In this document: piece by piece, positions 1 through 64,000 of the stretch | How the letters are laid out: each line of letters starts with the position of its first letter | Position numbering within the stretch: position 1 is the first letter of the stretch | DNA from: an uncultured Lachnospiraceae bacterium | GTDB lineage: Bacteria > Bacillota > Clostridia > Lachnospirales > Lachnospiraceae | Length of the DNA: 64,000 nucleotides | Assembly: GCA_946557105.1 (NCBI GenBank) | Contig: CAMNSZ010000002.1 | Coordinates: forward strand, 62,001 to 126,000 | Reading direction: 5' to 3' | The notes under the pieces: model-generated | What the model saw: the letters and a program-made list of their open reading frames with translations, nothing else | What the model was told of the DNA's origin: nothing | Database searches by the model: none | Made by a program: the position numbers and the translations under genes

Positions 1-263
1 ATGTCCTCCATGCGCTTTACATTGCCGGCGCCGATAACATCCATTTCCACACAGCCACAAATTTCCTTTAGGATATCCAAAGCCTTCTCATGCTCTTCAT
101 CCTCATGTGACATATCAAACACAATAAGCTCGTCTGCATTATGCTCGCTGTAATGTCTGGCAAGCCGGACAGGGTCGGTATCGACTATCGTGGTATTATT
201 CAGGCTTTTTACGGCATGTTCTTGATATAAATAAATACAGGGTACAAATTTCTTGATTGTCAT
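1..263 (-). CDS. HisF-like TIM-barrel domain protein, partial (left edge)
   Basis: Only the first 87 codons are inside the window; the gene continues past base 1. The ATG at 263 follows GGAGG by 6 nt. The start reads MTIKKFVPCIYLY, followed by DPVRLARHY, ADELIVFD and VIGAGNVKRM, which matches strands 1-3 of HisF/HisA (cyclase or isomerase of the imidazole ring in histidine synthesis). In true HisF the first strand ends PCLD with a catalytic Asp; here it is PCIY, so this domain may not be an active cyclase. In related bacteria such a domain can be fused in front of HisI/HisE; the rest of the gene is not visible, so that is inference. It is the last visible gene of the his operon. Confidence 0.75.
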   Translation of the reverse strand, partial: MTIKKFVPCIYLYQEHAVKSLNNTTIVDTDPVRLARHYSEHNADELIVFDMSHEDEEHEKALDILKEICGCVEMDVIGAGNVKRMED

Positions 264-325
264 GCTCTTCCTCCATGCGGGAGCGTCTTTACGCGCAAAT
301 GTGTAGCCATCTCCTGCCCGTTTTG

Positions 326-913
326 TTATAAAGCTCCCTTGGTACTGAGTACATCCGTGATTCTTTCGTCTATTCCCACAGCCATGTCAAGCGCCTTGGC
401 AAACGCCTTGAACATTGCCTCTATCATATGGTGATTGTTTGTTCCCGAAAGCATTTTTATGTGCAGGTTCATGCCCGCGCTGTAGGAAACCGCATAAAAA
501 AATTCCCGCACAAGCTCGGCGTCCAGATAGCCCACTCTGGGAACGGTCAGCTCGCATTCAAAATTAAGAAAGGGTCTGCCGCACAAATCAATAGCGCATA
601 ACGCAAGGGCGTCGTCCATGGGAAGGATAAAGTACCCATAACGGCGTATTCCCCTCTTGTCGCCTACCGCCTGAGCGATTGCCTGCCCCAAAACAATACC
701 TGCGTCTTCCACGGTATGGTGCCCGTCCACCTGCAAATCCCCCGTTATTTTGCAACTCAAGTCAAAAAATCCATGCTTGGAAAAGCCCTCCAGCATATGG
801 TCAAAAAAACCGATACCAGTATCAATCTCATATTTTCCGATTCCGTCTAAATTCAGCGTTACGGAAATATCCGTTTCTTTTGTCTTGCGCTCTACGGTAG
901 CAATGCGTTCCAT
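326..913 (-). CDS. hisB: Imidazoleglycerol-phosphate dehydratase
   Basis: HisB dehydrates imidazole-glycerol phosphate to imidazole-acetol phosphate in histidine synthesis, in the cytoplasm with Mn. About 195 residues, the usual size of the monofunctional bacterial enzyme. Metal-binding repeats are visible: DHMLEGFSKHG, GHHTVEDAG (HHxxED) and NNHHMIEAMFKA (HHxxE). The start is set at MERIATVERKT, the typical family N-terminus; an in-frame ATG at 925 is possible, and neither has an ideally spaced ribosome site. It lies 41 nt after hisD and 62 nt before the HisF-like gene, so it is part of the his operon. Confidence 0.96.
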   Translation of the reverse strand: MERIATVERKTKETDISVTLNLDGIGKYEIDTGIGFFDHMLEGFSKHGFFDLSCKITGDLQVDGHHTVEDAGIVLGQAIAQAVGDKRGIRRYGYFILPMDDALALCAIDLCGRPFLNFECELTVPRVGYLDAELVREFFYAVSYSAGMNLHIKMLSGTNNHHMIEAMFKAFAKALDMAVGIDERITDVLSTKGAL

Positions 914-954
914 AAAATAAACCATACCTTTCTGTATTCCGACGCGTCGGTGCG

Positions 955-2247
955 CTAATCCTCAAATCTTACTTTAATACTGTTTGCGTGGGCGGTCAAG
1001 CCCTCGTTTTCGGCAAATAATTCAATTTTATTGTGAACTTTTTGCAGCGCTTCCTTGGAATAGGAAATAATGCTGGTCTTCTTAAGAAAATCGTCTACAT
1101 TCACAGGGGAGAAAAACTTTGCCGTGCCGTTGGTGGGCAGAATGTGGTTAGGACCCGCAAAATAATCGCCCAAAGGCTCGGAGGAATACTCTCCGAGGAA
1201 AATAGCTCCTGCATTACGAATACGCGTCATAGTTTCAAAAGGATTCTTCGTCAAAATCTCCAAATGTTCGGAGGCAATTTCGTTCGCCGCTTCAACGGCT
1301 TCCTCCATATTTTCGGTAAGAAGTATGTACCCGTAATTGTCCAAGGATTTCCGGATAATTTCCCTGCGGGAAAGCTCCTCGGTAAAGCCGTCAACCTCCT
1401 TAGAAACCTGCTCGGCAAGCTCTCTTGAGGTAGTAATCAAAATGGCGCTCGCCAGCTCGTCATGCTCCGCCTGAGAGAGTAAGTCTGCGGCAACATAGCG
1501 GGGAGATGCGGTCTCGTCGGCAAGTACCAGAATTTCACTGGGCCCCGCGATGGAATCAATGCTTACATAGCCGTAGACGGCTTTTTTTGCCAACGCCACA
1601 AAAATATTGCCGGGTCCCGTGATTTTATCCACCTTCGGAACCGACCGGGTACCGAATGCCAGAGCGGCAATCGCCTGTGCGCCGCCCACCTTATAAATAG
1701 TATCAACCCCTGCAATATCGGCGGCAACCAGAGTACCGGGATTTATCCTGCCGTCGGCCGAGGGCGGCGTAGTCATAATAACCTCTCCCACTCCCGCCAC
1801 CTTGGCAGGAATTACATTCATAAGAACGCTGGAGGGATATGCCGCTTTGCCGCCGGGAACATATACCCCGACCTTGGCTATAGGGGTTATTTTCATGCCT
1901 AAAATGGTGCCGTCCTCCTTTGCGTCAAACCAGCTGTTGCGCAGCTGCTTTAGATGAAAGGCGCGGATGTTCTCAGCAGACTCTTTTATAACTTCTATCA
2001 GCCCAGAATCAAGCCTCTTGTAAGCTTCTTCGATTTCCGCTCTGGTAACTTTAATGTTTTCGGCGGTCAAAGCGTACTTATCAAATTTTAACGTATAGTC
2101 AAATACCGCTTTATCACCGTTTTGTTTCACGCTTTTAATAATCTCGTTTACCGTATCCTCATATTGAGTATAATTATTAGGACTCCTCTTTAATAAATCG
2201 TCTAAAATGCTTTGCCTTGTTTCCTTGGATAATTCTATGATTCTCAT
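955..2247 (-). CDS. hisD: Histidinol dehydrogenase
   Basis: HisD carries out the last two steps of histidine synthesis, oxidising histidinol to histidine with two NAD. About 430 residues, full length. Family hallmarks: VGVYVPGGKAAYPS, KVGGAQAIAALAFGT, KITGPGNIFVALAK, AGPSEILVLAD, and the Zn/catalytic region QAEHDELASA with AGPNHILPT near the C-terminus. The ATG at 2247 has GGGAGG 7 nt upstream, so the longer frame to 2283 is not used. It sits between hisG and hisB in the operon. Confidence 0.97.
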   Translation of the reverse strand: MRIIELSKETRQSILDDLLKRSPNNYTQYEDTVNEIIKSVKQNGDKAVFDYTLKFDKYALTAENIKVTRAEIEEAYKRLDSGLIEVIKESAENIRAFHLKQLRNSWFDAKEDGTILGMKITPIAKVGVYVPGGKAAYPSSVLMNVIPAKVAGVGEVIMTTPPSADGRINPGTLVAADIAGVDTIYKVGGAQAIAALAFGTRSVPKVDKITGPGNIFVALAKKAVYGYVSIDSIAGPSEILVLADETASPRYVAADLLSQAEHDELASAILITTSRELAEQVSKEVDGFTEELSRREIIRKSLDNYGYILLTENMEEAVEAANEIASEHLEILTKNPFETMTRIRNAGAIFLGEYSSEPLGDYFAGPNHILPTNGTAKFFSPVNVDDFLKKTSIISYSKEALQKVHNKIELFAENEGLTAHANSIKVRFED

Positions 2248-2327
2248 TCTAATGCCTCCCTTGCCCGTTTTAATGAATGTCAATTAATAAATATCGAACT
2301 GCCCCGTAAGCTTGACACCTGTTCTGC

Positions 2328-2996
2328 TTACTGCGGGGATTTTAATTTCTCCGCCAGCTTCCGACGGATTTTTAATACCAAATCCTTGATTCTTTCCGTC
2401 TCCATCTGCATACTCACGGGATTGATAATCATCCGCGCAGACAGAGGACACACCTCCTCCAGCACAGTCAAGCCATTTTCACGCAGTGTAGAGCCGGTCT
2501 CCACAATATCCACAATCACATCGGAAAGCTCTACCAGCGGACCTAGCTCCACAGAACCGTTCAGCTTAATAATATCCACCGTCTGATGCTTCCTGTTATA
2601 GAAATATTCTTTGGCAATGTTAGGATATTTGCTTGCCACTCTGATTCGCTCATGATGCTGCAAAAGCTCTCTTGCAGCTTCCGGACCGCACACGCACATG
2701 CGGCATTTTCCGAAGCCTAAATCTATTACCTCATGGACATTACGGTTTTCCTCCAAAATAGTGTCCTTTCCCACCACGCCGATATCCGCGGCTCCCAGCT
2801 CCACATATGTGGGAACGTCGGGACCCTTCGCCAGAAAAAATCGAAGCTTAAGCTCCTCATTTACAAAAATCAGCTTGCGGGAGCTTTTATCCTTCATTTC
2901 CTCACAGGTAATTCCTATCTCCTCAAACAGCTCAAGGGTTTTGTGGGCAAGCCTGCCCTTACCCAGAGCAAAGGTCAAATATCTTTCTTCCTTCAT
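2328..2996 (-). CDS. hisG: ATP phosphoribosyltransferase, short-form catalytic subunit
   Basis: HisG joins ATP and PRPP, the committed and feedback-controlled step of histidine synthesis. At about 222 residues it is the short form (HisGS), which lacks the C-terminal regulatory domain and needs HisZ. Motifs: ALGKGRLAHKT at the N-terminus, ELGAADIGVVGKD and the PRPP-loop region VDIVETGSTLRENGL. Consistent with HisGS, hisZ lies directly upstream with only 15 nt between its stop and this ATG. The ATG is preceded by a weak GGTGAG; the alternative TTG at 3008 is less likely. Confidence 0.96.
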   Translation of the reverse strand: MKEERYLTFALGKGRLAHKTLELFEEIGITCEEMKDKSSRKLIFVNEELKLRFFLAKGPDVPTYVELGAADIGVVGKDTILEENRNVHEVIDLGFGKCRMCVCGPEAARELLQHHERIRVASKYPNIAKEYFYNRKHQTVDIIKLNGSVELGPLVELSDVIVDIVETGSTLRENGLTVLEEVCPLSARMIINPVSMQMETERIKDLVLKIRRKLAEKLKSPQ

Positions 2997-3011
2997 AATT
3001 CTCACCAAGTC

Positions 3012-4163
3012 TCATTTCACCTTTCCGCTTAAGCAATCCCCAGCTTCCTCTAAGAGCAGCTCCACGGCAATTCCCTGACTGCGCAGAGCCCTTGCCTCTG
3101 CCAGCTTCTTCGTAAAATCAGCCATATCCCCCTGCTTATAGGTAAGCTGTTTCTTTTTATCGGGTAGCGGGATTTCGATTTTCTGTCTGGACAACGCCTC
3201 TAAAATATCGTCGATTACAAGCACAAAGCCCACTGCGGGAGCCTCCTTGCCGAAATAACTCAAAAGGGAATTGTATCTTCCGCCGGTCACCACAGCGTTT
3301 CCCACGCCGTAGGTATATGCCTTAAAGATAATGCCTGTATAATATTTATATTTACTCAGCATTCCAAGGTCAAAGGATATGTAAGACTCCGCTCCGTATA
3401 GCTTTAACACCTCGTACAGCCTCTCAAGACGCTCTATTGCCGCCTGTGAGCGGGGATTTTTTACCATGGCTTTCGCCTCCGGCAGGGAAAACATATTGCC
3501 GAACATATCCGCAACCTTTAACAAAATACTGCGATATGGCTCCGCAACCCCTCTCTCGCTTAAAAGCTCTTCCGTGGCAAAATAATTCTTACCGGAAATA
3601 CAGGCTCGCAAATCAAGCTCAGTCTCCTCGTCAAGCCCCGCCTCCTCGCAAAGACCTTTGAAATATTCCACCTCTCCTATGCTGACCTGAAAGCTTGTAA
3701 GCCCGATGCCCTTTAAGGATTCTATGACCAGACTAATCATCTCTGCATCCGCTTCCACGCCGGAATCGTTAATCAGCTCCACGCCCATCTGCGTCACTTC
3801 CTTTAGCTTTCCCTGTAAGCTGGAGGTGTTTGTAAAGGTATTGCCTATATAGTTAAGACGGATAGGCGCCTTTTCCTCCATAAAATATTTACCCACGCAG
3901 CGGGCGATGGACGGGGTAAAATCAGGGCGCAGCACCAAGGTATTTCCCTCCTTGTCAAAGAATTTGTAAAGCTCCTTGCTGGGGGTGGTTCCTATCTCCT
4001 TGGAAAAAACATCGAAAAACTCAAAAGTGGGCGTCTGAATATCCTCGTATCCATAGCTGCTTATGATTTCATGCACTTTATTTTCCACATATAATTTTCG
4101 GGCATATTCCCTGCCGTAAATATCTCTCACGCCCTCCGGCGTATGTAATAATTTCTTACTCAT
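3012..4163 (-). CDS. hisZ: ATP phosphoribosyltransferase regulatory subunit
   Basis: HisZ is a class II histidyl-tRNA-synthetase paralogue that binds HisG and carries histidine feedback control. Around 383 residues. It retains the synthetase fold: TPEGVRDIYG, the motif-2 region LRPDFTPSIARCV, and YYTGIIFKAYTYGVG with GGRYNSLL. It lacks the anticodon-binding domain of true HisRS, which supports HisZ. The start chosen is the ATG at 4163 (MSKKLLHTPEG); a TTG at 4175 is the other option. First gene of the his operon, behind the promoter at 4237-4265. Confidence 0.93.
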   Translation of the reverse strand: MSKKLLHTPEGVRDIYGREYARKLYVENKVHEIISSYGYEDIQTPTFEFFDVFSKEIGTTPSKELYKFFDKEGNTLVLRPDFTPSIARCVGKYFMEEKAPIRLNYIGNTFTNTSSLQGKLKEVTQMGVELINDSGVEADAEMISLVIESLKGIGLTSFQVSIGEVEYFKGLCEEAGLDEETELDLRACISGKNYFATEELLSERGVAEPYRSILLKVADMFGNMFSLPEAKAMVKNPRSQAAIERLERLYEVLKLYGAESYISFDLGMLSKYKYYTGIIFKAYTYGVGNAVVTGGRYNSLLSYFGKEAPAVGFVLVIDDILEALSRQKIEIPLPDKKKQLTYKQGDMADFTKKLAEARALRSQGIAVELLLEEAGDCLSGKVK

Positions 4164-4220
4164 AATAAGGGGCAAAATCCTTTCTTGCTTTAGTGAGGTA
4201 ATGTGCTACCATGCTATCAA

Positions 4221-4235
4221 ACTAAACTATTTAGT
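4221..4235. promoter_or_regulatory. Palindrome at the his transcription start, possible operator
   Basis: ACTAAA-CTA-TTTAGT is a perfect 6-bp inverted repeat placed just downstream of the his -10 box, about where transcription starts. A repressor bound here would block the operon. A TrpR/YerC-type His repressor is one candidate, but that is inference. Confidence 0.4.
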
Positions 4236-4236
4236 A

Positions 4237-4265
4237 AATATATCAAAAGAACGAGACGATGTCAA
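4237..4265 (-). promoter_or_regulatory. Promoter of the histidine operon
   Basis: On the minus strand TTGACA (4260-4265) and TATATT (4237-4242) are separated by exactly 17 nt, a near-consensus sigma-A promoter. It lies about 75 nt upstream of the hisZ start, between recU and hisZ. Confidence 0.85.
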
Positions 4266-4266
4266 G

Positions 4267-4803
4267 TCAATCATTCCTGTCCTCCAAATCTTTTTTTAAA
4301 ATATCAAGGTAAGGCACCAAAATACCATGCTTTTTAGGTATCACATATTCGGGGTTCAGTTCCTCGTAACGAAAGCTTTTTCTGCCCCCTTCCTTTGAAC
4401 GGTTCCAAAAATACAAAAGCATCTCATAGGGCAGATAATACAAAATATCCTTGTGAGTGTAATAAATGAGAAAAAAAGCGATGCCCCCCTGCGCCTCAAA
4501 TTTCCCCATAAAGCCCACCTGATGCTCATGAATATTCTGTAGGGAAAAGGTGTCTGTGGCGCATTCCTTAGCGTCAAAGCATACCGGAATCCCCTGCACG
4601 GCGCCGATATAATCCACCGTGCTCTTTTGTTCAAAATAGGCAAGGGTAATCTGGCGATGCTCCTTATCTATCTTGATGGGGGTGATAGGGGTAGGGATTT
4701 TCTGAATCAGGGCAAGCCCGCTTTCCGCATATTTATCGTTTGTTCTGTTAATCATGTCCTCCAGGGTGGAGCCCCGAAGACCTCTGGAGTTCCATGTAGC
4801 CAT
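4267..4803 (-). CDS. recU: Holliday junction resolvase RecU
   Basis: RecU cleaves four-way DNA junctions during recombination and repair in Firmicutes. 178 residues. The N-terminal NSRGLRGSTLEDMIN, STVDYIGAVQG, FDAKE and NIHEHQVGFM with QGGIAFFLI follow the RecU nuclease core, including acidic residues and the D/E-x-K style motif. The ATG at 4803 has GGGAGA 7 nt upstream. The upstream 145 nt carry only weak promoter-like boxes (TTTCAA, 17 nt, CATACT). It reads toward the his operon and ends just before the his promoter. Confidence 0.85.
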   Translation of the reverse strand: MATWNSRGLRGSTLEDMINRTNDKYAESGLALIQKIPTPITPIKIDKEHRQITLAYFEQKSTVDYIGAVQGIPVCFDAKECATDTFSLQNIHEHQVGFMGKFEAQGGIAFFLIYYTHKDILYYLPYEMLLYFWNRSKEGGRKSFRYEELNPEYVIPKKHGILVPYLDILKKDLEDRND

Positions 4804-4948
4804 AGTTTTCTCCCCGATATGTCCGTTCTAAAATTTGATATGTCCGATTTTTCTTATTCTTTCAACAGCATGTGAGCTTGCAGTATGATAAATTATCTTA
4901 AGTGTTGAAAGCCCGTGGAACCTCTTACGCTTTAATATAATATTAGCG

Positions 4949-6055
4949 TCAAAGCCTTAGTGATTTTTGTATTTCCGTAAAAAATTCAGGACAAGGCGCC
5001 GTAATAATCCGGTCGCGCAAGGGCGCAAGGACGCCGCTTTCCTTCGGAAATTCCACGCGGTAAGCGTGCAAAAGCTGATTTCGCAGCCCGAAGCGCTCCA
5101 TGAAAAGCTGATTTTGCTTTCTGCTTCCATATTTATTATCGCCAATCAGCGGATGTCCGATATGGGCAAGGTGGGCGCGAATCTGGTGCGTTTTTCCGGT
5201 AATCAGCTCTATCTCCAGAAGGGTAAAGCTGATGCCGCCTTCCTGACGGCAGCTCTTTATGGGGCGGCATTTCGTGTGAATAAAATCACCGTTTTTTTCC
5301 TGCCCCCAAATCACCTCCGGCATAATACGCACCTTATTTGAGGCGTTATCCTTTATCAGGTATCCTTTCAAGTCCGCGCTTTCGGAAAGGACACCCGCGC
5401 ATATGGTACGGTAAAACTTCCGCAGGGTCCGTTCCTTTATGGCATGGCTAAGCGCCTGCGTGCCGGCAAGCGATTTTCCGCATAATACAATTCCGCTGGT
5501 ATTGCGGTCCAAACGATTGCAGACGGATGGATGAAAGCTTCTTAGCTCCTCTTCTGTTATGGCTTTAGAGGTTAGCAGATAGCCCACCAGCCATTCGTTC
5601 AGGCTAAGGTCGCCGGGCGCCGCCTTCTGCGTAAGCACGCCTACAGGCTTGTCCAACGCCACAATATTTTCATCCTCATACAAAACATGAATATCAGAAA
5701 GCTTCTTATAGGCAAGACTGTATTCTGCCAAACCGTCCGCCCGCAGAGGGCTGCTTGATGCTGCCGCCGGCTTTCGGGCTGGCTGTTCGGAAGCTGCATG
5801 CTTGGAGGCCTCATATTGCTGTTCCGCAAATTCCTGCCCTCTAAACTTAAAAAAGGTTTCCTCGGAAAAAAAGAATTTCACCTCGTCGCCAAGGGAAAGA
5901 ATCTCCTTCCCCTCTGCCTTTTTGCCATTTAAGGTAATATTCTTCTTCCGAAGCATTTTATAGAGAAAGCTTGTGCCTGCCTCCTGCAGGTATTTATGCA
6001 AAAATTTGTCAAGACGCTGCCCCGCCTGATTTTTGCCGATAATTACTGACTGCAT
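4949..6055 (-). CDS. RluA-family pseudouridine synthase with S4 domain
   Basis: Converts specific uridines in rRNA to pseudouridine (RluC/RluD class). 368 residues: S4 RNA-binding domain at about 12-60 (AGQRLDKFLHKYL, NGKKAEG), a low-complexity linker rich in Ala/Ser at about 78-105, then the catalytic domain with RLDRNTSGIVLCGKS, whose Asp is the nucleophile, and GKTHQIRAHLAHIGHPLIGDNKYG. The ATG has GGAGG 8 nt upstream. Standing alone on the strand it may modify 23S rRNA; the exact target site cannot be read from the sequence. Confidence 0.9.
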   Translation of the reverse strand: MQSVIIGKNQAGQRLDKFLHKYLQEAGTSFLYKMLRKKNITLNGKKAEGKEILSLGDEVKFFFSEETFFKFRGQEFAEQQYEASKHAASEQPARKPAAASSSPLRADGLAEYSLAYKKLSDIHVLYEDENIVALDKPVGVLTQKAAPGDLSLNEWLVGYLLTSKAITEEELRSFHPSVCNRLDRNTSGIVLCGKSLAGTQALSHAIKERTLRKFYRTICAGVLSESADLKGYLIKDNASNKVRIMPEVIWGQEKNGDFIHTKCRPIKSCRQEGGISFTLLEIELITGKTHQIRAHLAHIGHPLIGDNKYGSRKQNQLFMERFGLRNQLLHAYRVEFPKESGVLAPLRDRIITAPCPEFFTEIQKSLRL

Positions 6056-6227
6056 TACTGATTCCTCCGGGGTGTCCGCACTTAATCACTTGATACCATG
6101 TATTATTATAATTACGGACATATTTATATCCTGCCGCTATGATGCAACGCCGGACGCTTATCCTTAATCATAGTGTATCCCTCACCATTATCACCGTACT
6201 GATTATTACAATGACCAATGCTCCATA

Positions 6228-6647
6228 TTACACAAGAAAATTTTCCGACTTAAAATTACTGTAGTATCTGCCCCTCTCAGCCGTAAATTTCAAGACACAA
6301 TAATCGGGGTCGGTTACGCCCTCCTTATAATACATGGTGTCGCCGGTCTGCCAAATACGCCGCTTTGCCTCGGGCGTTTCTAGCACCTCCACCGTACCTA
6401 TCAGGCTGACGCCGCGGAAAAAACGCCTATCCACAAAATAGACGCTTGCCTTATTGTTTTCACGAAAAAATTTAACCTTGTCGGAGGATGTGTTAGTAGA
6501 AAACCATAAGGTTTTTATTCCCTCCCGTTCCCTTGGCTTCAGCATTGCTTTTGTAATGGGATAGCCTTCATTGTCAACGTAACTGATAAAACTTGTACGT
6601 GCCTTGTCAATCATTTTTCCGATAGTTTCCTCTGGGCAGCGCATCAT
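6228..6647 (-). CDS. Pyridoxamine 5'-phosphate oxidase-like FMN-binding protein
   Basis: 139 residues of the split-barrel flavin-binding fold. Visible pattern: TSFISYVDNEGYPITKAMLKP, then TLWFSTNTSSDKVKFFRENNKASVYFVD, and SLIGTVEVL, which matches the general-stress-26/PPOX-like group. These small proteins bind FMN or F420 and often act as reductases of unknown substrate; the true pdxH motif set is not present, so vitamin B6 synthesis is not implied. GGAGGGG lies 5 nt before the ATG. Monocistronic as far as can be seen. Confidence 0.75.
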   Translation of the reverse strand: MMRCPEETIGKMIDKARTSFISYVDNEGYPITKAMLKPREREGIKTLWFSTNTSSDKVKFFRENNKASVYFVDRRFFRGVSLIGTVEVLETPEAKRRIWQTGDTMYYKEGVTDPDYCVLKFTAERGRYYSNFKSENFLV

Positions 6648-6812
6648 AATACCCCTCCGTTCCTAACCGTTTAATATAACAACTCACAAAATCTCTATGC
6701 AGATTAATGTATTCTTCATCCTATTTTTATCAATACTAATATTATTATAGTTTTGTTTTAATGGCAATTGGAGACCTTACTTGCAAGAAATCCATCACAA
6801 CAATATTCAGAC

Positions 6813-7397
6813 TTACAAGCTGACGCTTTTCAATGTATTAAGAATACCTTCTGTATTTCCTTCTTCCGCCGCAAGGGCTTTCAACTGCTTTAAACGTTCC
6901 GTATATTTATCTAAATCGCTAAAAATTTTCACAGAGGTATCGCGAAAATTATCTGCCTTTAATATGCCGTCAATATGCTTGTAAAAAGCCTGTTCATCAA
7001 ATTTGTCATCCTGCGTATAGCCGCAAATAGTATTGCCTTTCACCGCGATATGAGAAACCTGAAAATTCTTGTCATAGGAAGTAAAGACCATATCATAAAG
7101 AACGTCCAGACCTTTGCTCTGCTGCTTAATTTTGTCCGCCGCTTCTTCGCTGCAGCCTGAATACCGTAAAAACATAATCATCCCCACTGCACTTTTGCAG
7201 GCGGGCAGACAGCCTAACACAGCTACCACGGTAAGCAGATTCAAACGGCTTTTCGTGGCAATCCAACCGGCCGCAAGCAAGGAAAGGGAAATGGCAAAGT
7301 ATAAAACGGTACGCATAATTTCGTACTTTTTTTGTGTCTTTAGATAATTGCGCGTTCCCTTATATTTTTCTGTGGAAAACATTCTTAATATTTGCAT
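6813..7397 (-). CDS. Hypothetical membrane protein
   Basis: Family not recognised. 194 residues: a basic N-terminus (about 1-28), two predicted membrane segments at about 30-47 (VLYFAISLSLLAAGWIA) and 52-78, then a soluble C-terminal half of about 115 residues with VLYDMVFTSYDKNF, GNTICGYTQD and a lysine-rich helical end. Its start overlaps the stop of the upstream methyltransferase gene (TAATG), so the two are translated as a pair. Two transmembrane helices plus a cytosolic domain suggest a membrane-anchored accessory factor, but no function can be given. Confidence 0.65.
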   Translation of the reverse strand: MQILRMFSTEKYKGTRNYLKTQKKYEIMRTVLYFAISLSLLAAGWIATKSRLNLLTVVAVLGCLPACKSAVGMIMFLRYSGCSEEAADKIKQQSKGLDVLYDMVFTSYDKNFQVSHIAVKGNTICGYTQDDKFDEQAFYKHIDGILKADNFRDTSVKIFSDLDKYTERLKQLKALAAEEGNTEGILNTLKSVSL

Positions 7398-8011
7398 TAC
7401 AAAGCTCCGTTTCTGTCATCTGACCCAGTATTATTAGTTCTTCTCCTGCCAATATACCTGCATACCTTGTGTTTATATTCCAGATATTCCTTGTCAAATA
7501 CTTCGACAAGATACTTCTCCTCCTGCAAGATTTGCAAATGCAGCATACTTATGGCAAATACCGAAAAAAACAGCAGCCCCCAGTTAAAGAACAGACAGAG
7601 TATCCCCAAATAGACACAATCAAATCCCAAAAACGCCGGATTTCTGCTGATTTGATAAATCCCTCTTGTCACCATTTCCGTCTTATCCTCCGCAGCAAGT
7701 CCCGCTCTCCAGCTATCCTTCATGGTGGCAACTGCAACGGTAAAGATAACATCTCCTGCGATTCCCAATAGAAAGCCTAAAATAATGACGAATAAAGGAA
7801 GCTTAGGACGGGCAACAAAAATGCTGGCAACTTCAACTAAAACAACAGAGTAGGTTGCTATCTTCAAAACTAGTTCCGTATAATATACCTTATCTCTATG
7901 TCTGCCCCTTGCAATCTGATCCGTCCGTATACCCTTCCGTCTTTGCATTATCATTTTACCTAGATAAACGGTATAAAATATGAGTAGAATCAATATTCCT
8001 ATTAACTTCAT
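7397..8011 (-). CDS. Isoprenylcysteine/phospholipid methyltransferase-family membrane protein
   Basis: 204 residues with four to five hydrophobic segments and the C-terminal signature of the ICMT/PEMT methyltransferase family: GIYQISRNPAFLGFDCVYLGI (the RNP motif binds SAM) and a final EKYLVEVFDKEYLEYKHKVCRYIG (EExxL...Y..Y..KV.RY). The substrate cannot be told from sequence; in bacteria these proteins act on small or lipid substrates. Stop and next start overlap (TAATG), linking it to the downstream membrane protein. Confidence 0.8.
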   Translation of the reverse strand: MKLIGILILLIFYTVYLGKMIMQRRKGIRTDQIARGRHRDKVYYTELVLKIATYSVVLVEVASIFVARPKLPLFVIILGFLLGIAGDVIFTVAVATMKDSWRAGLAAEDKTEMVTRGIYQISRNPAFLGFDCVYLGILCLFFNWGLLFFSVFAISMLHLQILQEEKYLVEVFDKEYLEYKHKVCRYIGRRRTNNTGSDDRNGAL

Positions 8012-8037
8012 ACAAGCTTCCCCACATCGTCAAAAGT

Positions 8038-9015
8038 CTACATGCTCTCATTCAGCAAAAAATGAAAGCCTTCATTGAAAACGGCATCCATACCTACGGC
8101 GCTTGGCATATGTCCGCTGTCTTTTACTGATATACATTTTAAATTTTCGTTTCCTGCTTCCTTCACAAAATGAGAAATCATCCTTGTGGAGGTTACAATA
8201 TCCTTTTCTCCCTGCAAAATCAAATAGGGAACCTTTGTTTCTTTTAAAGCTTCCGAGAGGTCAAGGCTTATCAGCTGAGAAAATAAGGACCTGTTTTTCC
8301 GGTAACCGTTTATAACGATTGCCTTAAAATCCGCAAAAGAATAATCGGGGCCGGTCATCAGTCCTTTCATAATACTTCCTATCGGCAGCTTCCCTCCGCC
8401 TTTCGCCTGATAGCCCTCCGTATATTTTCTAATCCAACCAGCCATCTGCTTAAATTCCTCAAAAGAGGGAGAATCCGACTTCATGATTAAAGAAAGCTTT
8501 TCTTTATATTTTTCGGGCATGGGAGAATTTTTTAATGACTCAAAAACCTCCTCATTAAAAAAGAGCTGCTTTAATACCTGCCCATAGACCACTACTCTGT
8601 TTATCAGCTCAGGAACTGCCAAGACAGCCCTTGCGGCGAGGACGCTTCCCCATGAAACCGCAAAAATATTGAAGTTGATACCTTGATAATCCTTCTTAAG
8701 CTGCTCTATCAGCTGAACAGTCATACTGACAAAGGTGTCAACCGAAAAGCTGTCGTCTATGGAACAATGATTGATTCCACAGCCTAACTGATCCCAATAT
8801 ACCATAGTAAACTTTTCGGTTATCTCAGGAAACATCCCACGACACCCCGCGCAAAAAGGAATAGGGGTTCCGGGGCCCCCATGCAAAAAGAGAATCATGG
8901 GATTGTTCCGTTTTCTACCCTCAATCAGAACCTTTTGCGGATAACCGCTTAAAGTGTAGGTCTTTAATTCTGAGATTTCATTTGAAGCAATAATTGCCTG
9001 CCGCTTTTTATTCAT
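8038..9015 (-). CDS. Alpha/beta hydrolase (proline iminopeptidase-like)
   Basis: About 325 residues, alpha/beta-hydrolase fold. The oxyanion motif HGGPGTPIPF is typical of the S33 proline iminopeptidase group; the nucleophile elbow reads AVSWGSVLA (Ser in SxS-W-G-S context); Asp in GEKDIVT and His in DSGHMPSA complete the triad. Start at 9015 (MNKKRQ) because AAAGGAG lies 8 nt upstream; the longer frame to 9045 is less likely. The stop of the upstream GNAT gene is 33 nt away, suggesting co-transcription. Substrate unknown. Confidence 0.85.
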   Translation of the reverse strand: MNKKRQAIIASNEISELKTYTLSGYPQKVLIEGRKRNNPMILFLHGGPGTPIPFCAGCRGMFPEITEKFTMVYWDQLGCGINHCSIDDSFSVDTFVSMTVQLIEQLKKDYQGINFNIFAVSWGSVLAARAVLAVPELINRVVVYGQVLKQLFFNEEVFESLKNSPMPEKYKEKLSLIMKSDSPSFEEFKQMAGWIRKYTEGYQAKGGGKLPIGSIMKGLMTGPDYSFADFKAIVINGYRKNRSLFSQLISLDLSEALKETKVPYLILQGEKDIVTSTRMISHFVKEAGNENLKCISVKDSGHMPSAVGMDAVFNEGFHFLLNESM

Positions 9016-9048
9016 GGAAGCTTCTCCTTTGAGCACATTTAACAATCG

Positions 9049-9459
9049 CTAACACCATTTGCCCGGAATTCTGAGGAAATAATCATTATTTTCTATAAAA
9101 CCTATCTTTTTGTAAAAATCCTTTGCTTTATCTGTCTGTACCGACCATTCCGAGCTTTCACAAGCGTTCCTGCATCTTTGCACCAGCTCTTTTCCGATAC
9201 CATATCCCTGAAACTTTGGCAAAACAGCCAAATCCAAAATAATAGAGCGAAAGTGTAAGTCACTGAGAACCCTTACGCAGCCCACTAATTTCCCGTCCAC
9301 CCATGCCGAAAATACAAATGTCGAATTCAGAAAACCTATATTAAAATTTTTCAGCATATCTGGTGTTGTTTGTGCCTTAGAAGTCCAACCTACCGCAAGA
9401 AACAGCTCATACAGCTCATCACAGGGTAAATCCTTTATGCTTTTATATTCTACATTCAT
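9049..9459 (-). CDS. GNAT-family N-acetyltransferase
   Basis: 136 residues; acetyl-CoA-dependent transferase of small molecules or amines. The acetyl-CoA loop is seen in LAVLPKFQGYGIGKELV (Q/R-x-x-G-x-G/A) after the strand FRSIILDLAV, and the C-terminal FYKKIGFIEN is the usual motif B. Compact size like the antibiotic/polyamine acetyltransferases, substrate unknown. Followed closely by the alpha/beta hydrolase. Confidence 0.85.
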   Translation of the reverse strand: MNVEYKSIKDLPCDELYELFLAVGWTSKAQTTPDMLKNFNIGFLNSTFVFSAWVDGKLVGCVRVLSDLHFRSIILDLAVLPKFQGYGIGKELVQRCRNACESSEWSVQTDKAKDFYKKIGFIENNDYFLRIPGKWC

Positions 9460-9483
9460 TTTTATAATAACCTCCTCACAAAT

Positions 9484-10152
9484 CTATGATTTCAGAAAAG
9501 CGGTATCCAGTACCTCTAATAAATTGCCCACAGAAATCACCCCCTCCGGAATCTGTCTGCCGCCGCGGTTGACCCAGACGGCGCTAATGCCCACGGCTGC
9601 GGCTCCTTCAATATCGCTGCCCAAGGAATCGCCGATATGCACCACTTGTTCGGCAGAAAATCCCGTACTGTTTAGCGCCAATTCAAACAACTCTTTTCTT
9701 GGCTTGTAAGATTTGGCGTCCTCACTTGTAAATATTTCCGCAGGCTCTAATCCGTGATAGGCAGCGGCATTTAAAATATCGGCCCTGTCAATATTTGATA
9801 CAATATAAACAGGCACCGGGCACAATGCAAGGAACTGTTTTGATTCTTCAAAAATAGGAGGCTTTATCCAGTGTTTAAACATCATTTCGCTTAATTTTTC
9901 CGCATTGGCAGATGAATGGAAGTATTGGATGGTTTTACTTAACGATTGGTATTCCAATTCTCTTTGCGTCTTAAAATTATTTCCATACGCCGCAAGAAAT
10001 GCCGTTTGGAACTCATTCCACCAATAAGAGCCTATCTCAGATTTATCTTTAACTGTGCCCGTATCAAATATTTCTTGGGAAACTTTTTGGATAACTTCTC
10101 CATCCTCGTGTACAACTGTACCATAAAAATCTATAAAAACTGCTTTTACCAT
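9484..10152 (-). CDS. HAD-superfamily hydrolase
   Basis: 222 residues. Motif I is FIDFYGTVVHED: the nucleophile Asp is present, but the second Asp usual in phosphatases (DxD) is Tyr, as in the haloacid-dehalogenase-like DxYGT subgroup. Motif II is in YIVSNID, motif III Lys in KSYKPRKELFE and motif IV HIGDSLGSDIEGA. C1-type helical cap between motifs. A phosphatase or dehalogenase of unknown substrate. 24 nt upstream of the GNAT gene on the same strand. Confidence 0.85.
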   Translation of the reverse strand: MVKAVFIDFYGTVVHEDGEVIQKVSQEIFDTGTVKDKSEIGSYWWNEFQTAFLAAYGNNFKTQRELEYQSLSKTIQYFHSSANAEKLSEMMFKHWIKPPIFEESKQFLALCPVPVYIVSNIDRADILNAAAYHGLEPAEIFTSEDAKSYKPRKELFELALNSTGFSAEQVVHIGDSLGSDIEGAAAVGISAVWVNRGGRQIPEGVISVGNLLEVLDTAFLKS

Positions 10153-10197
10153 TTAAAAATTCCCTTCCTCAATTTCTCAAGCATCTCCTATAACGGC

Positions 10198-10734
10198 TTA
10201 TGACATGAGGTATTCCTCTTTAAGTATAGCGTAATTCAGCCTGTCATGCATTTCTGCATTAAGATAGACGGACTTCCGTTCCCTTCCCTCCAGCGCAAAC
10301 CCGCATTTTTCAAGCGACCTTTGGGCGCCGATGTTTACATCTAATGTATTGGCGGTTATCCGTTCCAGCCCTAAATATTGAAAGCCATAATGCAGCATTA
10401 ATTTTAACGCCTGCTGTCCGTAACCCTTAGAACGATTCTCAAGCTTGGCAATTCCCATTCCTATGCTGCATTTCCGGTTGACCCTGTCAATATTCTGCAA
10501 AGCCACGTCGCCTATCACGCTGCCGTTGTTCAAAAAAATTCCCAGACGAACGTTTACATCTCCCTGAAGCTTTTGGATTTCATCAAACCAGCCTGCCGCC
10601 TTCTCATCCGAGTGACCGATATTCAATTCTTCCGTAGGATTGTCAAAATCATATTCAAAATCATTCCATAGAGCTTTGCAATGGTCGCGCTCCAAGAGCG
10701 CCAAGTAAATATCGTTTCCCTGTAATTTTAACAT
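10198..10734 (-). CDS. GNAT-family N-acetyltransferase (RimJ/RimL-like)
   Basis: 178 residues. Typical RimJ/RimL/SpeG layout: an N-terminal NDIYLALLERDHCKALWND, VIGDVALQNIDRVNRKCSIGMGI, the acetyl-CoA motif RSKGYGQQALKLMLHYGF, NIGAQRSLEKCGFALEG and a C-terminal DRLNYAILKEEY. Probably acetylates a protein N-terminus or a small amine; substrate not assignable. Transcribed toward the HAD gene with 45 nt between. Confidence 0.85.
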   Translation of the reverse strand: MLKLQGNDIYLALLERDHCKALWNDFEYDFDNPTEELNIGHSDEKAAGWFDEIQKLQGDVNVRLGIFLNNGSVIGDVALQNIDRVNRKCSIGMGIAKLENRSKGYGQQALKLMLHYGFQYLGLERITANTLDVNIGAQRSLEKCGFALEGRERKSVYLNAEMHDRLNYAILKEEYLMS

Positions 10735-10797
10735 ATGTCCTCCTTCTCCGATTTTTCTTGAGCTATTCAGAATTCAGGAATGCAGCTGCGCTCCACT

Positions 10798-11106
10798 TTA
10801 TCCAAGCATTTCAAGAGCCAACTCTTGTTTTTTCATCACTTTACCCTCATAAGTAATCTGAAAAGCCCTTGCATCCTCCCTTGCACGTATATAAGAAATC
10901 CTTCCGCTATTTTCAACAAACGCAGTTTCACTATCCATAGCCAATCCTGACAGACGTGTCTCTTTCAACATTTCGTCAAAGCTGTCTCTTCCCCCTTCAT
11001 TGTAATGAGGACAAAATGCAATATAGTCTTCCGCATCGCCGCTTGCTGGCCGCCATCCCGCTATGGGCAATGTGGTAATTATATCATCTATAAGGATTTT
11101 TAGCAA
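10798..11106 (-). CDS. Hypothetical protein, possibly a truncated gene
   Basis: 102 residues, family not recognised. The first codon would be TTG with no clear ribosome site; an in-frame TGA lies seven codons before it. The protein is acidic, without membrane segments or Cys clusters. The reading frame is intact and its composition looks coding, but lack of a start signal suggests either a remnant of a longer gene or a missed start. It sits 29 nt after the short-chain dehydrogenase stop. Confidence 0.35.
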   Translation of the reverse strand: MLKILIDDIITTLPIAGWRPASGDAEDYIAFCPHYNEGGRDSFDEMLKETRLSGLAMDSETAFVENSGRISYIRAREDARAFQITYEGKVMKKQELALEMLG

Positions 11107-11135
11107 ATTTGAAAGTGATAAAATTCATAGCTTAT

Positions 11136-11900
11136 TCACCCCTTCAACACTGTCATTGCCTTCAGCAGCGCTCCATGTGGCATAAGCTTTGCAAGCACAC
11201 CGAAAGCCTGAATGGGCAGGCTGCAGACGGACATGGCACGCTTACGGTAGGAATCCCGAAGAGCCAAAGAAACCACCCGTCCGGGCTTCACCATCGTGTA
11301 TTTTTTGATAGACAGGGTGGTTCCGGTTTTTTCCGCGATATCGAAAAACGGAGTGTCCACAGGGCCCGGACAAACTGCGGTGACATAAATACCCTTTCCC
11401 TTTAATTCTTCCCTCAAGGCTCTGGAAAAGCTAAGCACATAGGACTTCGTCGCCGCATAAACCGCAAAATCAAGCTGCGGAAGAAACGCGGCGCTTGAGG
11501 CCAGCTGAATGATACGACTGTTTTTCTGCATATATGGTATGATTCGGTGCGTAATATTGGTAAGAGCCTCGCAGTTTAACCGAATCATGCCAAGCGCCTC
11601 CTCCCTGTCCTGTCCGGCAAAAGGGCCCATTAACCCATATCCGGCACAGTTTATCAGCATACAGACCTTTGCCTCCTTCTCCGTAAGCGTGTCCTCCAAG
11701 CGCTCTAACTGGGCGTCCTTGGTTATATCCATAGCAAGGATTCTGGTGGAATGCTTCATCTCCTTTGCAAGCTCCTTCAGCCTGTCCTTGCTTCTGGCAA
11801 TCAGCCAAAACTCATCTATATTGGTAAAATACTCATCCATTTGAAGGGCAAATTCCCTGCCGATACCGGAGGAGGCTCCGGTAATAATCACAATTTTCAT
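11136..11900 (-). CDS. Short-chain dehydrogenase/reductase (SDR)
   Basis: About 254 residues, classical SDR NAD(P)-dependent oxidoreductase. Cofactor loop TGASSGIGREFALQMD, NAG-type motif INCAGYGLMG, catalytic Ser in IIQLASSAAFLP and YAATKSYVLSFSRALREEL (YxxxK). PGPVDTPFF follows as usual. The ATG at 11900 begins MKIVIITGASSG, the normal start, so the upstream frame to 11969 is discarded. Substrate unknown; the class includes ketone and polyol reductases. Confidence 0.9.
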   Translation of the reverse strand: MKIVIITGASSGIGREFALQMDEYFTNIDEFWLIARSKDRLKELAKEMKHSTRILAMDITKDAQLERLEDTLTEKEAKVCMLINCAGYGLMGPFAGQDREEALGMIRLNCEALTNITHRIIPYMQKNSRIIQLASSAAFLPQLDFAVYAATKSYVLSFSRALREELKGKGIYVTAVCPGPVDTPFFDIAEKTGTTLSIKKYTMVKPGRVVSLALRDSYRKRAMSVCSLPIQAFGVLAKLMPHGALLKAMTVLKG

Positions 11901-12070
11901 AGATTCCCTCTTTTCTGCGCTGCTGTTTTGTATATATGAAGTTTGATCGCAGCGCGGACACAAACCCACAATATATCATAATTTCGTGCGTTTCAGAGCA
12001 CCTTAAGTCAGAATTGAAAACACGCCCTTTCGTTTCAAAATTTACCATCCTTAAGGTATAGTTCATTTTT

Positions 12071-13990
12071 TCAGCCCTTCTTCTTGTGTATGTTCCGAAT
12101 TGTCTTTTTCTTGCAGGGATACTCTTTTTCCCGGAGATTTGCTGATTTTTGTCTACTGTTGCCTTTATAGGATGCATACTTCTCTCCTGCAATCCTTTTG
12201 GGGCGTATAAGACATTTTTTGTCAAAGCCAATTAAGTCCGTTCGCCCCGCCTTTGTAAGCGCTTCATATACGAGATCATAATTCTTAGGATTCCGGTACT
12301 GGATAAGCGCGCGCTGCATAGCCTTCTCATGGGGATTGCGGCATACATAGACATGCTTCATATCTCTCGGGTCAAGCCCTGTATAGTACATAACCGTGGA
12401 CAGAGTAGAGGGCGTCGGATAAAAATCCTGCACCTGTTCGGGCATATAGCCCAAATCTCTTAAGTATTCCGCCAGCTCTATCGCTTCCTTCAGTGTGGAG
12501 CCCGGATGCGAGCTCATTAGGTAAGGAACAAGAAACTGGTTTTTGCATAGTTCTCGGTTCAGCTTATTGTACTTTGCCACAAAGCGCTGGTACACGGAAT
12601 TCTTTGGTTTTCCCAAAAGCCGCAGTACGGAATCGGAAATATGCTCCGGCGCCACCTTAAGCTGTCCGCTCACATGATGCTCCACAAGCTCCTTAAAAAA
12701 AGTACCATCGGCATCCTCTAAAAGGTAATCAAAGCGTATACCGGAACGTATAAACACCTTTTTCACTCCCGGAAGAGCGCGCAGCTTCCTTAGAAGCGCC
12801 AGATAATCCGAGTGGTCGGCTTTCAGGTTTCGGCAGGGCTCAGGAAAAAGGCACTGTTTGTTTTTACATACTCCGTGAGTAAGCTGTTTTTCGCAGGAGG
12901 GCTGCCTGAAATTGGCGGTGGGACCTCCTACATCATGGATATACCCCTTGAAATCAGGGTCTTTTATTAAAAGCGCTGCCTCCCTTAAAATGGATTCATG
13001 GCTTCGTACCTGAATTGTTCTGCCCTGATGAAAGGTAAGGGCACAGAAGCTGCAGCCCCCAAAGCACCCTCTGTTGCTTATCAGGGAGAATTTTATTTCT
13101 GCTATCGCGGGTACCCCGCCCTTCTCCTCATAAGAAGGATGATAGGTACGCATATAGGGAAGGTCGTATACCGCATCCATCTCCTGCGTTGTGAGGGGCG
13201 GCTGCGGCGGATTCTGCACCACATAAACGCCGCCCGGATAAGGCTCTATTAGCGGTTTGCCGGTACAGAAATCCGTATTTTGATATTGGACGAAAAAGCT
13301 TTCGGCATATTTAGCCTTATCCGCCTTCATCTCCTCGTAGGAGGGAAGTAAAATTCCCTCATATATACCGGAAATATCCTTTGTCTTATAAACCGTTCCT
13401 TGAATAAAGGATATATCCCTCACCGAAATACCGCTGTTTAAGGCGTCCGCTATTTCCACAATAGACTTCTCTCCCATTCCGTAGGAAATCAAATCCGCCT
13501 GACTGTCCAAGAGAACGGAGCGTTTAAAGCTGTCCGTCCAATAATCATAATGCGCCATCCTTCTCAGGCTTGCCTCAATACCGCCGATAATAATAGGCGT
13601 TTCGCGATATGTTTTACGAATCAGATTGCCGTAGACAACCGTGGCGTGGTCAGGGCGAAGCCCCGTTTTTCCCCCGGGTGTATAAGCGTCCGCGGCCCGT
13701 CGTTTTTTGGAGACAGAATAGTGATTTACGCAGCTGTCCATATTGCCCGCCGCAACGAGGAATGCAAGGCGAGGCTTTCCCAAAACGGCGATACCCTCCT
13801 CATCCCTCCAATCGGGCTGGGAAATAATTCCCACACTATAACCATGCGCCTCCAAAATTCTGCTGATAATGGCATGACCGAAGGACGGATGATCCACATA
13901 GGCGTCACCGATAACATATACAAAATCCAGCTGCCGTATTCCAAGAGCTGACATATCCTCCCTCGAAACAGGCAAAAATCCATTACACAA
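12071..13990 (-). CDS. YgiQ-family radical SAM protein
   Basis: 639 residues. Radical SAM core with cluster motif CFGGCSFC in [16 protein letters not shown], an N-terminal B12-binding-like region ([23 protein letters not shown]) and a C-terminal DUF3362-like tail rich in Lys/Arg. Length matches the UPF0313/YgiQ family, whose reaction is unknown. The start is a TTG at 13990 with GAGGG 9 nt upstream, giving (M)CNGFLPVS, the family N-terminus; the ATG at 13954 is the alternative. The HAD gene ends 5 nt upstream, so they are co-transcribed. Confidence 0.9.
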
Positions 13991-13995
13991 AATGA

Positions 13996-14697
13996 TTAAC
14001 CCTCGCTTCCGAAACCGTAAAAATCTTCAATATAATAATCCGATAACTCTATTTTAGCCTTCCTGCACGAAACAGAATATTCATCCTCCACCGCGCAGAC
14101 CTCCATTCCCGCATTCTTGCCTGCCTGTATTCCGGGAATAATATCTTCAAATACAAGACATCGCCCGGGAGGTACAGAGAGCCTTTCCGCCACGGCAAGA
14201 TAAATATCAGGAGCAGGCTTTCCTTTGTTGACGTCACAGCCCGTCATAATACAGGAAAAGTAATCCCTAAGCTTATGTACCTTTGCCACATTTTCCACTA
14301 ACTCCCTTGAATTGCTGGTAGCAATACCCAGCTTGATATCCCGCCTTTTACACTCATTCAAAAATTCGGGTATCCCCGGCTTAAGAGGAACCTCGTTCAT
14401 ATATTTATCCCATGCCATTCTGTTCCAGTCCTCTTTCATCCGTTCAATGGAATCCGGGATAGGAAAACGCTTTTTAAAATAATCGGCCGTCTCGCTAAAG
14501 CTCATACCCTCAATTCTAGACTGCAAGTCCTCCGGCAGAGGGATTCCGAACCTGCCCAAATATTCTATATCAATCTCCCTCCACATCCACATGGAATCCA
14601 CAAGAGAACCGTCCAAATCAAATATTACTGCCTTTTTTCCGTGAAGCATTTTTCTTTTATTGCTTTTATCCGTAAATTTCTTATTTTCTATACTCAT
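13996..14697 (-). CDS. HAD-superfamily hydrolase, beta-phosphoglucomutase-like
   Basis: 233 residues. Canonical HAD motifs: [11 protein letters not shown] (nucleophile and acid/base Asp), [26 protein letters not shown], and [16 protein letters not shown] with the two acidic residues. A helical cap follows motif I. Phosphatase or phosphomutase; substrate unknown. Its ATG overlaps the 3' end of the rsuA-like gene by 17 nt and is preceded there by GAGGTGG, which favours coupled translation; an internal ATG at 14649 is a weaker candidate. Confidence 0.85.
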
Positions 14698-15385
14698 ATA
14701 ATAGTGCCACCTCTTGTTCCGTCAATTCCCTGTACGCTCCGGCGGGAAGCTTTTCGTCTAAAGAAAGCGGGCCGAAGGAAAGTCGCTTTAGCGTAAGAAC
14801 CCGGTTGTCCACCGCCTGAAGCATCCGCTTTACCTGATGAAATTTCCCCTCCCGTATAGTGAGAGTGATCTGACTGTCGGATAAGATTTCTACCCTTGCC
14901 GGCAGAGTCCGTCTATCCTCGCCTATATCCACCCCCTGCTCCAAGGCTTCCGCCTGTCCGGGCAAAAGCGGCTTTTCAATCCCTACCAGATAGGTCTTAT
15001 TCACATGTCTTTTGGGAGAAAGCATGGCGTGGGCAAGCTCTCCGTCATTGGTGATCAGAAGAAGGCCCTCCGTATCCTTATCCAGACGCCCCACAGGAAA
15101 CAGCTCCTTCTTTTGCGCCAAGGTAATTAGATCTAATACCGTCTTGCAGGTATTATCCCGGGTAGCGCTCACCACCCCCGCCGGTTTGTTCAACATATAA
15201 TAGACAAAGCGCTTATAAAAAAGAGCTTCTCCCCGTAAGGCAATCCTGTCCTTATTTGCATCTATCTTCTGCTCCGGCTTTATCGCCGGCAGGGAATTAA
15301 CGGTTACAAGCCCCTTTCGGATATACTCCTTTACCTGACTGCGGCTTCCGATATTTAATTCACATAAAAATTTGTCCAAACGCAT
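14681..15385 (-). CDS. RsuA-family 16S rRNA pseudouridine synthase
   Basis: 234 residues: N-terminal S4 domain (MRLDKFLCELNIGSRSQVKEYI) followed by the RsuA/RluB catalytic domain with VGRLDKDTEGLLLITNDGELAH (catalytic Asp in GRLDxxTxG) and REGKFHQVKRML. Makes a pseudouridine in rRNA, by family likely 16S position 516 or a 23S equivalent. Forms a translationally coupled unit with the HAD gene downstream; the divergent ylbJ-like gene starts 51 nt away. Confidence 0.9.
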   Translation of the reverse strand: MRLDKFLCELNIGSRSQVKEYIRKGLVTVNSLPAIKPEQKIDANKDRIALRGEALFYKRFVYYMLNKPAGVVSATRDNTCKTVLDLITLAQKKELFPVGRLDKDTEGLLLITNDGELAHAMLSPKRHVNKTYLVGIEKPLLPGQAEALEQGVDIGEDRRTLPARVEILSDSQITLTIREGKFHQVKRMLQAVDNRVLTLKRLSFGPLSLDEKLPAGAYRELTEQEVALLYEYRK

Positions 15386-15436
15386 GAAAAATTAGCCAAC
15401 CTCATATATTAGTGAAAAGAAAAGCATGCTCAAGCA

Positions 15437-16399
15437 ATGAAACGACTATCTATAAAAATCCTTTATACCATTTTCTTTATTATACTTACGATTTGTATTT
15501 TGACCCATTCCCAGATAAGCCTATACTATGCATTTAACGGTTTGGAGCTTTGGTATACAAAAATGATACCTGCCCTGCTTCCGTTTATGATTCTGTCCGG
15601 TATCATGGTGCGCCTTCATCTGACGGAAAGCTTTTCCACCGTACTCTACCCTATTGTGCGTCCTGTATTCCGGGTCTCAAAAAATGTGTGCTACGCCATG
15701 ATTATGGGCTTCCTGTGCGGTTTTCCCATGGGTGCAAAAACGGTTTACGAATTATATTCCAGACAAATGATAAGCAGGCGGGAGGCTGAGTATCTCCTTG
15801 CTTTTAACAACAATATAGGACCTGTCTATTTCTGTAGCTTTGTTCTTCCACTTTTGCATAGACGAATGGTGCTGCCCTATGTGTTCGGTATGTACGGTAT
15901 ACCTCTTATATACGGCTTATTCCTGCGCTACAGCCTTTTTCGCGACCTGACGGCGCGCCCTCCCTTTATCGGCTCCCAAGCATCTAAAACCGCCGGCGGT
16001 AAAGTTTCTGCCCCTGCGGGCTCGGGAAGCCTTTTATACGAGATAGACGATGCGATTCAGGGCGCCGTGCAAAGCATTTTAAGCTTGGGCGGTTACATGA
16101 TTCTTTTTAATCTCCTGAATGTACTGCCCCACATTCTACATAACGGTCCCGCCGTTTTACTGGCGCCATTATTTGAAATTACGGGAGGAATCAGCATGTT
16201 AAAGCAGCGGCTTCCGCTGTATACGCTTTTACTTTTACCCTTTGGGGGCTTTTCCTGCATTGCGCAGACCTACAGCTGCATAAAAAACACTCCACTGTCT
16301 ATCAGCAGCTATACCTTACATAAAATCGCCCTAATGCTGCTCACGGCTGTGTATTATCTGGGCTGGCTGCTTTTCTTTCCCGAGTCCTTTATGCGCTGA
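15437..16399 (+). CDS. ylbJ: YlbJ-like sporulation/nucleoside-recognition membrane protein
   Basis: 320 residues, about eight hydrophobic segments. The pattern ALLPFMILSGIM, then MIMGFLCGFPMGAKTV (Gate/nucleoside-recognition motif), FNNNIGPVYF and a C-terminal GGFSCIAQTYSC is that of the YlbJ family; in Bacillus YlbJ is a sigma-E-dependent sporulation membrane protein. No clear ribosome site precedes the ATG at 15437. Its last 46 bases overlap the 3' end of the convergent amidase gene. Function in this organism inferred from family only. Confidence 0.8.
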   Translation: MKRLSIKILYTIFFIILTICILTHSQISLYYAFNGLELWYTKMIPALLPFMILSGIMVRLHLTESFSTVLYPIVRPVFRVSKNVCYAMIMGFLCGFPMGAKTVYELYSRQMISRREAEYLLAFNNNIGPVYFCSFVLPLLHRRMVLPYVFGMYGIPLIYGLFLRYSLFRDLTARPPFIGSQASKTAGGKVSAPAGSGSLLYEIDDAIQGAVQSILSLGGYMILFNLLNVLPHILHNGPAVLLAPLFEITGGISMLKQRLPLYTLLLLPFGGFSCIAQTYSCIKNTPLSISSYTLHKIALMLLTAVYYLGWLLFFPESFMR

Positions 16400-17796
16400 A
16401 AACGTTTCTTTTTACGCCTGCGATAGCTTATGCTTTGGGAAATCAGTATAACGATAAACAGAATAAGCACAAAAATAAGGCATATTTTTAAAAAGCTTAA
16501 GAAGCTCGGCTCATCCGGTTCCTTTTCCTTTGCGCCTGCGTTTGCCGGCAGAAAGGTTTGGGTTCCGGGAAGATTTTTTTCTTCCTTAGCGGAATCCAAA
16601 ACGTTTTTAGTGTCGCCGCCGTTTAGCGCGCCTTTGTTTTCCTCCTGCTTTGCATCCTCCCCGTAACGGAAAATTTCGGAGATGAGAAGCGGCTTACTCT
16701 CCGTGCAGACATCAAACATATTGTAGGCGCGCACAATAATATTTGCCTGTGTTCCCGACGGAATCTGTATATCCAGAGTAAATATATCCTGATAGCTTCC
16801 TGCTAAGGCATTGCTCTCTGGCCACGGCTGCAGAGAGCTGTAGGTCACCCCCGAATCAATACTGTAATCATAGTAAATCAGCGGGCTGTCATAATCCGCC
16901 GCCGTCACCTGAACGGAAACGGTTCCCGTTTCTTCTTTTGTAGCCATAAGCTTAAGCGTGCATATATCAGGAGGAGTTTCGTCCTTCAAGGAGCTTTGGA
17001 CACAAACCCTCTCGTCCGCCTTTGCAAGCCCTTGAGCGTTATCACTGTAATCCACGCCCAAGACGGAACTTTTTAATCCGAAATATTTTGCTACGGAAAG
17101 TGCGTCTGCCCTTCCAAATGCAATCAAGTCCTCCTCCTCGTCGCAAAAGGAAACATCCCTTGCTTCGTCCACATGGCAATGCTCAATAATTACTGCCGGA
17201 ACAGACAACGCCACTGATTCCCTGATAATTCCATAATAATCCGTTCCCCTGTCATTCAGTCTTGTCTTGACGCCTCTTAAAAAAAGACCCATATCCTGCA
17301 TTGTAAGCAGCTGTTCACAGCCAAACTGATAGCCGTAGGCATTATAGGGAGGCTCGGCCGATATCCAAACCTCGGTACCGAACAAATTATGATTTACCGA
17401 GGCATTGTAATGTATGCTGAAGAGAAAATCCGCATTTACCGCAGCGGCAAGCTCCGCCCTTGCCTTCAACGTCAAATCAATATCCTCCGTGCGGGTCATA
17501 TAAACCTCCACATTGTCATAAAGACAAAGCTCATCATACATCGCCTGCGCGGTTTTTAAGGTCATGGACTTTTCCTGAAAACCATTTTCTATGGTTCCCT
17601 CATTTTCCCCACCATGACCGGGATCAATTACAATCACAACCTTATCGTTCAAGGGCTGTACCCGCGGCGCCGCCAATACCGGAATATCCCATACAAGCCA
17701 TACGCTCAAAAGTGCACAAAACAAAAGCGCCAGTAATCTTGCCGTTGCAATATGCTGTTTTATGTTCTTTAAATTAAATAAAATAATCTGAATCAC
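16354..17796 (-). CDS. N-acetylmuramoyl-L-alanine amidase with C-terminal membrane anchor
   Basis: 480 residues. N-terminal hydrophobic segment (about 20-42, signal or anchor), then Amidase_3 domain with Zn ligands and catalytic Glu in VIDPGHGGENEG, GFQEKSM, FSIHYNAS and VIIEHCHVDE. A central region of beta-type character follows, then a charged linker and a second membrane helix at about 439-458 ending in SYRRRKKKRF. It cleaves the amide bond between muramic acid and the stem peptide. The start is GTG. The C-terminal anchor is unusual for secreted amidases and implies action close to the membrane. Upstream lies a 13-bp hairpin. Confidence 0.9.
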   Translation of the reverse strand: MIQIILFNLKNIKQHIATARLLALLFCALLSVWLVWDIPVLAAPRVQPLNDKVVIVIDPGHGGENEGTIENGFQEKSMTLKTAQAMYDELCLYDNVEVYMTRTEDIDLTLKARAELAAAVNADFLFSIHYNASVNHNLFGTEVWISAEPPYNAYGYQFGCEQLLTMQDMGLFLRGVKTRLNDRGTDYYGIIRESVALSVPAVIIEHCHVDEARDVSFCDEEEDLIAFGRADALSVAKYFGLKSSVLGVDYSDNAQGLAKADERVCVQSSLKDETPPDICTLKLMATKEETGTVSVQVTAADYDSPLIYYDYSIDSGVTYSSLQPWPESNALAGSYQDIFTLDIQIPSGTQANIIVRAYNMFDVCTESKPLLISEIFRYGEDAKQEENKGALNGGDTKNVLDSAKEEKNLPGTQTFLPANAGAKEKEPDEPSFLSFLKICLIFVLILFIVILISQSISYRRRKKKRFQRIKDSGKKSSQPR

Positions 17797-17812
17797 TACT
17801 CCTATTGAAACA

Positions 17813-17842
17813 CAAACCAGCTTTCTTTTGAAAACTGGTTTG
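17813..17842 (-). terminator. Hairpin between the coiled-coil gene and the amidase
   Basis: CAAACCAG plus TTTTC pairs with GAAAG plus CTGGTTTG around an AAAA loop (13 bp, one G-U). It follows the stop at 17858 on the minus strand; the tail TGTTTCAAT is only mildly U-rich, so it may be a weak terminator or processing hairpin. Confidence 0.5.
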
Positions 17843-17857
17843 CCGTTTATCTCTATT

Positions 17858-18463
17858 CTATGAAATGATATTTAATTTGTCGGACCCCGCCGCTCCACTG
17901 TCTAAATCAGTTACCTCTATGTCCTCAGCCGGATGGAGCTCGTTGCGGTTGGACTGGATAATATCCTTATACTGATTCAATGAACCGATTAAGCTATCAT
18001 AGTTGGACATTGCCGACTGTGTGGAAGCAACAATAATATTTTCCAAATGAGCCAGCATATCGTCCATATATTGCATTGCGGCGGCGCGCACATTATTTGC
18101 CTCCATGGTGGCATTGTCCAGAATCTCCTGAGCCTGACGGCTTGCCATAGTGACAACCTCATTTGCCTGCGCATATGCCTGCTGCATAATTTCATGCTCA
18201 TTGATCAGCTGATTGGTATGCACTGTTGCTTCATTGATCAAAGCCTCCGCCTTGGAGCGCGCGTCCTCTAAAATTGCTTCCTTATTGCTGATTATTTTTT
18301 GATAACGCTTAATCTCATCAGGCGTTTTCATACGCAGCTCACGCAAAAGCTCATCCATCATATCCTTGTTTACAATAATTTCTGTATTGGACATAAATTT
18401 GGGCTTACAGCTCTCGACATACTCTTCTATCTCATCGATCAATTGCTCAATTCTGCTACTCAT
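17858..18463 (-). CDS. Coiled-coil protein (ATP synthase subunit H/DivIVA-like)
   Basis: 201 residues, mostly helical: MSSRIEQLIDEIEEYVES then long heptad-like helices (KRYQKIISNKEAILEDARSKAEAL, ASRQAQEILDNATMEANN). No membrane segment or catalytic motif. Proteins of this type sit next to coaD in many Clostridia and are named after V-type ATPase subunit H or DivIVA on weak similarity; the role is unknown. It begins 12 nt after coaD, so it is in the parE-parC-rsmD-coaD transcription unit or its continuation. Confidence 0.7.
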   Translation of the reverse strand: MSSRIEQLIDEIEEYVESCKPKFMSNTEIIVNKDMMDELLRELRMKTPDEIKRYQKIISNKEAILEDARSKAEALINEATVHTNQLINEHEIMQQAYAQANEVVTMASRQAQEILDNATMEANNVRAAAMQYMDDMLAHLENIIVASTQSAMSNYDSLIGSLNQYKDIIQSNRNELHPAEDIEVTDLDSGAAGSDKLNIIS

Positions 18464-18475
18464 TTAGAAATCTCC

Positions 18476-18970
18476 TTATGTTAGATGCTTTAAATTATAC
18501 TTCTCGTAAATCAGCTTTGCAACAAAATCAGGCACACATTGGCTGATATCACCGCCAAAGCTGGCAATTTCTTTAACACTGGAAGAACTTAAATAGGCAT
18601 ATTCCAAGCTGGTAGTTAAAAAGACCGTATCAAGCCGCCCCTCCGAAAGCTTTTTGTTGGTCTGGGCAATCTGCAGCTCATACTCAAAATCCGTTATGGC
18701 GCGCAATCCCCTCACGGCAATATGTAATTCGTTTTCGGCGGCATAATTAATCAAAAGGCCGCTAAAGCTGTCCACCTGTACATTAGGAATATTCTTTGTA
18801 GCCTCTCTTAGTATATTAACACGTTCGTCCACAGAAAACAACGGTGTCTTTTCTTTATTGTTGAGGACACTAACGGTTAATTCGTCAAAAATTTCGGCAG
18901 CACGTTTAATTATGTCCAAGTGTCCGAATGTTACAGGGTCAAAGCTGCCGGGGTATACTGCTCTTTTCAT
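18476..18970 (-). CDS. coaD: Phosphopantetheine adenylyltransferase
   Basis: CoaD makes dephospho-CoA from 4'-phosphopantetheine and ATP, the penultimate step of coenzyme A synthesis. About 164 residues. Nucleotidyltransferase motifs [14 protein letters not shown] (T/HxGH) and [16 protein letters not shown] are intact, as is [13 protein letters not shown]. Start at 18970 ([12 protein letters not shown]); the frame to 18991 adds residues not found in the family. Common neighbour order rsmD-coaD is kept. Confidence 0.96.
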
Positions 18971-19038
18971 ATACTCGCTCCATCTGCGCAAATAACCGCG
19001 CCCGTGAAAAAATTTAACAAAGAACCCTCTCTTTCAAG

Positions 19039-19066
19039 CAAAATCCCTGATTATGCAGGGATTTTG
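19039..19066 (-). terminator. Hairpin overlapping the rsmD stop codon
   Basis: CAAAATCCCTG and CAGGGATTTTG form a perfect 11-bp stem; the rsmD stop codon (19051-19053) is inside the 6-nt loop. Tail not U-rich beyond the stem, so it may be an attenuating or processing site between rsmD and coaD. Confidence 0.45.
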
Positions 19067-19605
19067 TATAAAAATACATGCTTGTTATTCTTATATTTTT
19101 TCTCTTTATGGAGGGAGTAACCATATTCTTCCACATAAGAAAAATCCGTCTGCAGCGAGGCTTCCACAATAATCAGCGTGTCCTCCGTCACATATTTCAT
19201 ACCGCGTAAAAGGCTTAAAGCCCTCTTTTCATACTCCTCGCCATAGGGAGGATCCATAAAAATCACGTCAACCTGCTTTTCATATATACTGTTCAAGCCT
19301 GCGAGCGCATCCTGCTTTAATACTATAGCACGGTCCAGAAATTTCGTAAATGTCAGGTTTTGTTCGATACAGGAAAGCGCCTTGGATGAATTCTCCATAA
19401 AATAAGCTTTTCTGGCGCCCCGGCTCAACGCTTCTATACCAATGCCTCCGCTGCCGCTAAACATATCAACGAAAACACATCCCGGTATATATATCTGCAG
19501 CATATTGAATAATGTCTCCTTAATTCTGTCGGCAGTAGGTCTGGTGTCCATACCGTCGGGTGTCTTCAATGGAAGACTGCGTGCCGTTCCTGCTATTACT
19601 CTCAT
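19051..19605 (-). CDS. rsmD: 16S rRNA (guanine-966-N2)-methyltransferase
   Basis: 184 residues, SAM-dependent methyltransferase. MRVIAGTARSLPLKTPDG and RPTADRIKETLFNML are the RsmD N-terminal signature; FVDMFSGSGGIGIEALSRGA is the SAM motif, IFMDPPYG the catalytic DPPY. Methylates the small-subunit rRNA. 20 nt downstream of the topoisomerase A subunit, so probably co-transcribed. Confidence 0.95.
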   Translation of the reverse strand: MRVIAGTARSLPLKTPDGMDTRPTADRIKETLFNMLQIYIPGCVFVDMFSGSGGIGIEALSRGARKAYFMENSSKALSCIEQNLTFTKFLDRAIVLKQDALAGLNSIYEKQVDVIFMDPPYGEEYEKRALSLLRGMKYVTEDTLIIVEASLQTDFSYVEEYGYSLHKEKKYKNNKHVFLYKIPA

Positions 19606-19625
19606 TTTTGTATTTCCCTTTCTTT

Positions 19626-21863
19626 TTAAACCCGAATTTTGGTACCCTTACCGTCTCGTTTCGCGGGCTTTAAATTATTCAACACAATTTTTTTGTTTTT
19701 ATAATCAATTACCGCTTCCACTGCGTTCTGGGTATAATACACATTTTCAATACTGTCTTTTTCTCCCAGCTTCATGCCCCTGACACCGATAGCCCCCTTT
19801 TTCTTCTCGGGAATTTCCTCAATGGGAAAACGAAGAAAATAACCTTCCTTGGATTGAAGGACAATATTTCTCTGCTCCCGCAGGGAGACTATGCTAACAA
19901 CTCTGTCACCTTCGCCAAGCTTGGTGGCCGCAACGGTACGTTTTGCCACGTCAAATTCTCCGCCGTTCACAATTTTCATCATAGACTGCGCAGTCACAAA
20001 AATGACCTGACACAGATTCAGCTCGGACTGTGAAGTAATAAACACAAGCCCTTCTTTCTCGGAGCTGAAATTGCTCACATTGTCAATGGGAATACCCTTG
20101 TCACGGAATTTTCCAAAGGGCAAATCTAAAACCTTAATGGTATGCAGCTGTCCGGTATTAGTAAAAAGACAGACCCTGCCTGTATTTTTGCAGGTAAAAA
20201 TATATTTGTTCTCCGCATCGGCGGCTTCTTTATTTCTTTCATAGGTGGCGATATCGATGGTCTTGGCATAACCGAAACGATCCATCAGGAACACTACCTC
20301 CATCTCCTCAAGCTCCTTCTCCCTGTAAACAGCCTCCTGACCGTTCTCTATAACAGTCTTACGCTTTTTACCGTATGCCTTTTTAATGTCCTCCAGCTCG
20401 TTTATGATGACCTGCGCCATAGAATCACGCTTATCCAGAATATCTTCATAGCGGTAAATATTGGCCATGGTCTCCTCGTGTTCGTTTATTAAAGCCTCAA
20501 TCTCCAGACCAATTAACTTATATAAACGCATCTCCAAAATAGCGTTTGCCTGCTTCTCTGAGAAAGCAAGCTGTGCTGCCATAATTTTGGATTCTTTGGA
20601 GCGGAATTTTATGCCATCAATTTTACCTTCCACAAGACATGCCTTTGCCATTGCCCTGTCCTTGGAGCCCCGCAGGATTTCAATAATCAGATCGATTACA
20701 TTACATGCCTTGATAAGCCCCTCCTGTATCTCCTTTTTCTCAAGCTCCTTTGCCAAAAGGTTTGTATACTTTCTGGTTGCTACCTGAAACTGGAAATCAA
20801 CGTTTGCCTTGATAATCTGCTTTAATCCCATTGTCTCAGGTCTGCCGTCTGCGATGGCAAGCATGTTAACGCCAAAGGTGTCCTCCAGCCGGGTCTTTTT
20901 GTAAAGCATATTTACAAAATTCTCGGGATCGGCATCCTTGCGAAGCTCAATAACAATGCGGATACCCTCCTTGGAGGATTGATTGGAAATATCCACAATA
21001 TCCTGTGTCTTTTTTGTCTCGGACAATGCCGCCACGTCCATCAGAAACTTGGAAATATTGGCGCCTATCATTGTATAGGGTATTTCGGTGATGACAACAT
21101 TGGTCTTACCACCCTTTGTCTTTTCAAACTCCACCTTGCCGCGAAGCTTAATCTTGCCCGTGCCCGTCTCATAAATGTCAAGCAGCTCGTCCTTGTTAAT
21201 CACAATGCCGCCTGTAGGAAAATCAGGGCCCTTCACATAACGCATAAGCTCCTTAGTGGTTATATTTTCGTTTAACAGGTATGCTTTTGCCCCATCAAGC
21301 ACCTCCGTTAAATTATGCGGCGGAATGCTGGTAGCCATACCTACGGCAATACCCTCGGAGCCGTTGACTAAAAGGTTGGGAATTTTCACGGGAAGCACGG
21401 AGGGCTCCTTTTCCGTCTCATCAAAATTGGGAATAAAGTCCACCACATCCTTGTCCAAATCCCCAAGGAACGCCTCCTGCGTAACGCGCTGTAATCTTGC
21501 CTCCGTATAGCGCATTGCCGCCGCTGTGTCCCCCTCTATATTTCCGAAGTTGCCGTGACCGTCAATCAGAGGCAGCCCCTTCTTAAAATCCTGACTCATC
21601 ACGACCAACGCCTCATAGATGGAGCTATCGCCGTGGGGGTGATATTTACCCATAGTGTCGCCCACGATACGGGCGCTTTTACGGTAGGGTCTGTCATAGC
21701 GGATTCCCAGCTCGTACATATCGTACAGGGTTCTCCTCTGAACCGGCTTTAAGCCGTCGCGCACATCCGGTAATGCTCTGGCAATAATAACGCTCATCGC
21801 ATAGTCAATATAGGCTTTTTGCATTTCCTCCGAATATTCGGTCCTTATAATTCTATCGTCCAT
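19626..21863 (-). CDS. Type IIA topoisomerase subunit A (ParC/GyrA-type)
   Basis: 745 residues. DNA breakage-reunion subunit: MDDRIIRTEYSEEMQKAYIDYAMSVI, the quinolone-resistance region MGKYHPHGDSSIYEALV, and the active-site Tyr in AAMRYTEARL. Short C-terminal beta-propeller with KKKGAIGVRGMKLGE and KRDGKGTKIRV but no QRRGGKG-type GyrA box visible, so it fits ParC better than GyrA. Paired with the B subunit 54 nt upstream. In Clostridia such second pairs act as topoisomerase IV; exact supercoiling activity cannot be decided here. Confidence 0.9.
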   Translation of the reverse strand: MDDRIIRTEYSEEMQKAYIDYAMSVIIARALPDVRDGLKPVQRRTLYDMYELGIRYDRPYRKSARIVGDTMGKYHPHGDSSIYEALVVMSQDFKKGLPLIDGHGNFGNIEGDTAAAMRYTEARLQRVTQEAFLGDLDKDVVDFIPNFDETEKEPSVLPVKIPNLLVNGSEGIAVGMATSIPPHNLTEVLDGAKAYLLNENITTKELMRYVKGPDFPTGGIVINKDELLDIYETGTGKIKLRGKVEFEKTKGGKTNVVITEIPYTMIGANISKFLMDVAALSETKKTQDIVDISNQSSKEGIRIVIELRKDADPENFVNMLYKKTRLEDTFGVNMLAIADGRPETMGLKQIIKANVDFQFQVATRKYTNLLAKELEKKEIQEGLIKACNVIDLIIEILRGSKDRAMAKACLVEGKIDGIKFRSKESKIMAAQLAFSEKQANAILEMRLYKLIGLEIEALINEHEETMANIYRYEDILDKRDSMAQVIINELEDIKKAYGKKRKTVIENGQEAVYREKELEEMEVVFLMDRFGYAKTIDIATYERNKEAADAENKYIFTCKNTGRVCLFTNTGQLHTIKVLDLPFGKFRDKGIPIDNVSNFSSEKEGLVFITSQSELNLCQVIFVTAQSMMKIVNGGEFDVAKRTVAATKLGEGDRVVSIVSLREQRNIVLQSKEGYFLRFPIEEIPEKKKGAIGVRGMKLGEKDSIENVYYTQNAVEAVIDYKNKKIVLNNLKPAKRDGKGTKIRV

Positions 21864-21917
21864 GTATCCTCTTTATCCTGCCCTATCAGGCATGTCATTG
21901 CTCTTCCAAATATTTGC

Positions 21918-23840
21918 CTACACATCAAGCTCCGCATCCGTGGCATGGTCATAAATAAACGCCTTGCGGGGAGGAACTTCCGTTCCCATAAGCATTTCCG
22001 TGACCTCGGAAGCCATACGCGCATCCTCTATCTCAACCTTTTTCAGCATTCTTGCATCAGGGTCAAGGGTCGTTTCCCAAAGCTGTTCGGCATCCATTTC
22101 ACCCAGACCCTTATATCTTTGAAGGGTAAAAGAGCCCCTGTGGGTTTTGCGGTATTTTTCCAGCGCCTTATCGTCATAGAGGTACTCCTCTTTTCCCTTT
22201 GCCGGCATGGCCTTGTAAAGAGGCGGCATAGCAATATAAACATGCCCCTCAAAAATCAGCTCCGGCATAAATCGGTAAAACAAGGTCAAAAGCAGGGTGG
22301 AAATATGCGCTCCGTCCACGTCGGCATCCGCCATAATGATAATCTTGTCATAGCGAAGCTTGGAAATATCGAAATCATTTCCATAGCCCTCGGAAAAGCC
22401 GCAGCCAAAGGCATTTATCATGGTCTTAATCTCGGCGTTTGCAAGAACCTTGTCAATACTTGCCTTTTCCACATTGAGAATCTTCCCCCTGATGGGCAGA
22501 ATTGCCTGATACATACGGTTTCTTGCCGTTTTTGCACTGCCCCCTGCGGAATCTCCCTCCACGATAAAAATTTCGCATTTGGAAGGATCCTTCGATTCGC
22601 AATTTGCAAGCTTACCATTGGAATCAAAGGAAAACTTCTGCTTGGTGAGCATATTCGTCCTTGCCTTCTCCTCCGTCTTACGGATTTTTGCCGCTTTTTC
22701 GGCGCAGCCGATGATATTTTTCAATGTTTCCAGATTTCTGTCAAAAAAGCGTATAATCTCATCGCCCGTCACCTTGGAAACCACCTTCGCCGCATCCTGA
22801 TTGTCAAGCTTGGTCTTTGTCTGACCCTCAAACCTTGGATCGGGATGCTTAATGGATACCACAGCAGTCATGCCGTTGCGAACATCCGCGCCGGTAAAAT
22901 TGGCGTCCTTCTCCTTTAATATATTAAGCTCTCTCGCATAGGTATTAATCACATTTGTAAACATGGTTTTAAAGCCGGTAAGATGCGTACCGCCTTCCGA
23001 ATTATAAATATTATTACAGAAGCCGAGTACGTTTTCATGAAATTCGTTTACATATTGAAGCGCAACCTCAACGGAAATGCCCTCGCTCTCGCCGGAAAAA
23101 TAAATAACGTCGTGAATCGCTTCCTTTGATTTGTTCATATCCTTGATAAAGCCCACAATTCCCTCGGGCTCATGGAAGGTAATCCGCTCCGGCTCAGTCT
23201 TTCTTTTATCCTCAAACACAATGGACAGCTCAGGATTTAAGTACGCGGTTTCATGAAGCCTGCTCTTCACCTCGTCTTCCTTAAAACGGGTCTTGTCAAA
23301 AATCGTGTCGTCCGGCAGAAAATTAATGACCGTGCCTGTTTCCCTTGTCTTTCCCACTACGGGCAGAAGACCGTCTATCAGGTCTACCGTAGGATTTCCT
23401 CTCTCATATTTATCTTCGTAAATAAAGCCGCCGCTCTTGACCCTGACGGTCAATTTCGTGGAAAGGGCGTTTACCACGGAGGAACCAACCCCGTGAAGAC
23501 CTCCGCTTGTCTTGTATGCGGAATTATCAAACTTTCCTCCTGCGTGAAGGGTGGTAAAAACCAGACGCTCTGCGCTTACTCCCTTTTCATGCATTCCCAC
23601 TGGAATTCCACGCCCGTTATCCGCAACGGTCGCGGAGCCGTCCGCCTCAAGCGTCACCGTTATGGTATCGCAAAAGCCTGCCAAATGCTCGTCCACCGAG
23701 TTGTCCACAATTTCGTAAATCAAATGGTTTAAGCCTTTGGTTGACACGCTGCCGATATACATTCCGGGTCTCTTACGGACCGCCTCCAGCCCCTCCAATA
23801 CCGTTATACTGGAGGCGTCATAATTATTTGTCTTTGCCAT
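21918..23840 (-). CDS. Type IIA topoisomerase subunit B (ParE/GyrB-type)
   Basis: 640 residues. GHKL ATPase region VRKRPGMYIGS, EIVDNSVDEHLAG and DNGRGIPVGMHEKG; TOPRIM with IVEGDSAGGSAKTARN and IMADADVDGAHI; C-terminal RYKGLGEMDAEQLWETT and a final DHATDAELDV. ATP-driven strand passage partner of subunit A downstream. AAAGGAG precedes the ATG by 8 nt. A first gene of the unit, but no clear -35 box was found in the 109 nt upstream. Confidence 0.92.
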   Translation of the reverse strand: MAKTNNYDASSITVLEGLEAVRKRPGMYIGSVSTKGLNHLIYEIVDNSVDEHLAGFCDTITVTLEADGSATVADNGRGIPVGMHEKGVSAERLVFTTLHAGGKFDNSAYKTSGGLHGVGSSVVNALSTKLTVRVKSGGFIYEDKYERGNPTVDLIDGLLPVVGKTRETGTVINFLPDDTIFDKTRFKEDEVKSRLHETAYLNPELSIVFEDKRKTEPERITFHEPEGIVGFIKDMNKSKEAIHDVIYFSGESEGISVEVALQYVNEFHENVLGFCNNIYNSEGGTHLTGFKTMFTNVINTYARELNILKEKDANFTGADVRNGMTAVVSIKHPDPRFEGQTKTKLDNQDAAKVVSKVTGDEIIRFFDRNLETLKNIIGCAEKAAKIRKTEEKARTNMLTKQKFSFDSNGKLANCESKDPSKCEIFIVEGDSAGGSAKTARNRMYQAILPIRGKILNVEKASIDKVLANAEIKTMINAFGCGFSEGYGNDFDISKLRYDKIIIMADADVDGAHISTLLLTLFYRFMPELIFEGHVYIAMPPLYKAMPAKGKEEYLYDDKALEKYRKTHRGSFTLQRYKGLGEMDAEQLWETTLDPDARMLKKVEIEDARMASEVTEMLMGTEVPPRKAFIYDHATDAELDV

Positions 23841-23949
23841 TTAAAAAACTCCTTTTTGATGGTTCCCCAATCATCTATATATTTTCTAATCCGCCGGTAC
23901 CTGATCTCTTATATGAGTATTTCCGGCTTAATAAATGCGGTGCGGAATC

Positions 23950-24819
23950 TTATACGGAAATCTTCTTACAGCAGGCAAAGGCAAGCGCTCCCGGTCCTAT
24001 ATGGCAGGCTACGCTAAGAGAAAGCGGGTCAATATGAATATCGTATCCCGGAAATTGAGCCAAAATCTCCTCCTTGTACGCCACAGCCGCCTCCTCGTTG
24101 TTGGTGTGTGCAATCTGCAGCCAGATATCCTTTTCCTCCGTCATCCCCCCAAAGCGGTTCATAATATCATTCTTAATGGCATTTATCATTATTCCTCTTC
24201 CCTGAGCGGTAGTTCTCGCCTTGGCAAAGGCATCCAGCTTATCACCCTGAATCTGCAGCACGGGCTTTAAACGCAGCATAGTGCCGATAGCCGCAGCCGC
24301 AGGGGTAATTCTGCCCCCCTTTTTCAGATAGTAGAGCGTATCGAGCATAATATAAATACTGCTGTTGAATTTATCAGCCTCCAAAAAATCTTTTATTTCT
24401 TTTGCACTCATGCCCTTGGAACACAATAGCTTGGCGTCCAAGGCAGATTGGCGCTGGGTCACGGAAATACGCTGATTATTTACCACCTGTACCCTGCCCT
24501 CATAATCTTCGGCAAGCATCATAGCGCTCTGACACGAGCCGGACAGCCCGCTGCTCATAGGAATATGCACTATTTCGTCATAGTCCTTTAATAATTCGTT
24601 CCAAAGACTCATAACCGACTCCGGAGAAGGCTGGCTGGTTCCGATGTTGGCACCGCTTTCCAGCTTTTTATAAAATTCCTCCTGCGTCAGGTCTATATCC
24701 TCAAAATAAGTCTCTTCATTGATCATAAAAGGCATGGGCAGCACAAAAATGCCCATCTCCTTTGCCTGTGACTGTGTAACCCCACTGTTACTGTCTGTTA
24801 CTATTGCAATATTTGCCAT
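23950..24819 (-). CDS. DegV-family fatty-acid-binding protein
   Basis: 289 residues. MANIAIVTDSNSGVTQSQAKEMGI, TSQPSPESVMSLW and HIPMSSGLSGSCQSA are the DegV/FakB signature; the family binds a fatty acid and, with a FakA kinase, phosphorylates it for phospholipid synthesis. A possible FakA-like partner (DAK2 protein) lies in this window at 27175-28884. Stands 131 nt after recG's 3' region and before the topoisomerase B gene. Confidence 0.88.
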   Translation of the reverse strand: MANIAIVTDSNSGVTQSQAKEMGIFVLPMPFMINEETYFEDIDLTQEEFYKKLESGANIGTSQPSPESVMSLWNELLKDYDEIVHIPMSSGLSGSCQSAMMLAEDYEGRVQVVNNQRISVTQRQSALDAKLLCSKGMSAKEIKDFLEADKFNSSIYIMLDTLYYLKKGGRITPAAAAIGTMLRLKPVLQIQGDKLDAFAKARTTAQGRGIMINAIKNDIMNRFGGMTEEKDIWLQIAHTNNEEAAVAYKEEILAQFPGYDIHIDPLSLSVACHIGPGALAFACCKKISV

Positions 24820-24927
24820 ATCTGCTTAAACCATGCCTTTCTGTTATTGCTGCAGGCAATAAACCAAATGCCACGTTAGACACAATGCTTTATCCACTGG
24901 CGCATTGGCGAATGCCGCAAGGGTCGC

Positions 24928-24949
24928 TTCCCGTTGCCTGTAACGGGAA
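24928..24949. repeat. Perfect 8-bp hairpin in the recG-degV gap
   Basis: TTCCCGTT-GCCTGT-AACGGGAA lies in the 153-nt gap after recG. No U-tract follows on either strand, so it is not a clear terminator; it could mark the 3' end of the recG transcript. Nothing else coding is seen in the gap. Confidence 0.45.
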
Positions 24950-24972
24950 ATGACTGTATCATTATTTTACTT

Positions 24973-27030
24973 TCAGATAGACCTAAAGTCAACACTGTTT
25001 CGCACAGTGGCCGAAAAGTGCCTTTTAAGAGCGGCATTTTTATCCGAGGCCAGCTCGCTATCCTCCTTAAGCAGGCTCTCCACGGCATCGGACGCCTGCT
25101 TAAGTATACCTGCATCCGTATATATGTCGCCCATTTCAAAGGCAAAATCACCGCTTTGCCGGACGCCGAAAAGCTCTCCCGGTCCGCGCAGCTTTAAGTC
25201 TTCCGAAGCTATAAAAAAGCCGTCGTTTGATTTATTTAAAATTCCCAGCCGTTCCATAGTTTGCTTTTTCTCATTGGCGCTCACAAAAATACAATAGCTT
25301 TGATGCTCGCCTCTTCCGACCCGACCCCTGAGCTGATGGAGCTGGGCAAGACCAAAACGCTCCGCATTTTCCACCATCATGACCGTGGCGTTCGGAACAT
25401 TTATCCCCACCTCTATTACGGTAGTGGAGACCAGTACTTGAATATCCTTTGCCGCGAATGCATCCATAATTTTATTTTTGTCGGCAGGACGCATTTTCCC
25501 ATGAAGATATGCCACCTGAATATAGGGAGGCAATGCCGCCCTCAGCTTGTCGGCATACTCCACAACATTTTCCACATCTTCAAGCTCTCCCTCCTCTACC
25601 ATGGGGCAGATTACATATGCCTGTCTGCCCTTCGCAACCTCCTTTGCTATAAACTCATATGCTTTAGGACGGTAAGCTGTATTCACCACACAATTTTTAA
25701 TAGGAAGTCTGTTTGCAGGAAGCTCGTCAATTACGGAAATATGCAAATCACCATACAAAATAATGGCAAGAGTGCGCGGGATGGGTGTTGCACTCATCAC
25801 AAGCACATGGGGCTTGTGTCCTTTTTCGGCTAAATGCTCCCTCTGGCGCACGCCAAATCGATGTTGCTCGTCCGTCACCACCAGAGCCAGAGAATGATAT
25901 ACAACCTTTTCCTGAATCAGCGCATGTGTTCCGATAACGAGGTTTGCCTCGCCGGAGGCGATTTTCCTATAAGCCTCCTTCTTTTCTCTGGCGGTCATTG
26001 AACCCACCAGAAGCACGGGGTGGAAAGCAAGTTTGTATGTCCTCGTATAGGAGGATATCCCATCGAAATGCTGCATGGCAAGAACCTCTGTGGGAGCCAT
26101 AAGAGCTCCCTGATATCCGTTTGCGGCGCACATAAGCAGGGCAAGCACCGCCACAATCGTTTTTCCGGAGCCCACATCGCCCTGAATAAGCCTGTTCATA
26201 CAGAAAGCGCCGCTACAATCGTCACGAATCTCCTGCCATACCTTTTTCTGCCCTTTTGTGAGGACAAAGGGAAGCCCCTCCAAAAAACGCACCGTATCAG
26301 CCGTCTCATACATGGGATAGCCGTTTTCAAGCCGGGCGCTCAGCTCTTTATTTTTGCGCAGCAGCAACAAAAATGAGAAAAATTCGTCAAAAACAATACG
26401 TCGTCTTGCCCTTTGCATGGAGACCGTATCCTCCGGAAAATGGATGGAACATAGAGCATCCTTTATGGAAGTTAAATCATATTCCGACAGTATACGCTCC
26501 GGATAAAACTCCTCCTCAAATTCATAAAGACCAAGCGCCTGTTTCACTGCCTTTTGTACGGCGTGATTGGTCAGCCCCTTCGTCAGAGAATATCTTGGCT
26601 GCAGGACGCCTGTCTGCTTACGATAATCTTCAATCGAATAAATTTGGGGCTGCTCCATAATTCTGGCAGCGCTGCGAGTCTGTACCAGTCCTCGGAAAAC
26701 ATAAAATCCACCCGGTCTCAATAGCTTTTTTAAAAACGGCATATTAAAAAACGTAAGCTGCATCGCTGCGGAAGAATCTCTCACCAAAACATTTATTATC
26801 ACAAGGCTGCGAACCTTTTTCTGACCGGGAACGGCGGTAACCGATGCGTAAATGGCACAGACCTCGCCGGGAACGGTCTCGCTGATAGGAACAGGCTCCT
26901 CAAAGCTTTCGTATGCCCTCGGATAATGATTTACCAAATCGCCCACCGTGCGCACGTTAATCTTTTCAAAAAGCTTCTGAGATTTTTCGCCAACGCCCTT
27001 CAAATCTGTTATAGGGGCATTATCGTTCAT
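24973..27030 (-). CDS. recG: ATP-dependent DNA helicase RecG
   Basis: About 685 residues. RecG reverses stalled replication forks and branch-migrates junctions. N-terminal wedge/OB region (TDLKGVGEKSQKLFEKI, VNHYPRAYE), then helicase domain 1 with QGDVGSGKTIVAV (Walker A) and VTDEQHRFGVRQRE (DEQH box), MSATPIPRTLA, and domain 2 with VSTTVIEVGINVPNA and QLHQLRGRVGRG. Start at 27030 (MNDNAPITDLKG); the longer frame to 27060 lacks support. Same strand and order as yloV-asp23. Confidence 0.97.
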   Translation of the reverse strand: MNDNAPITDLKGVGEKSQKLFEKINVRTVGDLVNHYPRAYESFEEPVPISETVPGEVCAIYASVTAVPGQKKVRSLVIINVLVRDSSAAMQLTFFNMPFLKKLLRPGGFYVFRGLVQTRSAARIMEQPQIYSIEDYRKQTGVLQPRYSLTKGLTNHAVQKAVKQALGLYEFEEEFYPERILSEYDLTSIKDALCSIHFPEDTVSMQRARRRIVFDEFFSFLLLLRKNKELSARLENGYPMYETADTVRFLEGLPFVLTKGQKKVWQEIRDDCSGAFCMNRLIQGDVGSGKTIVAVLALLMCAANGYQGALMAPTEVLAMQHFDGISSYTRTYKLAFHPVLLVGSMTAREKKEAYRKIASGEANLVIGTHALIQEKVVYHSLALVVTDEQHRFGVRQREHLAEKGHKPHVLVMSATPIPRTLAIILYGDLHISVIDELPANRLPIKNCVVNTAYRPKAYEFIAKEVAKGRQAYVICPMVEEGELEDVENVVEYADKLRAALPPYIQVAYLHGKMRPADKNKIMDAFAAKDIQVLVSTTVIEVGINVPNATVMMVENAERFGLAQLHQLRGRVGRGEHQSYCIFVSANEKKQTMERLGILNKSNDGFFIASEDLKLRGPGELFGVRQSGDFAFEMGDIYTDAGILKQASDAVESLLKEDSELASDKNAALKRHFSATVRNSVDFRSI

Positions 27031-27146
27031 AAAATCACACCTCTCTGCGTTCCTTCGCATAAAACATATATACTTAGAATTGCGAAAAGGTCTGCCGAAT
27101 CAAGATGGCAGAAACCTATGAAAAATGTATCCCGAAAACAATTATC

Positions 27147-27174
27147 AGAAAAAAGGAGACAAAGCTGCCTCCTT
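27147..27174 (-). terminator. Intrinsic terminator after yloV
   Basis: On the minus strand AAGGAG-GCAGCTTTGT-CTCCTT is followed by TTTTCTG directly after the yloV stop codon. Short stem but good U-tract; it would separate yloV from recG. Confidence 0.6.
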
Positions 27175-28884
27175 CTACTCCACTGAAATTACATAGTAAT
27201 AAATAGGCTGACCACCGTATTGAAGCTCCACATCACAGGAGGGATATGCTTTCTTCAGGCTTGCACATAACGCCTCGGCATCCTCCTCCTCCACGTCGCA
27301 GCCATAGTAAATGCTGATTAACTCTGAAGAATCGTCCACCATCGCGGCTGTCATCTCCTCGGTGATGCCCGCCATATCCTGACCGGCACATATAATACCC
27401 TTATCACCGATACCCATATAATCGCCTTTTTTGATTTCCTTGTCGTCGATGACCGTATCCCTGACAGCATACGTTACCTGACCTGTCTTGACATTACCGA
27501 TTTCCCGAAGCATTGTCTCCTCATTTTCGTCGGCAGAAAGCTCCGGCACATAGTTAATGACTGCCGTGATTCCCTGTGGGATAGTCTTGGTGGGAATTAC
27601 CAAAAGATTCTTATCCGTCATAAGCTCCGCGGCCTGATTTGCCGCCAAAACAATATTTTTATTGTTAGGCAGAATGAAAATAGTCCGTGCATTTACTTTG
27701 TCCACCGCATCCAGAATATCGGCAGTGCTGGGATTCATGGTCTGACCGCCCTCAATAATATAATCCACGCCCAGACTCTTGAATATCTCGTTAACCCCCT
27801 GTCCTATGGAAACGGCAATAAATCCTATTTCCTTGGGCGGCTGGGTCTCCTTTGCGGCTTCTGTGTCAGTGACAGAACCTGCCTCCTCTGCGGCAGCCTC
27901 CTTCGCAGACATCTTAAAAAGCTTTTCCTGATGCTCTATACGCATGTTATCGATTTTCATATTGGAAAGCGCGCCATACTTCAATGCCTTCTGGATAGCA
28001 AGCCCCGGGTCATTGGTATGTACATGCACCTTAACCACATCATCATCCGCAACACATACAATAGAATCGCCGATAGATTCCAAATAAGCCTTGAAATCCA
28101 TCTCTGCTTTTATATTAAAGGTTTTGTTAAGCAAAATAATAAATTCCGTACAGTAGCCGAACTTAATGTCAGCCTCCGCCTGTACCTCCAAAAAAGGGCT
28201 CATGCCGTATCCGCTTCTTGCAGCGGGTCTGTCCGTCATGGCGACAGTCAAATCAATTTCCTTTCCAAGAAAAGCGTCAAACGCGCCGTTTAGTACCTCC
28301 ACTAACCCCTGTCCACCGGAGTCCACTACTCCTGCCTGCTTTAAAACAGGCAGCATTTCAGGCGTCTGGCTTAACACATACTTGGCATGCTCAATCACCG
28401 TTCCCATAAATTCCTCTATATCTTCAACACCGTTCTCTCTAAGCTCCTTCGCTTTATCGGCAGCGCCTCTTGCAACGGTGAGAATAGTTCCCTCCTTGGG
28501 CTTCATGACCGCCTTATATGCAGTTTCTACGGCCTTTTCACATGCCGCAGCCAAAACGGATACCGTCAGCTCGGACTCAAGGCTGACAGCCTTGGTAAAT
28601 CCCCTGAAAAGCTGGGATAAAATCACACCGGAATTTCCTCTGGCACCCCTCAGGGAACCGCTGGAAATCGCTTTGCAGATAGCCTCCATCTTAGCATCAC
28701 CGCCCAATGCAGAAACCTCTCTCGCTGCGGACATAATGGTCATAGTCATGTTAGTGCCGGTATCTCCGTCAGGAACGGGAAAAACATTCAACTCGTTTAT
28801 CCATTCCTTTTTATTTTCAAGATTCTTTGCGCCGGCAAGAAACATTTTGGAAAACAGCTTTGCATCTATTTTTTGTATGCCCAC
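27175..28884 (-). CDS. yloV: DAK2-domain protein YloV (FakA-like fatty acid kinase)
   Basis: About 569 residues. N-terminal DAK2 (DhaL) ATP-binding domain: NELNVFPVPDGDTGTNMTMT, GARGNSGVILSQLFRG and VDSGGQGLVEVLNGAFDAF; central and C-terminal DegV-related domains with GFIAVSIGQGVNEIF and IFILPNNKNIVLAA. FakA phosphorylates acyl groups bound to DegV/FakB. The start is taken as GTG at 28884 because AGGAGG lies 8 nt before it, giving VGIQKIDAKLF; an ATT-to-ATG like frame start at 28905 would overlap asp23. Together with asp23 it forms a conserved pair. Confidence 0.92.
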   Translation of the reverse strand: MGIQKIDAKLFSKMFLAGAKNLENKKEWINELNVFPVPDGDTGTNMTMTIMSAAREVSALGGDAKMEAICKAISSGSLRGARGNSGVILSQLFRGFTKAVSLESELTVSVLAAACEKAVETAYKAVMKPKEGTILTVARGAADKAKELRENGVEDIEEFMGTVIEHAKYVLSQTPEMLPVLKQAGVVDSGGQGLVEVLNGAFDAFLGKEIDLTVAMTDRPAARSGYGMSPFLEVQAEADIKFGYCTEFIILLNKTFNIKAEMDFKAYLESIGDSIVCVADDDVVKVHVHTNDPGLAIQKALKYGALSNMKIDNMRIEHQEKLFKMSAKEAAAEEAGSVTDTEAAKETQPPKEIGFIAVSIGQGVNEIFKSLGVDYIIEGGQTMNPSTADILDAVDKVNARTIFILPNNKNIVLAANQAAELMTDKNLLVIPTKTIPQGITAVINYVPELSADENEETMLREIGNVKTGQVTYAVRDTVIDDKEIKKGDYMGIGDKGIICAGQDMAGITEEMTAAMVDDSSELISIYYGCDVEEEDAEALCASLKKAYPSCDVELQYGGQPIYYYVISVE

Positions 28885-28897
28885 GGGTATATCCTCC

Positions 28898-29257
28898 TTA
28901 ATCAATCACTCTCACACCATCTACAAAGATGTTAATTTTTTCTATTCCTATTCCGGTAAATTCTTCCACCTTATATTTTACGTTACTGATTAAATTATCA
29001 GCGACTGCAATTATACTGACGCCGTATGCCACTATAACATGGAAGTCCAGAATTAACTTATGATTACTTAAGGTAACGTTAATGCCTCTGGTAAGACTGT
29101 CCATTTTCAACAGACGAACCAGCCCGTCCTTTACATTTATTCCCGCCATTCCTACTATACCAAAGCATTCCACTGCAACACTACCCGCATACTGGGCAAT
29201 TACTTCATTGTCAATGATTATATTCCCCATATGGGTATTCATAGAAGAACCTTTCAT
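28898..29257 (-). CDS. Asp23/Gls24-family envelope stress protein
   Basis: About 119 residues. NIIIDNEVIAQYAGSVAVECFGIVGMA and LILDFHVIVAYGVSIIAVADNLI are the Asp23 signature; VEEFTGIGIEKINIFVDGVRV ends the domain. The family sits at the membrane in Firmicutes. Start uncertain: ATG at 29257 (MKGSSMNTHMGN) fits relatives, while ATG at 29242 has AAAGG 7 nt upstream. An open frame continues to 29380 but does not resemble the family. Gap of 13 nt to yloV. Confidence 0.9.
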   Translation of the reverse strand: MKGSSMNTHMGNIIIDNEVIAQYAGSVAVECFGIVGMAGINVKDGLVRLLKMDSLTRGINVTLSNHKLILDFHVIVAYGVSIIAVADNLISNVKYKVEEFTGIGIEKINIFVDGVRVID

Positions 29258-29454
29258 ATTAGCTACCAACCTTTCCGTGACCAAATATCCGGCTGTCGGG
29301 TCATCCTGCCCCATAGCCACTTGATTCAATATCATGTTTATGCCAAAGAAGCCCTTTTTCATGACGTTTTCCGCCGACATGTTATATCATAACAGTTTTT
29401 TACCAAAAAAGAAATATAAAAATGAAAATTTTTGGAAAAAAGAATTATTTACGC

Positions 29455-29483
29455 TTGCTTTTATTTTTGTTTTCTGTTAATAT
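29455..29483 (+). promoter_or_regulatory. Candidate rpmB promoter
   Basis: TTGCTT (29455-29460), 17 nt, TAATAT (29478-29483) on the plus strand, giving a leader of about 145 nt before rpmB. Moderate match. Confidence 0.5.
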
Positions 29484-29511
29484 AACAATGTTGCGAGTTA
29501 ATCTCAGCAGT

Positions 29512-29537
29512 GAAAGCTGAATCATTTTTCAGCTTTC
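29512..29537 (+). promoter_or_regulatory. Leader hairpin upstream of rpmB
   Basis: GAAAGCTGAA pairs with TTCAGCTTTC (10 bp, 6-nt loop TCATTT) inside the rpmB leader. No U-tract follows, so it is not a plain terminator; ribosomal protein leaders often carry autoregulatory structures, which is only a possibility here. Confidence 0.4.
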
Positions 29538-29634
29538 CTGATTTATCTGTTATACGTAACAAGTAAACGGAAACAAACTCTAAATTAAAGTAAATTAAGC
29601 GTAGTACACACGCAGATGTTGAGGAGGTGTCAAA

Positions 29635-29820
29635 ATGGCTAAGTGTGATGTTTGTGGTAAAGGCGTTCATTTTGGAAATAACGTAAGCCATTCTCATAGA
29701 AGAAGCAACGCAATTTGGAAATCTAATATTAAGAGCGTAAAGTGTAAGGTGAACGGCGGCGCAAAAAAGTTGCATGTCTGCACCAGCTGCTTAAAATCTG
29801 GCAAAGTCGAGAGAGCTTAA
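29635..29820 (+). CDS. rpmB: 50S ribosomal protein L28
   Basis: 61 residues, basic. MAKCDVCGKGVHFGNNVSHSH carries the Cys pair seen in zinc-type L28, followed by RRSNAIWKSN and VCTSCLKSGKVERA with a second CxxC, so the four-Cys zinc form is complete. GAGGAGG lies 7 nt before the ATG. Divergent from asp23-yloV, a layout also seen in Bacillus. Strong terminator follows. Confidence 0.97.
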   Translation: MAKCDVCGKGVHFGNNVSHSHRRSNAIWKSNIKSVKCKVNGGAKKLHVCTSCLKSGKVERA

Positions 29821-29845
29821 TTTTAGCAATAGCTACCGTATTTTA

Positions 29846-29876
29846 AAAACGAGTGGGATTTCCTACTCGTTTTTTT
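29846..29876 (+). terminator. rpmB terminator
   Basis: CGAGTGGG-ATTT-CCTACTCG (8 bp, one G-U) with seven Ts after and a run of As before, so it could act in both directions. Confidence 0.85.
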
Positions 29877-29900
29877 ATCATATAAAAATTTCGTCTTTGC

Positions 29901-29926
29901 AAAGTGCCGTTCACGGCACTTTTTAC
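29901..29926 (+). terminator. Second hairpin between rpmB and the J-domain gene
   Basis: AAAGTGCCG-TTCA-CGGCACTTT, 9 bp perfect stem followed by TTACC. Lies 8 nt from the end of the convergent J-domain gene, so it likely serves as its terminator or a bidirectional one. Confidence 0.65.
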
Positions 29927-29933
29927 CATATTG

Positions 29934-30449
29934 TTACTCTTCTCTTTTTCGACGAATAAATTCCTTGTTGATGAGCTGTACCAGCTCCTTGTCCCCAAAC
30001 ACATTATCCGGATGAAAAATTTTTACTAAATCGCGGTAGCGCTTCCTAAGTGCAAGAGGATTATTGGCGCTGCGGAACAACGTCTCTGCAATGTCGCCCT
30101 CGATAAAGGCATATTGCTGTCTGGTCTTTTCCTCAAGAAAACTCCTCTTCTCTCTCTCAAAGCTTTTACGGTCTGCCTCCAGCTGCTGAAACCCCGCCTG
30201 CAGAATTTCCATTTTTTTGTCAAAGAACAGATTTTCCTCCTTCAGGCGTTTGCGCTCGATAACGGTACGCCTGTTGAGGGAATCAATTTCATCGCGGAAC
30301 TTGACCTTTTCCTTAAAGAACTTGTCCTGCGCCCGCTCAAATTCCCTCCGCTCGTTTTCCAAGCGTATATTCTCCTGAAAAAGCCAAAGCTTCACCTTCT
30401 TCAGTTCATCTTCATTTTCCGTCTGGATTATCTCTTCCCAATCAATCAT
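29934..30449 (-). CDS. Coiled-coil protein with C-terminal J-domain motif
   Basis: 171 residues. Residues about 10-115 are a long charged coiled coil (ENIRLENERREFERAQDKF, EKREKR-type repeats). The last 50 residues, ALRKRYRDLVKIFHPDN and VQLINKEFIRRKREE, resemble helices II-III of a DnaJ J-domain with the HPD loop at about 146-148. J-domains stimulate Hsp70 ATPase; here the domain is at the C-terminus and short, so DnaK partnership is an inference. The small membrane gene starts 15 nt upstream; gene order with gerW is conserved as far as I can tell. Confidence 0.7.
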   Translation of the reverse strand: MIDWEEIIQTENEDELKKVKLWLFQENIRLENERREFERAQDKFFKEKVKFRDEIDSLNRRTVIERKRLKEENLFFDKKMEILQAGFQQLEADRKSFEREKRSFLEEKTRQQYAFIEGDIAETLFRSANNPLALRKRYRDLVKIFHPDNVFGDKELVQLINKEFIRRKREE

Positions 30450-30464
30450 AATTTAAAGAACCTC

Positions 30465-30602
30465 TTAATCCCCGCAAAAGCAATTGTAACCCACAAACAA
30501 TAACAGAGCGATAATAAGAAGCCCCAGCAGCTTGTTGATAATCAGCATAATCAACATGCCGATAGCAATAAAAAAGCAAATCAATCCAATAATTTTTTTC
30601 AT
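30465..30602 (-). CDS. Small hydrophobic membrane protein
   Basis: About 45 residues if it starts at MKKIIGLICFFIAIG: almost one long hydrophobic stretch with two potential helices, ending NCFCGD. The frame opens at 30689, 6 nt after gerW, but the first 29 residues do not look like a signal and have no support. No clear ribosome site before 30602. Family not recognised; similar tiny membrane proteins are common in Lachnospiraceae. Confidence 0.5.
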   Translation of the reverse strand: MKKIIGLICFFIAIGMLIMLIINKLLGLLIIALLLFVGYNCFCGD

Positions 30603-30695
30603 TGTGTCTTGATGCTTGTTATATCTCACTCTATTATATGCAAAAATAGTGATATTAGTACCTCGGTAATCATCCACGCCGATTGCCATTAACCC

Positions 30696-31109
30696 TTAAG
30701 AATCCTGCTCCTCGGGGAAGGCTATATCCACCACCTCTGAATCGGACAGCTCGCCGTCTTCCTTGGCAGGCTTCTTTAATTTGTCAACCAAATCGGGAAT
30801 CATATCCAAAATTTTGGTAACGGTATCCTGATTTTTAATATTTACCAGCTTTGTAGAGCCGTTTTTAATTACAAGCACTGCACTGGGAGTCATTTTACCT
30901 CCCAGTCCGCCGGCTCCCGAGCCTGTTCCCTTGTGGGTATTGTTGCCGGCCCCCGCTCCCACGCCGAAGGATACATCCACAAGCGGAAGGATAATCGTAT
31001 CGCCAACCTGCGTCGCCTCTCCCACCACCGTCTTGGTGGAAAGCACGGTATCCATTCCTCTTAAAAGCGATTCCACTACTCCTTGAAACTGATTCTCTTT
31101 ATCTGCCAT
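30696..31109 (-). CDS. ytfJ: GerW/YtfJ-family sporulation protein
   Basis: About 137 residues. NQFQGVVESLLRGMDTV at the N-terminus, then the Gly-rich GVGAGAGNNTHKGTGSGAGG and KMTPSAVLVIKNG typical of YtfJ, which in Bacillus is a spore-cortex germination protein. Start at 31109 because GGAG lies 6 nt upstream; the GTG at 31115 is an alternative. Follows the ytfI-like gene, the same order as in Bacillus, which supports both calls. Confidence 0.88.
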   Translation of the reverse strand: MADKENQFQGVVESLLRGMDTVLSTKTVVGEATQVGDTIILPLVDVSFGVGAGAGNNTHKGTGSGAGGLGGKMTPSAVLVIKNGSTKLVNIKNQDTVTKILDMIPDLVDKLKKPAKEDGELSDSEVVDIAFPEEQDS

Positions 31110-31162
31110 AATCACTCCATTTCCGCGCTGTGACGCGCAAGCTTACATTATCATTTTGTATT

Positions 31163-32107
31163 TTATGCCGCCTTTTTCGCAGCATTATGCCCCTTTATCC
31201 GTTTTATCAGCATACGCAGCCTTTTATCCGTCAACATCAAAACTCCGTTACTCAATACGCAAAATACGGTAACATGCCCGGCGGCGTCAAGCTCCCCCTG
31301 CAGAACAGCCTGTGTAAAATCGGGAGTCAGATTGACATAACAAGGCTTTCTTATCTGAGGCGAAAAAATACCGTAAATCCCCAACACATAACCTGTGGTA
31401 TCAGGAGACCCTGTTCCAAAAAGAATATCTGCTCTCAGCCTTCTGGGGCGAAGCTTTTTAAGAATCTTGAACACTCGCATTTTAGTGTACCCAAGCAGCG
31501 CTTTCGTATCCTCCTCCCGCAAAAGCTCCATATAAAAGGCTAAATTTCCCAAAATATCTTTTATTTTATCATATATATTAATAATTGTGTACTTTATCTT
31601 TTCATATTTTTTTAAAATAATCTGCTTTATTCTTTGTAAAATTGATGTTTTCTCCGTTTTTCGGCTTTTTTCGGCAGAAAACGCCTTGTCGTCGACGAAT
31701 GAACCGCCGCTGTCTGCAGTTAAGCGCTCCTGTTTATCCTGCTTTGACGCCGTGGACGCCTCCTGTTCCAAATCATCGGCCGCAACGGCTTGCCCTTTCT
31801 TTTCCCCTGTATTTTTTTCCTCGGAATTCAAGCTTTTGGAACCGGCCTTTTCGGAGTCATAAATTGTAAAGCATAACAGCTTTATAACTGTCTTCCCCGG
31901 CTCGGGATACACCACACGGGCCCGCAGCAGACCGAACAGCCAGTTGACCCCGACCCTGACGGTCATACCCTCAGCATCCCTTCTGCCTTTAATCCTATAA
32001 GTCACGGGAAAAAACAGTACTAGCAGAAGCACCGTAAGCAGTACCCCGAAAAGCACCAGAAGAACGATTCCCAGCACGCTCAATATTTTCAGTAGGATTG
32101 CTAACAT
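31163..32107 (-). CDS. ytfI: DUF2953 (YtfI-like) membrane-anchored protein
   Basis: About 314 residues. Residues 1-37 form a long N-terminal membrane segment (LAILLKILSVLGIVLLVLFGVLL); then RVGVNWLFGLLRARVVYPEPG, a charged, Ser/Lys/Glu-rich insert at about 90-150 (SEEKNTGEKKGQ), KMRVFKILKKLRPRRLRADI and GTGSPDTTGYVLGIYGI, the DUF2953 core. Located in front of ytfJ as in Bacillus ytfI-ytfJ, suggesting a role in sporulation or germination. GGAGT 7 nt before the ATG; overlaps the upstream stop by 7 nt. Confidence 0.82.
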   Translation of the reverse strand: MLAILLKILSVLGIVLLVLFGVLLTVLLLVLFFPVTYRIKGRRDAEGMTVRVGVNWLFGLLRARVVYPEPGKTVIKLLCFTIYDSEKAGSKSLNSEEKNTGEKKGQAVAADDLEQEASTASKQDKQERLTADSGGSFVDDKAFSAEKSRKTEKTSILQRIKQIILKKYEKIKYTIINIYDKIKDILGNLAFYMELLREEDTKALLGYTKMRVFKILKKLRPRRLRADILFGTGSPDTTGYVLGIYGIFSPQIRKPCYVNLTPDFTQAVLQGELDAAGHVTVFCVLSNGVLMLTDKRLRMLIKRIKGHNAAKKAA

Positions 32108-32424
32108 AACAGATACTCCTTCAAGGCACAATCGCCTCTTTCCTTGATACATTCCTGCACTATTTTTTCTACAAGCGAAACCGCTTCGTCGTAATTGGCC
32201 GTAATGCCTATAATATAAGGAGGATATTTGCTATAGTAGGATTGCGCCAGCTGCCTTGCCGCATAAATTTCAAGCTGGTCGCTTGGGTTTTGGGAAAGCA
32301 CAATCACATAAAGAGCGGAAAAAAGAGGCTTCTTTATTAATTTCTCTTTTAGTTTATCCAATTTATCGGAACTAATGCTTTCACCCAGATACAATTCAGG
32401 ATAAAAGTTCAGCTTTCTTTCCAT
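32101..32424 (-). CDS. Hypothetical protein in the ytfI-ytfJ operon
   Basis: 107 residues, soluble, family not recognised. MERKLNFYPELYLGESISS starts it, then a ALYVIVLSQNPSDQLEIYAARQ stretch and ITANYDEAVSLVEKIVQ. No membrane helices or metal motifs. First gene of the ytfI-ytfJ unit, behind a good promoter (32482-32510), and its end overlaps the ytfI start, so it is likely produced with those sporulation proteins. Confidence 0.65.
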   Translation of the reverse strand: MERKLNFYPELYLGESISSDKLDKLKEKLIKKPLFSALYVIVLSQNPSDQLEIYAARQLAQSYYSKYPPYIIGITANYDEAVSLVEKIVQECIKERGDCALKEYLLC

Positions 32425-32481
32425 ACAAATCCATCCTTTACAGATACGTCCTTACTCCGGTTTACTATACAGCCTTTTCAC

Positions 32482-32510
32482 ATTATAACATAGATTATTT
32501 TTTTTGTAAC
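32482..32510 (-). promoter_or_regulatory. Promoter of the ytfI-ytfJ unit
   Basis: GTTACA (32505-32510), 17 nt, TATAAT (32482-32487) on the minus strand, about 60 nt before the first gene. Confidence 0.65.
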
Positions 32511-32520
32511 CTATAAGAAT

Positions 32521-32548
32521 TAACAGATTAATATATCTATATCTGTTA
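32521..32548. promoter_or_regulatory. Palindrome between divergent promoters
   Basis: TAACAGAT and ATCTGTTA form 8-bp arms separated by 12 nt, in the middle of the divergent region between the ytfI unit and the HD-GYP gene. Spacing fits a dimeric regulator covering both promoters. No regulator is identified. Confidence 0.45.
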
Positions 32549-32558
32549 AAGATTTTGA

Positions 32559-32586
32559 TTGACATTGTTTCAGAATAAATTATACT
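32559..32586 (+). promoter_or_regulatory. Promoter of the HD-GYP-like gene
   Basis: TTGACA (32559-32564), 16 nt, TATACT (32581-32586) on the plus strand. Confidence 0.7.
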
Positions 32587-32660
32587 AAAAATAAATAAAG
32601 TGCAATATGTGTTCAAAATTCATTGTGCCGTCAAATGATTATATTAGGAGGATTTTACTC

Positions 32661-33704
32661 TTGAAAATAGTTGCAGTAATGGAATTAAAGCCCGGAATGA
32701 TTCTTGGGGAAGACGTTGTCAATCAGGGAAAGGTGATCTACCCTGCAGATACAAAACTGGATGAAACTATTATTTCCAGACTGAACCGTTATTCTGTAAT
32801 GTGCGTTTCTGTCAAAGAAAATATCGACCTTGCAACTACGCATCACGAGAGACTTCGCTACGACAATGCTTTCCGTCTTTTCGAGCATCAATACAAAATT
32901 GCGCTGCAAAGCTATAAATTTTTCATGCAAAATTTTTTTTCCACAGGCTGTAAAATTGACGACAACGCACTTTTAAGCATTTACTACGATTTATATGCAA
33001 AAATTTCCTCCGGCGCCGTGCTTTTGGATTATCTGTACAACATGACGCCCAGCGAGGACGAGGTAACCTATACGCACTGTCTGGACTCTGCCCTCCTTTC
33101 CGGCACTATCGCCGACTGGCTTACCATGAATGAGGAGGCGCGTAAAACTATGATTTTGTGCGGCTTTTACTATGATATCGGCAAGCTGCTTTTACCTGCC
33201 TCGTTGCTTTGGAAACCGGGAAAGCTTTCTGCCGAGGAGCTGGCGACAGTCAAAAAGCACCCTGAAATGGGCTATGAGCTTATTAAAAACCTTAATCTCA
33301 ATCAGCATGTAAAGAATTCTGTGATTATGCACCACGAGCGTCTGGATGGCAGTGGTTATCCTTATCATTTGTCGGGAGAGAGCGTTGACAGATACGCTCG
33401 CTACATGGCAATTGTAGATGCCTATATTGCAATGGCGGCGCCCCGCTCTTATCGAAGCGCCTATACGCCCCTCCGAATTCTCGCGGATTTTGAAGATAAT
33501 ATGAGCAAATTTGATACGGAGCTCCTAATACCTGTTATGAAGCGGATTGCCGACGCGCAGATCGGCACCAAAGTCCGCCTAAGCGACAACACACAGTGGG
33601 AGGTTCTCATTATACATCCCGGCAAGCTTTCCCGCCCTATCCTGCGCAATGACAAGGACAAAATCCTCAACCTTATGGAACAAACCGGGCTTACAATTCT
33701 TTAA
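32661..33704 (+). CDS. HD-GYP-like protein with altered HD motif
   Basis: About 347 residues. HD-GYP phosphodiesterases degrade cyclic di-GMP. Here HHERLDGSGYP (about 224-234) and the C-terminal VDAYIAM are present and a conserved His occurs at about 139, but the pair normally HD is Tyr-Asp (FYYDIGK, about 170-174), so one metal ligand is missing and catalysis may be lost. N-terminal 60 residues (ELKPGMILGEDV) resemble the DUF3391-like lead domain. The start is a TTG at 32661 with AGGAGG 9 nt upstream; no ATG fits. Single gene behind its own promoter. Confidence 0.82.
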   Translation: MKIVAVMELKPGMILGEDVVNQGKVIYPADTKLDETIISRLNRYSVMCVSVKENIDLATTHHERLRYDNAFRLFEHQYKIALQSYKFFMQNFFSTGCKIDDNALLSIYYDLYAKISSGAVLLDYLYNMTPSEDEVTYTHCLDSALLSGTIADWLTMNEEARKTMILCGFYYDIGKLLLPASLLWKPGKLSAEELATVKKHPEMGYELIKNLNLNQHVKNSVIMHHERLDGSGYPYHLSGESVDRYARYMAIVDAYIAMAAPRSYRSAYTPLRILADFEDNMSKFDTELLIPVMKRIADAQIGTKVRLSDNTQWEVLIIHPGKLSRPILRNDKDKILNLMEQTGLTIL

Positions 33705-33764
33705 AGTGTGGTAAGCTGCATTTCAGGACGAAATTTCCCTTATAATACAAGACAGCCTTAAATA

Positions 33765-34217
33765 CTAAAAGTATTTTCGGCTGCCCCAAAGGTTACTTCT
33801 TTTTAGCTCCAGATATTCGTCATATGCTTTTTCCAAAATCTGCTTTTCATTGGAAAATTTCAGCAAATGATAGGCTTCGTGATACTTATAAAAGCCGGAG
33901 TCAACAAAGTATTCCTCTCTTTGTGGTTTGCTGTAATAACTGTCAGCCATCATCAAATACCAATGAACCTCTTTCTCCACGGTATTATCGGGAATGCTAA
34001 AGGAATATTCGCTTTTACCGATGTATTTGATTATGGTTGCTTTCGCACCGGATTCCTCCATGACTTCACGCAAGGCAGTCTCTTTAAACTCTTCGTTCTG
34101 TTCCACCGTACCCTTGGGAAGAACCCAGCCTTCGTATTTATTCCTATAGTTCTTGTACAGGAGTAAAACCTTACCACGAAAAATTACCACACCACCACAG
34201 CTTGTTGCTTCTATCAT
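33765..34217 (-). CDS. NUDIX hydrolase
   Basis: 150 residues. The NUDIX box is seen as GTVEQNEEFKETALREVMEESGA (GX5EX7REUXEEXGU fits), preceded by WVLPKG. It hydrolyses nucleoside-diphosphate-linked substrates; the substrate cannot be told. Start at 34217 with GGAGG 7 nt upstream, so the frame to 34250 is not used. Convergent with the HD-GYP gene, 60 nt apart. Confidence 0.92.
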   Translation of the reverse strand: MIEATSCGGVVIFRGKVLLLYKNYRNKYEGWVLPKGTVEQNEEFKETALREVMEESGAKATIIKYIGKSEYSFSIPDNTVEKEVHWYLMMADSYYSKPQREEYFVDSGFYKYHEAYHLLKFSNEKQILEKAYDEYLELKRSNLWGSRKYF

Positions 34218-34258
34218 TGCAATTCCTCCTGATTGGTGTGTCATGCTCAACTTTATTC

Positions 34259-34287
34259 AGTATAGTATAAATTAAACTTTACTGCAA
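34259..34287 (-). promoter_or_regulatory. Promoter of the NUDIX gene
   Basis: TTGCAG (34282-34287), 17 nt, TATACT (34259-34264) on the minus strand, directly after the PBP stop codon. Confidence 0.65.
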
Positions 34288-34290
34288 CCT

Positions 34291-35748
34291 TTATTTTGCA
34301 CTGAAATAGGCGTCAAATATACGTTTCGCAATAGGAACCGCATAATCTCCGCCGCTTCCTGCGCCTTCCACGATAATCGTGACACATATCTCAGGGTCTT
34401 CTACGGGGGCAAAGCCCGTAAACCATGCATGGCTGTCTCCCTTTACATTATTGTATTCCGCAGAGCCGGTTTTACCTGCCGCCGTGTAAGAAAGTCCGGA
34501 AAGCTTCGACGCCGTTCCTTCTTCCACTACTTCCGCCATCATCAGACGTAAAACGTCCGCTTCCTCTTCGTCCAATAATTTCCCGTAACTCTCAGGCTTG
34601 AAGCTCTTTATCAGCTTTCCCTCGTCATTCTCCACTCTGTCAACTAAGTAAGGCTTCATAAGAATACCGTCGTTGGCAATGGCACAGGTAATCATGTTCA
34701 TATGCATGGGTGTAACCTGTGTCTTTCCCTGACCTATAGAGGTCTGCATCATCTCTGCATCCTGTCCTGCTGTCGGAATATTGACATAGCTTTTTGCATG
34801 GCTTAAAGTAATCGGCAGCTTTTCACCGAAGAGCAATTCCTCTAGCGTCTCGGAAAACGCTTCGCGGTCCAAGCTCATCCCGATGCCGGCAAAGGAAGAA
34901 TTACAGGACTTGGCAAAGGATTTATTCAAGTCCACGGCGCCGTGCTTTGTTCCGTGATAACAGCCAATCTTACTATTGCCCAAATGAAAGGAACCGTTAC
35001 ATTGATACCTATAATCCTGATAGGTATCCGGATTCTGCCTTATATACTCTAAAGCCGTTATTATTTTAAAGGTGGAGCCTGGAGGATAAAGCCCGCTTGT
35101 TGCCCTGTTTACCAAGATAGAGCTTGAATCGTCCTCTATCAGGGAATCCCATATTTGAGCAATTTTATTAGGGTCAAAATTAGGATGCGACACCATTGCC
35201 AAAACTTTCCCGGTAGAAACCTCCGTTACGACAATCGCCCCCCTATATATGTTAAGCTGCTCGTCGGCAATCTCTTGAAGCTTCACATCGAGAGTGGTAT
35301 ACACATTATCGCCGGGATTCTTAAGCCCCGCCACGTCATTTGCCGCCTTGCTGCCGATGGAAATATTTGTATTGATTAAATAATAGTTGGCAATCGCCTC
35401 AACTCCCGTGCGTCCTTTAGTGGAATACCCCACAACGTGGGAAAAAAGCTTATCATAGGGATAAACTCTTTTCTCTTTCTGTTCCTCATCCAGAATGGTT
35501 TTTGCCAATACCTCACCGTCACGGGAAAAAATGCTTCCTCTGTAGTTTTTTGACAGCAAAATCTGTTGTCTGGAATTATAGCTGTTATTTATCATATCCT
35601 GTTCACTTGTCGCTGTAAAGTAGCACAAATACCCTGTCATACCTATAAAAAGTACAACAAATACACAGGTTATAATCAGAATCTCTCTCTGGCTGCCCAC
35701 ACGCTTTTTTGACGTATTACCAAAAAAGCGGCATACATACTCCCACAT
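34291..35748 (-). CDS. Penicillin-binding protein 2-like transpeptidase
   Basis: About 485 residues. A membrane helix at about 24-46 (ILIITCVFVVLFIGMTGYL), then the transpeptidase domain with motif SxxK in PPGSTFKIITALEY (catalytic Ser), SxN in SCNSSFAGIG and KTG in AAGKTGSAEYN. It crosslinks peptidoglycan; with the FtsW-like glycosyltransferase next door it forms a SEDS-PBP pair. The frame stays open to 35898, overlapping ftsW by 134 nt; I take the ATG at 35748 (or a TTG at 35757) as the start. Elongation (MrdA) versus division or spore cortex (SpoVD) cannot be separated here. Confidence 0.9.
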   Translation of the reverse strand: MWEYVCRFFGNTSKKRVGSQREILIITCVFVVLFIGMTGYLCYFTATSEQDMINNSYNSRQQILLSKNYRGSIFSRDGEVLAKTILDEEQKEKRVYPYDKLFSHVVGYSTKGRTGVEAIANYYLINTNISIGSKAANDVAGLKNPGDNVYTTLDVKLQEIADEQLNIYRGAIVVTEVSTGKVLAMVSHPNFDPNKIAQIWDSLIEDDSSSILVNRATSGLYPPGSTFKIITALEYIRQNPDTYQDYRYQCNGSFHLGNSKIGCYHGTKHGAVDLNKSFAKSCNSSFAGIGMSLDREAFSETLEELLFGEKLPITLSHAKSYVNIPTAGQDAEMMQTSIGQGKTQVTPMHMNMITCAIANDGILMKPYLVDRVENDEGKLIKSFKPESYGKLLDEEEADVLRLMMAEVVEEGTASKLSGLSYTAAGKTGSAEYNNVKGDSHAWFTGFAPVEDPEICVTIIVEGAGSGGDYAVPIAKRIFDAYFSAK

Positions 35749-35764
35749 AGATTTCAAGGATAAT

Positions 35765-37162
35765 TTATCCCTTGTCTCTTTTTTCTGCGTTCTCCGTATT
35801 GTTTTCTTTTGCTGCGTTTCCTCCCTCTTGAGGCTTTCTTTTTCGGACAAGATGCTTTCCTCCCTCCTTCTGTAATCTGATATAAATCCCCTGAACAATA
35901 AAGAACATCACCATTGTTGTCATAACAGAACTCCCGCCATAGCTGATAAAAGGCAGAGTGACGCCTGTAAGAGGAATAAATTTAATTCCTCCTCCTATTG
36001 TGAGAAATATTTGAAAAATATACATAACGCCGATTCCGTATACAATCATCTGATAAAAGCGGTCGTGTATTCTGATTGCAATCTGCATTATTTGAACAAA
36101 ACAGCTAAGGCAGATTAAAATCAAGCAGATACCCACAATAACTCCCAGCTCCTCACAAATCGAGGAAAAGATAAAATCCGCGATAACATAAGGAATCGCC
36201 TTGGGATTTCCCTGTAGCAGCCCCATCCCAAACCAGCTCCCGCTCCCCACGGCAAAAAGAGACTGTGTTATCTGATAGCCCTGATTGTCAATATAACTCC
36301 ACGGATCCTGCCATGCAAGCACCCTTATTTTCACATGGTCAAAAAGCATATAGGCAAGATATGCCGCAGCGCTCCCCCCTGCCGCTCCTGCAATCAGATA
36401 CCAATAATTCCTGCTGGAGATAAATACCACCGCCACGTAACCGACAAAGAAAATCAAGGCGCTTCCCAAATCCGTGGAAATTACCAGAATAATCACATGT
36501 ATTCCGGCAATAAGCGCCGTCAGAAGCACGCGTTTCAAGGAAACATCCTCCCACAGGGCGCCCGCAAGGAAAAACAGAAATAAAATTTTTACAAATTCCG
36601 AGGGCTGGAAGGTAATACCCGCAAGGGCAAAGGAAATTTTTGAGCCGTGAGTCACCTCGCCAAAAATAAGGACGACGCTAAGCAGGGTAACGCCCACTGA
36701 AGCATAAAGCCATGTAAGCTTTTTCCAAAAACGAATCCGGGTAAGCAGATACGGAATCGCCAGTGAAAATGCCAAGGAGGCAAGCACAATGACGTACTGC
36801 CTGACCGCCTTTGCAAAGGACAGTCTTGCCACCATGCACAAGCCGATTCCAAGAAGCATACACATATTATTTAAGAGCAGACGATTCACATTTTCGTAAA
36901 TCATCGTCACCAACATTATAGCCGCAAAAAGAAATATTTGTATAAAGGCATAAAAAAATACATACTGCATATCCCTGCTCTCCAGAGCCAGATTGAGAAA
37001 GCATAAAAATTGCACCGCGAATATCAACAATCCCTGAAAAGCGTAAAAGCCCCCATGATTCTCCTTGGGCTTATGGCGCAGCGCAATAAGCCCAAGGAGA
37101 GCAAATAGAGCCACAAGTAATGAAATTAAGTATCTTGATAATTCAAAAATATATTCCTGCAT
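35765..37162 (-). CDS. FtsW/RodA/SpoVE-family cell-wall glycosyltransferase
   Basis: 465 residues, about ten to eleven membrane segments. SEDS signature is seen in QPSEFVKILFLFFLAGALWED, AVGSGSWFGMGLLQGNP and FIPLTGVTLPFISYGGSSVM. SEDS proteins polymerise lipid II together with a class B PBP; the downstream PBP gene is the partner. Charged C-terminal tail (RKRKPQEGGNAAKENN). Located downstream of the U32 peptidase with 14 nt between, so probably co-transcribed with zapA-U32. Confidence 0.93.
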   Translation of the reverse strand: MQEYIFELSRYLISLLVALFALLGLIALRHKPKENHGGFYAFQGLLIFAVQFLCFLNLALESRDMQYVFFYAFIQIFLFAAIMLVTMIYENVNRLLLNNMCMLLGIGLCMVARLSFAKAVRQYVIVLASLAFSLAIPYLLTRIRFWKKLTWLYASVGVTLLSVVLIFGEVTHGSKISFALAGITFQPSEFVKILFLFFLAGALWEDVSLKRVLLTALIAGIHVIILVISTDLGSALIFFVGYVAVVFISSRNYWYLIAGAAGGSAAAYLAYMLFDHVKIRVLAWQDPWSYIDNQGYQITQSLFAVGSGSWFGMGLLQGNPKAIPYVIADFIFSSICEELGVIVGICLILICLSCFVQIMQIAIRIHDRFYQMIVYGIGVMYIFQIFLTIGGGIKFIPLTGVTLPFISYGGSSVMTTMVMFFIVQGIYIRLQKEGGKHLVRKRKPQEGGNAAKENNTENAEKRDKG

Positions 37163-37176
37163 ACTTCATCCTCAAA

Positions 37177-39549
37177 TCATTCCACACCGCGCTTCTCATG
37201 CCCGGTGGTATAATCCCTATAAGGTAAAGGCTCTCCGCCAGCTTTATTACCGGCACTCCTTATTTTACTGAAAAAGGTAATGATATCCCACATCTCACGA
37301 CTGTTTTCCATAGTAAAACAAAGACGCATAGCGGCTCTATTCTGTCTGCCTGCCACATAATCGTGCAGAGAAAGAGGAACGCTGTTGTAAATAATATTAA
37401 TACAATGAGCGCAATTTAAATAAACGGGAAAATGCTTTTTATAACGGTCTATTAATTGTATAGTACCGCCTTCCGCGTTTCTGTCTTTTTGGCAGCCTGC
37501 AACGGTCTTTTCCACGCAATTGGCGGTAATCATCATAGGGATTCGCCCATAGACCACCTTTTCACAGGGAATGTCTAAAGAAAGCAGCTTCTGCTGTTCT
37601 CTGCCGTTAAGCTCCAAGGGCAGGCATATGCCCGAGACAAAAGGCTGTACACAAAAAATCCCTTCCGTATTCCAAAGATAAAAGCCTGCATCCGTATAAA
37701 TTCTCCCGTTGTACCGCTTCTGTATAAGATACCCCATACCCTCCATGCAGCGCACAAGAAAACCCGAAAAAACGGTAAAATTATTCTCGGCCAATGTATA
37801 AATACTCTCTAAATAAGCCGCATCCGAAGCACGTAAAATATAGGGCAAAGCGATTACCACCTCACAGCTTTCCGCGAGCAGACGGCACATGTCAAGCGCC
37901 TGATATTGTCTAAAGGAGCTCCCCGCCAATAAATCCCCGTCCACATATATTCTGTCTATCTCCTCAAAAAAAGCTTCATTTATCCGGGAATATAAGCCTT
38001 GTAGCTGCTCCGTCGTCTGCACGGAAATATACAGACGGTTCCTTGCCGCCGTCATAGCTCCTTTCTGCGGGAAACCATCCCCTGTCTGTACGGCTTCGCC
38101 TGCTTTTTTACAAAACTCCATAATCATACCGGTATTTACAGCCTTGTCCGTATCTTTTGAACCGGGAACATTCCTTATTTCTATCAGCGCATCCTCCATG
38201 GCCAGAACGCCTTCTCTCCTCAGCTCATTGACTGCCTTTAGAGGAACAAATATACTTTCATCCATGATAACCTTTATATCCTCTGGAAAAAAGCAGCTGT
38301 TGCCCAGCCTGCAAAGCTGTTTCTTTATGAATTCTTCGGTAACGGGCTGATTCATTGCGGCCTCTACCATGGCTCCAGACACTGTTTTTGAAAGTTTGCC
38401 TTCTATACCTATGATTCCCCTGTCCGCCGTTTTCGTTCCCATCGTACTGTTACCGGCAAGCGCTATCGTCAACTGCGCGGGAAGCCCGCGCAAAAACCTC
38501 GCTTCCATCACCACCGGTATTTTAGGAACCCTTTTCAAATATTTTTCGCGGATTCCGGCAATCATTCTTTCATCACTTTTACTATAGGCAGGACTTTCCA
38601 GTGTAATCATATCCCTGCCGTTATGCTTATGATAATAGCCGCTCTGTCTTTCGCTTCTGATATACAGGGAAGAAAGCTCCTCCATATCCCTTTTATCTAT
38701 AGTGAATGAGCGTTTCCCGCCGTCCGCCATTCCCTTCTCCAAAGCATCATAATATTTGTCAATGTATTTGCGATATACTGCAGTAACCCCCGCGGTATAT
38801 TCCGGTCTTTTCATACGCCCCTCAATCTTAAACGAATCGATACCGGCCTCAATCAGCTCCGGCAGATATTCAATGGTACACATATCCTTCAGGCTTAAGG
38901 GATAGCATTCCCTTGTCTTTCTGCCCGCTCCCTTTACCATATAAGGCAGCCTGCAGGGTTGGGCACATCTGCCCCTGTTCCCACTTCTTCCCCCCAAAAT
39001 ACTGCTGAAAAGGCATTGACCGGAATAACAGTAACACATGGCTCCGTGAACAAAGCACTCAAGCTCCAAGCCCGTGCCTCTCTTTATATCCATAATTTCG
39101 GAAAGGCTCAGCTCCCTTGCGGGAACGACTCTGACCGCTCCCATATTTTCCATTAAGCCTGCTCCATGAACGCCCGTTATCGTCATCTGTGTACTGACAT
39201 GCAGCGCCAAGTCCGGAAAACACCTTCTAATATAGTGAAATACACCGATATCCTGTACAATAACCGCGTCCAAGCCTACTTCATAAAAAGGGGTAAGATA
39301 CTCGTAAAGCTCACTGAACTCCTCCTCTTTTACCAAAGTATTTACCGTCAGATATACTCTTCTTCCGTAAATATGGGCGTAACGGATGCATGCAATAAGC
39401 TCCTTTGACGTAAAATTATCGGCATAGGCTCTGGCGCCAAAGCGGCGTCCTCCCAGATAAACGGCGTCTGCGCCGGCATGAATGGCTCCGTAAAAGCCCT
39501 CCGGATTGCCTGCCGGCGCCAAAAGCTCTACCTTTCTATCAGCATTCAT
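37177..39549 (-). CDS. U32-family peptidase with DUF3656
   Basis: About 790 residues. N-terminal U32 domain: ELLAPAGNPEGFYGAIHAGADAVYLGG, VSTQMTITGVHGAG, ELECFVHGAMCYCYSGQCLFS and NRGRCAQPCRLPY (Cys-rich iron-sulphur-like cluster CxxxxC), then a long C-terminal half with INYVDGDL-type sequences. The family is annotated as collagenase-like but several members modify tRNA (TrhP) and some need ferredoxin. Start at 39549 (MNADRKVELLAP); the frame to 39579 is not conserved. Sits between zapA and the ftsW pair. Confidence 0.9.
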   Translation of the reverse strand: MNADRKVELLAPAGNPEGFYGAIHAGADAVYLGGRRFGARAYADNFTSKELIACIRYAHIYGRRVYLTVNTLVKEEEFSELYEYLTPFYEVGLDAVIVQDIGVFHYIRRCFPDLALHVSTQMTITGVHGAGLMENMGAVRVVPARELSLSEIMDIKRGTGLELECFVHGAMCYCYSGQCLFSSILGGRSGNRGRCAQPCRLPYMVKGAGRKTRECYPLSLKDMCTIEYLPELIEAGIDSFKIEGRMKRPEYTAGVTAVYRKYIDKYYDALEKGMADGGKRSFTIDKRDMEELSSLYIRSERQSGYYHKHNGRDMITLESPAYSKSDERMIAGIREKYLKRVPKIPVVMEARFLRGLPAQLTIALAGNSTMGTKTADRGIIGIEGKLSKTVSGAMVEAAMNQPVTEEFIKKQLCRLGNSCFFPEDIKVIMDESIFVPLKAVNELRREGVLAMEDALIEIRNVPGSKDTDKAVNTGMIMEFCKKAGEAVQTGDGFPQKGAMTAARNRLYISVQTTEQLQGLYSRINEAFFEEIDRIYVDGDLLAGSSFRQYQALDMCRLLAESCEVVIALPYILRASDAAYLESIYTLAENNFTVFSGFLVRCMEGMGYLIQKRYNGRIYTDAGFYLWNTEGIFCVQPFVSGICLPLELNGREQQKLLSLDIPCEKVVYGRIPMMITANCVEKTVAGCQKDRNAEGGTIQLIDRYKKHFPVYLNCAHCINIIYNSVPLSLHDYVAGRQNRAAMRLCFTMENSREMWDIITFFSKIRSAGNKAGGEPLPYRDYTTGHEKRGVE

Positions 39550-39597
39550 AACAATCTCCATAATGCAAAAGCTGCCCAAAATACGGACAGCTCATAA

Positions 39598-39999
39598 TTA
39601 CTTGTCTTTCAACTCGGTTTCCAAACGAACGATTTTTTTTGCGTTTTCATTTAAATCCATCTGAAGCTCTTTGGATTTCTTTTCGGCATTTTCCAGCTTA
39701 ATCTGGGTCGAGATAAGCTCATGCTTTAAATCGTACAGTTCTTTTTCCTTAGCCTTCAGTTCCTCTTCCAAAACCTCAATCTTCTTTTTCGCCTTGAAAA
39801 AATCATCGGCAATATTTAACTGCAAAAGAACTCCCTGCGTCTCAAGTGGCTGCCTTCTGAAGCTGTCAACCTTACCGTATTCATTGACCTTATTATTAAT
39901 ATAAGAAGCCACCTTCTGTAAGTATTCTTCACTCTCATAACCGCTCAACGTAAATACCTTGCCGCCGATGATTACTTCAGTATCTGTCTTGGAAGCCAT
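39598..39999 (-). CDS. zapA: Cell division protein ZapA
   Basis: About 133 residues. N-terminal ZapA fold (TEVIIGGKVFTLSGYESEEYLQKVASYIN, KV-type), then a long coiled coil (KAKKKIEVLEEELKAKEKELY, NAEKKSKELQMDLNEN). ZapA bundles FtsZ at mid-cell. Start at 39999 with AGGGG 8 nt upstream. The first gene of a zapA-U32-ftsW-pbp unit, behind a near-consensus promoter. Confidence 0.9.
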   Translation of the reverse strand: MASKTDTEVIIGGKVFTLSGYESEEYLQKVASYINNKVNEYGKVDSFRRQPLETQGVLLQLNIADDFFKAKKKIEVLEEELKAKEKELYDLKHELISTQIKLENAEKKSKELQMDLNENAKKIVRLETELKDK

Positions 40000-40086
40000 A
40001 ACCATACCCCTCTGCCGTAAAAACTATAACACCCAGCCTACAATTAGAAAATATATCTTGTATATAATTCTCCACTCATACATTAC

Positions 40087-40115
40087 ATTATATATCAGTT
40101 TATTGTTGCAGGCAA
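40087..40115 (-). promoter_or_regulatory. Promoter of the zapA unit
   Basis: TTGCCT (40110-40115), 17 nt, TATAAT (40087-40092) on the minus strand, about 85 nt before zapA. Confidence 0.8.
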
Positions 40116-40120
40116 GCATT

Positions 40121-41113
40121 TTAAGCAAAGATTCCAAGATGATGATACGCCAAGTCCGTTACAACCCTTCCTCTTGGGGTTCTGTTGATAAAACCGTTTT
40201 TGATAAGATACGGCTCATAAACATCCTCAATAGTACCGGAATCCTCACCGATCGCCGCCGCCAGCGTGTCCAGACCCACAGGCCCGCCATCAAACTTTTG
40301 CATCATAGTGAGGAGTATATTACGGTCAATATGATCCAAACCAAGCTTATCTACATCCATTAAGTCAAGAGCGGTCTGTGCAACCTCTTCCGTTATAATA
40401 CCGTCATATCTTACCTGAGCAAAATCACGGACTCTTTTTAAAATGCGATTGGCAAGTCGTGGCGTTCCCCTGCTGCGTCTTGCCATTTCCATTGCCCCGC
40501 CCCTTACTATTTCCACATCCAAAACCCTTGCGGAGTGCATGATAATCTGCTGCAGCTCCTCCACGGTGTAGAACTCTAAATGATAAATCATTCCAAAACG
40601 ATCTCTCAAGGGCGCAGTCAAAAGCCCCGCTCTGGTAGTAGCGCCCACCAGAGTAAACTTAGGCAGCTCCAACCGCACGGAACGCGCCGAGGAGCCTTTT
40701 CCAATCATAATGTCAATGCAATAATCCTCCATGGCGGGATACAATACCTCCTCCACCTGACGGTTTAGCCGATGGATTTCATCCACAAAAAGCAAATCAC
40801 CCTCCTCAAGATTATTGAGAATTGCCGCCATTTCCCCCGGCTTCTCAATCGCAGGTCCGCTTGTCACCTTGAGATGAACTCCCATTTCATTTGCGATAAT
40901 GCCCGCAAGGGTAGTCTTTCCCAAACCCGGAGGTCCATAGAAAAGCGCATGATCCAATGCGTCCCCTCGCTGCTTTGCCGCCTCAATATAGACCTTAAGA
41001 TTTTCCTTTATCTTTGATTGACCAATATAGTCATTAAGCGTCTGTGGTCTTAAGGAGCCCTCCAGCTTGATATCCTCTTCCGTAATATTGGTCTCAATCA
41101 TTCTCTTAGCCAT
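40121..41113 (-). CDS. ruvB: Holliday junction branch-migration ATPase RuvB
   Basis: 330 residues. AAA+ motor with [19 protein letters not shown], Walker [31 protein letters not shown] and [17 protein letters not shown]-terminal winged helix ends [21 protein letters not shown]. Drives migration of Holliday junctions with RuvA. 36 nt downstream of ruvA; the RuvC slot is empty, and in Firmicutes RecU (also here at 4267-4803) resolves junctions instead. Confidence 0.98.
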
Positions 41114-41149
41114 AAAATAATTTCCTTTACTTGTTGGGGAAAAAGCACT

Positions 41150-41758
41150 TTAAAACATTTTTTTTAGCGCCGCCTTTAAAACTGCGCCCGAATCCATATT
41201 CTCAATTCCTTCTATTGCATTCACTGCCTTAATACTCTCCATGCGTCCGTAGCCCAGAGAAACAAGCGCCTCCACAGCCTCTCTCTTTTGGTCGCTGTCC
41301 GCCGTAATATTGTCTGCGGCAGTAATCGAAATCTCCCTGTCAATCATAGCGTCATCTATCTTAAGCTTGTCCTTCAGCTCTAAAATCAGACGCTCTGCTG
41401 TTCTGGCGCCAATGCCCGGCGCTCTGGAGATTGCCTTGGTATCTCCGGAAAGAATGGCAAACCGCAGGGAATCCGCATCCATAACCGATAGAATTGCCAA
41501 CGCTCCTTTTGGCCCAATACCGTTTACGGTAATACATTTTTTAAAAATTTCCAAATCATTGCGGGAAAGGAAGCCGTAAAGTAAGAATGCATCCTCACGC
41601 ACACAGGTGTAGGTGTACAGGCGCACCTGCTCTCCCACCCCCGGAAGTCTGGACGCCGTATCTGCGGAAATCCGCACATTGCAGCCGATTCCGCCCACAT
41701 CGATTATCACGTTATCCTCCGAGATATCCTCAATAATTCCGTTTACAAATGCTATCAT
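41150..41758 (-). CDS. ruvA: Holliday junction DNA-binding protein RuvA
   Basis: 202 residues. Domain I begins MIAFVNGIIEDISEDNVIIDVGGIGC; helix-hairpin-helix motifs in GIGPKGALAILSV and APGIGARTAERLILELK; C-terminal domain III (EALVSLGYGRMESIKAVNAIE) contacts RuvB. RuvA tetramers hold the open junction for RuvB. First gene of ruvAB; no clear promoter in the gap upstream. Confidence 0.97.
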   Translation of the reverse strand: MIAFVNGIIEDISEDNVIIDVGGIGCNVRISADTASRLPGVGEQVRLYTYTCVREDAFLLYGFLSRNDLEIFKKCITVNGIGPKGALAILSVMDADSLRFAILSGDTKAISRAPGIGARTAERLILELKDKLKIDDAMIDREISITAADNITADSDQKREAVEALVSLGYGRMESIKAVNAIEGIENMDSGAVLKAALKKMF

Positions 41759-42064
41759 ATATTATCCTCTATTATCCTAACGAGAAACGATTTCTTTTAT
41801 CAAAGGCCATTTTTATGGGTGGCGATATATTCAAAGCATCAGTTCCTCAATTCTGCTTCCCGTTCTTTTTCCTGCTCCCACTTAAAAGGGCCTATGTCCA
41901 ACCCTTTCCTTAAATGCAAAATATAATCCGGCGTTAAGGCTTTCCATTCCGGTCTAATGCTTAATTAGACAGCTTTTTACATTCTGCCTGCATATGTGCT
42001 ATATAACAGTTCTATAATTCCTCGAGGTCTCATAAACAGATAATAGCATATCCGAACATACGTT
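41759..42064. other. Gap between ruvA and the MATE gene
   Basis: 306 nt. The only coding-like stretch is the remnant at 41839-41964 listed below. I see no strong promoter, terminator or structured RNA in the rest. Confidence 0.5.
41839..41964 (-). pseudogene. Possible gene remnant (41 codons)
   Basis: A minus-strand frame ending in TGA reads IRPEWKALTPDYILHLRKG then FKWEQEKEREAELRN, which looks like real protein (charged, no rare codons), but an in-frame stop lies directly before it and there is no ATG, GTG or TTG near the start. It may be the 3' end of a decayed gene. Family not recognised. Confidence 0.25.
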
Positions 42065-43423
42065 TCAACCCCTTTTTAGCATTCTTCTATATACGATTGC
42101 AAAACATATCAAATGTACCAAAAAAGTCATTGCCCAGCTTATCGGATAAGAAATATACAGACATTCCAGTGTATGATATTGCTTAAAGATCGTATAAATC
42201 CAAACAACGCGAAACAGGCAGGCGCCGGTTAAGGACACAAGCATAGGCATAATAGAATAGCCCATACCTCGAAGAGAGCCAACCATTACGTCCATCATTC
42301 CGCACAGGCAATAAGTCGTACAAATAATTCCCAAACGCAGCACGCCGTACCCAATTACCTGTGCGTCAGGGGAATACAGCTTTAAAAGAATGCCGGAGAG
42401 TCCGTAAACCGCATTTCCCATAACAAGCCCGACTATTAACACAGACACCTGACATATCAAAAGAATTTTACCGATTCGTTTATAATTTTTCGCCCCGTAA
42501 TTCTGCCCCGTAAAACTGATTGCCGTCTGATGAAGGGAATTCATGGCGGTATAAACAAAGCCCTCCACATTTGCCGCCGCCGTGTTGCCTGCCATTGCCA
42601 CGGAACCGAAGGAGTTTACCGAGGACTGAATCAATACATTGGAAATGGAAAACAACGCTCCCTGCAAACCTGCCGGAACGCCAATCTGAATCATTTTCAG
42701 CAGCTTATCGGGAATAATCTTCAGGGCTTTCGGCTCCAGTCTGTAGCCGCCGTCGCATCTCGTCAGACATCTAAGTACCAGAAGCGCCGATACAAGCTGA
42801 GAAATAACCGTTGCCGCAGCTACTCCCGCAACGCCCATTGAAAAGACAATCACAAACAACAAATTCAAGGCCACGTTGATTACGCCCGCAAAAAACAGGA
42901 AATACAAGGGTCTCTTTGTATCGCCAACGGCACGCAGAACCGCACTGCCAAAATTATATGCCATCATGGCGGGCATTCCCATAAAATAGATACGCATATA
43001 GAGCACGGACTTTTCGATAACGTCCGCAGGCGTATCCATAAGCGTAAGCGCGGGCTTTGCCAAAGCAATCCCTAAAACAATCAAAATACAGCCGCTTACC
43101 AGCGCTGTCATTACGGCCGTATGCACCGTTTCCGACAAATCCTTCTCCTTGTCCGCACCGTAAAAGCGAGCTACCAAAACATTTGTACCCACGGAAAGAC
43201 CAATAAACACATTTACCAGCAGATTAATTAAAGAACTTGTGGAGCCTACCGCCGCAAGCGCCTGATTGCCGGCAAACCGCCCCACTACCACAATATCCGC
43301 CGCATTAAAAAGCAACTGCAGGATTCCCGACAGCATAAGGGGTACAGAAAAGGCCAAAATTTTACCCGGCAGCGGACCGCTGCACATATCAATTTCATAT
43401 CGCTTAGTTTGTTTTTGTTCCAT
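42065..43423 (-). CDS. MATE-family multidrug/Na+ efflux transporter
   Basis: About 452 residues, twelve hydrophobic segments. GPLPGKILAFSVPLMLSGILQ, VVGRFAGNQALAAVGSTSSL and a second half starting PAGLQGALFSISNVLIQ are the MATE pattern. It exports cationic compounds with Na+ or H+. Start at 43423 because GGAGG lies 5 nt before; the ATG at 43435 supplies that site. Single gene; a strong hairpin at 43492-43517 separates it from leuD. Confidence 0.92.
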   Translation of the reverse strand: MEQKQTKRYEIDMCSGPLPGKILAFSVPLMLSGILQLLFNAADIVVVGRFAGNQALAAVGSTSSLINLLVNVFIGLSVGTNVLVARFYGADKEKDLSETVHTAVMTALVSGCILIVLGIALAKPALTLMDTPADVIEKSVLYMRIYFMGMPAMMAYNFGSAVLRAVGDTKRPLYFLFFAGVINVALNLLFVIVFSMGVAGVAAATVISQLVSALLVLRCLTRCDGGYRLEPKALKIIPDKLLKMIQIGVPAGLQGALFSISNVLIQSSVNSFGSVAMAGNTAAANVEGFVYTAMNSLHQTAISFTGQNYGAKNYKRIGKILLICQVSVLIVGLVMGNAVYGLSGILLKLYSPDAQVIGYGVLRLGIICTTYCLCGMMDVMVGSLRGMGYSIMPMLVSLTGACLFRVVWIYTIFKQYHTLECLYISYPISWAMTFLVHLICFAIVYRRMLKRG

Positions 43424-43491
43424 ATTTGCCTCCATGGTTCAAATGCAATACCCATGCTGTCTTACATTTAATAATGGCTTCACATTTAATA

Positions 43492-43517
43492 CAGGCTCCC
43501 ACCTTGGCGGGAACCTG
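43492..43517. repeat. GC-rich hairpin between leuD and MATE
   Basis: On the minus strand CAGGTTCCCGCC and GGTGGGAGCCTG pair over 11-12 bp with G-U pairs; it follows leuD by about 45 nt but has no U-tract, so it is not a textbook terminator. Confidence 0.5.
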
Positions 43518-43561
43518 CATAGAATTCTTTTGCTTATCATAGATACAATCGATTATAAATA

Positions 43562-44047
43562 TTATTTATTATTAATATAATTTACCAGCCCCTCCGCAGC
43601 AATAATTCTCTGCATAAACTCGGGGAACGGCTGCCCTTTAAAAGTGGTTCTCTTGGTAAGATTTGTTATCACACCCGAATCAAAATCAACTTCTACTTCA
43701 TCGCCCGCCTCAATCCCCTTTGCCGCCTCGGGGCATTCGATAATGGGAAGTCCGATATTGATGGCGTTGCGGTAAAAAATTCTGGCAAAGGTTTCGGCTA
43801 TAACACAGCTGACGCCCGCCGCTTTAATGGCAATAGGCGCATGCTCCCTCGACGAGCCGCAGCCGAAATTCTTGTCGGCTACAATTAAATCGCCCTTTTT
43901 TACCTTTTTTATAAATTCCTTATCGATATCCTCCATGCAATGTGTGGCAAGCTCCGCCGGATCTGAGGAATTCAAATATCTTGCCGGGATAATCACATCC
44001 GTATCCACATTGTCACCATATTTAAAAACTGTTCCTTTTGCGTTCAT
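43562..44047 (-). CDS. leuD: 3-isopropylmalate dehydratase small subunit
   Basis: 161 residues. LeuD pairs with LeuC to isomerise isopropylmalate in leucine synthesis. [17 protein letters not shown] and [20 protein letters not shown] (substrate loop) are the small-subunit marks; [16 protein letters not shown] follows. Short form typical of anaerobes. 46 nt downstream of leuC. Confidence 0.96.
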
Positions 44048-44093
44048 GGCGTTAAGTTCCTTTCGTCTCTATACAATATTTCAAAACCGCTTA

Positions 44094-45362
44094 TTACAGC
44101 TCGCAGGGGCAGGAAATTATACCCGTGACCGCCGACGCTGCCGCTACCGCAGGGCTTGCCAGATAAATCTCGGAATTCACATGACCCATGCGACCCACAA
44201 AATTACGGTTGGTAGTGGAAACGCATCTCTCTCCCTCCGCTAAAATGCCCATATAGCCTCCGAGACAGGGGCCGCAGGTCGGTGTGCTTACAACGGCTCC
44301 CGCTTCGATAAAGGTCTTTAAAAGCCCCTCCTCCATAGCCTGCATATAAATTTTCTGAGTCGCCGGAATTATGATACAACGCATACCCTTTTTAATATGT
44401 CTGTCCTTTAACACCTCAGCCGCGATGCGAAGGTCGTCAAGCCGTCCGTTGGTACAGGAGCCGATAACAACCTGATCAATCACAATATCATCCATTTCAC
44501 GGATCTCGTCAATGGTATGTGTATTCTCAGGCAGATGCGGAAACGAAACCGTAGGACGAAGAGTACTTAAATCAATAGTATATTCCTCATCATAAACGGC
44601 GTCCTCGTCGGCTTCAAAAATCTCGTAGCCGCGTGCGGCATGCTCCTCAAGATAAGACCTTGTAAGCTCATCCACCGGGAAAATACCGTTTTTTCCGCCC
44701 GCCTCAATCGCCATATTGGCAATGGTAAAGCGGTCGTCCATGGACAGATTTGCAACTCCCTCTCCCACAAACTCCATAGATTTATAAAGTGCGCCGTCCA
44801 CGCCGATCATACCGATAATATGTAAAATCACGTCCTTGCCGCTCACCCATTTGGAAGGTCTTCCCACAAGCTTAAAGCGAATGGCGGATGGAACCTTAAA
44901 CCAAGCCTTGCCGGTGGCCATTCCCGCAGCCATATCCGTACTTCCGACACCTGTGGAAAATGCTCCTAACGCGCCGTAGGTACAGGTGTGTGAATCTGCT
45001 CCGATAATAACGTCGCCCGGAACGGTCAGCCCCTTTTCGGGAAGCAGGGCATGCTCGATACCCATCTCTCCCACTTCAAAATAATTTGTAATATCATTGC
45101 GCCTTGCAAATTCTCTCACACACTTGCAATGCTCCGCAGATTTAATATCCTTATTAGGCACAAAATGGTCGGGCACAAGAGCAATTTTATCCTTGTCAAA
45201 CACGCCGTCCACTTTCATTTTTTCCATTTCCTTGATTGCTACCGGGCTTGTAATATCGTTGCCAAGCACCAGATCAAGCCTCGCCTCTATGAGCTGTCCG
45301 GCTTCTACTCTTTCAAGCCCCGCCGCCTTGGCTAAAATCTTCTGTGTCATTGTCATTCCCAT
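44094..45362 (-). CDS. leuC: 3-isopropylmalate dehydratase large subunit
   Basis: About 422 residues. Aconitase-fold iron-sulphur enzyme. [21 protein letters not shown] and [16 protein letters not shown] provide the three [4Fe-4S] cysteines; [25 protein letters not shown] is the substrate region. Start at 45362, 8 nt after GGAGG; the frame to 45428 adds non-homologous residues. With leuD forms the functional unit; leuA and leuB are not in the window. Confidence 0.96.
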
Positions 45363-45406
45363 ACTTGCTTCCTCCAAATCAGAATATTGTGAAATGCACT
45401 TTGAAC

Positions 45407-45435
45407 AGTATAACATAGTTTCAGCCATTTTTAAA
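45407..45435 (-). promoter_or_regulatory. Candidate leuCD promoter
   Basis: TTTAAA (45430-45435), 17 nt, TATACT (45407-45412) on the minus strand, leaving a leader of about 40 nt. No leucine leader peptide or T-box is visible in it. Confidence 0.55.
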
Positions 45436-45461
45436 TAGATAAATTTAACCTCTTTAAACCT

Positions 45462-46019
45462 CTATTTTCCCAATTCACCGAATTTTTGAATAAATTTTTC
45501 AGGCAGCTGACCCTCCCTAATATAAACGCCGTGCTCCGCGCCGTCTTTATCCACAATGCTGACAGAGTCAATATAATTTTTCCTAAAAACACTGTTATCA
45601 TGAACCGGGCTGCTATATTGAAGCAATCTCAACAGCTCTTCCAGCTCCTCGTGCCGCGTAACCACTACCTCAATTTCTTGCTTATCGTCATCGGCAAAAA
45701 CCTGTTCCTTCTGTGCAAAGCCTGAATTCGTCTCCTCCTTCTCTCTTGTAAATACACAATAATACTCTCTGACAAGCCTGACAAGCTCTTCGGGGGATGT
45801 TTCCGTGCTATAACTTCCGAGCTTCAGTCTGATACAGCTTACATCCGAAATGTCAATAGGCGTCACATATTCCTTGTATGCGGCATCCTGTAAAACCTTA
45901 ACGGTATGTCTCATGTCCTCATACACATCGAGAAAAATCGTTCCCCCGTTGTCGATATCAAGCTCCAGCCGTACAAGCTCCTTCTCTACTATACTGCTTT
46001 CCTTGACCTGTTCGGTCAA
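45462..46019 (-). CDS. Hypothetical protein downstream of a GntR regulator
   Basis: 185 residues, family not recognised. Soluble, acidic: LVRLELDIDNGGTIFLDVYED, TSPEELVRLVREYYCVF and a C-terminal GVYIREGQLPEKFIQKFG. It starts 6 nt after the GntR stop, so the two are co-transcribed. YtrA-type GntR regulators usually precede an ABC transporter; none is here, and this protein is too short to be one. It may replace or have lost that partner. Confidence 0.55.
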   Translation of the reverse strand: MTEQVKESSIVEKELVRLELDIDNGGTIFLDVYEDMRHTVKVLQDAAYKEYVTPIDISDVSCIRLKLGSYSTETSPEELVRLVREYYCVFTREKEETNSGFAQKEQVFADDDKQEIEVVVTRHEELEELLRLLQYSSPVHDNSVFRKNYIDSVSIVDKDGAEHGVYIREGQLPEKFIQKFGELGK

Positions 46020-46025
46020 CTCCCG

Positions 46026-46304
46026 TCATTCCTCCAAAAGCCGGCACTGCTTACTCTCCTGCCGTTCAACTGCAGGGGAAACAAAGCTTCCCCTGCCTGA
46101 AACCGTGTATATATACCCTTCCTTTTCTAATTGAGCGTAAGCGCGCTGGATAGTATTTGGATTTATGGAGAGCTCTATTGCCAGACTCCGCACGCTGGGC
46201 ATTTTTGAATCAGCCTCCAACGCGCCGCTTGTAATAAGCCGTTCCAGCTTTTCGTGAACCTGCTCATAAATCGGTCGTTTATCTCTGTAATCTAACAGAA
46301 TCAC
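46026..46304 (-). CDS. GntR-family (YtrA-type) regulator, short
   Basis: 92 residues: winged-helix DNA-binding domain PIYEQVHEKLERLITSGAL, KMPSVRSLAIELSINPNTIQRAY and GRGSFVS. Full YtrA regulators are about 120-130 residues with a short effector tail; here the tail is nearly absent, so it may be truncated or a minimal form. The start is GTG with AAGGAG 7 nt upstream. A 27-nt palindrome just upstream is a likely self-operator. Confidence 0.85.
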   Translation of the reverse strand: MILLDYRDKRPIYEQVHEKLERLITSGALEADSKMPSVRSLAIELSINPNTIQRAYAQLEKEGYIYTVSGRGSFVSPAVERQESKQCRLLEE

Positions 46305-46330
46305 GTTTTCTCCTTTCCAAACACCTTAAT

Positions 46331-46357
46331 AAGTGTATTGATTGTATTAATACACTT
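46331..46357. promoter_or_regulatory. Palindromic operator of the GntR gene
   Basis: AAGTGTATT-N9-AATACACTT, perfect 9-bp arms, about 27 nt upstream of the GTG start. Fits the half-site style reported for YtrA-type regulators; autoregulation is inferred. Confidence 0.65.
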
Positions 46358-46439
46358 GTTTTACTATAAAAAGCAAGAAAAATCAGAAACATAAAAAGGT
46401 GTCGCGCACGGCGCTTCTAGCAAATACAAAATTTTCCAT

Positions 46440-46488
46440 AAAAACACAAAATGAAGCAAAAACGAATTATAACCATTTCTGCTTCATT
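46440..46488 (-). terminator. Terminator of the two-component operon
   Basis: On the minus strand AATGAAGCA and TGCTTCATT (9 bp) close a loop of about 21 nt that can pair further (GAAA/TTTT); TTGTGTTTT follows. Downstream of the histidine kinase. Confidence 0.6.
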
Positions 46489-46550
46489 CATATATCTATA
46501 TCCGGCATATCCGTCAGACAACGCAAAAATTAACTTGATTCCGAAGGCGT

Positions 46551-48863
46551 TTATTTAAATTTAAATGTGGTTGTCACCTTAAACAAATCTCCGTCCAGTT
46601 CAATGTCTATAGTTCCGCCCTGCAGCTCCAAAAAGCTCTTTGCTATGGCAAGTCCTAAGCCGCTTCCCTCTGTATTTCTTGACACATCTCCCCGCACAAA
46701 CCGATCTGTCAGCTCCTCCGGCTTTATCTTAATCTCTTCAGCTGTAATGTTCTTTAAGGTAATAACCACCGTGTCGTCAATACTAAAGCCGTTCACATAT
46801 ACTCTCGTTCCTGCAAGCGCATACTTTGCAATATTTCCAAACAGATTTTCATAAATACGATAGGTTTTCTGACTGTCCAAAGGCAGGATAAGTTTCTCGT
46901 CAGTAAGATTCATCCTAAGATCCAGATTTGCTTCGGCAAGCTTATCGCCCATCTCGAAGGCAACCTGCTTAATCAGACTTATTATATCCACATCCGAAAT
47001 ATGGAGAGAAATACTGTGGGAATTTGCCTTACTCACCTCAAACAAATCCTCGATCAGAACCTTAAGTCTAAGAGATTTTCTTTCCAGTATCTGAAGATAT
47101 TCGCAGCGCTGCTCCTTTGTAATGTTTTCGTCCTTCATCAAGTCAATATACGTAATTATTGCCGTCAAAGGTGTTTTTAAGTCGTGGGATACATTTGTGA
47201 TAAGCTCTGCCTTCATACGCTGACTCTTAGTCTCATCCTCCACCGCCTTTTTAAAACCCCTTTGAATACGGAATATCTGAGGCTTAAAAGGCTCGAAAAC
47301 CCCTATATCCTCCACGATTGCAACATTTAAATTCCCTTCTGCCATCTCATTGGTAGCCTTAAGAAGAATTCCGTATTTTTTCTGCAAATCGCTGATATAC
47401 TTACGCAATACAAGATATAATAATAGGGAGTACACTATGGTAATCGCAAAGCCTCCGAACCACAGACTGCTTATAAGAAACAAAACAACCGCGTTTACAA
47501 GCACAATTTTCAAAATCAGTCTGTTTGCTTTCTTTGTCACGTCAAAATGAGTGAGCGCCTCATACAAATTAACCGATTTTCTTTTGACAAAAGGAAAAAT
47601 CCGGTATAACAGACAACGTCTCTTAATAAATGCCTTAAAGCCCATAGCATGCAATACGCGCATCTGGATTCCAAAGTACCATATACACATAAAGTATATT
47701 AAAAGCGCTAAAATATTCAGGCAATATGCCGCCACAAAAGCCAACTCGTAAGGAATATACCCTAACCCTGCTTCCAACAGTCTCTTTGCGGTATCCCCCA
47801 GACAGACTTCAGCCGCCATTGTCAATACATTCGGAAGCAAAATCACAATGAGCAGACCTATTAGCACAAGCGCCTCTAAGGGCAATGCAATTTGATTCCA
47901 AGGCAGCTTTTCTTTCGGCACCGCTTTGATACATGGAGCAAATAGGGCAAGCAAAAGGATTATCAGCGCAATAATCAACATCAGATTACCTGCTCCCGAC
48001 TCGACAAATAAATTGAAATTTGAACCGTTATAATAAATCGCATTGACTGTCATATACCGGTCGCCTATTACAAAGCTATACTCCTCCGACGCTCCCCTTT
48101 CCCATTCCTCTAAGCTGACACAATAAGTAATTTTACAGTTTCTGGGCTTTACAAGACAAAAAAAGGGTAACGATGAACTGCTCTCATGGGTATAGTTATC
48201 AAGAATTTTCCCGAGCTCACTGTTACGTATGACCTCGTTTGCAGTTTTATAAAGCTGCGAGGTATTCACTCCGCGCACCTCGTTAGAAAGCGTGACATTT
48301 CCGGCATCATCAAACACAAAGCTTATAGAAAAATACTGATTCTCCAAAGAAAAATTGGTATAATCAAAATTTGAGATAACTGCCCCCGTGTTCAAATCCT
48401 CCACACAATAATCATAGTTGGCATTGAGGCTTCTAAAACATTTCTCCAAATCGGCGAAATATTCCATAACGCCTTTCTGGTAATTGATAAAGAGAGCCAC
48501 CTCCCCCTCATTGACAATACCTCCTGTGACATCGGTGTAAGCGCCCAAGTCGTCCGAAACCTTCGTTTCAAGCGCCTCATCCCAAATCCATTCATATCCT
48601 TCGTCAGGTTTTAAATATAACTCCAGATAGCTTGCGTCAGTCTCGTTTACTTTATTGTACAGGTCACGATACAGCAGATAATTGCTTTGATAAATCCAAA
48701 GGAGATTATTCTCCGATTCCATTGGGCTGACATCAAAGTCTTCCACATAGTTCCTAAAATCCCCATATAAAGCCGTGAACGCCAATGAAAAGAACAATGC
48801 AATACAGATACCCCATATAAGCCATTTATAGCTTGAAGATTTTTCTCCTTTTTCCTTTTCCAT
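46551..48863 (-). CDS. Sensor histidine kinase, large multi-membrane input domain
   Basis: About 770 residues. N-terminal helix (about 14-32), a long extracellular region (about 35-280), then several membrane segments (about 290-500) and the kinase core: ITNVSHDLKTPLTAII with phospho-His at about 560, N-box NLFGNIAKYA, and GSGLGLAIAK. The input is unknown; the large exterior part suggests sensing of an envelope signal. The ATG at 48863 has GGGAG just upstream. The response regulator gene is 48 nt upstream, same strand. Confidence 0.93.
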   Translation of the reverse strand: MEKEKGEKSSSYKWLIWGICIALFFSLAFTALYGDFRNYVEDFDVSPMESENNLLWIYQSNYLLYRDLYNKVNETDASYLELYLKPDEGYEWIWDEALETKVSDDLGAYTDVTGGIVNEGEVALFINYQKGVMEYFADLEKCFRSLNANYDYCVEDLNTGAVISNFDYTNFSLENQYFSISFVFDDAGNVTLSNEVRGVNTSQLYKTANEVIRNSELGKILDNYTHESSSSLPFFCLVKPRNCKITYCVSLEEWERGASEEYSFVIGDRYMTVNAIYYNGSNFNLFVESGAGNLMLIIALIILLLALFAPCIKAVPKEKLPWNQIALPLEALVLIGLLIVILLPNVLTMAAEVCLGDTAKRLLEAGLGYIPYELAFVAAYCLNILALLIYFMCIWYFGIQMRVLHAMGFKAFIKRRCLLYRIFPFVKRKSVNLYEALTHFDVTKKANRLILKIVLVNAVVLFLISSLWFGGFAITIVYSLLLYLVLRKYISDLQKKYGILLKATNEMAEGNLNVAIVEDIGVFEPFKPQIFRIQRGFKKAVEDETKSQRMKAELITNVSHDLKTPLTAIITYIDLMKDENITKEQRCEYLQILERKSLRLKVLIEDLFEVSKANSHSISLHISDVDIISLIKQVAFEMGDKLAEANLDLRMNLTDEKLILPLDSQKTYRIYENLFGNIAKYALAGTRVYVNGFSIDDTVVITLKNITAEEIKIKPEELTDRFVRGDVSRNTEGSGLGLAIAKSFLELQGGTIDIELDGDLFKVTTTFKFK

Positions 48864-48911
48864 ATCGCTCCCATCCGTCCGCTTCGGCGGACACAATAAC
48901 AATTCCTTGTG

Positions 48912-49622
48912 TCATTGTTTGTCAATCTTATATCCCACTCCCCAGACCACCTTTAAATATTTAGGATTCTTGGGATCTAACTCGATTTTTTCCCTGATAT
49001 TCCTCACATGGACCATAATGGTGTCCGTGTTGATTGCTTTTTCATTCCAGACCCGCTCATATATCTCGTCGGCTGAAAACACTCTTCCCGGATTCTTGAT
49101 TAAAAGCTGGACAATCTTAAATTCCATAGGCGTCAGCTTGACAGGCTCTCCGTCCACGCTGACCTCCACGGTGTCTTCGTTCAGCTCCAAGCCTCCGATA
49201 GTATAGACATGTTCATTTGCAAGCTCACCCTTTATTGCGGATAAATATTTTGAGTATCTGCGCAAATGAGAATTTACTCTTGCAATCAATTCAAGAGGCG
49301 TAAAGGGCTTGGTAACATAATCGTCGGCGCCCATATTAAGCCCCATGATCTTGTCTACCTCCTCGGATTTTGCCGAAAGCATAATCACCGGGAAATCATA
49401 ATTCATCATGCGCAGCTTCATGAGCATGGTCACTCCGTCCATTACCGGCATCATAATATCCACAATCGCCAAATGTATTTCGTGCTGCTCCAACACCTCC
49501 AGACCCGACTTACCGTTCGCTGCCTGAAAGACCTCATAGCCCTGATTCTTCAGGTAAATCTCAATTCCTTCCCTGATATCCTTATCATCTTCCACTACTA
49601 AAATACGATATTTGCCTTCCAT
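48912..49622 (-). CDS. OmpR/PhoB-family response regulator
   Basis: 236 residues. Receiver domain with acidic pocket VEDDKDIREGIEIYL, phospho-Asp in LAIVDIMMPVMDG, T/S and Lys in MLSAKSEEVD and VTKPFTPLELIAR; DNA-binding winged helix with LTPMEFKIVQLLI, NPGRVFSADEIYERVW and VWGVGYKID. Partner of the histidine kinase downstream; the pair resembles VanR/VanS in layout, target genes unknown. Good promoter upstream. Confidence 0.95.
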   Translation of the reverse strand: MEGKYRILVVEDDKDIREGIEIYLKNQGYEVFQAANGKSGLEVLEQHEIHLAIVDIMMPVMDGVTMLMKLRMMNYDFPVIMLSAKSEEVDKIMGLNMGADDYVTKPFTPLELIARVNSHLRRYSKYLSAIKGELANEHVYTIGGLELNEDTVEVSVDGEPVKLTPMEFKIVQLLIKNPGRVFSADEIYERVWNEKAINTDTIMVHVRNIREKIELDPKNPKYLKVVWGVGYKIDKQ

Positions 49623-49666
49623 ACAATACCCATCCTCACTCGTCTTCTATTTTATGCAATGATTTT

Positions 49667-49695
49667 ATTATATAGGCGAATTGTATTTATAGCAA
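49667..49695 (-). promoter_or_regulatory. Promoter of the two-component operon
   Basis: TTGCTA (49690-49695), 17 nt, TATAAT (49667-49672) on the minus strand. Confidence 0.75.
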
Positions 49696-50013
49696 CTGAT
49701 TCTTCCTTTATAGAAGTCACTTTTTGCGCCGTTAAGCCTTAAAACTCCCCGATATCCCTCCGTTTGTTAAAGTATATAGAAAAAAAATAAAGTATAGACA
49801 CACAAAAATTGCAAGAATTTCTAAAGATATTTAAAGAAAAAAAGAAGGCGGCCTATCACACTACCTTCCTTTAACGTCGCTGCCTTATCAAGCTGCCTTA
49901 TCATTGCCAAGCACCTTAAATCAAATTTTATTGACTGCTCTTATTTACAGCTCTCTCTTTCTGTAAAAATTCCTACCCATTTTTAAACGAACAAAAATTC
50001 TAAATATTTATCC

Positions 50014-50054
50014 ATACAAAAAAAGTGCCGCAAAGGGCGGCACTTTTTTGTATG
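50014..50054 (-). terminator. Terminator of the ilv operon
   Basis: GTGCCGC and GCGGCAC with flanking A6/T6 and ATAC/GTAT pairs form about 17 bp with one bulge; U-rich on both strands, so bidirectional. Downstream of ilvC. Confidence 0.85.
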
Positions 50055-50211
50055 CTCTTATACAATTTCAAAATGCTGCAGGCGGCGCTTTGGGGTAAAT
50101 CCGAAAATTTACCCCTTAATATAAAATCCGGCCTCTGCCGCCAAGGTATACCTCTTATACTATTCGCCAAACATGCGCACCTGTCCGGCTCACTGTCCAC
50201 ATAAATTGTAA

Positions 50212-51297
<1,086 letters not shown>

Positions 51298-51328
51298 CTA
51301 ACGTTTCCCTAGAGCTAACAACATTAAA

Positions 51329-51838
51329 TTATAGCATGGTGACATTCTCTACGCCGCGGCCCAAGCCTGCAATGCCTGTTCTTGCGAGCTCCAAAATCTC
51401 ATAATCCCTAAGAAGCGCCACAAAGGCGTCAATCTTACTCTGGTTTCCTGTAAGCTCTGCAATGATGCTTTCCGGAGACACATCAATTATATTGGCGCGA
51501 AAAATATTTGCAACGGAAATTACGCTCTCCCGCTGCTGTGCCGTCACCCTGACCTTTATCAGCACAAGCTCACGATATACGCTCTCCTCCGGCTTTAATT
51601 CCTTAATATCCCGCACGTCCACAAGCTTGCTCACCTGCTTTTCAATCTGTTCTAAAATCTCGTCGTCTCCGCTTGCCACAATGGTGATTCTGGTATATCT
51701 GGGGTCTGCCGTAACGCCTGCCGTAATGCTCTCGATATTGTACCCGCGCCTTGAGAACAGACCTGATATCCTGCTCAAAACGCCCGATGTATTATCTACC
51801 AATAACTGGAAAACCTTCTTCTGCATAGTAATAACCAT
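51329..51838 (-). CDS. ilvN: Acetolactate synthase small (regulatory) subunit
   Basis: 169 residues. ACT domain with SGVLSRISGLFSRRGYNIES, DPRYTRITIVASGDDEIL and QIEKQVSKLVDVRDIKEL, then the C-terminal ALS_ss domain. It carries valine feedback to IlvB. This copy keeps the conserved RRGYNI. It has its own promoter (51914-51942) and leader hairpin, and is followed by ilvC, so it is expressed as an ilvN-ilvC unit. Start 51838 or 51826 (MQKKVFQ). Confidence 0.92.
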   Translation of the reverse strand: MVITMQKKVFQLLVDNTSGVLSRISGLFSRRGYNIESITAGVTADPRYTRITIVASGDDEILEQIEKQVSKLVDVRDIKELKPEESVYRELVLIKVRVTAQQRESVISVANIFRANIIDVSPESIIAELTGNQSKIDAFVALLRDYEILELARTGIAGLGRGVENVTML

Positions 51839-51860
51839 GCTCCCTTCTCAAACTTTAGAT

Positions 51861-51904
51861 TAGGGTATGCCGCAATATTTTTATATAAATCCATACATAC
51901 CCTA
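51861..51904 (-). promoter_or_regulatory. Leader hairpin upstream of the second ilvN
   Basis: TAGGGTATG and CATACCCTA pair perfectly over 9 bp around a 26-nt loop inside the leader. No T-box or U-tract is visible; an attenuator or stability element is possible. Confidence 0.4.
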
Positions 51905-51913
51905 CAATTTATA

Positions 51914-51942
51914 AATATAACAAGTTCCATACGGAATGTCAA
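51914..51942 (-). promoter_or_regulatory. Promoter of ilvN-ilvC
   Basis: TTGACA (51937-51942), 17 nt, TATATT (51914-51919) on the minus strand, with a TTCC-GTAT-GGAA repeat in the spacer. Confidence 0.8.
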
Positions 51943-52030
51943 TAAAAACCAACCTTAGCTCCGGTCTGAATATAATCCTTTGGTCTTTTATCCATACTCG
52001 GTCGGTCAACCGGACTTTGACAGGGTTCCC

Positions 52031-52519
52031 TTAATCGTTCTCGATGCATTTTGATAAAGCAAGGGTTCCTGTTCTCGCTACCTCCACCACACTGATTGTC
52101 TGCAGCATGGTAATCATAAGCTGGATTTTATCAGGCGTATTGCATATCTGAATCATCATAAAATGCTTGGACATATCAACGATTTCCGCCTTCATAATCT
52201 CACACAGCTCCATAATGTCGCGCCGATTACTCTTGTTATACTTAATTTTTATCAGCATAAGCTCTCTGGTAATACATTGCTGCTCCGCGAAGGTTTTGAC
52301 CTTAATGACATCCAGCTTTTTGTTAAGCTGCTTTTCAATCTGCTCTATGGTACGCTCGTCTCCGCTGCTTACTATAGTCATGCAGGACACGGCAGGGTCG
52401 TCCGTCTCACCCACCGCAAGACTGTCAATATTATAACATCTTCTGGAAAAGAGCCCGGCAACCTTGCAAAGGACGCCCGAACGGTTCTCCACCAACACGG
52501 AATAAATTCTCTTCTTCAT
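52031..52519 (-). CDS. ilvH: Acetolactate synthase small subunit, divergent copy
   Basis: 162 residues, ACT-domain regulatory subunit. SGVLCKVAGLFSRRCYNID replaces the invariant Gly of RRGYNI with Cys, and the C-terminal half is less like IlvN. It lies directly after ilvB (12 nt) and so probably binds that catalytic subunit, while the second copy sits with ilvC. Whether the altered ACT site still binds valine is unknown. Confidence 0.88.
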   Translation of the reverse strand: MKKRIYSVLVENRSGVLCKVAGLFSRRCYNIDSLAVGETDDPAVSCMTIVSSGDERTIEQIEKQLNKKLDVIKVKTFAEQQCITRELMLIKIKYNKSNRRDIMELCEIMKAEIVDMSKHFMMIQICNTPDKIQLMITMLQTISVVEVARTGTLALSKCIEND

Positions 52520-52530
52520 AGCCGTTCCTC

Positions 52531-54147
52531 CTACTTCACCAAATCCATGGGATCAATCAGACACTCAAGCAGTATGGATTCATCATTTTTCAAAAAGGTA
52601 TCAAGAGTTTCCTCCGCCTTCTGCATATCACACAGCCGTAAGAAGGGCATATCATAGGCCGCCGCCAGCTTCTCCAGATCCGGACTTCCCGAAAGATCAA
52701 CCACGGAATAATGATCCTTATAGGTATAATGCTGGTATTCCCGGACCATGCCCAGATAATTATTTTTCAATACGATAATCTTCACCGGAACCTTGTGCTG
52801 CCTCATGGTGGCAAGCTCCATCATAGACATCTGGAAGGAGCCGTCGCCGCAGACTGCAATAACCTGCTTATCGGGCGCCGCAAGCTTGGCGCCCATGGCG
52901 GCAGGAATGGAATAGCCCATGGTTCCCATGCCGCCGGAGGTAAGGAATCTGCCTTTTTTTACTATATGATAACCGCAAGACCAAATTTGGTTTTGACCCA
53001 CGTCGGCAACATATATACCGTCCTCCTGCATTTTCTCGGACAACAGGGTTATAAACGCCGCCGGATCCACATAATCGGGATTCGGGGTACGCTTCTTCTC
53101 CATGGTCTTTCGATATTCTTCCAAATCGGTAATCCATTCCTCATAATTACAGGAGAACTCCTCCTTTGAAAAATCCTCGAAAATATGTCTGACGTCTCCT
53201 ACCAGAGGAATGGTCGCACCTGCATTTTTGCCAATTTCCGCCGGATCCACGTCAATATGAACCAGCACCTTTCCCTTTGTTATCAAATCCGGCTGGTTCA
53301 CCGCCCGGTCAGCCACGCGCGCCCCCACCATAATCAGCAAATCCGATTCATTCATGGCACGGTTGGCATATGCCTTACCGTTGTTGCCCACCATACCGAA
53401 ATACAGCGGATGCTTTGTGGGCATTACACCGATACCCATCATCGTTGAAACTACGGGAATCTTGTATTTTTCCGAGAAGGCTCTAAGCTCTCCCGAGGCC
53501 TCGCTCAAATGAACGCCGCCCCCTGCGCAGATAATAGGACGCTTTGCCTTTTCCAGCTCCTTAATAACCTTTTTGATCTGTACAGCGTTCCCCTTGACCG
53601 TAGGCTTATAAGTACGCATATTTACCTTTTCGGGATATTCAAATTTATCCATAGCAGCATTTTGGATATCAATGGGAATGTCTATCAAAACAGGCCCCTT
53701 TCTTCCCGTGTTGGCAATGTGGAACGCCTCCTTGAAAATGCGTGGAATATCCTTTACATTGCGAACCAAATAGCTGTATTTTACAAAGGATTCCACCGCT
53801 CCCGTAATATCTGCCTCCTGAAAAACATCGCTGCCCAAAAGCTCGCTGTTTACCTGTCCGGTAATGCAAATAAGAGGAATACTGTCCGCAAAGGCGGTGG
53901 CGATGCCGGTAATCACATTGGTTGCGCCGGGACCCGATGTGACCGCACAGACTGCGGCTTTTCCCGTGACTCTCGCCACGCCGCTGGCCGCATGGGCTGC
54001 GTTCTGCTCCGTGCGGATAAGAATCGTGCGTATATCCGATTCCAAAATACTATTATAAAAAGGGCAGATTGCAACACCGGGATAACCGAACACAACCTTT
54101 ACGTCCTCAGCCTCCAAACACTTAATAATGGCGTCTGCTCCGTTCAT
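52531..54147 (-). CDS. ilvB: Acetolactate synthase large subunit
   Basis: About 538 residues. Thiamine-diphosphate enzyme that makes acetolactate from pyruvate (or acetohydroxybutyrate). DVKVVFGYPGVAICPFY, RTEQNAAHAASGVARVTGKAAV (Glu of the ThDP site), GGMGTMGYSIPAAMGAKLA and CGDGSFQMSMMELATM with NNYLGMVREYQ. Start at 54147 (MNGADAIIKC), 8 nt after GGAGG. First gene of ilvB-ilvH; weak promoter boxes only in the gap to metH. Confidence 0.97.
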   Translation of the reverse strand: MNGADAIIKCLEAEDVKVVFGYPGVAICPFYNSILESDIRTILIRTEQNAAHAASGVARVTGKAAVCAVTSGPGATNVITGIATAFADSIPLICITGQVNSELLGSDVFQEADITGAVESFVKYSYLVRNVKDIPRIFKEAFHIANTGRKGPVLIDIPIDIQNAAMDKFEYPEKVNMRTYKPTVKGNAVQIKKVIKELEKAKRPIICAGGGVHLSEASGELRAFSEKYKIPVVSTMMGIGVMPTKHPLYFGMVGNNGKAYANRAMNESDLLIMVGARVADRAVNQPDLITKGKVLVHIDVDPAEIGKNAGATIPLVGDVRHIFEDFSKEEFSCNYEEWITDLEEYRKTMEKKRTPNPDYVDPAAFITLLSEKMQEDGIYVADVGQNQIWSCGYHIVKKGRFLTSGGMGTMGYSIPAAMGAKLAAPDKQVIAVCGDGSFQMSMMELATMRQHKVPVKIIVLKNNYLGMVREYQHYTYKDHYSVVDLSGSPDLEKLAAAYDMPFLRLCDMQKAEETLDTFLKNDESILLECLIDPMDLVK

Positions 54148-54261
54148 AAATATCTCCTCCTTTTGATTTATCAATCGCCCCATATATCTCTCCAAACCGG
54201 CTGAGTATAATATGGACGCCTCTTCTTTAATTTTAAAAATACTGTTTTTTACTATATCACT

Positions 54262-56898
54262 TTAGCAGTCACAATTCAACCTTTTTGCCAGCTTCACCGC
54301 CTCTGCGGCATCCTTGGAATACCCGTCCGCGCCTATTTCGTCCGCGTATTCCTGTGTAATGACGGCGCCTCCTATCATCACCTTTGCGGAAAGCTTATTT
54401 TCTCTGACGGCTGCTATTACCTCTCGCATTCTCTGCATGGTGGTAGTCATCAGCGCGGATAATGCGATAATCTGCGCATTGTGCTCCTTCGCCGCCTGAA
54501 TGATTTTTTCCTTGGAAACATCCTTCCCCAAGTCAACGACCCTGAAACCGTAATTTTTCAGCATAAGAGCCACAAGGTTCTTTCCTATATCATGGATATC
54601 TCCCTCCACGGTGGCGATAACCACCACGGGCATATCCTTACTGTCACTTTCCTTTAAAAGCAGGGGCTCCAAAACTTCAATGGCATTTTTCATCGCCTCG
54701 GCGCTGGCTATCAGCTGAGGGAGGAAGTATTTTCCTTTGTCAAAATACTCACCCACCATATTGATTGCGGGAAGCAGCACATTATTCAACAGCTTGTCCG
54801 GCTCCTCCCCCTGAGATAACGCTTCTCTGGTCAGCTTGGCAATACCGTTTCTGTTTCCCTTTAAAACGGCATTATATAATACATGTGATTCCCCACTGTT
54901 TTGTACAACCGCTACATTGTGTGCCGCACCTGCGCCCTCACTGCCCAAGCCGTCCTGCCGTTCCTTACCTGTAACGCTTTCTGTGACCTTCTCCTGCACA
55001 GCCGTATTGTCTCCTTTGGCGTCCACCCTCACCTGCGTGCCTGAACCTATAATATCCCGCACAGCCTCAAGTTTTGCCTCCAACGTATCTATTTTAACCT
55101 GCAGCTCATTTTGAGAACCGACGCTTTGTTTTTCCCTGTTTTCTTTCACTTGATTGGCATATTCAATATATCGGATATCCGCCTCCTCCTTGGCAAGCAG
55201 CAAATCTGCAGCCAAGGCGCAGCTCACCAACAACTCCTGCGATGGGTTGGAAATTGCCATTGTAAGCCCTTCCCTTATTGCAAGAGTAAGAAAAGCCGTA
55301 TTAACATAGCTGCGCTTTGGCATTCCGAAGGAAATATTGGAAAGTCCGCAAATAGTAGCAAAGCCAAGCTCCTTACAATAACGAATAGTCTCCAAGACTT
55401 CAATGGCCGCTCTCTTATTGGCGCCTACAGTGGCGACCAAACCGTCCACAATAATATCCTCCCTGCTCATCCCGAGGGCAAGAGCTCCATCATAAATTTT
55501 TTGAATTATATGCTTTTTTTCGTCTAAATTTTCCGGCAGCCCCTTGTCTGAAAGCGGAAGCAATATAAACATCGCTCCGTACTTTGCCGCAATAGGCAGA
55601 AGCCTTTCAAATTTCCCGCTCTCCAACGAAACGGAATTAATCAATGCCCTTCCCGGATAATGCCGCAGCGCCGCCTCCAAAACCTCTACATAACTGGAAT
55701 CAAGTGACAATGGAAGGCTGGTAACACCGCTTATCTCATCAATGGCACGCAGCATCATTTCCTTTTCGTCAATACCGCTCATACCCATATTTACATCCAG
55801 AATCCGGGCGCCGCATGCCTCCTGCTCCTCGGCAAACTGCAGTACCTTTTCCATATTACCCTCTTTAAGCTGTGCCTGTAAAAGCTTTTTGCCTGTAGGA
55901 TTAATGCGTTCTCCCACAATAATAAATTTATCTGAAAGGCCAAAGGAAACCGTCTGACTCTCCGAAGTAAGATAACGAACTCCTTCCGGTCTTCTGGGAA
56001 CACAAACACGACTCTTCCTGCCGAATTTCTCACAAATTTTGCCGATATAGGACGGAGTCGTGCCACAGCATCCGCCTAAAACAGTAGCGCCCGCCTCAAC
56101 CAAAAGCTGCATTTCCTCCGCAAATTCCTCCGCCTCCATGTTGTAGCAGGTATTGCCGTCCTTGTCCAGACAAGGCAGCCCCGCATTAGGCTTGGCTATA
56201 ACAGGGATTGTGGTGACTGAGGCAAGCTTTGCTATAATCTCTCGCATTTGTGCGGGCCCCGTGGAACAATTGGCACCGACGGCACAAGCTCCCAGACTCT
56301 CGGCCACAACGGCAGCCGTTTTTGCGTCCGTGCCGTATAGAGTCCTTCCGTCTGCCTCAAAGGTCAGCGTCACCATCACGGGTAAATCACAGACCTCCTT
56401 TGCGGCAATCAAAGCCGCTCTCGTCTCGGCAAGACTCATCATGGTCTCTACCACCAAAAGGTCAACTCCCGCCTTCGCCAGAGCTATAACCTGTTCCTTA
56501 TAAATATTTATTAAATCCTCCAGCTCCATCTTACCGACAGGCTTTAACGCCTCACCCGTCATGGTCAAGTCCCCGGCAACATAAACTTGCCTGTCACTGT
56601 AAAGAGCCGCCTCCTTGGAAATTGCCACCAAATCCTTAATCATGGTCTCCATGTCATTCTCCAGATTATATTCCCGCAGCTTTATGCGGTTCGCCGTAAA
56701 TGTAGGCGCATAGAGAATATCTGTTCCTGCCGCCACATATTCTCTTTGTAACCGAAGCATGACCTCTTTGTGGTCTAAAATCCATCTTTCGGGACACACG
56801 CCTGCAGGCATACCCGCCTTTACCAGATTAGAGCCTGTAGCGCCGTCCAAATATAATATCCGCTCCCTTGACAAGGATAAAAATTCATCTTTTTTCAT
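54262..56898 (-). CDS. metH: Cobalamin-dependent methionine synthase (MetH-like, no reactivation domain)
   Basis: About 878 residues. Methyl-group transfer from methyltetrahydrofolate to homocysteine. N-terminal homocysteine domain with zinc cysteines in GANCSTGPAQM and LGGCCGTTPSYI, pterin domain with IIVGERINPTGKK, B12 cap and B12 domain with VEGDIHDIGKNLV (His ligand). The S-adenosylmethionine reactivation domain of E. coli MetH is absent, common in Clostridia. Between pterin and B12 parts (about residues 582-673) lies an unusual hydrophilic linker, so the protein is longer than most relatives. Start at 56898 (MKKDEFLSL). Confidence 0.92.
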   Translation of the reverse strand: MKKDEFLSLSRERILYLDGATGSNLVKAGMPAGVCPERWILDHKEVMLRLQREYVAAGTDILYAPTFTANRIKLREYNLENDMETMIKDLVAISKEAALYSDRQVYVAGDLTMTGEALKPVGKMELEDLINIYKEQVIALAKAGVDLLVVETMMSLAETRAALIAAKEVCDLPVMVTLTFEADGRTLYGTDAKTAAVVAESLGACAVGANCSTGPAQMREIIAKLASVTTIPVIAKPNAGLPCLDKDGNTCYNMEAEEFAEEMQLLVEAGATVLGGCCGTTPSYIGKICEKFGRKSRVCVPRRPEGVRYLTSESQTVSFGLSDKFIIVGERINPTGKKLLQAQLKEGNMEKVLQFAEEQEACGARILDVNMGMSGIDEKEMMLRAIDEISGVTSLPLSLDSSYVEVLEAALRHYPGRALINSVSLESGKFERLLPIAAKYGAMFILLPLSDKGLPENLDEKKHIIQKIYDGALALGMSREDIIVDGLVATVGANKRAAIEVLETIRYCKELGFATICGLSNISFGMPKRSYVNTAFLTLAIREGLTMAISNPSQELLVSCALAADLLLAKEEADIRYIEYANQVKENREKQSVGSQNELQVKIDTLEAKLEAVRDIIGSGTQVRVDAKGDNTAVQEKVTESVTGKERQDGLGSEGAGAAHNVAVVQNSGESHVLYNAVLKGNRNGIAKLTREALSQGEEPDKLLNNVLLPAINMVGEYFDKGKYFLPQLIASAEAMKNAIEVLEPLLLKESDSKDMPVVVIATVEGDIHDIGKNLVALMLKNYGFRVVDLGKDVSKEKIIQAAKEHNAQIIALSALMTTTMQRMREVIAAVRENKLSAKVMIGGAVITQEYADEIGADGYSKDAAEAVKLAKRLNCDC

Positions 56899-56955
56899 AC
56901 TTTCTCTCTTTTCTTTTACTGTCAACATATCAGTGCTTGCAATTTTGCTTTCCCT

Positions 56956-56984
56956 ATCATAACACATGGCGGAATTAATCGTAA
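56956..56984 (-). promoter_or_regulatory. Candidate metH promoter
   Basis: TTACGA (56979-56984), 17 nt, TATGAT (56956-56961) on the minus strand. No SAM-I, SAM-II or cobalamin riboswitch pattern is visible in the short leader. Confidence 0.5.
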
Positions 56985-56995
56985 AGGGTACGATT
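56977..56995. promoter_or_regulatory. Palindrome over the metH -35 box
   Basis: AATCGTA-AAGGG-TACGATT, perfect 7-bp arms, overlaps the candidate -35 hexamer and could bind a repressor; unidentified. Confidence 0.4.
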
Positions 56996-57182
56996 TAACT
57001 TCTTTAATAAAAGGTTGCGAAAAACAACATAATATGATAAATTTTTTAATATATAATTATTTCCCCCGCGGACAATTGTTCGGGCGGATGCATAAGAAGC
57101 TTTTCTTAACCGTCTGACTCTTGTCAAAACGCAGGCTCGAAACCGAATCGGCTTGTTGCGGGTTTTGATTGGAGGACATATC

Positions 57183-57656
57183 ATGCAAAAGAAATGGACC
57201 CTTCTCGCAACAGGACTTATAATGTCCACGCTTCTTGGCGGGTGCGGCGAGGATTCCGAATTGACACAATTTAGAAAGGATATCGATACCTTCTGTACAG
57301 ATATATCTATGTTGGATACGTCCATGAATAACGTGGACGCTTCCAGCCCTACGGCAAAAGCCGAGCAATTGGGATATCTTGATGAGCTGGATGAAAAATT
57401 CGCCGGTTTTGCCGAGCTTGATTTTCCGGAGGAATTTGATTATCTGGAGCACTTGGCGGATGAATCCAGTGAATATATGACCGAAGCGGTAAAATATTAC
57501 CACAAAACATATGACGAAAACGCTGTCTTTGATGAAGCTAACGTGAAATATGCACAAGAAAATTATTCCCGAGCCTTGAAACGTGTCCAGATTATTATTA
57601 CCTTTCTCCACGGCGAAGAGCCTACGGACATGGACGTAGAAATCAAATACGAATAG
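57183..57656 (+). CDS. Hypothetical lipoprotein
   Basis: 157 residues. Signal peptide MQKKWTLLATGLIMSTLLGGC with lipobox LGGC (Cys at about 21), so it is lipidated and membrane-bound. The rest is acidic and helical (LTQFRKDIDTFCTDISMLDTS, KYYHKTYDENAVFDE). Start at 57183 with GGAGG 7 nt upstream, not 57153. Divergent from metH; family unknown. Strong terminator follows. Confidence 0.8.
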   Translation: MQKKWTLLATGLIMSTLLGGCGEDSELTQFRKDIDTFCTDISMLDTSMNNVDASSPTAKAEQLGYLDELDEKFAGFAELDFPEEFDYLEHLADESSEYMTEAVKYYHKTYDENAVFDEANVKYAQENYSRALKRVQIIITFLHGEEPTDMDVEIKYE

Positions 57657-57670
57657 AATATGGGTAGCAA

Positions 57671-57717
57671 AAAAGCTCTTTCTTGACCATGACAAAGCCA
57701 AGAAAGAGCTTTTTGAT
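57671..57717 (+). terminator. Lipoprotein gene terminator
   Basis: AAAAGCTCTTTCTTG and CAAGAAAGAGCTTTT, 15-bp perfect stem, 13-nt loop, then TGATA; A-rich on the other side. Confidence 0.9.
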
Positions 57718-57783
57718 ACTCGAACATCCGTTTCGGAATTTTCTCTGCAGGGCAGATACTTATAAAATACTGCTCTCACACTA

Positions 57784-58089
57784 TTATATCCCTGAAAGTG
57801 AACTTAAAATCGCCGCTCCCGATACTACTATGATAATTGCAGGAATAAGCCCAAGTATTCCACACACTAGCCCTGCAACCGCCATACCTGTACCGCCCAT
57901 TTTTTTGGCCAGCGATATTCCGCCCAAAATTACGGCAAGCAATGCAAGTACAATAGGTATATAGGGTACACAGCATGCCAGTACGAGAGCGCAAATACCT
58001 AACACCATTGAAGCGACGGCGAGACCTACGCTGGGATTACTTCCCTGAGGCTGCATAAGAGGAACTTGTCCGTTCTGATTATAAGCCAT
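57784..58089 (-). CDS. DUF4190 small membrane protein
   Basis: 101 residues: short polar N-terminus (MAYNQNGQVPLMQPQ), then two DUF4190 hydrophobic repeats (AVASMVLGICALVLACC, GISLAKKMGGTGMAVAGLV) of four likely helices. The family is of unknown function; several copies occur near each other in gut Firmicutes, and another lies at 58967-59317. A terminator of the neighbouring gene lies upstream, so it has its own transcript. Confidence 0.8.
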   Translation of the reverse strand: MAYNQNGQVPLMQPQGSNPSVGLAVASMVLGICALVLACCVPYIPIVLALLAVILGGISLAKKMGGTGMAVAGLVCGILGLIPAIIIVVSGAAILSSLSGI

Positions 58090-58144
58090 TAGTTTATTCT
58101 CCTTATATTTATATATAGAAATTTGTTTAATTTAATAAGTTCAG

Positions 58145-58183
58145 TAAAAAAGAAGGTACCTCAGCCAACAGGATGAAGTACCT
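58145..58183 (-). terminator. Terminator after the DUF4870 gene
   Basis: On the minus strand AGGTACTTCA and TGAGGTACCT (10 bp, one G-U) with a 10-nt loop, followed by TCTTTTTTA. Confidence 0.85.
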
Positions 58184-58199
58184 CCCCTAAATATTAATA

Positions 58200-58502
58200 T
58201 TACTTTAAAATTTTAATGGAACCGATTAAAGGAAGCTCCTTATCCTGTTCCTGAGCTGCAAAAATAATACCTAAAATGGAATATACAAAAATTGCAAGAC
58301 TAAGAAGTGATGAAACAATCGTTCCGATAATCGGAATAAATACCAGTATAACCGATAAAACGCTTATCGCAATACCGCCGATTGCGACAACTAACGCCTG
58401 ATTCAAGTGAAACTTTGCGCCTTCCTTATCACCGGCACAATATGCGATAACCCAGCCGATAATAGTTAAATAAGCGATAATTCCTGTAACTTTCTTGTCC
58501 AT
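58200..58502 (-). CDS. DUF4870 (Tic20-like) membrane protein
   Basis: 100 residues. MDKKVTGIIAYLTIIGWVIAY, DKEGAKFHLNQALVVAIGG and a third and fourth helix match the small DUF4870/Tic20-like fold. The ATG at 58502 has GGAG 9 nt upstream; the longer frame to 58832 belongs to the DUF2752 gene in another frame. Function unknown; in the same small-membrane-protein group. Confidence 0.8.
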   Translation of the reverse strand: MDKKVTGIIAYLTIIGWVIAYCAGDKEGAKFHLNQALVVAIGGIAISVLSVILVFIPIIGTIVSSLLSLAIFVYSILGIIFAAQEQDKELPLIGSIKILK

Positions 58503-58543
58503 AGTAAATATTCTCCTTTTTATGCCCCATCGGGCTGGTTTTC

Positions 58544-58963
58544 CTAAAGCATAACGATACCAAAACAAAATTTCAGTACGTTCTTTAATATGAAGTTTAT
58601 AACTACCAATGCCAACGCCCCATATAGGTAACCAGCACGGAATTTCATTCCTTTTAAGCCAAATAAATGTAAGCCTGCCAAAGTGTGGGAAACCATAAAG
58701 CCAAAGTATAAAACAGCTCCGTATACGATTAGCGGATGGTACCACAAGGATTCTACAAACCGTCCCTGAAGAAAAGCAATCAGTGAACGGGTTCCACCGC
58801 AGCCCGGACAATAGATTCCCAAATATTTCCAAAAAAAACAGGCCGGCTGGGGTACTTTTACCTCCGGTAAAAGTACCTTCAGCAAAAATATCCCAACGCC
58901 TGCAAGCACCAGAAATATGAGACCTATGTAATAAAGCCCATCCTCCAGCGTCCTCTGTCTCAT
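58544..58963 (-). CDS. DUF2752 membrane protein
   Basis: 139 residues, three to four helices. The Cys-rich motif CPGCGGTRSLIAFLQG is the DUF2752 signature, possibly metal-binding. Gene order with DUF4190 (4 nt upstream) shows co-transcription. Function unknown. Confidence 0.88.
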   Translation of the reverse strand: MRQRTLEDGLYYIGLIFLVLAGVGIFLLKVLLPEVKVPQPACFFWKYLGIYCPGCGGTRSLIAFLQGRFVESLWYHPLIVYGAVLYFGFMVSHTLAGLHLFGLKGMKFRAGYLYGALALVVINFILKNVLKFCFGIVML

Positions 58964-58966
58964 GAT

Positions 58967-59317
58967 TTAGTAGCTATAGCCCATCTCTTCCAGCATAGCG
59001 GCTGCACTTGCACCCAAAACAAGACCTACAATGGTGATAATAAGTGCTAAAACAATACCGATTATGGAGCAAACCATAGCGGCTGTACCAATACCGGACT
59101 TAGCCTTCTTATTGGAGAGAATTGCCAACACCAAACCGATAGCACCGGGAATTAAGCCCCAGTATGCGCAGCAGCTCATAACGATAGATAAAATACCTAA
59201 AATTAAGCCTACGATTGCCAACGGGTCAGTAGAATTCTGACCTTCACTGGTTACTACGGGAGGTACCTGATAATTTCCCTGATTGTTTTGTTCATTCTGT
59301 AAATTCTGTCCGTCCAT
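58967..59317 (-). CDS. DUF4190 small membrane protein, second copy
   Basis: 116 residues with a Gln/Asn-rich N-terminus (QNLQNEQNNQGNYQVPP) and helices PLAIVGLILGILSIVMSCC, GAIGLVLAILSNKKAKSGIG. Similar to the copy at 57784-58089 and likely a duplicate. Same unit as DUF2752. Confidence 0.82.
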   Translation of the reverse strand: MDGQNLQNEQNNQGNYQVPPVVTSEGQNSTDPLAIVGLILGILSIVMSCCAYWGLIPGAIGLVLAILSNKKAKSGIGTAAMVCSIIGIVLALIITIVGLVLGASAAAMLEEMGYSY

Positions 59318-59359
59318 TTGTTTTCTCCTTTTTCTGAAAATAATTTTGCAAATTGATTC

Positions 59360-59791
59360 CTAATCCTTGAGTAGATTGCCGCTTGCGTCTGTGTCAATCT
59401 TGCCAACCAGAATCATAATGCCTTCTACAAGACCCCATATACCGATACCCATTACCACAAATACACCGACGCCAACACAGCATAAAATGTAGCCGACAAT
59501 GGTACTGACAAGCTGTATGATTGCTTTTGTCGTATATCCGAGATAAAAGTTATGTACACCAAAGGAGCCTAAAAAGATACCTAATAAACCGGCAGCCATT
59601 TTTGACTTCGCACCTTGAGATGCAACCTTAGTAGCAACTCCGCAAGTCAGGCATACCTGCGCATTAGGCTGAATCGGCTTGCCGCAATTATGACAATAAC
59701 TAGCGCCCAGACCCTTGCCCACGCCGCACTTTACGCACATCACCGCTTCATCAGTTACATAGGGTTCTCCACAGTTTTTACAAAAGTACAT
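59360..59791 (-). CDS. TM2-domain protein with two zinc ribbons
   Basis: 143 residues. Two CxxC pairs form zinc ribbons (YFCKNCGEPY, MCVKCGVGKG, YCHNCGKPIQ, CLTCGVATK), then a TM2 helix pair with MAAGLLGIFLGSFGVHNFYLGY. TM2 proteins are thought to link membranes with nucleic-acid or protein surveillance; role unknown. Start at 59791, 10 nt after GGAGG. First gene of the small-membrane-protein unit. Confidence 0.88.
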   Translation of the reverse strand: MYFCKNCGEPYVTDEAVMCVKCGVGKGLGASYCHNCGKPIQPNAQVCLTCGVATKVASQGAKSKMAAGLLGIFLGSFGVHNFYLGYTTKAIIQLVSTIVGYILCCVGVGVFVVMGIGIWGLVEGIMILVGKIDTDASGNLLKD

Positions 59792-59882
59792 GTAAAGCAT
59801 TCCTCCTCTCATAAGTATATGTGTCTATATAACAAACAATGTTATTATATAATATATTAAGAATTATTTCTACTAAAATTTT

Positions 59883-59902
59883 AAAAAAAATTAATTTTTT
59901 TT
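59883..59902. repeat. A8-TTAA-T8 palindrome downstream of rtcB
   Basis: Perfect 20-bp A/T palindrome in a highly AT-rich stretch (59820-59930) between rtcB and the TM2 gene; likely intrinsically bent. Could be part of the TM2 promoter region or rtcB 3' end. Confidence 0.5.
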
Positions 59903-59948
59903 ATTTTTAATTTATAAAACTAACTTAAGCAAAGCTTGACGGCACAAA

Positions 59949-61181
59949 TTATCCTTTTACTACCCCCACTGTCTTAAGCTTTCTTACGGGCGTAACGATA
60001 TCCGTCTGCTGCGCCATTACCTCGTCAATGTCCTTATAGGCGAAACGGCACTCCTCCGCCACGTCATTCTTCTTTCTCTTACCGAGGGTAACGCCCTGCT
60101 CCTTTAAATCCACCATGACCTGCTCCGTCGTAAACGCCTTCATGGCGCCGCTTCTGGAATAAGCCCTGCCCGCCCCGTGGGAGGAGGTACAAAAGGACTC
60201 CTCATTGCCCCTTCCTTCCACAACATAGCTGTAAGAGCCCATAGCGCCCGGTATGACGGCGCGCTCCCCAAGCCTTACCCTTGTGGCGCCTTTTCGGTGC
60301 ACCCATACATTGGCGTCATAGTGATTCTCCAAAGAAGCATAATTGTGATGGCAGTTTATTTTGTCGGTAAAGGAAACCGTCAGTCCTGCATATCTTTTCA
60401 TATGCTCTTTAACCACTTCACAGGTTTTCTCAAGCATACGCTCCCTGTTTTCAAAGGCATAGTCAAGGGCAAGCGTCATCCAGTTTATATAGCTCTTCCC
60501 CTCGTCGGTTTGTACTGGAAGAAACGCCAGTCTGTACTCGTCCGGTACCCTGCTGTACCATCTTTGGTTCAATTCTCTTGCCTTATTGTGAAAATAATCG
60601 CAGATTTCCTTTCCCAAATGACGGCTGCCCGAGTGTATCATAATGCAAAGATAGCCCTCCTCGTCTACCTGAAGCTCGATAAAGTGGTTTCCTCCCCCAA
60701 GAGTACCTACCTGAAAATAGCCCTCGTCAATCAAATGCGTCAACCGGTGATTTGCCTCATACTTCTCCATATTGTCAAGCGCCCTGTCCAGTACGGCGGA
60801 TTCCTGCTTCTGCTTATGGCTTTCAAACCCCACAGGCACGCTGCGCATGATGCCGCCTATCATGGACTGCATAACGGAAGCGCTTCCCACCTTTATATCC
60901 TTGATTTCCTCATATTTGACATCGGTTGCCACAAATACCATGCCGCAGCCGATATCCACACCTACCGCATTGGGAATAATCACATCTTTTGTGGCTATCA
61001 CGCCTCCGATAGGCATTCCCTTCCCCGTATGGGTGTCCGGCATAAGGCACACCCACTTATGGAGAAAGGGAAGGTTTGACAGATGATATGCCTGCTCCAG
61101 ACAGGACTCTTCCATCCTGTCTATTCCGGAAAGCCATGTTTTTATAGGATATGCCGTGTTTTCGTTAAATATTACGAACAT
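59949..61181 (-). CDS. rtcB: RNA ligase RtcB
   Basis: 410 residues. RtcB joins RNA ends carrying 2',3'-cyclic phosphate (or 3'-P) to 5'-OH, using GTP and Mn. Motifs: LMPDTHTGKGMPIGGVIATK, VGVDIGCGM (metal Cys), GTLGGGNHFIEL, IHSGSRHLGKEICDYF, NCHHNYA, and the guanylylation region SSHGAGRAYSR. Length matches the short bacterial form. Starts 7 nt after GGAGG and overlaps the stop of the DUF2828 gene by 10 nt, so the two are translated together. Confidence 0.95.
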   Translation of the reverse strand: MFVIFNENTAYPIKTWLSGIDRMEESCLEQAYHLSNLPFLHKWVCLMPDTHTGKGMPIGGVIATKDVIIPNAVGVDIGCGMVFVATDVKYEEIKDIKVGSASVMQSMIGGIMRSVPVGFESHKQKQESAVLDRALDNMEKYEANHRLTHLIDEGYFQVGTLGGGNHFIELQVDEEGYLCIMIHSGSRHLGKEICDYFHNKARELNQRWYSRVPDEYRLAFLPVQTDEGKSYINWMTLALDYAFENRERMLEKTCEVVKEHMKRYAGLTVSFTDKINCHHNYASLENHYDANVWVHRKGATRVRLGERAVIPGAMGSYSYVVEGRGNEESFCTSSHGAGRAYSRSGAMKAFTTEQVMVDLKEQGVTLGKRKKNDVAEECRFAYKDIDEVMAQQTDIVTPVRKLKTVGVVKG

Positions 61182-62686
61182 AAATAATCCTCCACCTTTC
61201 TATATCTCTCACTGTTAAGAATTTTCTTTAAGCATGCATAAGGGTTCAACTCGTTTGAGAGGACCATGTTGCACACATTGACGGAAAATCCGCTGACCAG
61301 ACCCACTCCAAGCTCGTTTTCACGGACGGGTATCACATTCGTCCTGCTGTTCACGTTCCAAAACACCAGCTTAGGCGTTCTGTAGCCGTATGACGCAAAC
61401 CGTTCCTTAATGGAATGAAACAATGTTTTGGTACCTACGCCCCGCGCGGCGCAATCAAATTCCATATCGGAAATCACAAGAATGGTCCGGGGCAGCTCCT
61501 CCTGCCGTAAACGGTTTCTCACCGCCGTTTCCAGCACCAGCATAAAGGTCGCCTCTATATTGGTATTGGTACAATCACAATGGGAAAACGCCAGCTCAAG
61601 CTTCTCCTTAAGCGTCCTGCATACGGATAAATCCACATACTCGGGCCTGCTGGAAAAGGTAATAAACTTATTTTTGTATACCCCCTTAAGCCTCTCGGCA
61701 AAATAGATACCCAGCGCATTGGATGCATGGAGCGCCGTAGTGCTTCCATCCCCCACCGGACACATCATGCTTCCGGAACCGTCTACCACGCAAAGCACAT
61801 TTTCCGCGCCCCCCACCTTGTCGGGCAGGTTGCTCCAAAGCGCCTCCAACGCCGCATCCAACGCAGGAAGGCTCGCCCTCCAGCCCGCAATCTTTGCGTA
61901 TCTGGTTACAATATCATGGGGCATCAACACATCCGCATGCATCACCGCACGATTACTCTTCACAGCCTCAAGGTAACATTTTCTGCGCGTCTCGTCATGG
62001 CTTAAGAATGCGTTCCTGTAAAGGATATTTGCCTTGGAAGCCACCCTTGCATAATCAATTTCATCCCAACGGTTTGCGCTCATGAAGCTTTCGGTCACAT
62101 TCAGATACGCTCTCAGGGAAGCAAGCAGCTTTCTGTATTCCCTTGCGGTAATCCCCATAAAACGCTGCAGTTTTGCCGCTGTTTCCTTCGACGTCTTAGA
62201 GGATGTATTATTGCTTGGCATCCACTTTGCGCAAAGGGAAACGCCTTCGCCCGCCTCCATATTCTTCACATCCTCCAGAAGCTGCGTCTTTAAGACTGTC
62301 AGAGCCTTCTCCTCAACAGGCGTCTCAAGCAGGGAGAGCAAATCGTCGAAACGGCCGTACTGCGCCATGATTTCAGCCAATCCGCTTACCATATCGGGAA
62401 AGCCTTCTGCCAGATGTCTGATAATAATTCTGAAGCTTCTTCTTTCGCCCAGTCCGCCTCTTATGTCACGCAGGAAGAACAGCCACTTTATCGCAAGAAT
62501 TCTGTCCTCGTAGAAGGCATGGATAAAACGGTTGATAATTCTTCCTTCTTCTTCGTTCCTAAGGGAGGCAGCCGCAAAGTTCAAGTCCACAAGTGCCTTT
62601 CCCGTTGTTCCATAACCTATGGCGCCGTTTTCGGTCGTCTTCCTTTCATCTTCTAAAATAGTATGTAACTTTTCCATAAAGCTCAT
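61172..62686 (-). CDS. DUF2828/Ro60-like protein with vWA domain
   Basis: About 504 residues. N-terminal TENGAIGYGTTGKALVDLNF opens DUF2828, a helical ring-like part follows (IKWLFFLRDIRGGLGERRSFR resembles TROVE repeats), then a vWA domain with MIDAS DGSGSM at about 302-306 and LVFWNVNSRTN at the end. Ro60 proteins with TROVE plus vWA bind misfolded RNA and Y RNAs. Start 62686 (ATG); the frame opens with TTG at 62698. Adjacent to rtcB and three tRNA-like RNAs. Confidence 0.82.
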   Translation of the reverse strand: MSFMEKLHTILEDERKTTENGAIGYGTTGKALVDLNFAAASLRNEEEGRIINRFIHAFYEDRILAIKWLFFLRDIRGGLGERRSFRIIIRHLAEGFPDMVSGLAEIMAQYGRFDDLLSLLETPVEEKALTVLKTQLLEDVKNMEAGEGVSLCAKWMPSNNTSSKTSKETAAKLQRFMGITAREYRKLLASLRAYLNVTESFMSANRWDEIDYARVASKANILYRNAFLSHDETRRKCYLEAVKSNRAVMHADVLMPHDIVTRYAKIAGWRASLPALDAALEALWSNLPDKVGGAENVLCVVDGSGSMMCPVGDGSTTALHASNALGIYFAERLKGVYKNKFITFSSRPEYVDLSVCRTLKEKLELAFSHCDCTNTNIEATFMLVLETAVRNRLRQEELPRTILVISDMEFDCAARGVGTKTLFHSIKERFASYGYRTPKLVFWNVNSRTNVIPVRENELGVGLVSGFSVNVCNMVLSNELNPYACLKKILNSERYRKVEDYLCS

Positions 62687-62733
62687 AACTCTCACCAATC
62701 CTTTCCATAAGCTTCCTTCCTAATAAATCTCAT

Positions 62734-62845
62734 TGTGGGGATGGGATTTGAACCCATAACCCCTATGCCCCTAGCATTTTTGTAGCTGTTAAAGCCTTTT
62801 TCAAGACTTATTTTAATAGTGCTCTACCCGTTAAGCTACCCCACA
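62734..62845 (-). ncRNA. tRNA-like RNA 1, interrupted anticodon arm
   Basis: Minus strand: acceptor TGTGGGG pairs with CCCCACA (7/7), TA, D-arm GCTT-AACGGGTA-GAGC, T-arm ATGGG-TTCAAAT-CCCAT. D and T arms are 63 nt apart, 40 more than a normal tRNA. Removing 62776-62815 leaves stem CTATG/CATAG around loop CTAGGGG with U33 and anticodon AGG. The 40-nt insert holds a hairpin AAGTCTT-GAAA-AAGGCTT (62792-62809). No CCA is encoded. TAATAAATC/GATTTATTA can extend the acceptor stem (62721-62855). Confidence 0.8.
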
Positions 62846-62868
62846 TGATTTATTAAAAAAAGCAGCTT

Positions 62869-62973
62869 TACCGGGGCAGGATTCGAACCTGCTAATCACC
62901 ATTTGATATGTAATCGCAGTAAAAGCCTTTTACAAGACTTATTTTTTTGATTCACCTAAGAACCGCCGCGATA
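62869..62973 (-). ncRNA. tRNA-like RNA 2, interrupted anticodon arm
   Basis: Minus strand: acceptor TATCGCG pairs with CCCGGTA (6/7), D-arm GGTT-CTTAGGTG-AATC, T-arm GCAGG-TTCGAAT-CCTGC. About 33 extra nt lie between D and T arms and include hairpin AAGTCTT-GTAA-AAGGCTT (62923-62940). A weaker anticodon arm ATTAC-ATATCAA-ATGGT can be drawn. The acceptor stem extends outward by GCAGCTT/AAGCTGC to give a nearly perfect 12-bp stem (62862-62980). No CCA is encoded. Confidence 0.72.
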
Positions 62974-63010
62974 AAGCTGCCCTGTGACTTGAGAAAACCC
63001 TTGAAGCTGC

Positions 63011-63126
63011 CGTCCGGGTGGGAATCGAACCCACGACAACGCACTTGACAGGTGTTTTTGGATTGCCGTTAAGGTCTTTGTCAAGACCTATTTTCTTCCG
63101 CGCTCTACCCTCTGAGCTACCTGACA
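63011..63126 (-). ncRNA. tRNA-like RNA 3, interrupted anticodon arm
   Basis: Minus strand: acceptor TGTCAGG with CCGGACG (6/7), TA, D-arm GCTC-AGAGGGTA-GAGC, T-arm GTGGG-TTCGATT-CCCAC. Removing 44 nt (63055-63098) leaves perfect anticodon stem CGCAC/GTGCG around loop CTGTCAA (U33, anticodon GTC as in tRNA-Asp), then a 5-nt variable loop. The insert holds hairpin AGGTCTT-GACA-AAGACCT (63072-63089). Longer pairing AAGCCGC/GCAGCTT surrounds it (63004-63133). No CCA is encoded. First of the three on the minus-strand transcript. Confidence 0.8.
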
Positions 63127-63249
63127 GCGGCTTTTCTTCGGTTTTCCCTTGTCTGAATATAGAATACAACTTATGGAAAAATTTATCATTTCAAAAAAGT
63201 TGCGAAGTAGATTTTTGTAAAAAAACTATCTGATAAAGAACGTTTATGT

Positions 63250-63255
63250 TATACT
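63250..63255 (+). promoter_or_regulatory. Extended -10 box upstream of the right-edge gene
   Basis: TGTTATACT is an extended -10 (TGnTATACT) with no good -35. It would give a leader of about 260 nt that contains the palindromic element. Confidence 0.45.
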
Positions 63256-63318
63256 GAAACAAATATCTGTGCAATAACGCTGCGCCTCAACCAATACTAA
63301 AATGAAATTGTAATTTAT

Positions 63319-63480
63319 CTAAGGAATAGTCGCAAAATAACTTGTGCAGATGACGCAGAATAAATTTCCATAGGCTAGGCGGAAGAAGGAGCCGTAGTGG
63401 GCTACGACGACTGATGACAACGACGGCTATGGGAATTTAGACAAGTCAGATGCACAAGTTATTTCAAGACTATTCCTTAG
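63319..63480. repeat. 162-nt imperfect palindromic element (MITE-like or structured leader)
   Basis: Paired arms: CTAAGGAATAGTC/GACTATTCCTTAG (13 bp), AAATAACTTGTGCA/TGCACAAGTTATTT (14 bp), AAATTTCCATAG/CTATGGGAATTT (12 bp, one G-U), and at the tip CGTAG-TGGG-CTACG. No transposase gene or clear target duplication. Either a small non-autonomous mobile repeat or a large RNA hairpin in the leader of the right-edge gene. Confidence 0.65.
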
Positions 63481-63518
63481 CGCCAAGCTCATAAATTATA
63501 AGCAGGATGGTGGATAAT

Positions 63519-64000
63519 ATGTCGGAATTTAAAGAATTAATTAAATCCTTTTCCAAAAGCCGGGAGTATGTCCGCGATTTCTTTGTATACGGCTTTAAGA
63601 CCCGCGACGAATTCGGGGGCTGGAGCGGCCGTACCTACGATAATGAGCGTCGCAGGCTGGAGAGCTGGCTGTCCGGCTATGTGAGGCAGGATTATACCGA
63701 AAAAGGAAAAAATATTTATCTTTCCATGGACAGCAATCTCCTTGACACCAATCCTCTGTATCGGGTATGGAAGGCAAAAAGCTTTACCGACAACGACATT
63801 ATGCTGCATTTCTATATACTGGACTATCTGCTGCAATCTAAGAAGGAGACGGCTGACGGGATAACCGACGGCATTCTGGATATCTATGATATGATGTTTG
63901 ACTCCCAGTTGGTTCGACGAAAGTGTAACGAATACGCCAAGGATGGCATTCTTACAAAGGAAAAAAGCGGCCGGGAGATTTTGTACAGTCTCAATCCTTC
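63519..64000 (+). CDS. Right-edge gene, possible WYL-type regulator (partial)
   Basis: The first 160 codons are in the window; the gene runs off the right end. MSEFKELIKSFSKSREYVRDF, then RRLESWLSGYVRQDYTEKGKN and DNDIMLHFYILDYLL suggest an N-terminal winged-helix region; this resembles WYL-domain regulators from memory, but the WYL part itself is not visible. The ATG at 63519 has GGTGG 5 nt upstream; an ATG at 63507 is also in frame. Divergent from the tRNA-like/DUF2828/rtcB unit, a usual place for its regulator. Confidence 0.5.
   Translation, partial: MSEFKELIKSFSKSREYVRDFFVYGFKTRDEFGGWSGRTYDNERRRLESWLSGYVRQDYTEKGKNIYLSMDSNLLDTNPLYRVWKAKSFTDNDIMLHFYILDYLLQSKKETADGITDGILDIYDMMFDSQLVRRKCNEYAKDGILTKEKSGREILYSLNP

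What the first reader, a model, noticed from the sequence alone, without database searches (positions are those of the whole stretch)
59949..63133. RtcB RNA ligase, Ro60-like DUF2828 protein and three interrupted tRNA-like RNAs in one unit
Seen: rtcB overlaps the DUF2828 gene by 10 nt; 48 nt upstream of the latter lie three tandem tRNA-like RNAs on the same strand, separated by short spacers. Known: RtcB seals RNA breaks, Ro60 proteins bind misfolded RNA and tRNA-like Y RNAs, and rsr-yrl-rtc operons exist in Proteobacteria. Inference: this is a separate Firmicute version in which the tRNA-like RNAs are substrates, sensors or partners of the two proteins. I do not know a published description of this arrangement.
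Basis: partly seen in the sequence, partly recalled or inferred. Interest (0 to 1): 0.93.

Follow-up and report, generated by a model that had tools for sequence, protein, structure and literature searches.

The report
Ro60-type RNPs displaying tRNA anticodons
Beside genes for an RNA-repair ligase and for a protein predicted to fold like the RNA-binding protein Ro60, this bacterium carries three tRNA-shaped RNAs that share a hairpin, in two of them splitting the anticodon stem, and about a fifth of the related RNAs beside the same gene in other bacteria and in phages hold an exact copy of a tRNA anticodon loop, so they likely act as decoys for enzymes that cut tRNAs.

The parts
59949..61181 (-). 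rtcB, RNA ligase; DIGCGM, GGGNHF and HGAGR stretches align with solved RtcB (that these are the active-site motifs is recalled)
   Evidence: PF01139 382 bits; alignment to solved RtcB 1uc2 and others
61172..62686 (-). DUF2828+DUF7788 protein, 504 aa, predicted Ro60 fold (helical-repeat part + vWA with invariant DxSxS/T/D)
   Evidence: Pfam; invariant residues; model pLDDT 85.8; all six Foldseek matches under 1e-3 and the ten best VIA rows are Ro60/TROVE entries
62734..62845 (-). RNA R1: full tRNA body (7-bp acceptor, D, anticodon, T arms); anticodon loop CUAGGGG (AGG)
   Evidence: Rfam tRNA 49.4 bits
62778..62817 (-). 40-nt insert of R1 between tRNA positions 28 and 29: hairpin AAGUCUU-GAAA-AAGGCUU + AACAGCUA
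62862..62981 (-). RNA R2: long acceptor stem, core hairpin, T arm; no D arm and no anticodon arm
   Evidence: 22 other core copies are listed without a D arm
62914..62940 (-). core hairpin + ACUGCGA of R2
63006..63128 (-). RNA R3: tRNA body with extended acceptor holding one mismatch; anticodon loop CUGUCAA (GUC, Asp-like)
   Evidence: Rfam tRNA 33.9 bits
63055..63098 (-). 44-nt insert of R3 between positions 28 and 29: hairpin AGGUCUU-GACA-AAGACCU + AACGGCAA
63040..63054 (-). 3' part of the R3 anticodon arm: CAC-CUGUCAA-GUGCG (GUGCG pairs with CAC plus the CG before the insert)
63185..63205 (-). conserved 21-mer TCGCAACTTTTTTGAAATGAT between the RNAs and the divergent regulator gene; only copy in this genome with up to 3 mismatches; likely operator
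   Evidence: (a looser pattern is found in 26 of 76 loci)
63507..63998 (+). start of a divergent gene (runs off the window), homologue of a WYL-domain regulator
   Evidence: WYL (PF13280) detected in the distant homologue of L050 and in the regulator beside L045, not in the window piece nor in the close homologues of L024 and L025

Best explanation
The unit likely encodes a Ro60-like ribonucleoprotein: three tRNA-shaped RNAs carry a conserved hairpin-ACAGCAA element that likely anchors them to the DUF2828 protein, while their tRNA part would present an anticodon arm as a decoy or bait for nucleases that cut tRNA anticodons, with RtcB likely resealing the cut ends. Shown: the gene order; the element's structure, covariation and association with DUF2828 genes in bacteria and phages; the position of the insert at 28/29 with an intact anticodon stem; two circularly permuted layouts of the same element; anticodon loops identical to real tRNA loops far above chance; varying anticodons in otherwise near-constant RNAs. 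Predicted: the Ro60 fold. Inferred: binding of the RNAs by the protein, control by the divergent WYL-type proteins through the conserved 21-mer, decoy/bait function, and the repair role of RtcB. How it would work: stress or infection induces the unit; the RNAs accumulate as stable RNPs; an anticodon nuclease is occupied by, or cuts, the displayed loop instead of tRNA; the cut leaves 2',3'-cyclic phosphate and 5'-OH ends that RtcB can join, so the bait is recycled. The anticodon on display would change as the local set of nucleases changes.
For: Ro60 fold. Core next to DUF2828: 24 of 25 close named loci; 12 of 13 family genomes with an interrupted-tRNA hit over 70 bits (the window's own genome among them) have DUF2828 in the same locus, against 40 of 397 genomes overall (p 2.5e-12); ACAGCAA upstream sense/antisense 128/17 in 76 bacterial loci (p 3e-22), 196/8 upstream and 70/10 downstream in 72 viral loci. 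Structure: 29 RNAs, covariation score 0.299 against 0.149 shuffled, 0 of 500 reach it. Permuted form: 63 of 83 non-hairpin bacterial motifs pair downstream (control 13.7%); 177 of 313 viral/phage motifs (control 9.9%). Anticodon display: 7-nt loops on 5-bp stems in 130 of 267 permuted RNAs (shuffled 58; other loop sizes 54-89 against 53-62), exact tRNA loops in 50 of 267 (shuffled mean 1.06, maximum 3 in 50 rounds); with only the tRNAs of two whole genomes as reference 35 of 267 (mean 0.22, maximum 1), and 29 of 254 after clustering; 20 of 29 interrupted RNAs. Entropy of the arm peaks at positions 34-36 (1.4-1.5 bits; U33 0.36). RNAs 95% identical outside the anticodon differ in it: UCU/UUU, UUU/GAU. 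rtcB is in 24 of 40 DUF2828-bearing and 91 of 357 other family genomes (p 2.5e-5).
Against: No call shows RNA-protein binding, transcription of the bacterial RNAs, or cleavage. The window's own loops (CUGUCAA, CUAGGGG) are near-matches, not exact copies, of tRNA loops (Asp CUGUCAC, Pro UUAGGGA), and R2 displays no anticodon arm. Most permuted RNAs have no recognised anticodon loop (exact in 50 of 267; 71 of 267 with U33 and a purine at 37); 9 of the 50 rest on reference loops seen once, which could themselves be RNAs of this class. rtcB is not linked in most loci and in none of 80 viral loci within the flanks held. Anticodon nucleases in these genomes were not searched for. In 8 of 76 bacterial loci (the window among them, which has only variants) and 12 of 72 viral loci no exact sense ACAGCAA was found in the searched flanks.
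Confidence: 0.55

Rival explanations
1. Ordinary Y-RNA role: the RNAs are tRNA-mimicking tethers or gates of a Ro60-like protein (RNA quality control or decay with PNPase-like enzymes); the anticodon loops are only leftovers of their tRNA ancestry.
For: Ro60 fold; a phage RNA of this class, L166 1399-1512, scores 42.7 bits against YrlA with T arm, closed acceptor and D arm in YrlA order. YrlA is described as tRNA-like in passages of PMC7790460 and Y RNAs as tRNA mimics in passages of PMC12282133.
Against: Some permuted RNAs with no other tRNA feature keep a 5-bp/7-nt anticodon arm identical to real loops, and near-identical RNAs swap anticodons; leftovers would not be expected to stay exact.
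Confidence: 0.22
2. Sensor: cleavage of the displayed anticodon loop produces fragments that the divergent WYL-type proteins read, switching the unit on, as RtcR reads tRNA halves.
For: Divergent WYL-type pair and conserved 21-mer next to the RNAs; RtcR parallel (PMC7790460 passages).
Against: No ligand evidence; 50 of 76 bacterial loci lack the 21-mer pattern; phage loci were not scanned for it.
Confidence: 0.1
3. The RNAs are pre-tRNAs whose insert of about 38-46 nt is an intron, spliced with RtcB as ligase to give working tRNAs.
For: Removing the insert of R1 leaves a complete cloverleaf with 7-bp acceptor and 5-bp anticodon stem; RtcB seals tRNA exons elsewhere (recalled).
Against: The inside of the insert, not its ends, is conserved. 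The same element occurs in RNAs with no tRNA body to restore and in RNAs without an anticodon arm. Many acceptors carry a bulge or mismatch (67% of acceptor cells pair). A complete genome, G405, has normal Gln-UUG, Lys-UUU, Asp-GUC and Pro-AGG tRNAs besides its one interrupted RNA (the loop UUUUGAA of that RNA I read by eye). rtcB is often not linked.
Confidence: 0.06
4. Degenerating tRNA genes of a mobile or phage-derived cluster, without function.
For: Several phage relatives lie among tRNA clusters.
Against: Covariation and strand-specific conservation in bacteria and phages.
Confidence: 0.02

Closest known systems
rsr-yrlBA-rtcBA RNA-repair operon (Salmonella; PMC7790460, passages read)
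   Same: Ro60-type protein, tRNA-like RNAs and RtcB in one unit
   Different: DUF2828 instead of a TROVE-profile Rsr; RNAs upstream of the protein gene; no RtcA among the 7 neighbouring ORFs scanned; WYL-type divergent genes where RtcR would be; RNAs R1 and R3 show an open acceptor and a full anticodon arm
YrlA Y RNA (Rfam RF02553)
   Same: tRNA-like body joined to a stem taken to be the Ro-binding part; phage L166 RNA has the same arm order (42.7 bits)
   Different: Window RNAs are the circular permutation (ends at the acceptor, hairpin closed); different motif (ACAGCAA); below the gathering score (24.6 and 42.7 against 69); no anticodon arm in the YrlA model
Phage Ro-like proteins: mycobacteriophage annotations, jumbo phages (PMC7824862 and PMC7765460, passages read), Listeria phage CKA15 (PMC12282133, passages read)
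   Same: Ro/TROVE-type proteins in phages are noted, with a tRNA-like or Y RNA partner proposed; CKA15_055 and the mycobacteriophage proteins are DUF2828 matches here
   Different: The passages give no motif, structure or anticodon content; the most transcribed CKA15 region (26,236-26,727) coincides with a ROOL RNA match, not with the ACAGCAA RNAs
Intron-containing tRNAs joined by RtcB (archaea, animals; recalled)
   Same: insert in the anticodon region, RtcB nearby
   Different: insert at 28/29 with a conserved interior, found also without a tRNA body
Phage tRNAs that defeat tRNA-cutting immunity (PARIS/AriB, PMC12409363, start of abstract seen in a listing)
   Same: virus-borne RNA against tRNA cleavage
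   Different: there the phage supplies tRNAs; here non-coding RNAs display anticodon loops on a Ro-like RNP

Membership tests
Ro60/Rsr (TROVE + vWA) | Overall Ro60 fold: helical-repeat ring plus vWA domain | tested here: met
Ro60/Rsr (TROVE + vWA) | Match to the TROVE sequence profile | tested here: not met
   Pfam scan gives DUF2828 and DUF7788 only; profile search of PDB sequences reaches TROVE proteins only at E 0.14. So: works like a Ro60, remote relative by fold; not filed as a TROVE family member
Ro60/Rsr (TROVE + vWA) | MIDAS residues in the vWA domain | tested here: met
   D302, S304, S306, T375, D407 invariant in 39 sequences (that these make up the MIDAS is recalled)
Ro60/Rsr (TROVE + vWA) | Binds Y RNA or misfolded RNA | not testable with these tools
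   needs pull-down
YrlA (RF02553) | Reaches the family's gathering score of 69 bits | tested here: not met
   window 24.6 bits, L166 42.7 bits
tRNA | Cloverleaf recognised by the tRNA model | tested here: met
   R1 49.4 and R3 33.9 bits with long insertions; R2 not matched
tRNA | Uninterrupted anticodon arm usable in decoding | tested here: not met
   40-44-nt insert between positions 28 and 29
Intron-bearing tRNA | Conserved splice-site structure at the insert ends | tested here: inconclusive
   ends are A-rich and variable by eye; no bulge-helix-bulge search was run
rsr-yrl-rtcBA operon | rtcB in the unit | tested here: met
rsr-yrl-rtcBA operon | rtcA and RtcR beside it | tested here: not met
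   not among the 7 ORFs scanned around the unit; the rest of the genome was not searched for them

The most novel reading that the evidence does not exclude
A widespread, so far unrecognised class of non-coding RNAs in bacteria and phages ('ACAGCAA RNAs') that display single tRNA anticodon arms on a Ro60-like protein as molecular decoys against anticodon nucleases: an RNA-based shield for the tRNA pool whose specificity is re-aimed by swapping three nucleotides. The class exists in two circularly permuted layouts, tRNA-like and YrlA/Y-RNA-like, which would make it the missing link between tRNAs and Y RNAs.
Probability: 0.45. Interest if true: 0.95.

Novelty: new variant of a known kind. Interest (0 to 1): 0.88.

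Why it matters
What Ro60 proteins and tRNA-like Y RNAs do in bacteria and phages is a long-open question. Here the RNAs of one large Ro-like family carry readable specificity: the anticodon they show. That makes a direct prediction, RNA by RNA, of which tRNA-cutting enzyme each should meet. If true, it adds a decoy layer to the tRNA-centred conflict between phages and bacteria, gives a function to DUF2828, found in 682 of 50,697 phage records including known phages such as A511 and KVP40, and suggests how Y RNAs can arise from tRNAs by circular permutation.
Full report
What is there. On the minus strand of 59949-63205 the order is: a conserved 21-mer (63185-63205), three tRNA-like RNAs (R3 63006-63128, R2 62862-62981, R1 62734-62845), a DUF2828+DUF7788 gene (61172-62686) and rtcB (59949-61181), the two genes overlapping by 10 nt. 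A divergent gene starts at 63507 and runs off the window; in relatives its full copies form a conserved pair of about 410-440 and 324-347 aa, with a WYL domain detected in the distant homologue of L050 and in the regulator beside the L045 unit, but not in the close homologues of L024 and L025. The ORF list gives DUF2828 a TTG start at 62698; relatives start at the ATG that lies at 62686.

The RNAs. Each carries a core: a hairpin of about 7 bp with a GNNA tetraloop followed by two nucleotides and ACAGCAA or a near variant. In R1 and R3 the core sits in an insert of 40 and 44 nt exactly between tRNA positions 28 and 29: the 5' strand of the anticodon stem is split CU|AUG (R1) or CG|CAC (R3) and pairs perfectly with CAUAG or GUGCG, closing 7-nt loops CUAGGGG and CUGUCAA. 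R2 has a long acceptor and T arm but no D or anticodon arm. The core is in 26 of 52 stretches searched (51 loci and the window), 57 copies, and in 24 of the 25 named loci with DUF2828 at 59% identity or more. On 29 interrupted RNAs, 90.6% of cells pair and covariation is 0.299 against 0.149 in shuffles, 0 of 500 reaching it; the acceptor is the weak helix, 67% paired.

The anticodon varies. In the same 29 RNAs positions 34-36 have the highest entropy of the arm (1.41-1.53 bits) while U33 has 0.36. RNAs 95% identical outside the anticodon differ in it (UCU/UUU in L020/L043; UUU/GAU in L023/L024); of 40 pairs at 85% or more, 24 differ. Many pairs are related, so these counts are not independent.

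Association with DUF2828 rather than rtcB. In 397 family genomes, 13 have an interrupted hit over 70 bits; 12 of the 13, the window's own genome included, have DUF2828 in the same locus, against 40 of 397 overall (p 2.5e-12). The exception, L067, has the RNA and a 21-mer-like motif (by eye) but no DUF2828 in the fetched stretch. rtcB is in 115 of 397 genomes: 24 of 40 with DUF2828, 91 of 357 without (p 2.5e-5). At least 11 of the 40 have the rtcB match within 0.5 kb (the hit list was cut, so this is a lower bound). In 38 named loci rtcB is in the flanks of 14 (several contigs end early).

The general form. Upstream of 76 bacterial DUF2828 genes of 36-100% identity (80 loci less 3 with too short upstream stretches and 1 duplicate; near relatives remain), ACAGCAA occurs 128 times on the sense and 17 times on the other strand; 68 loci have at least one. 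The window itself has only variants (ACAGCUA, ACUGCGA, ACGGCAA). In distant loci the element is permuted: 5'-AAGNYNC-NN-ACAGCAA ... GNRNCUU-G-3' in its commonest form, a terminal stem enclosing the rest, instead of a closed hairpin inside a tRNA. Of 140 motifs (two variants included), 57 are hairpins; of the other 83, 63 have a downstream partner scoring 7 or more against 13.7% with a shuffled strand. In one phage locus (L166) the enclosed part is T arm, closed acceptor, D arm, the order of YrlA (42.7 bits). So both layouts, YrlA-like and tRNA-like, occur with one protein family.

Anticodon arms without tRNAs. In several permuted RNAs the enclosed part is mainly one hairpin with 5 bp and a 7-nt loop, for example AUAGA-CUUUUAA-UCUAU (L155, L157), GUAGA-CUUCCAA-UCUAU (L127), AUAGA-CUGUAAA-UCUAU (L054), UUGAU-CUGUCAC-AUCAA (L129). 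Over 267 distinct RNAs (173 IMG/VR, 66 bacterial, 28 GenBank phage) 7-nt loops on 5-bp stems, T loops left out, occur in 130 against 57.8 in dinucleotide shuffles, while other loop sizes give 54-89 against 53-62. The anticodons read Lys UUU (13), Ser GCU (5), Pro UGG (5), Ser UGA (4), Asn GUU (4), and 1-3 each of Ile, Gln, Gly, Met, Cys, Phe, Asp, Glu, His, Leu, Tyr and Pro AGG, plus one doubtful AAU. Reference tRNAs containing ACAGCAA were left out, but a reference loop seen once could still come from an RNA of this class; with loops seen at least twice 41 remain (mean 0.5), and with only the 73 tRNAs of the whole genomes G000 and G405 as reference 35 of 267 remain (mean 0.22, maximum 1), 29 of 254 after clustering.

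Phages. DUF2828 is in 682 of 50,697 phage records, annotated among others as Ro-like RNA binding protein. In 72 distinct of 80 IMG/VR loci (the best 80 of 489) ACAGCAA occurs upstream 196 to 8 and downstream 70 to 10, sense to antisense; 60 of 72 have at least one sense copy. Of 13 named phages read, A511, EC6, Rumpelstiltskin, JoeDirt, Los1, PJN02 and Bop have convincing elements, KVP40, Ah1 and Alsa_2 do not, KP13-26, phiM12 and Fnu1 have one to three. In Listeria phage CKA15 three elements lie directly before the gene CKA15_055, and an annotated tRNA splicing ligase lies 1.3 kb after it. Passages of PMC12282133 report that protein in purified particles, three abundant non-coding transcripts upstream, and the proposal that they are Y RNAs of an Rsr. 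The one transcript whose place is given (26,236-26,727) is instead covered by a ROOL RNA match just below its gathering score; whether the other two are the ACAGCAA RNAs I could not tell.

Reading. A Ro60-like RNP whose RNAs present anticodon arms is the shortest account of: linkage to a Ro60-fold gene, a conserved protein-site-like element with free sequence in the stems, tRNA bodies that cannot decode as they stand, and real anticodon loops that change while all else stays. Decoy or bait for anticodon nucleases follows from knowledge of those enzymes (recalled), from the phage setting beside tRNA clusters, and from RtcB where present. It is inference. The splicing rival is weakened by the permuted forms and by G405, a complete genome with 47 distinct ARAGORN tRNAs, among them a normal Gln-UUG tRNA, the anticodon that I read by eye in its interrupted RNA.

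Noticed in passing
L248:5461-6012 (Listeria phage CKA15 record 26195-26746): A ROOL RNA match (90.1 bits, gathering 99.1, E 8e-17) covers the region 26,236-26,727 that PMC12282133 gives as one of the most transcribed, unexplained regions of the phage.
   Followed up: partly
L049:7080-7599: A ROOL RNA (192 bits) lies between DUF2828 and rtcB in an Erysipelotrichaceae contig.
   Followed up: no
L067:1501-1621: An interrupted tRNA-like RNA with the AATCAT[GTTT]GTGATT core and, by eye, a 21-mer-like motif upstream, without DUF2828 in the 3.1-kb locus.
   Followed up: no
L043:1377-1496 and 5726-5973: Extra interrupted RNAs far upstream and also downstream of DUF2828; the locus looks as if genes had been inserted into an RNA array.
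   Followed up: no
L053:4001-4530 and L056:4001-5133: DUF2828 matches are broken or internally missing in these two assemblies while the RNAs and rtcB are present; could be assembly error.
   Followed up: no
L054:5822-6060 and L050:5462-5618: Ordinary-looking tRNA matches directly after DUF2828, in L054 between it and rtcB, in contigs labelled uncultured bacterium and Gastranaerophilales.
   Followed up: no
window 57784-59812: Downstream of rtcB a run of small genes with TM2 and zinc-ribbon, DUF4190-like and DUF2752 matches.
   Followed up: no
L019:6292-7658: A transposase-like gene pair (by eye) directly after rtcB.
   Followed up: no
PMC13148394 (passages): Overexpression of the Ro-like RNA-binding protein gp53 of mycobacteriophage LeBron is toxic to its host, as are its RNA ligase and polynucleotide kinase.
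   Followed up: no
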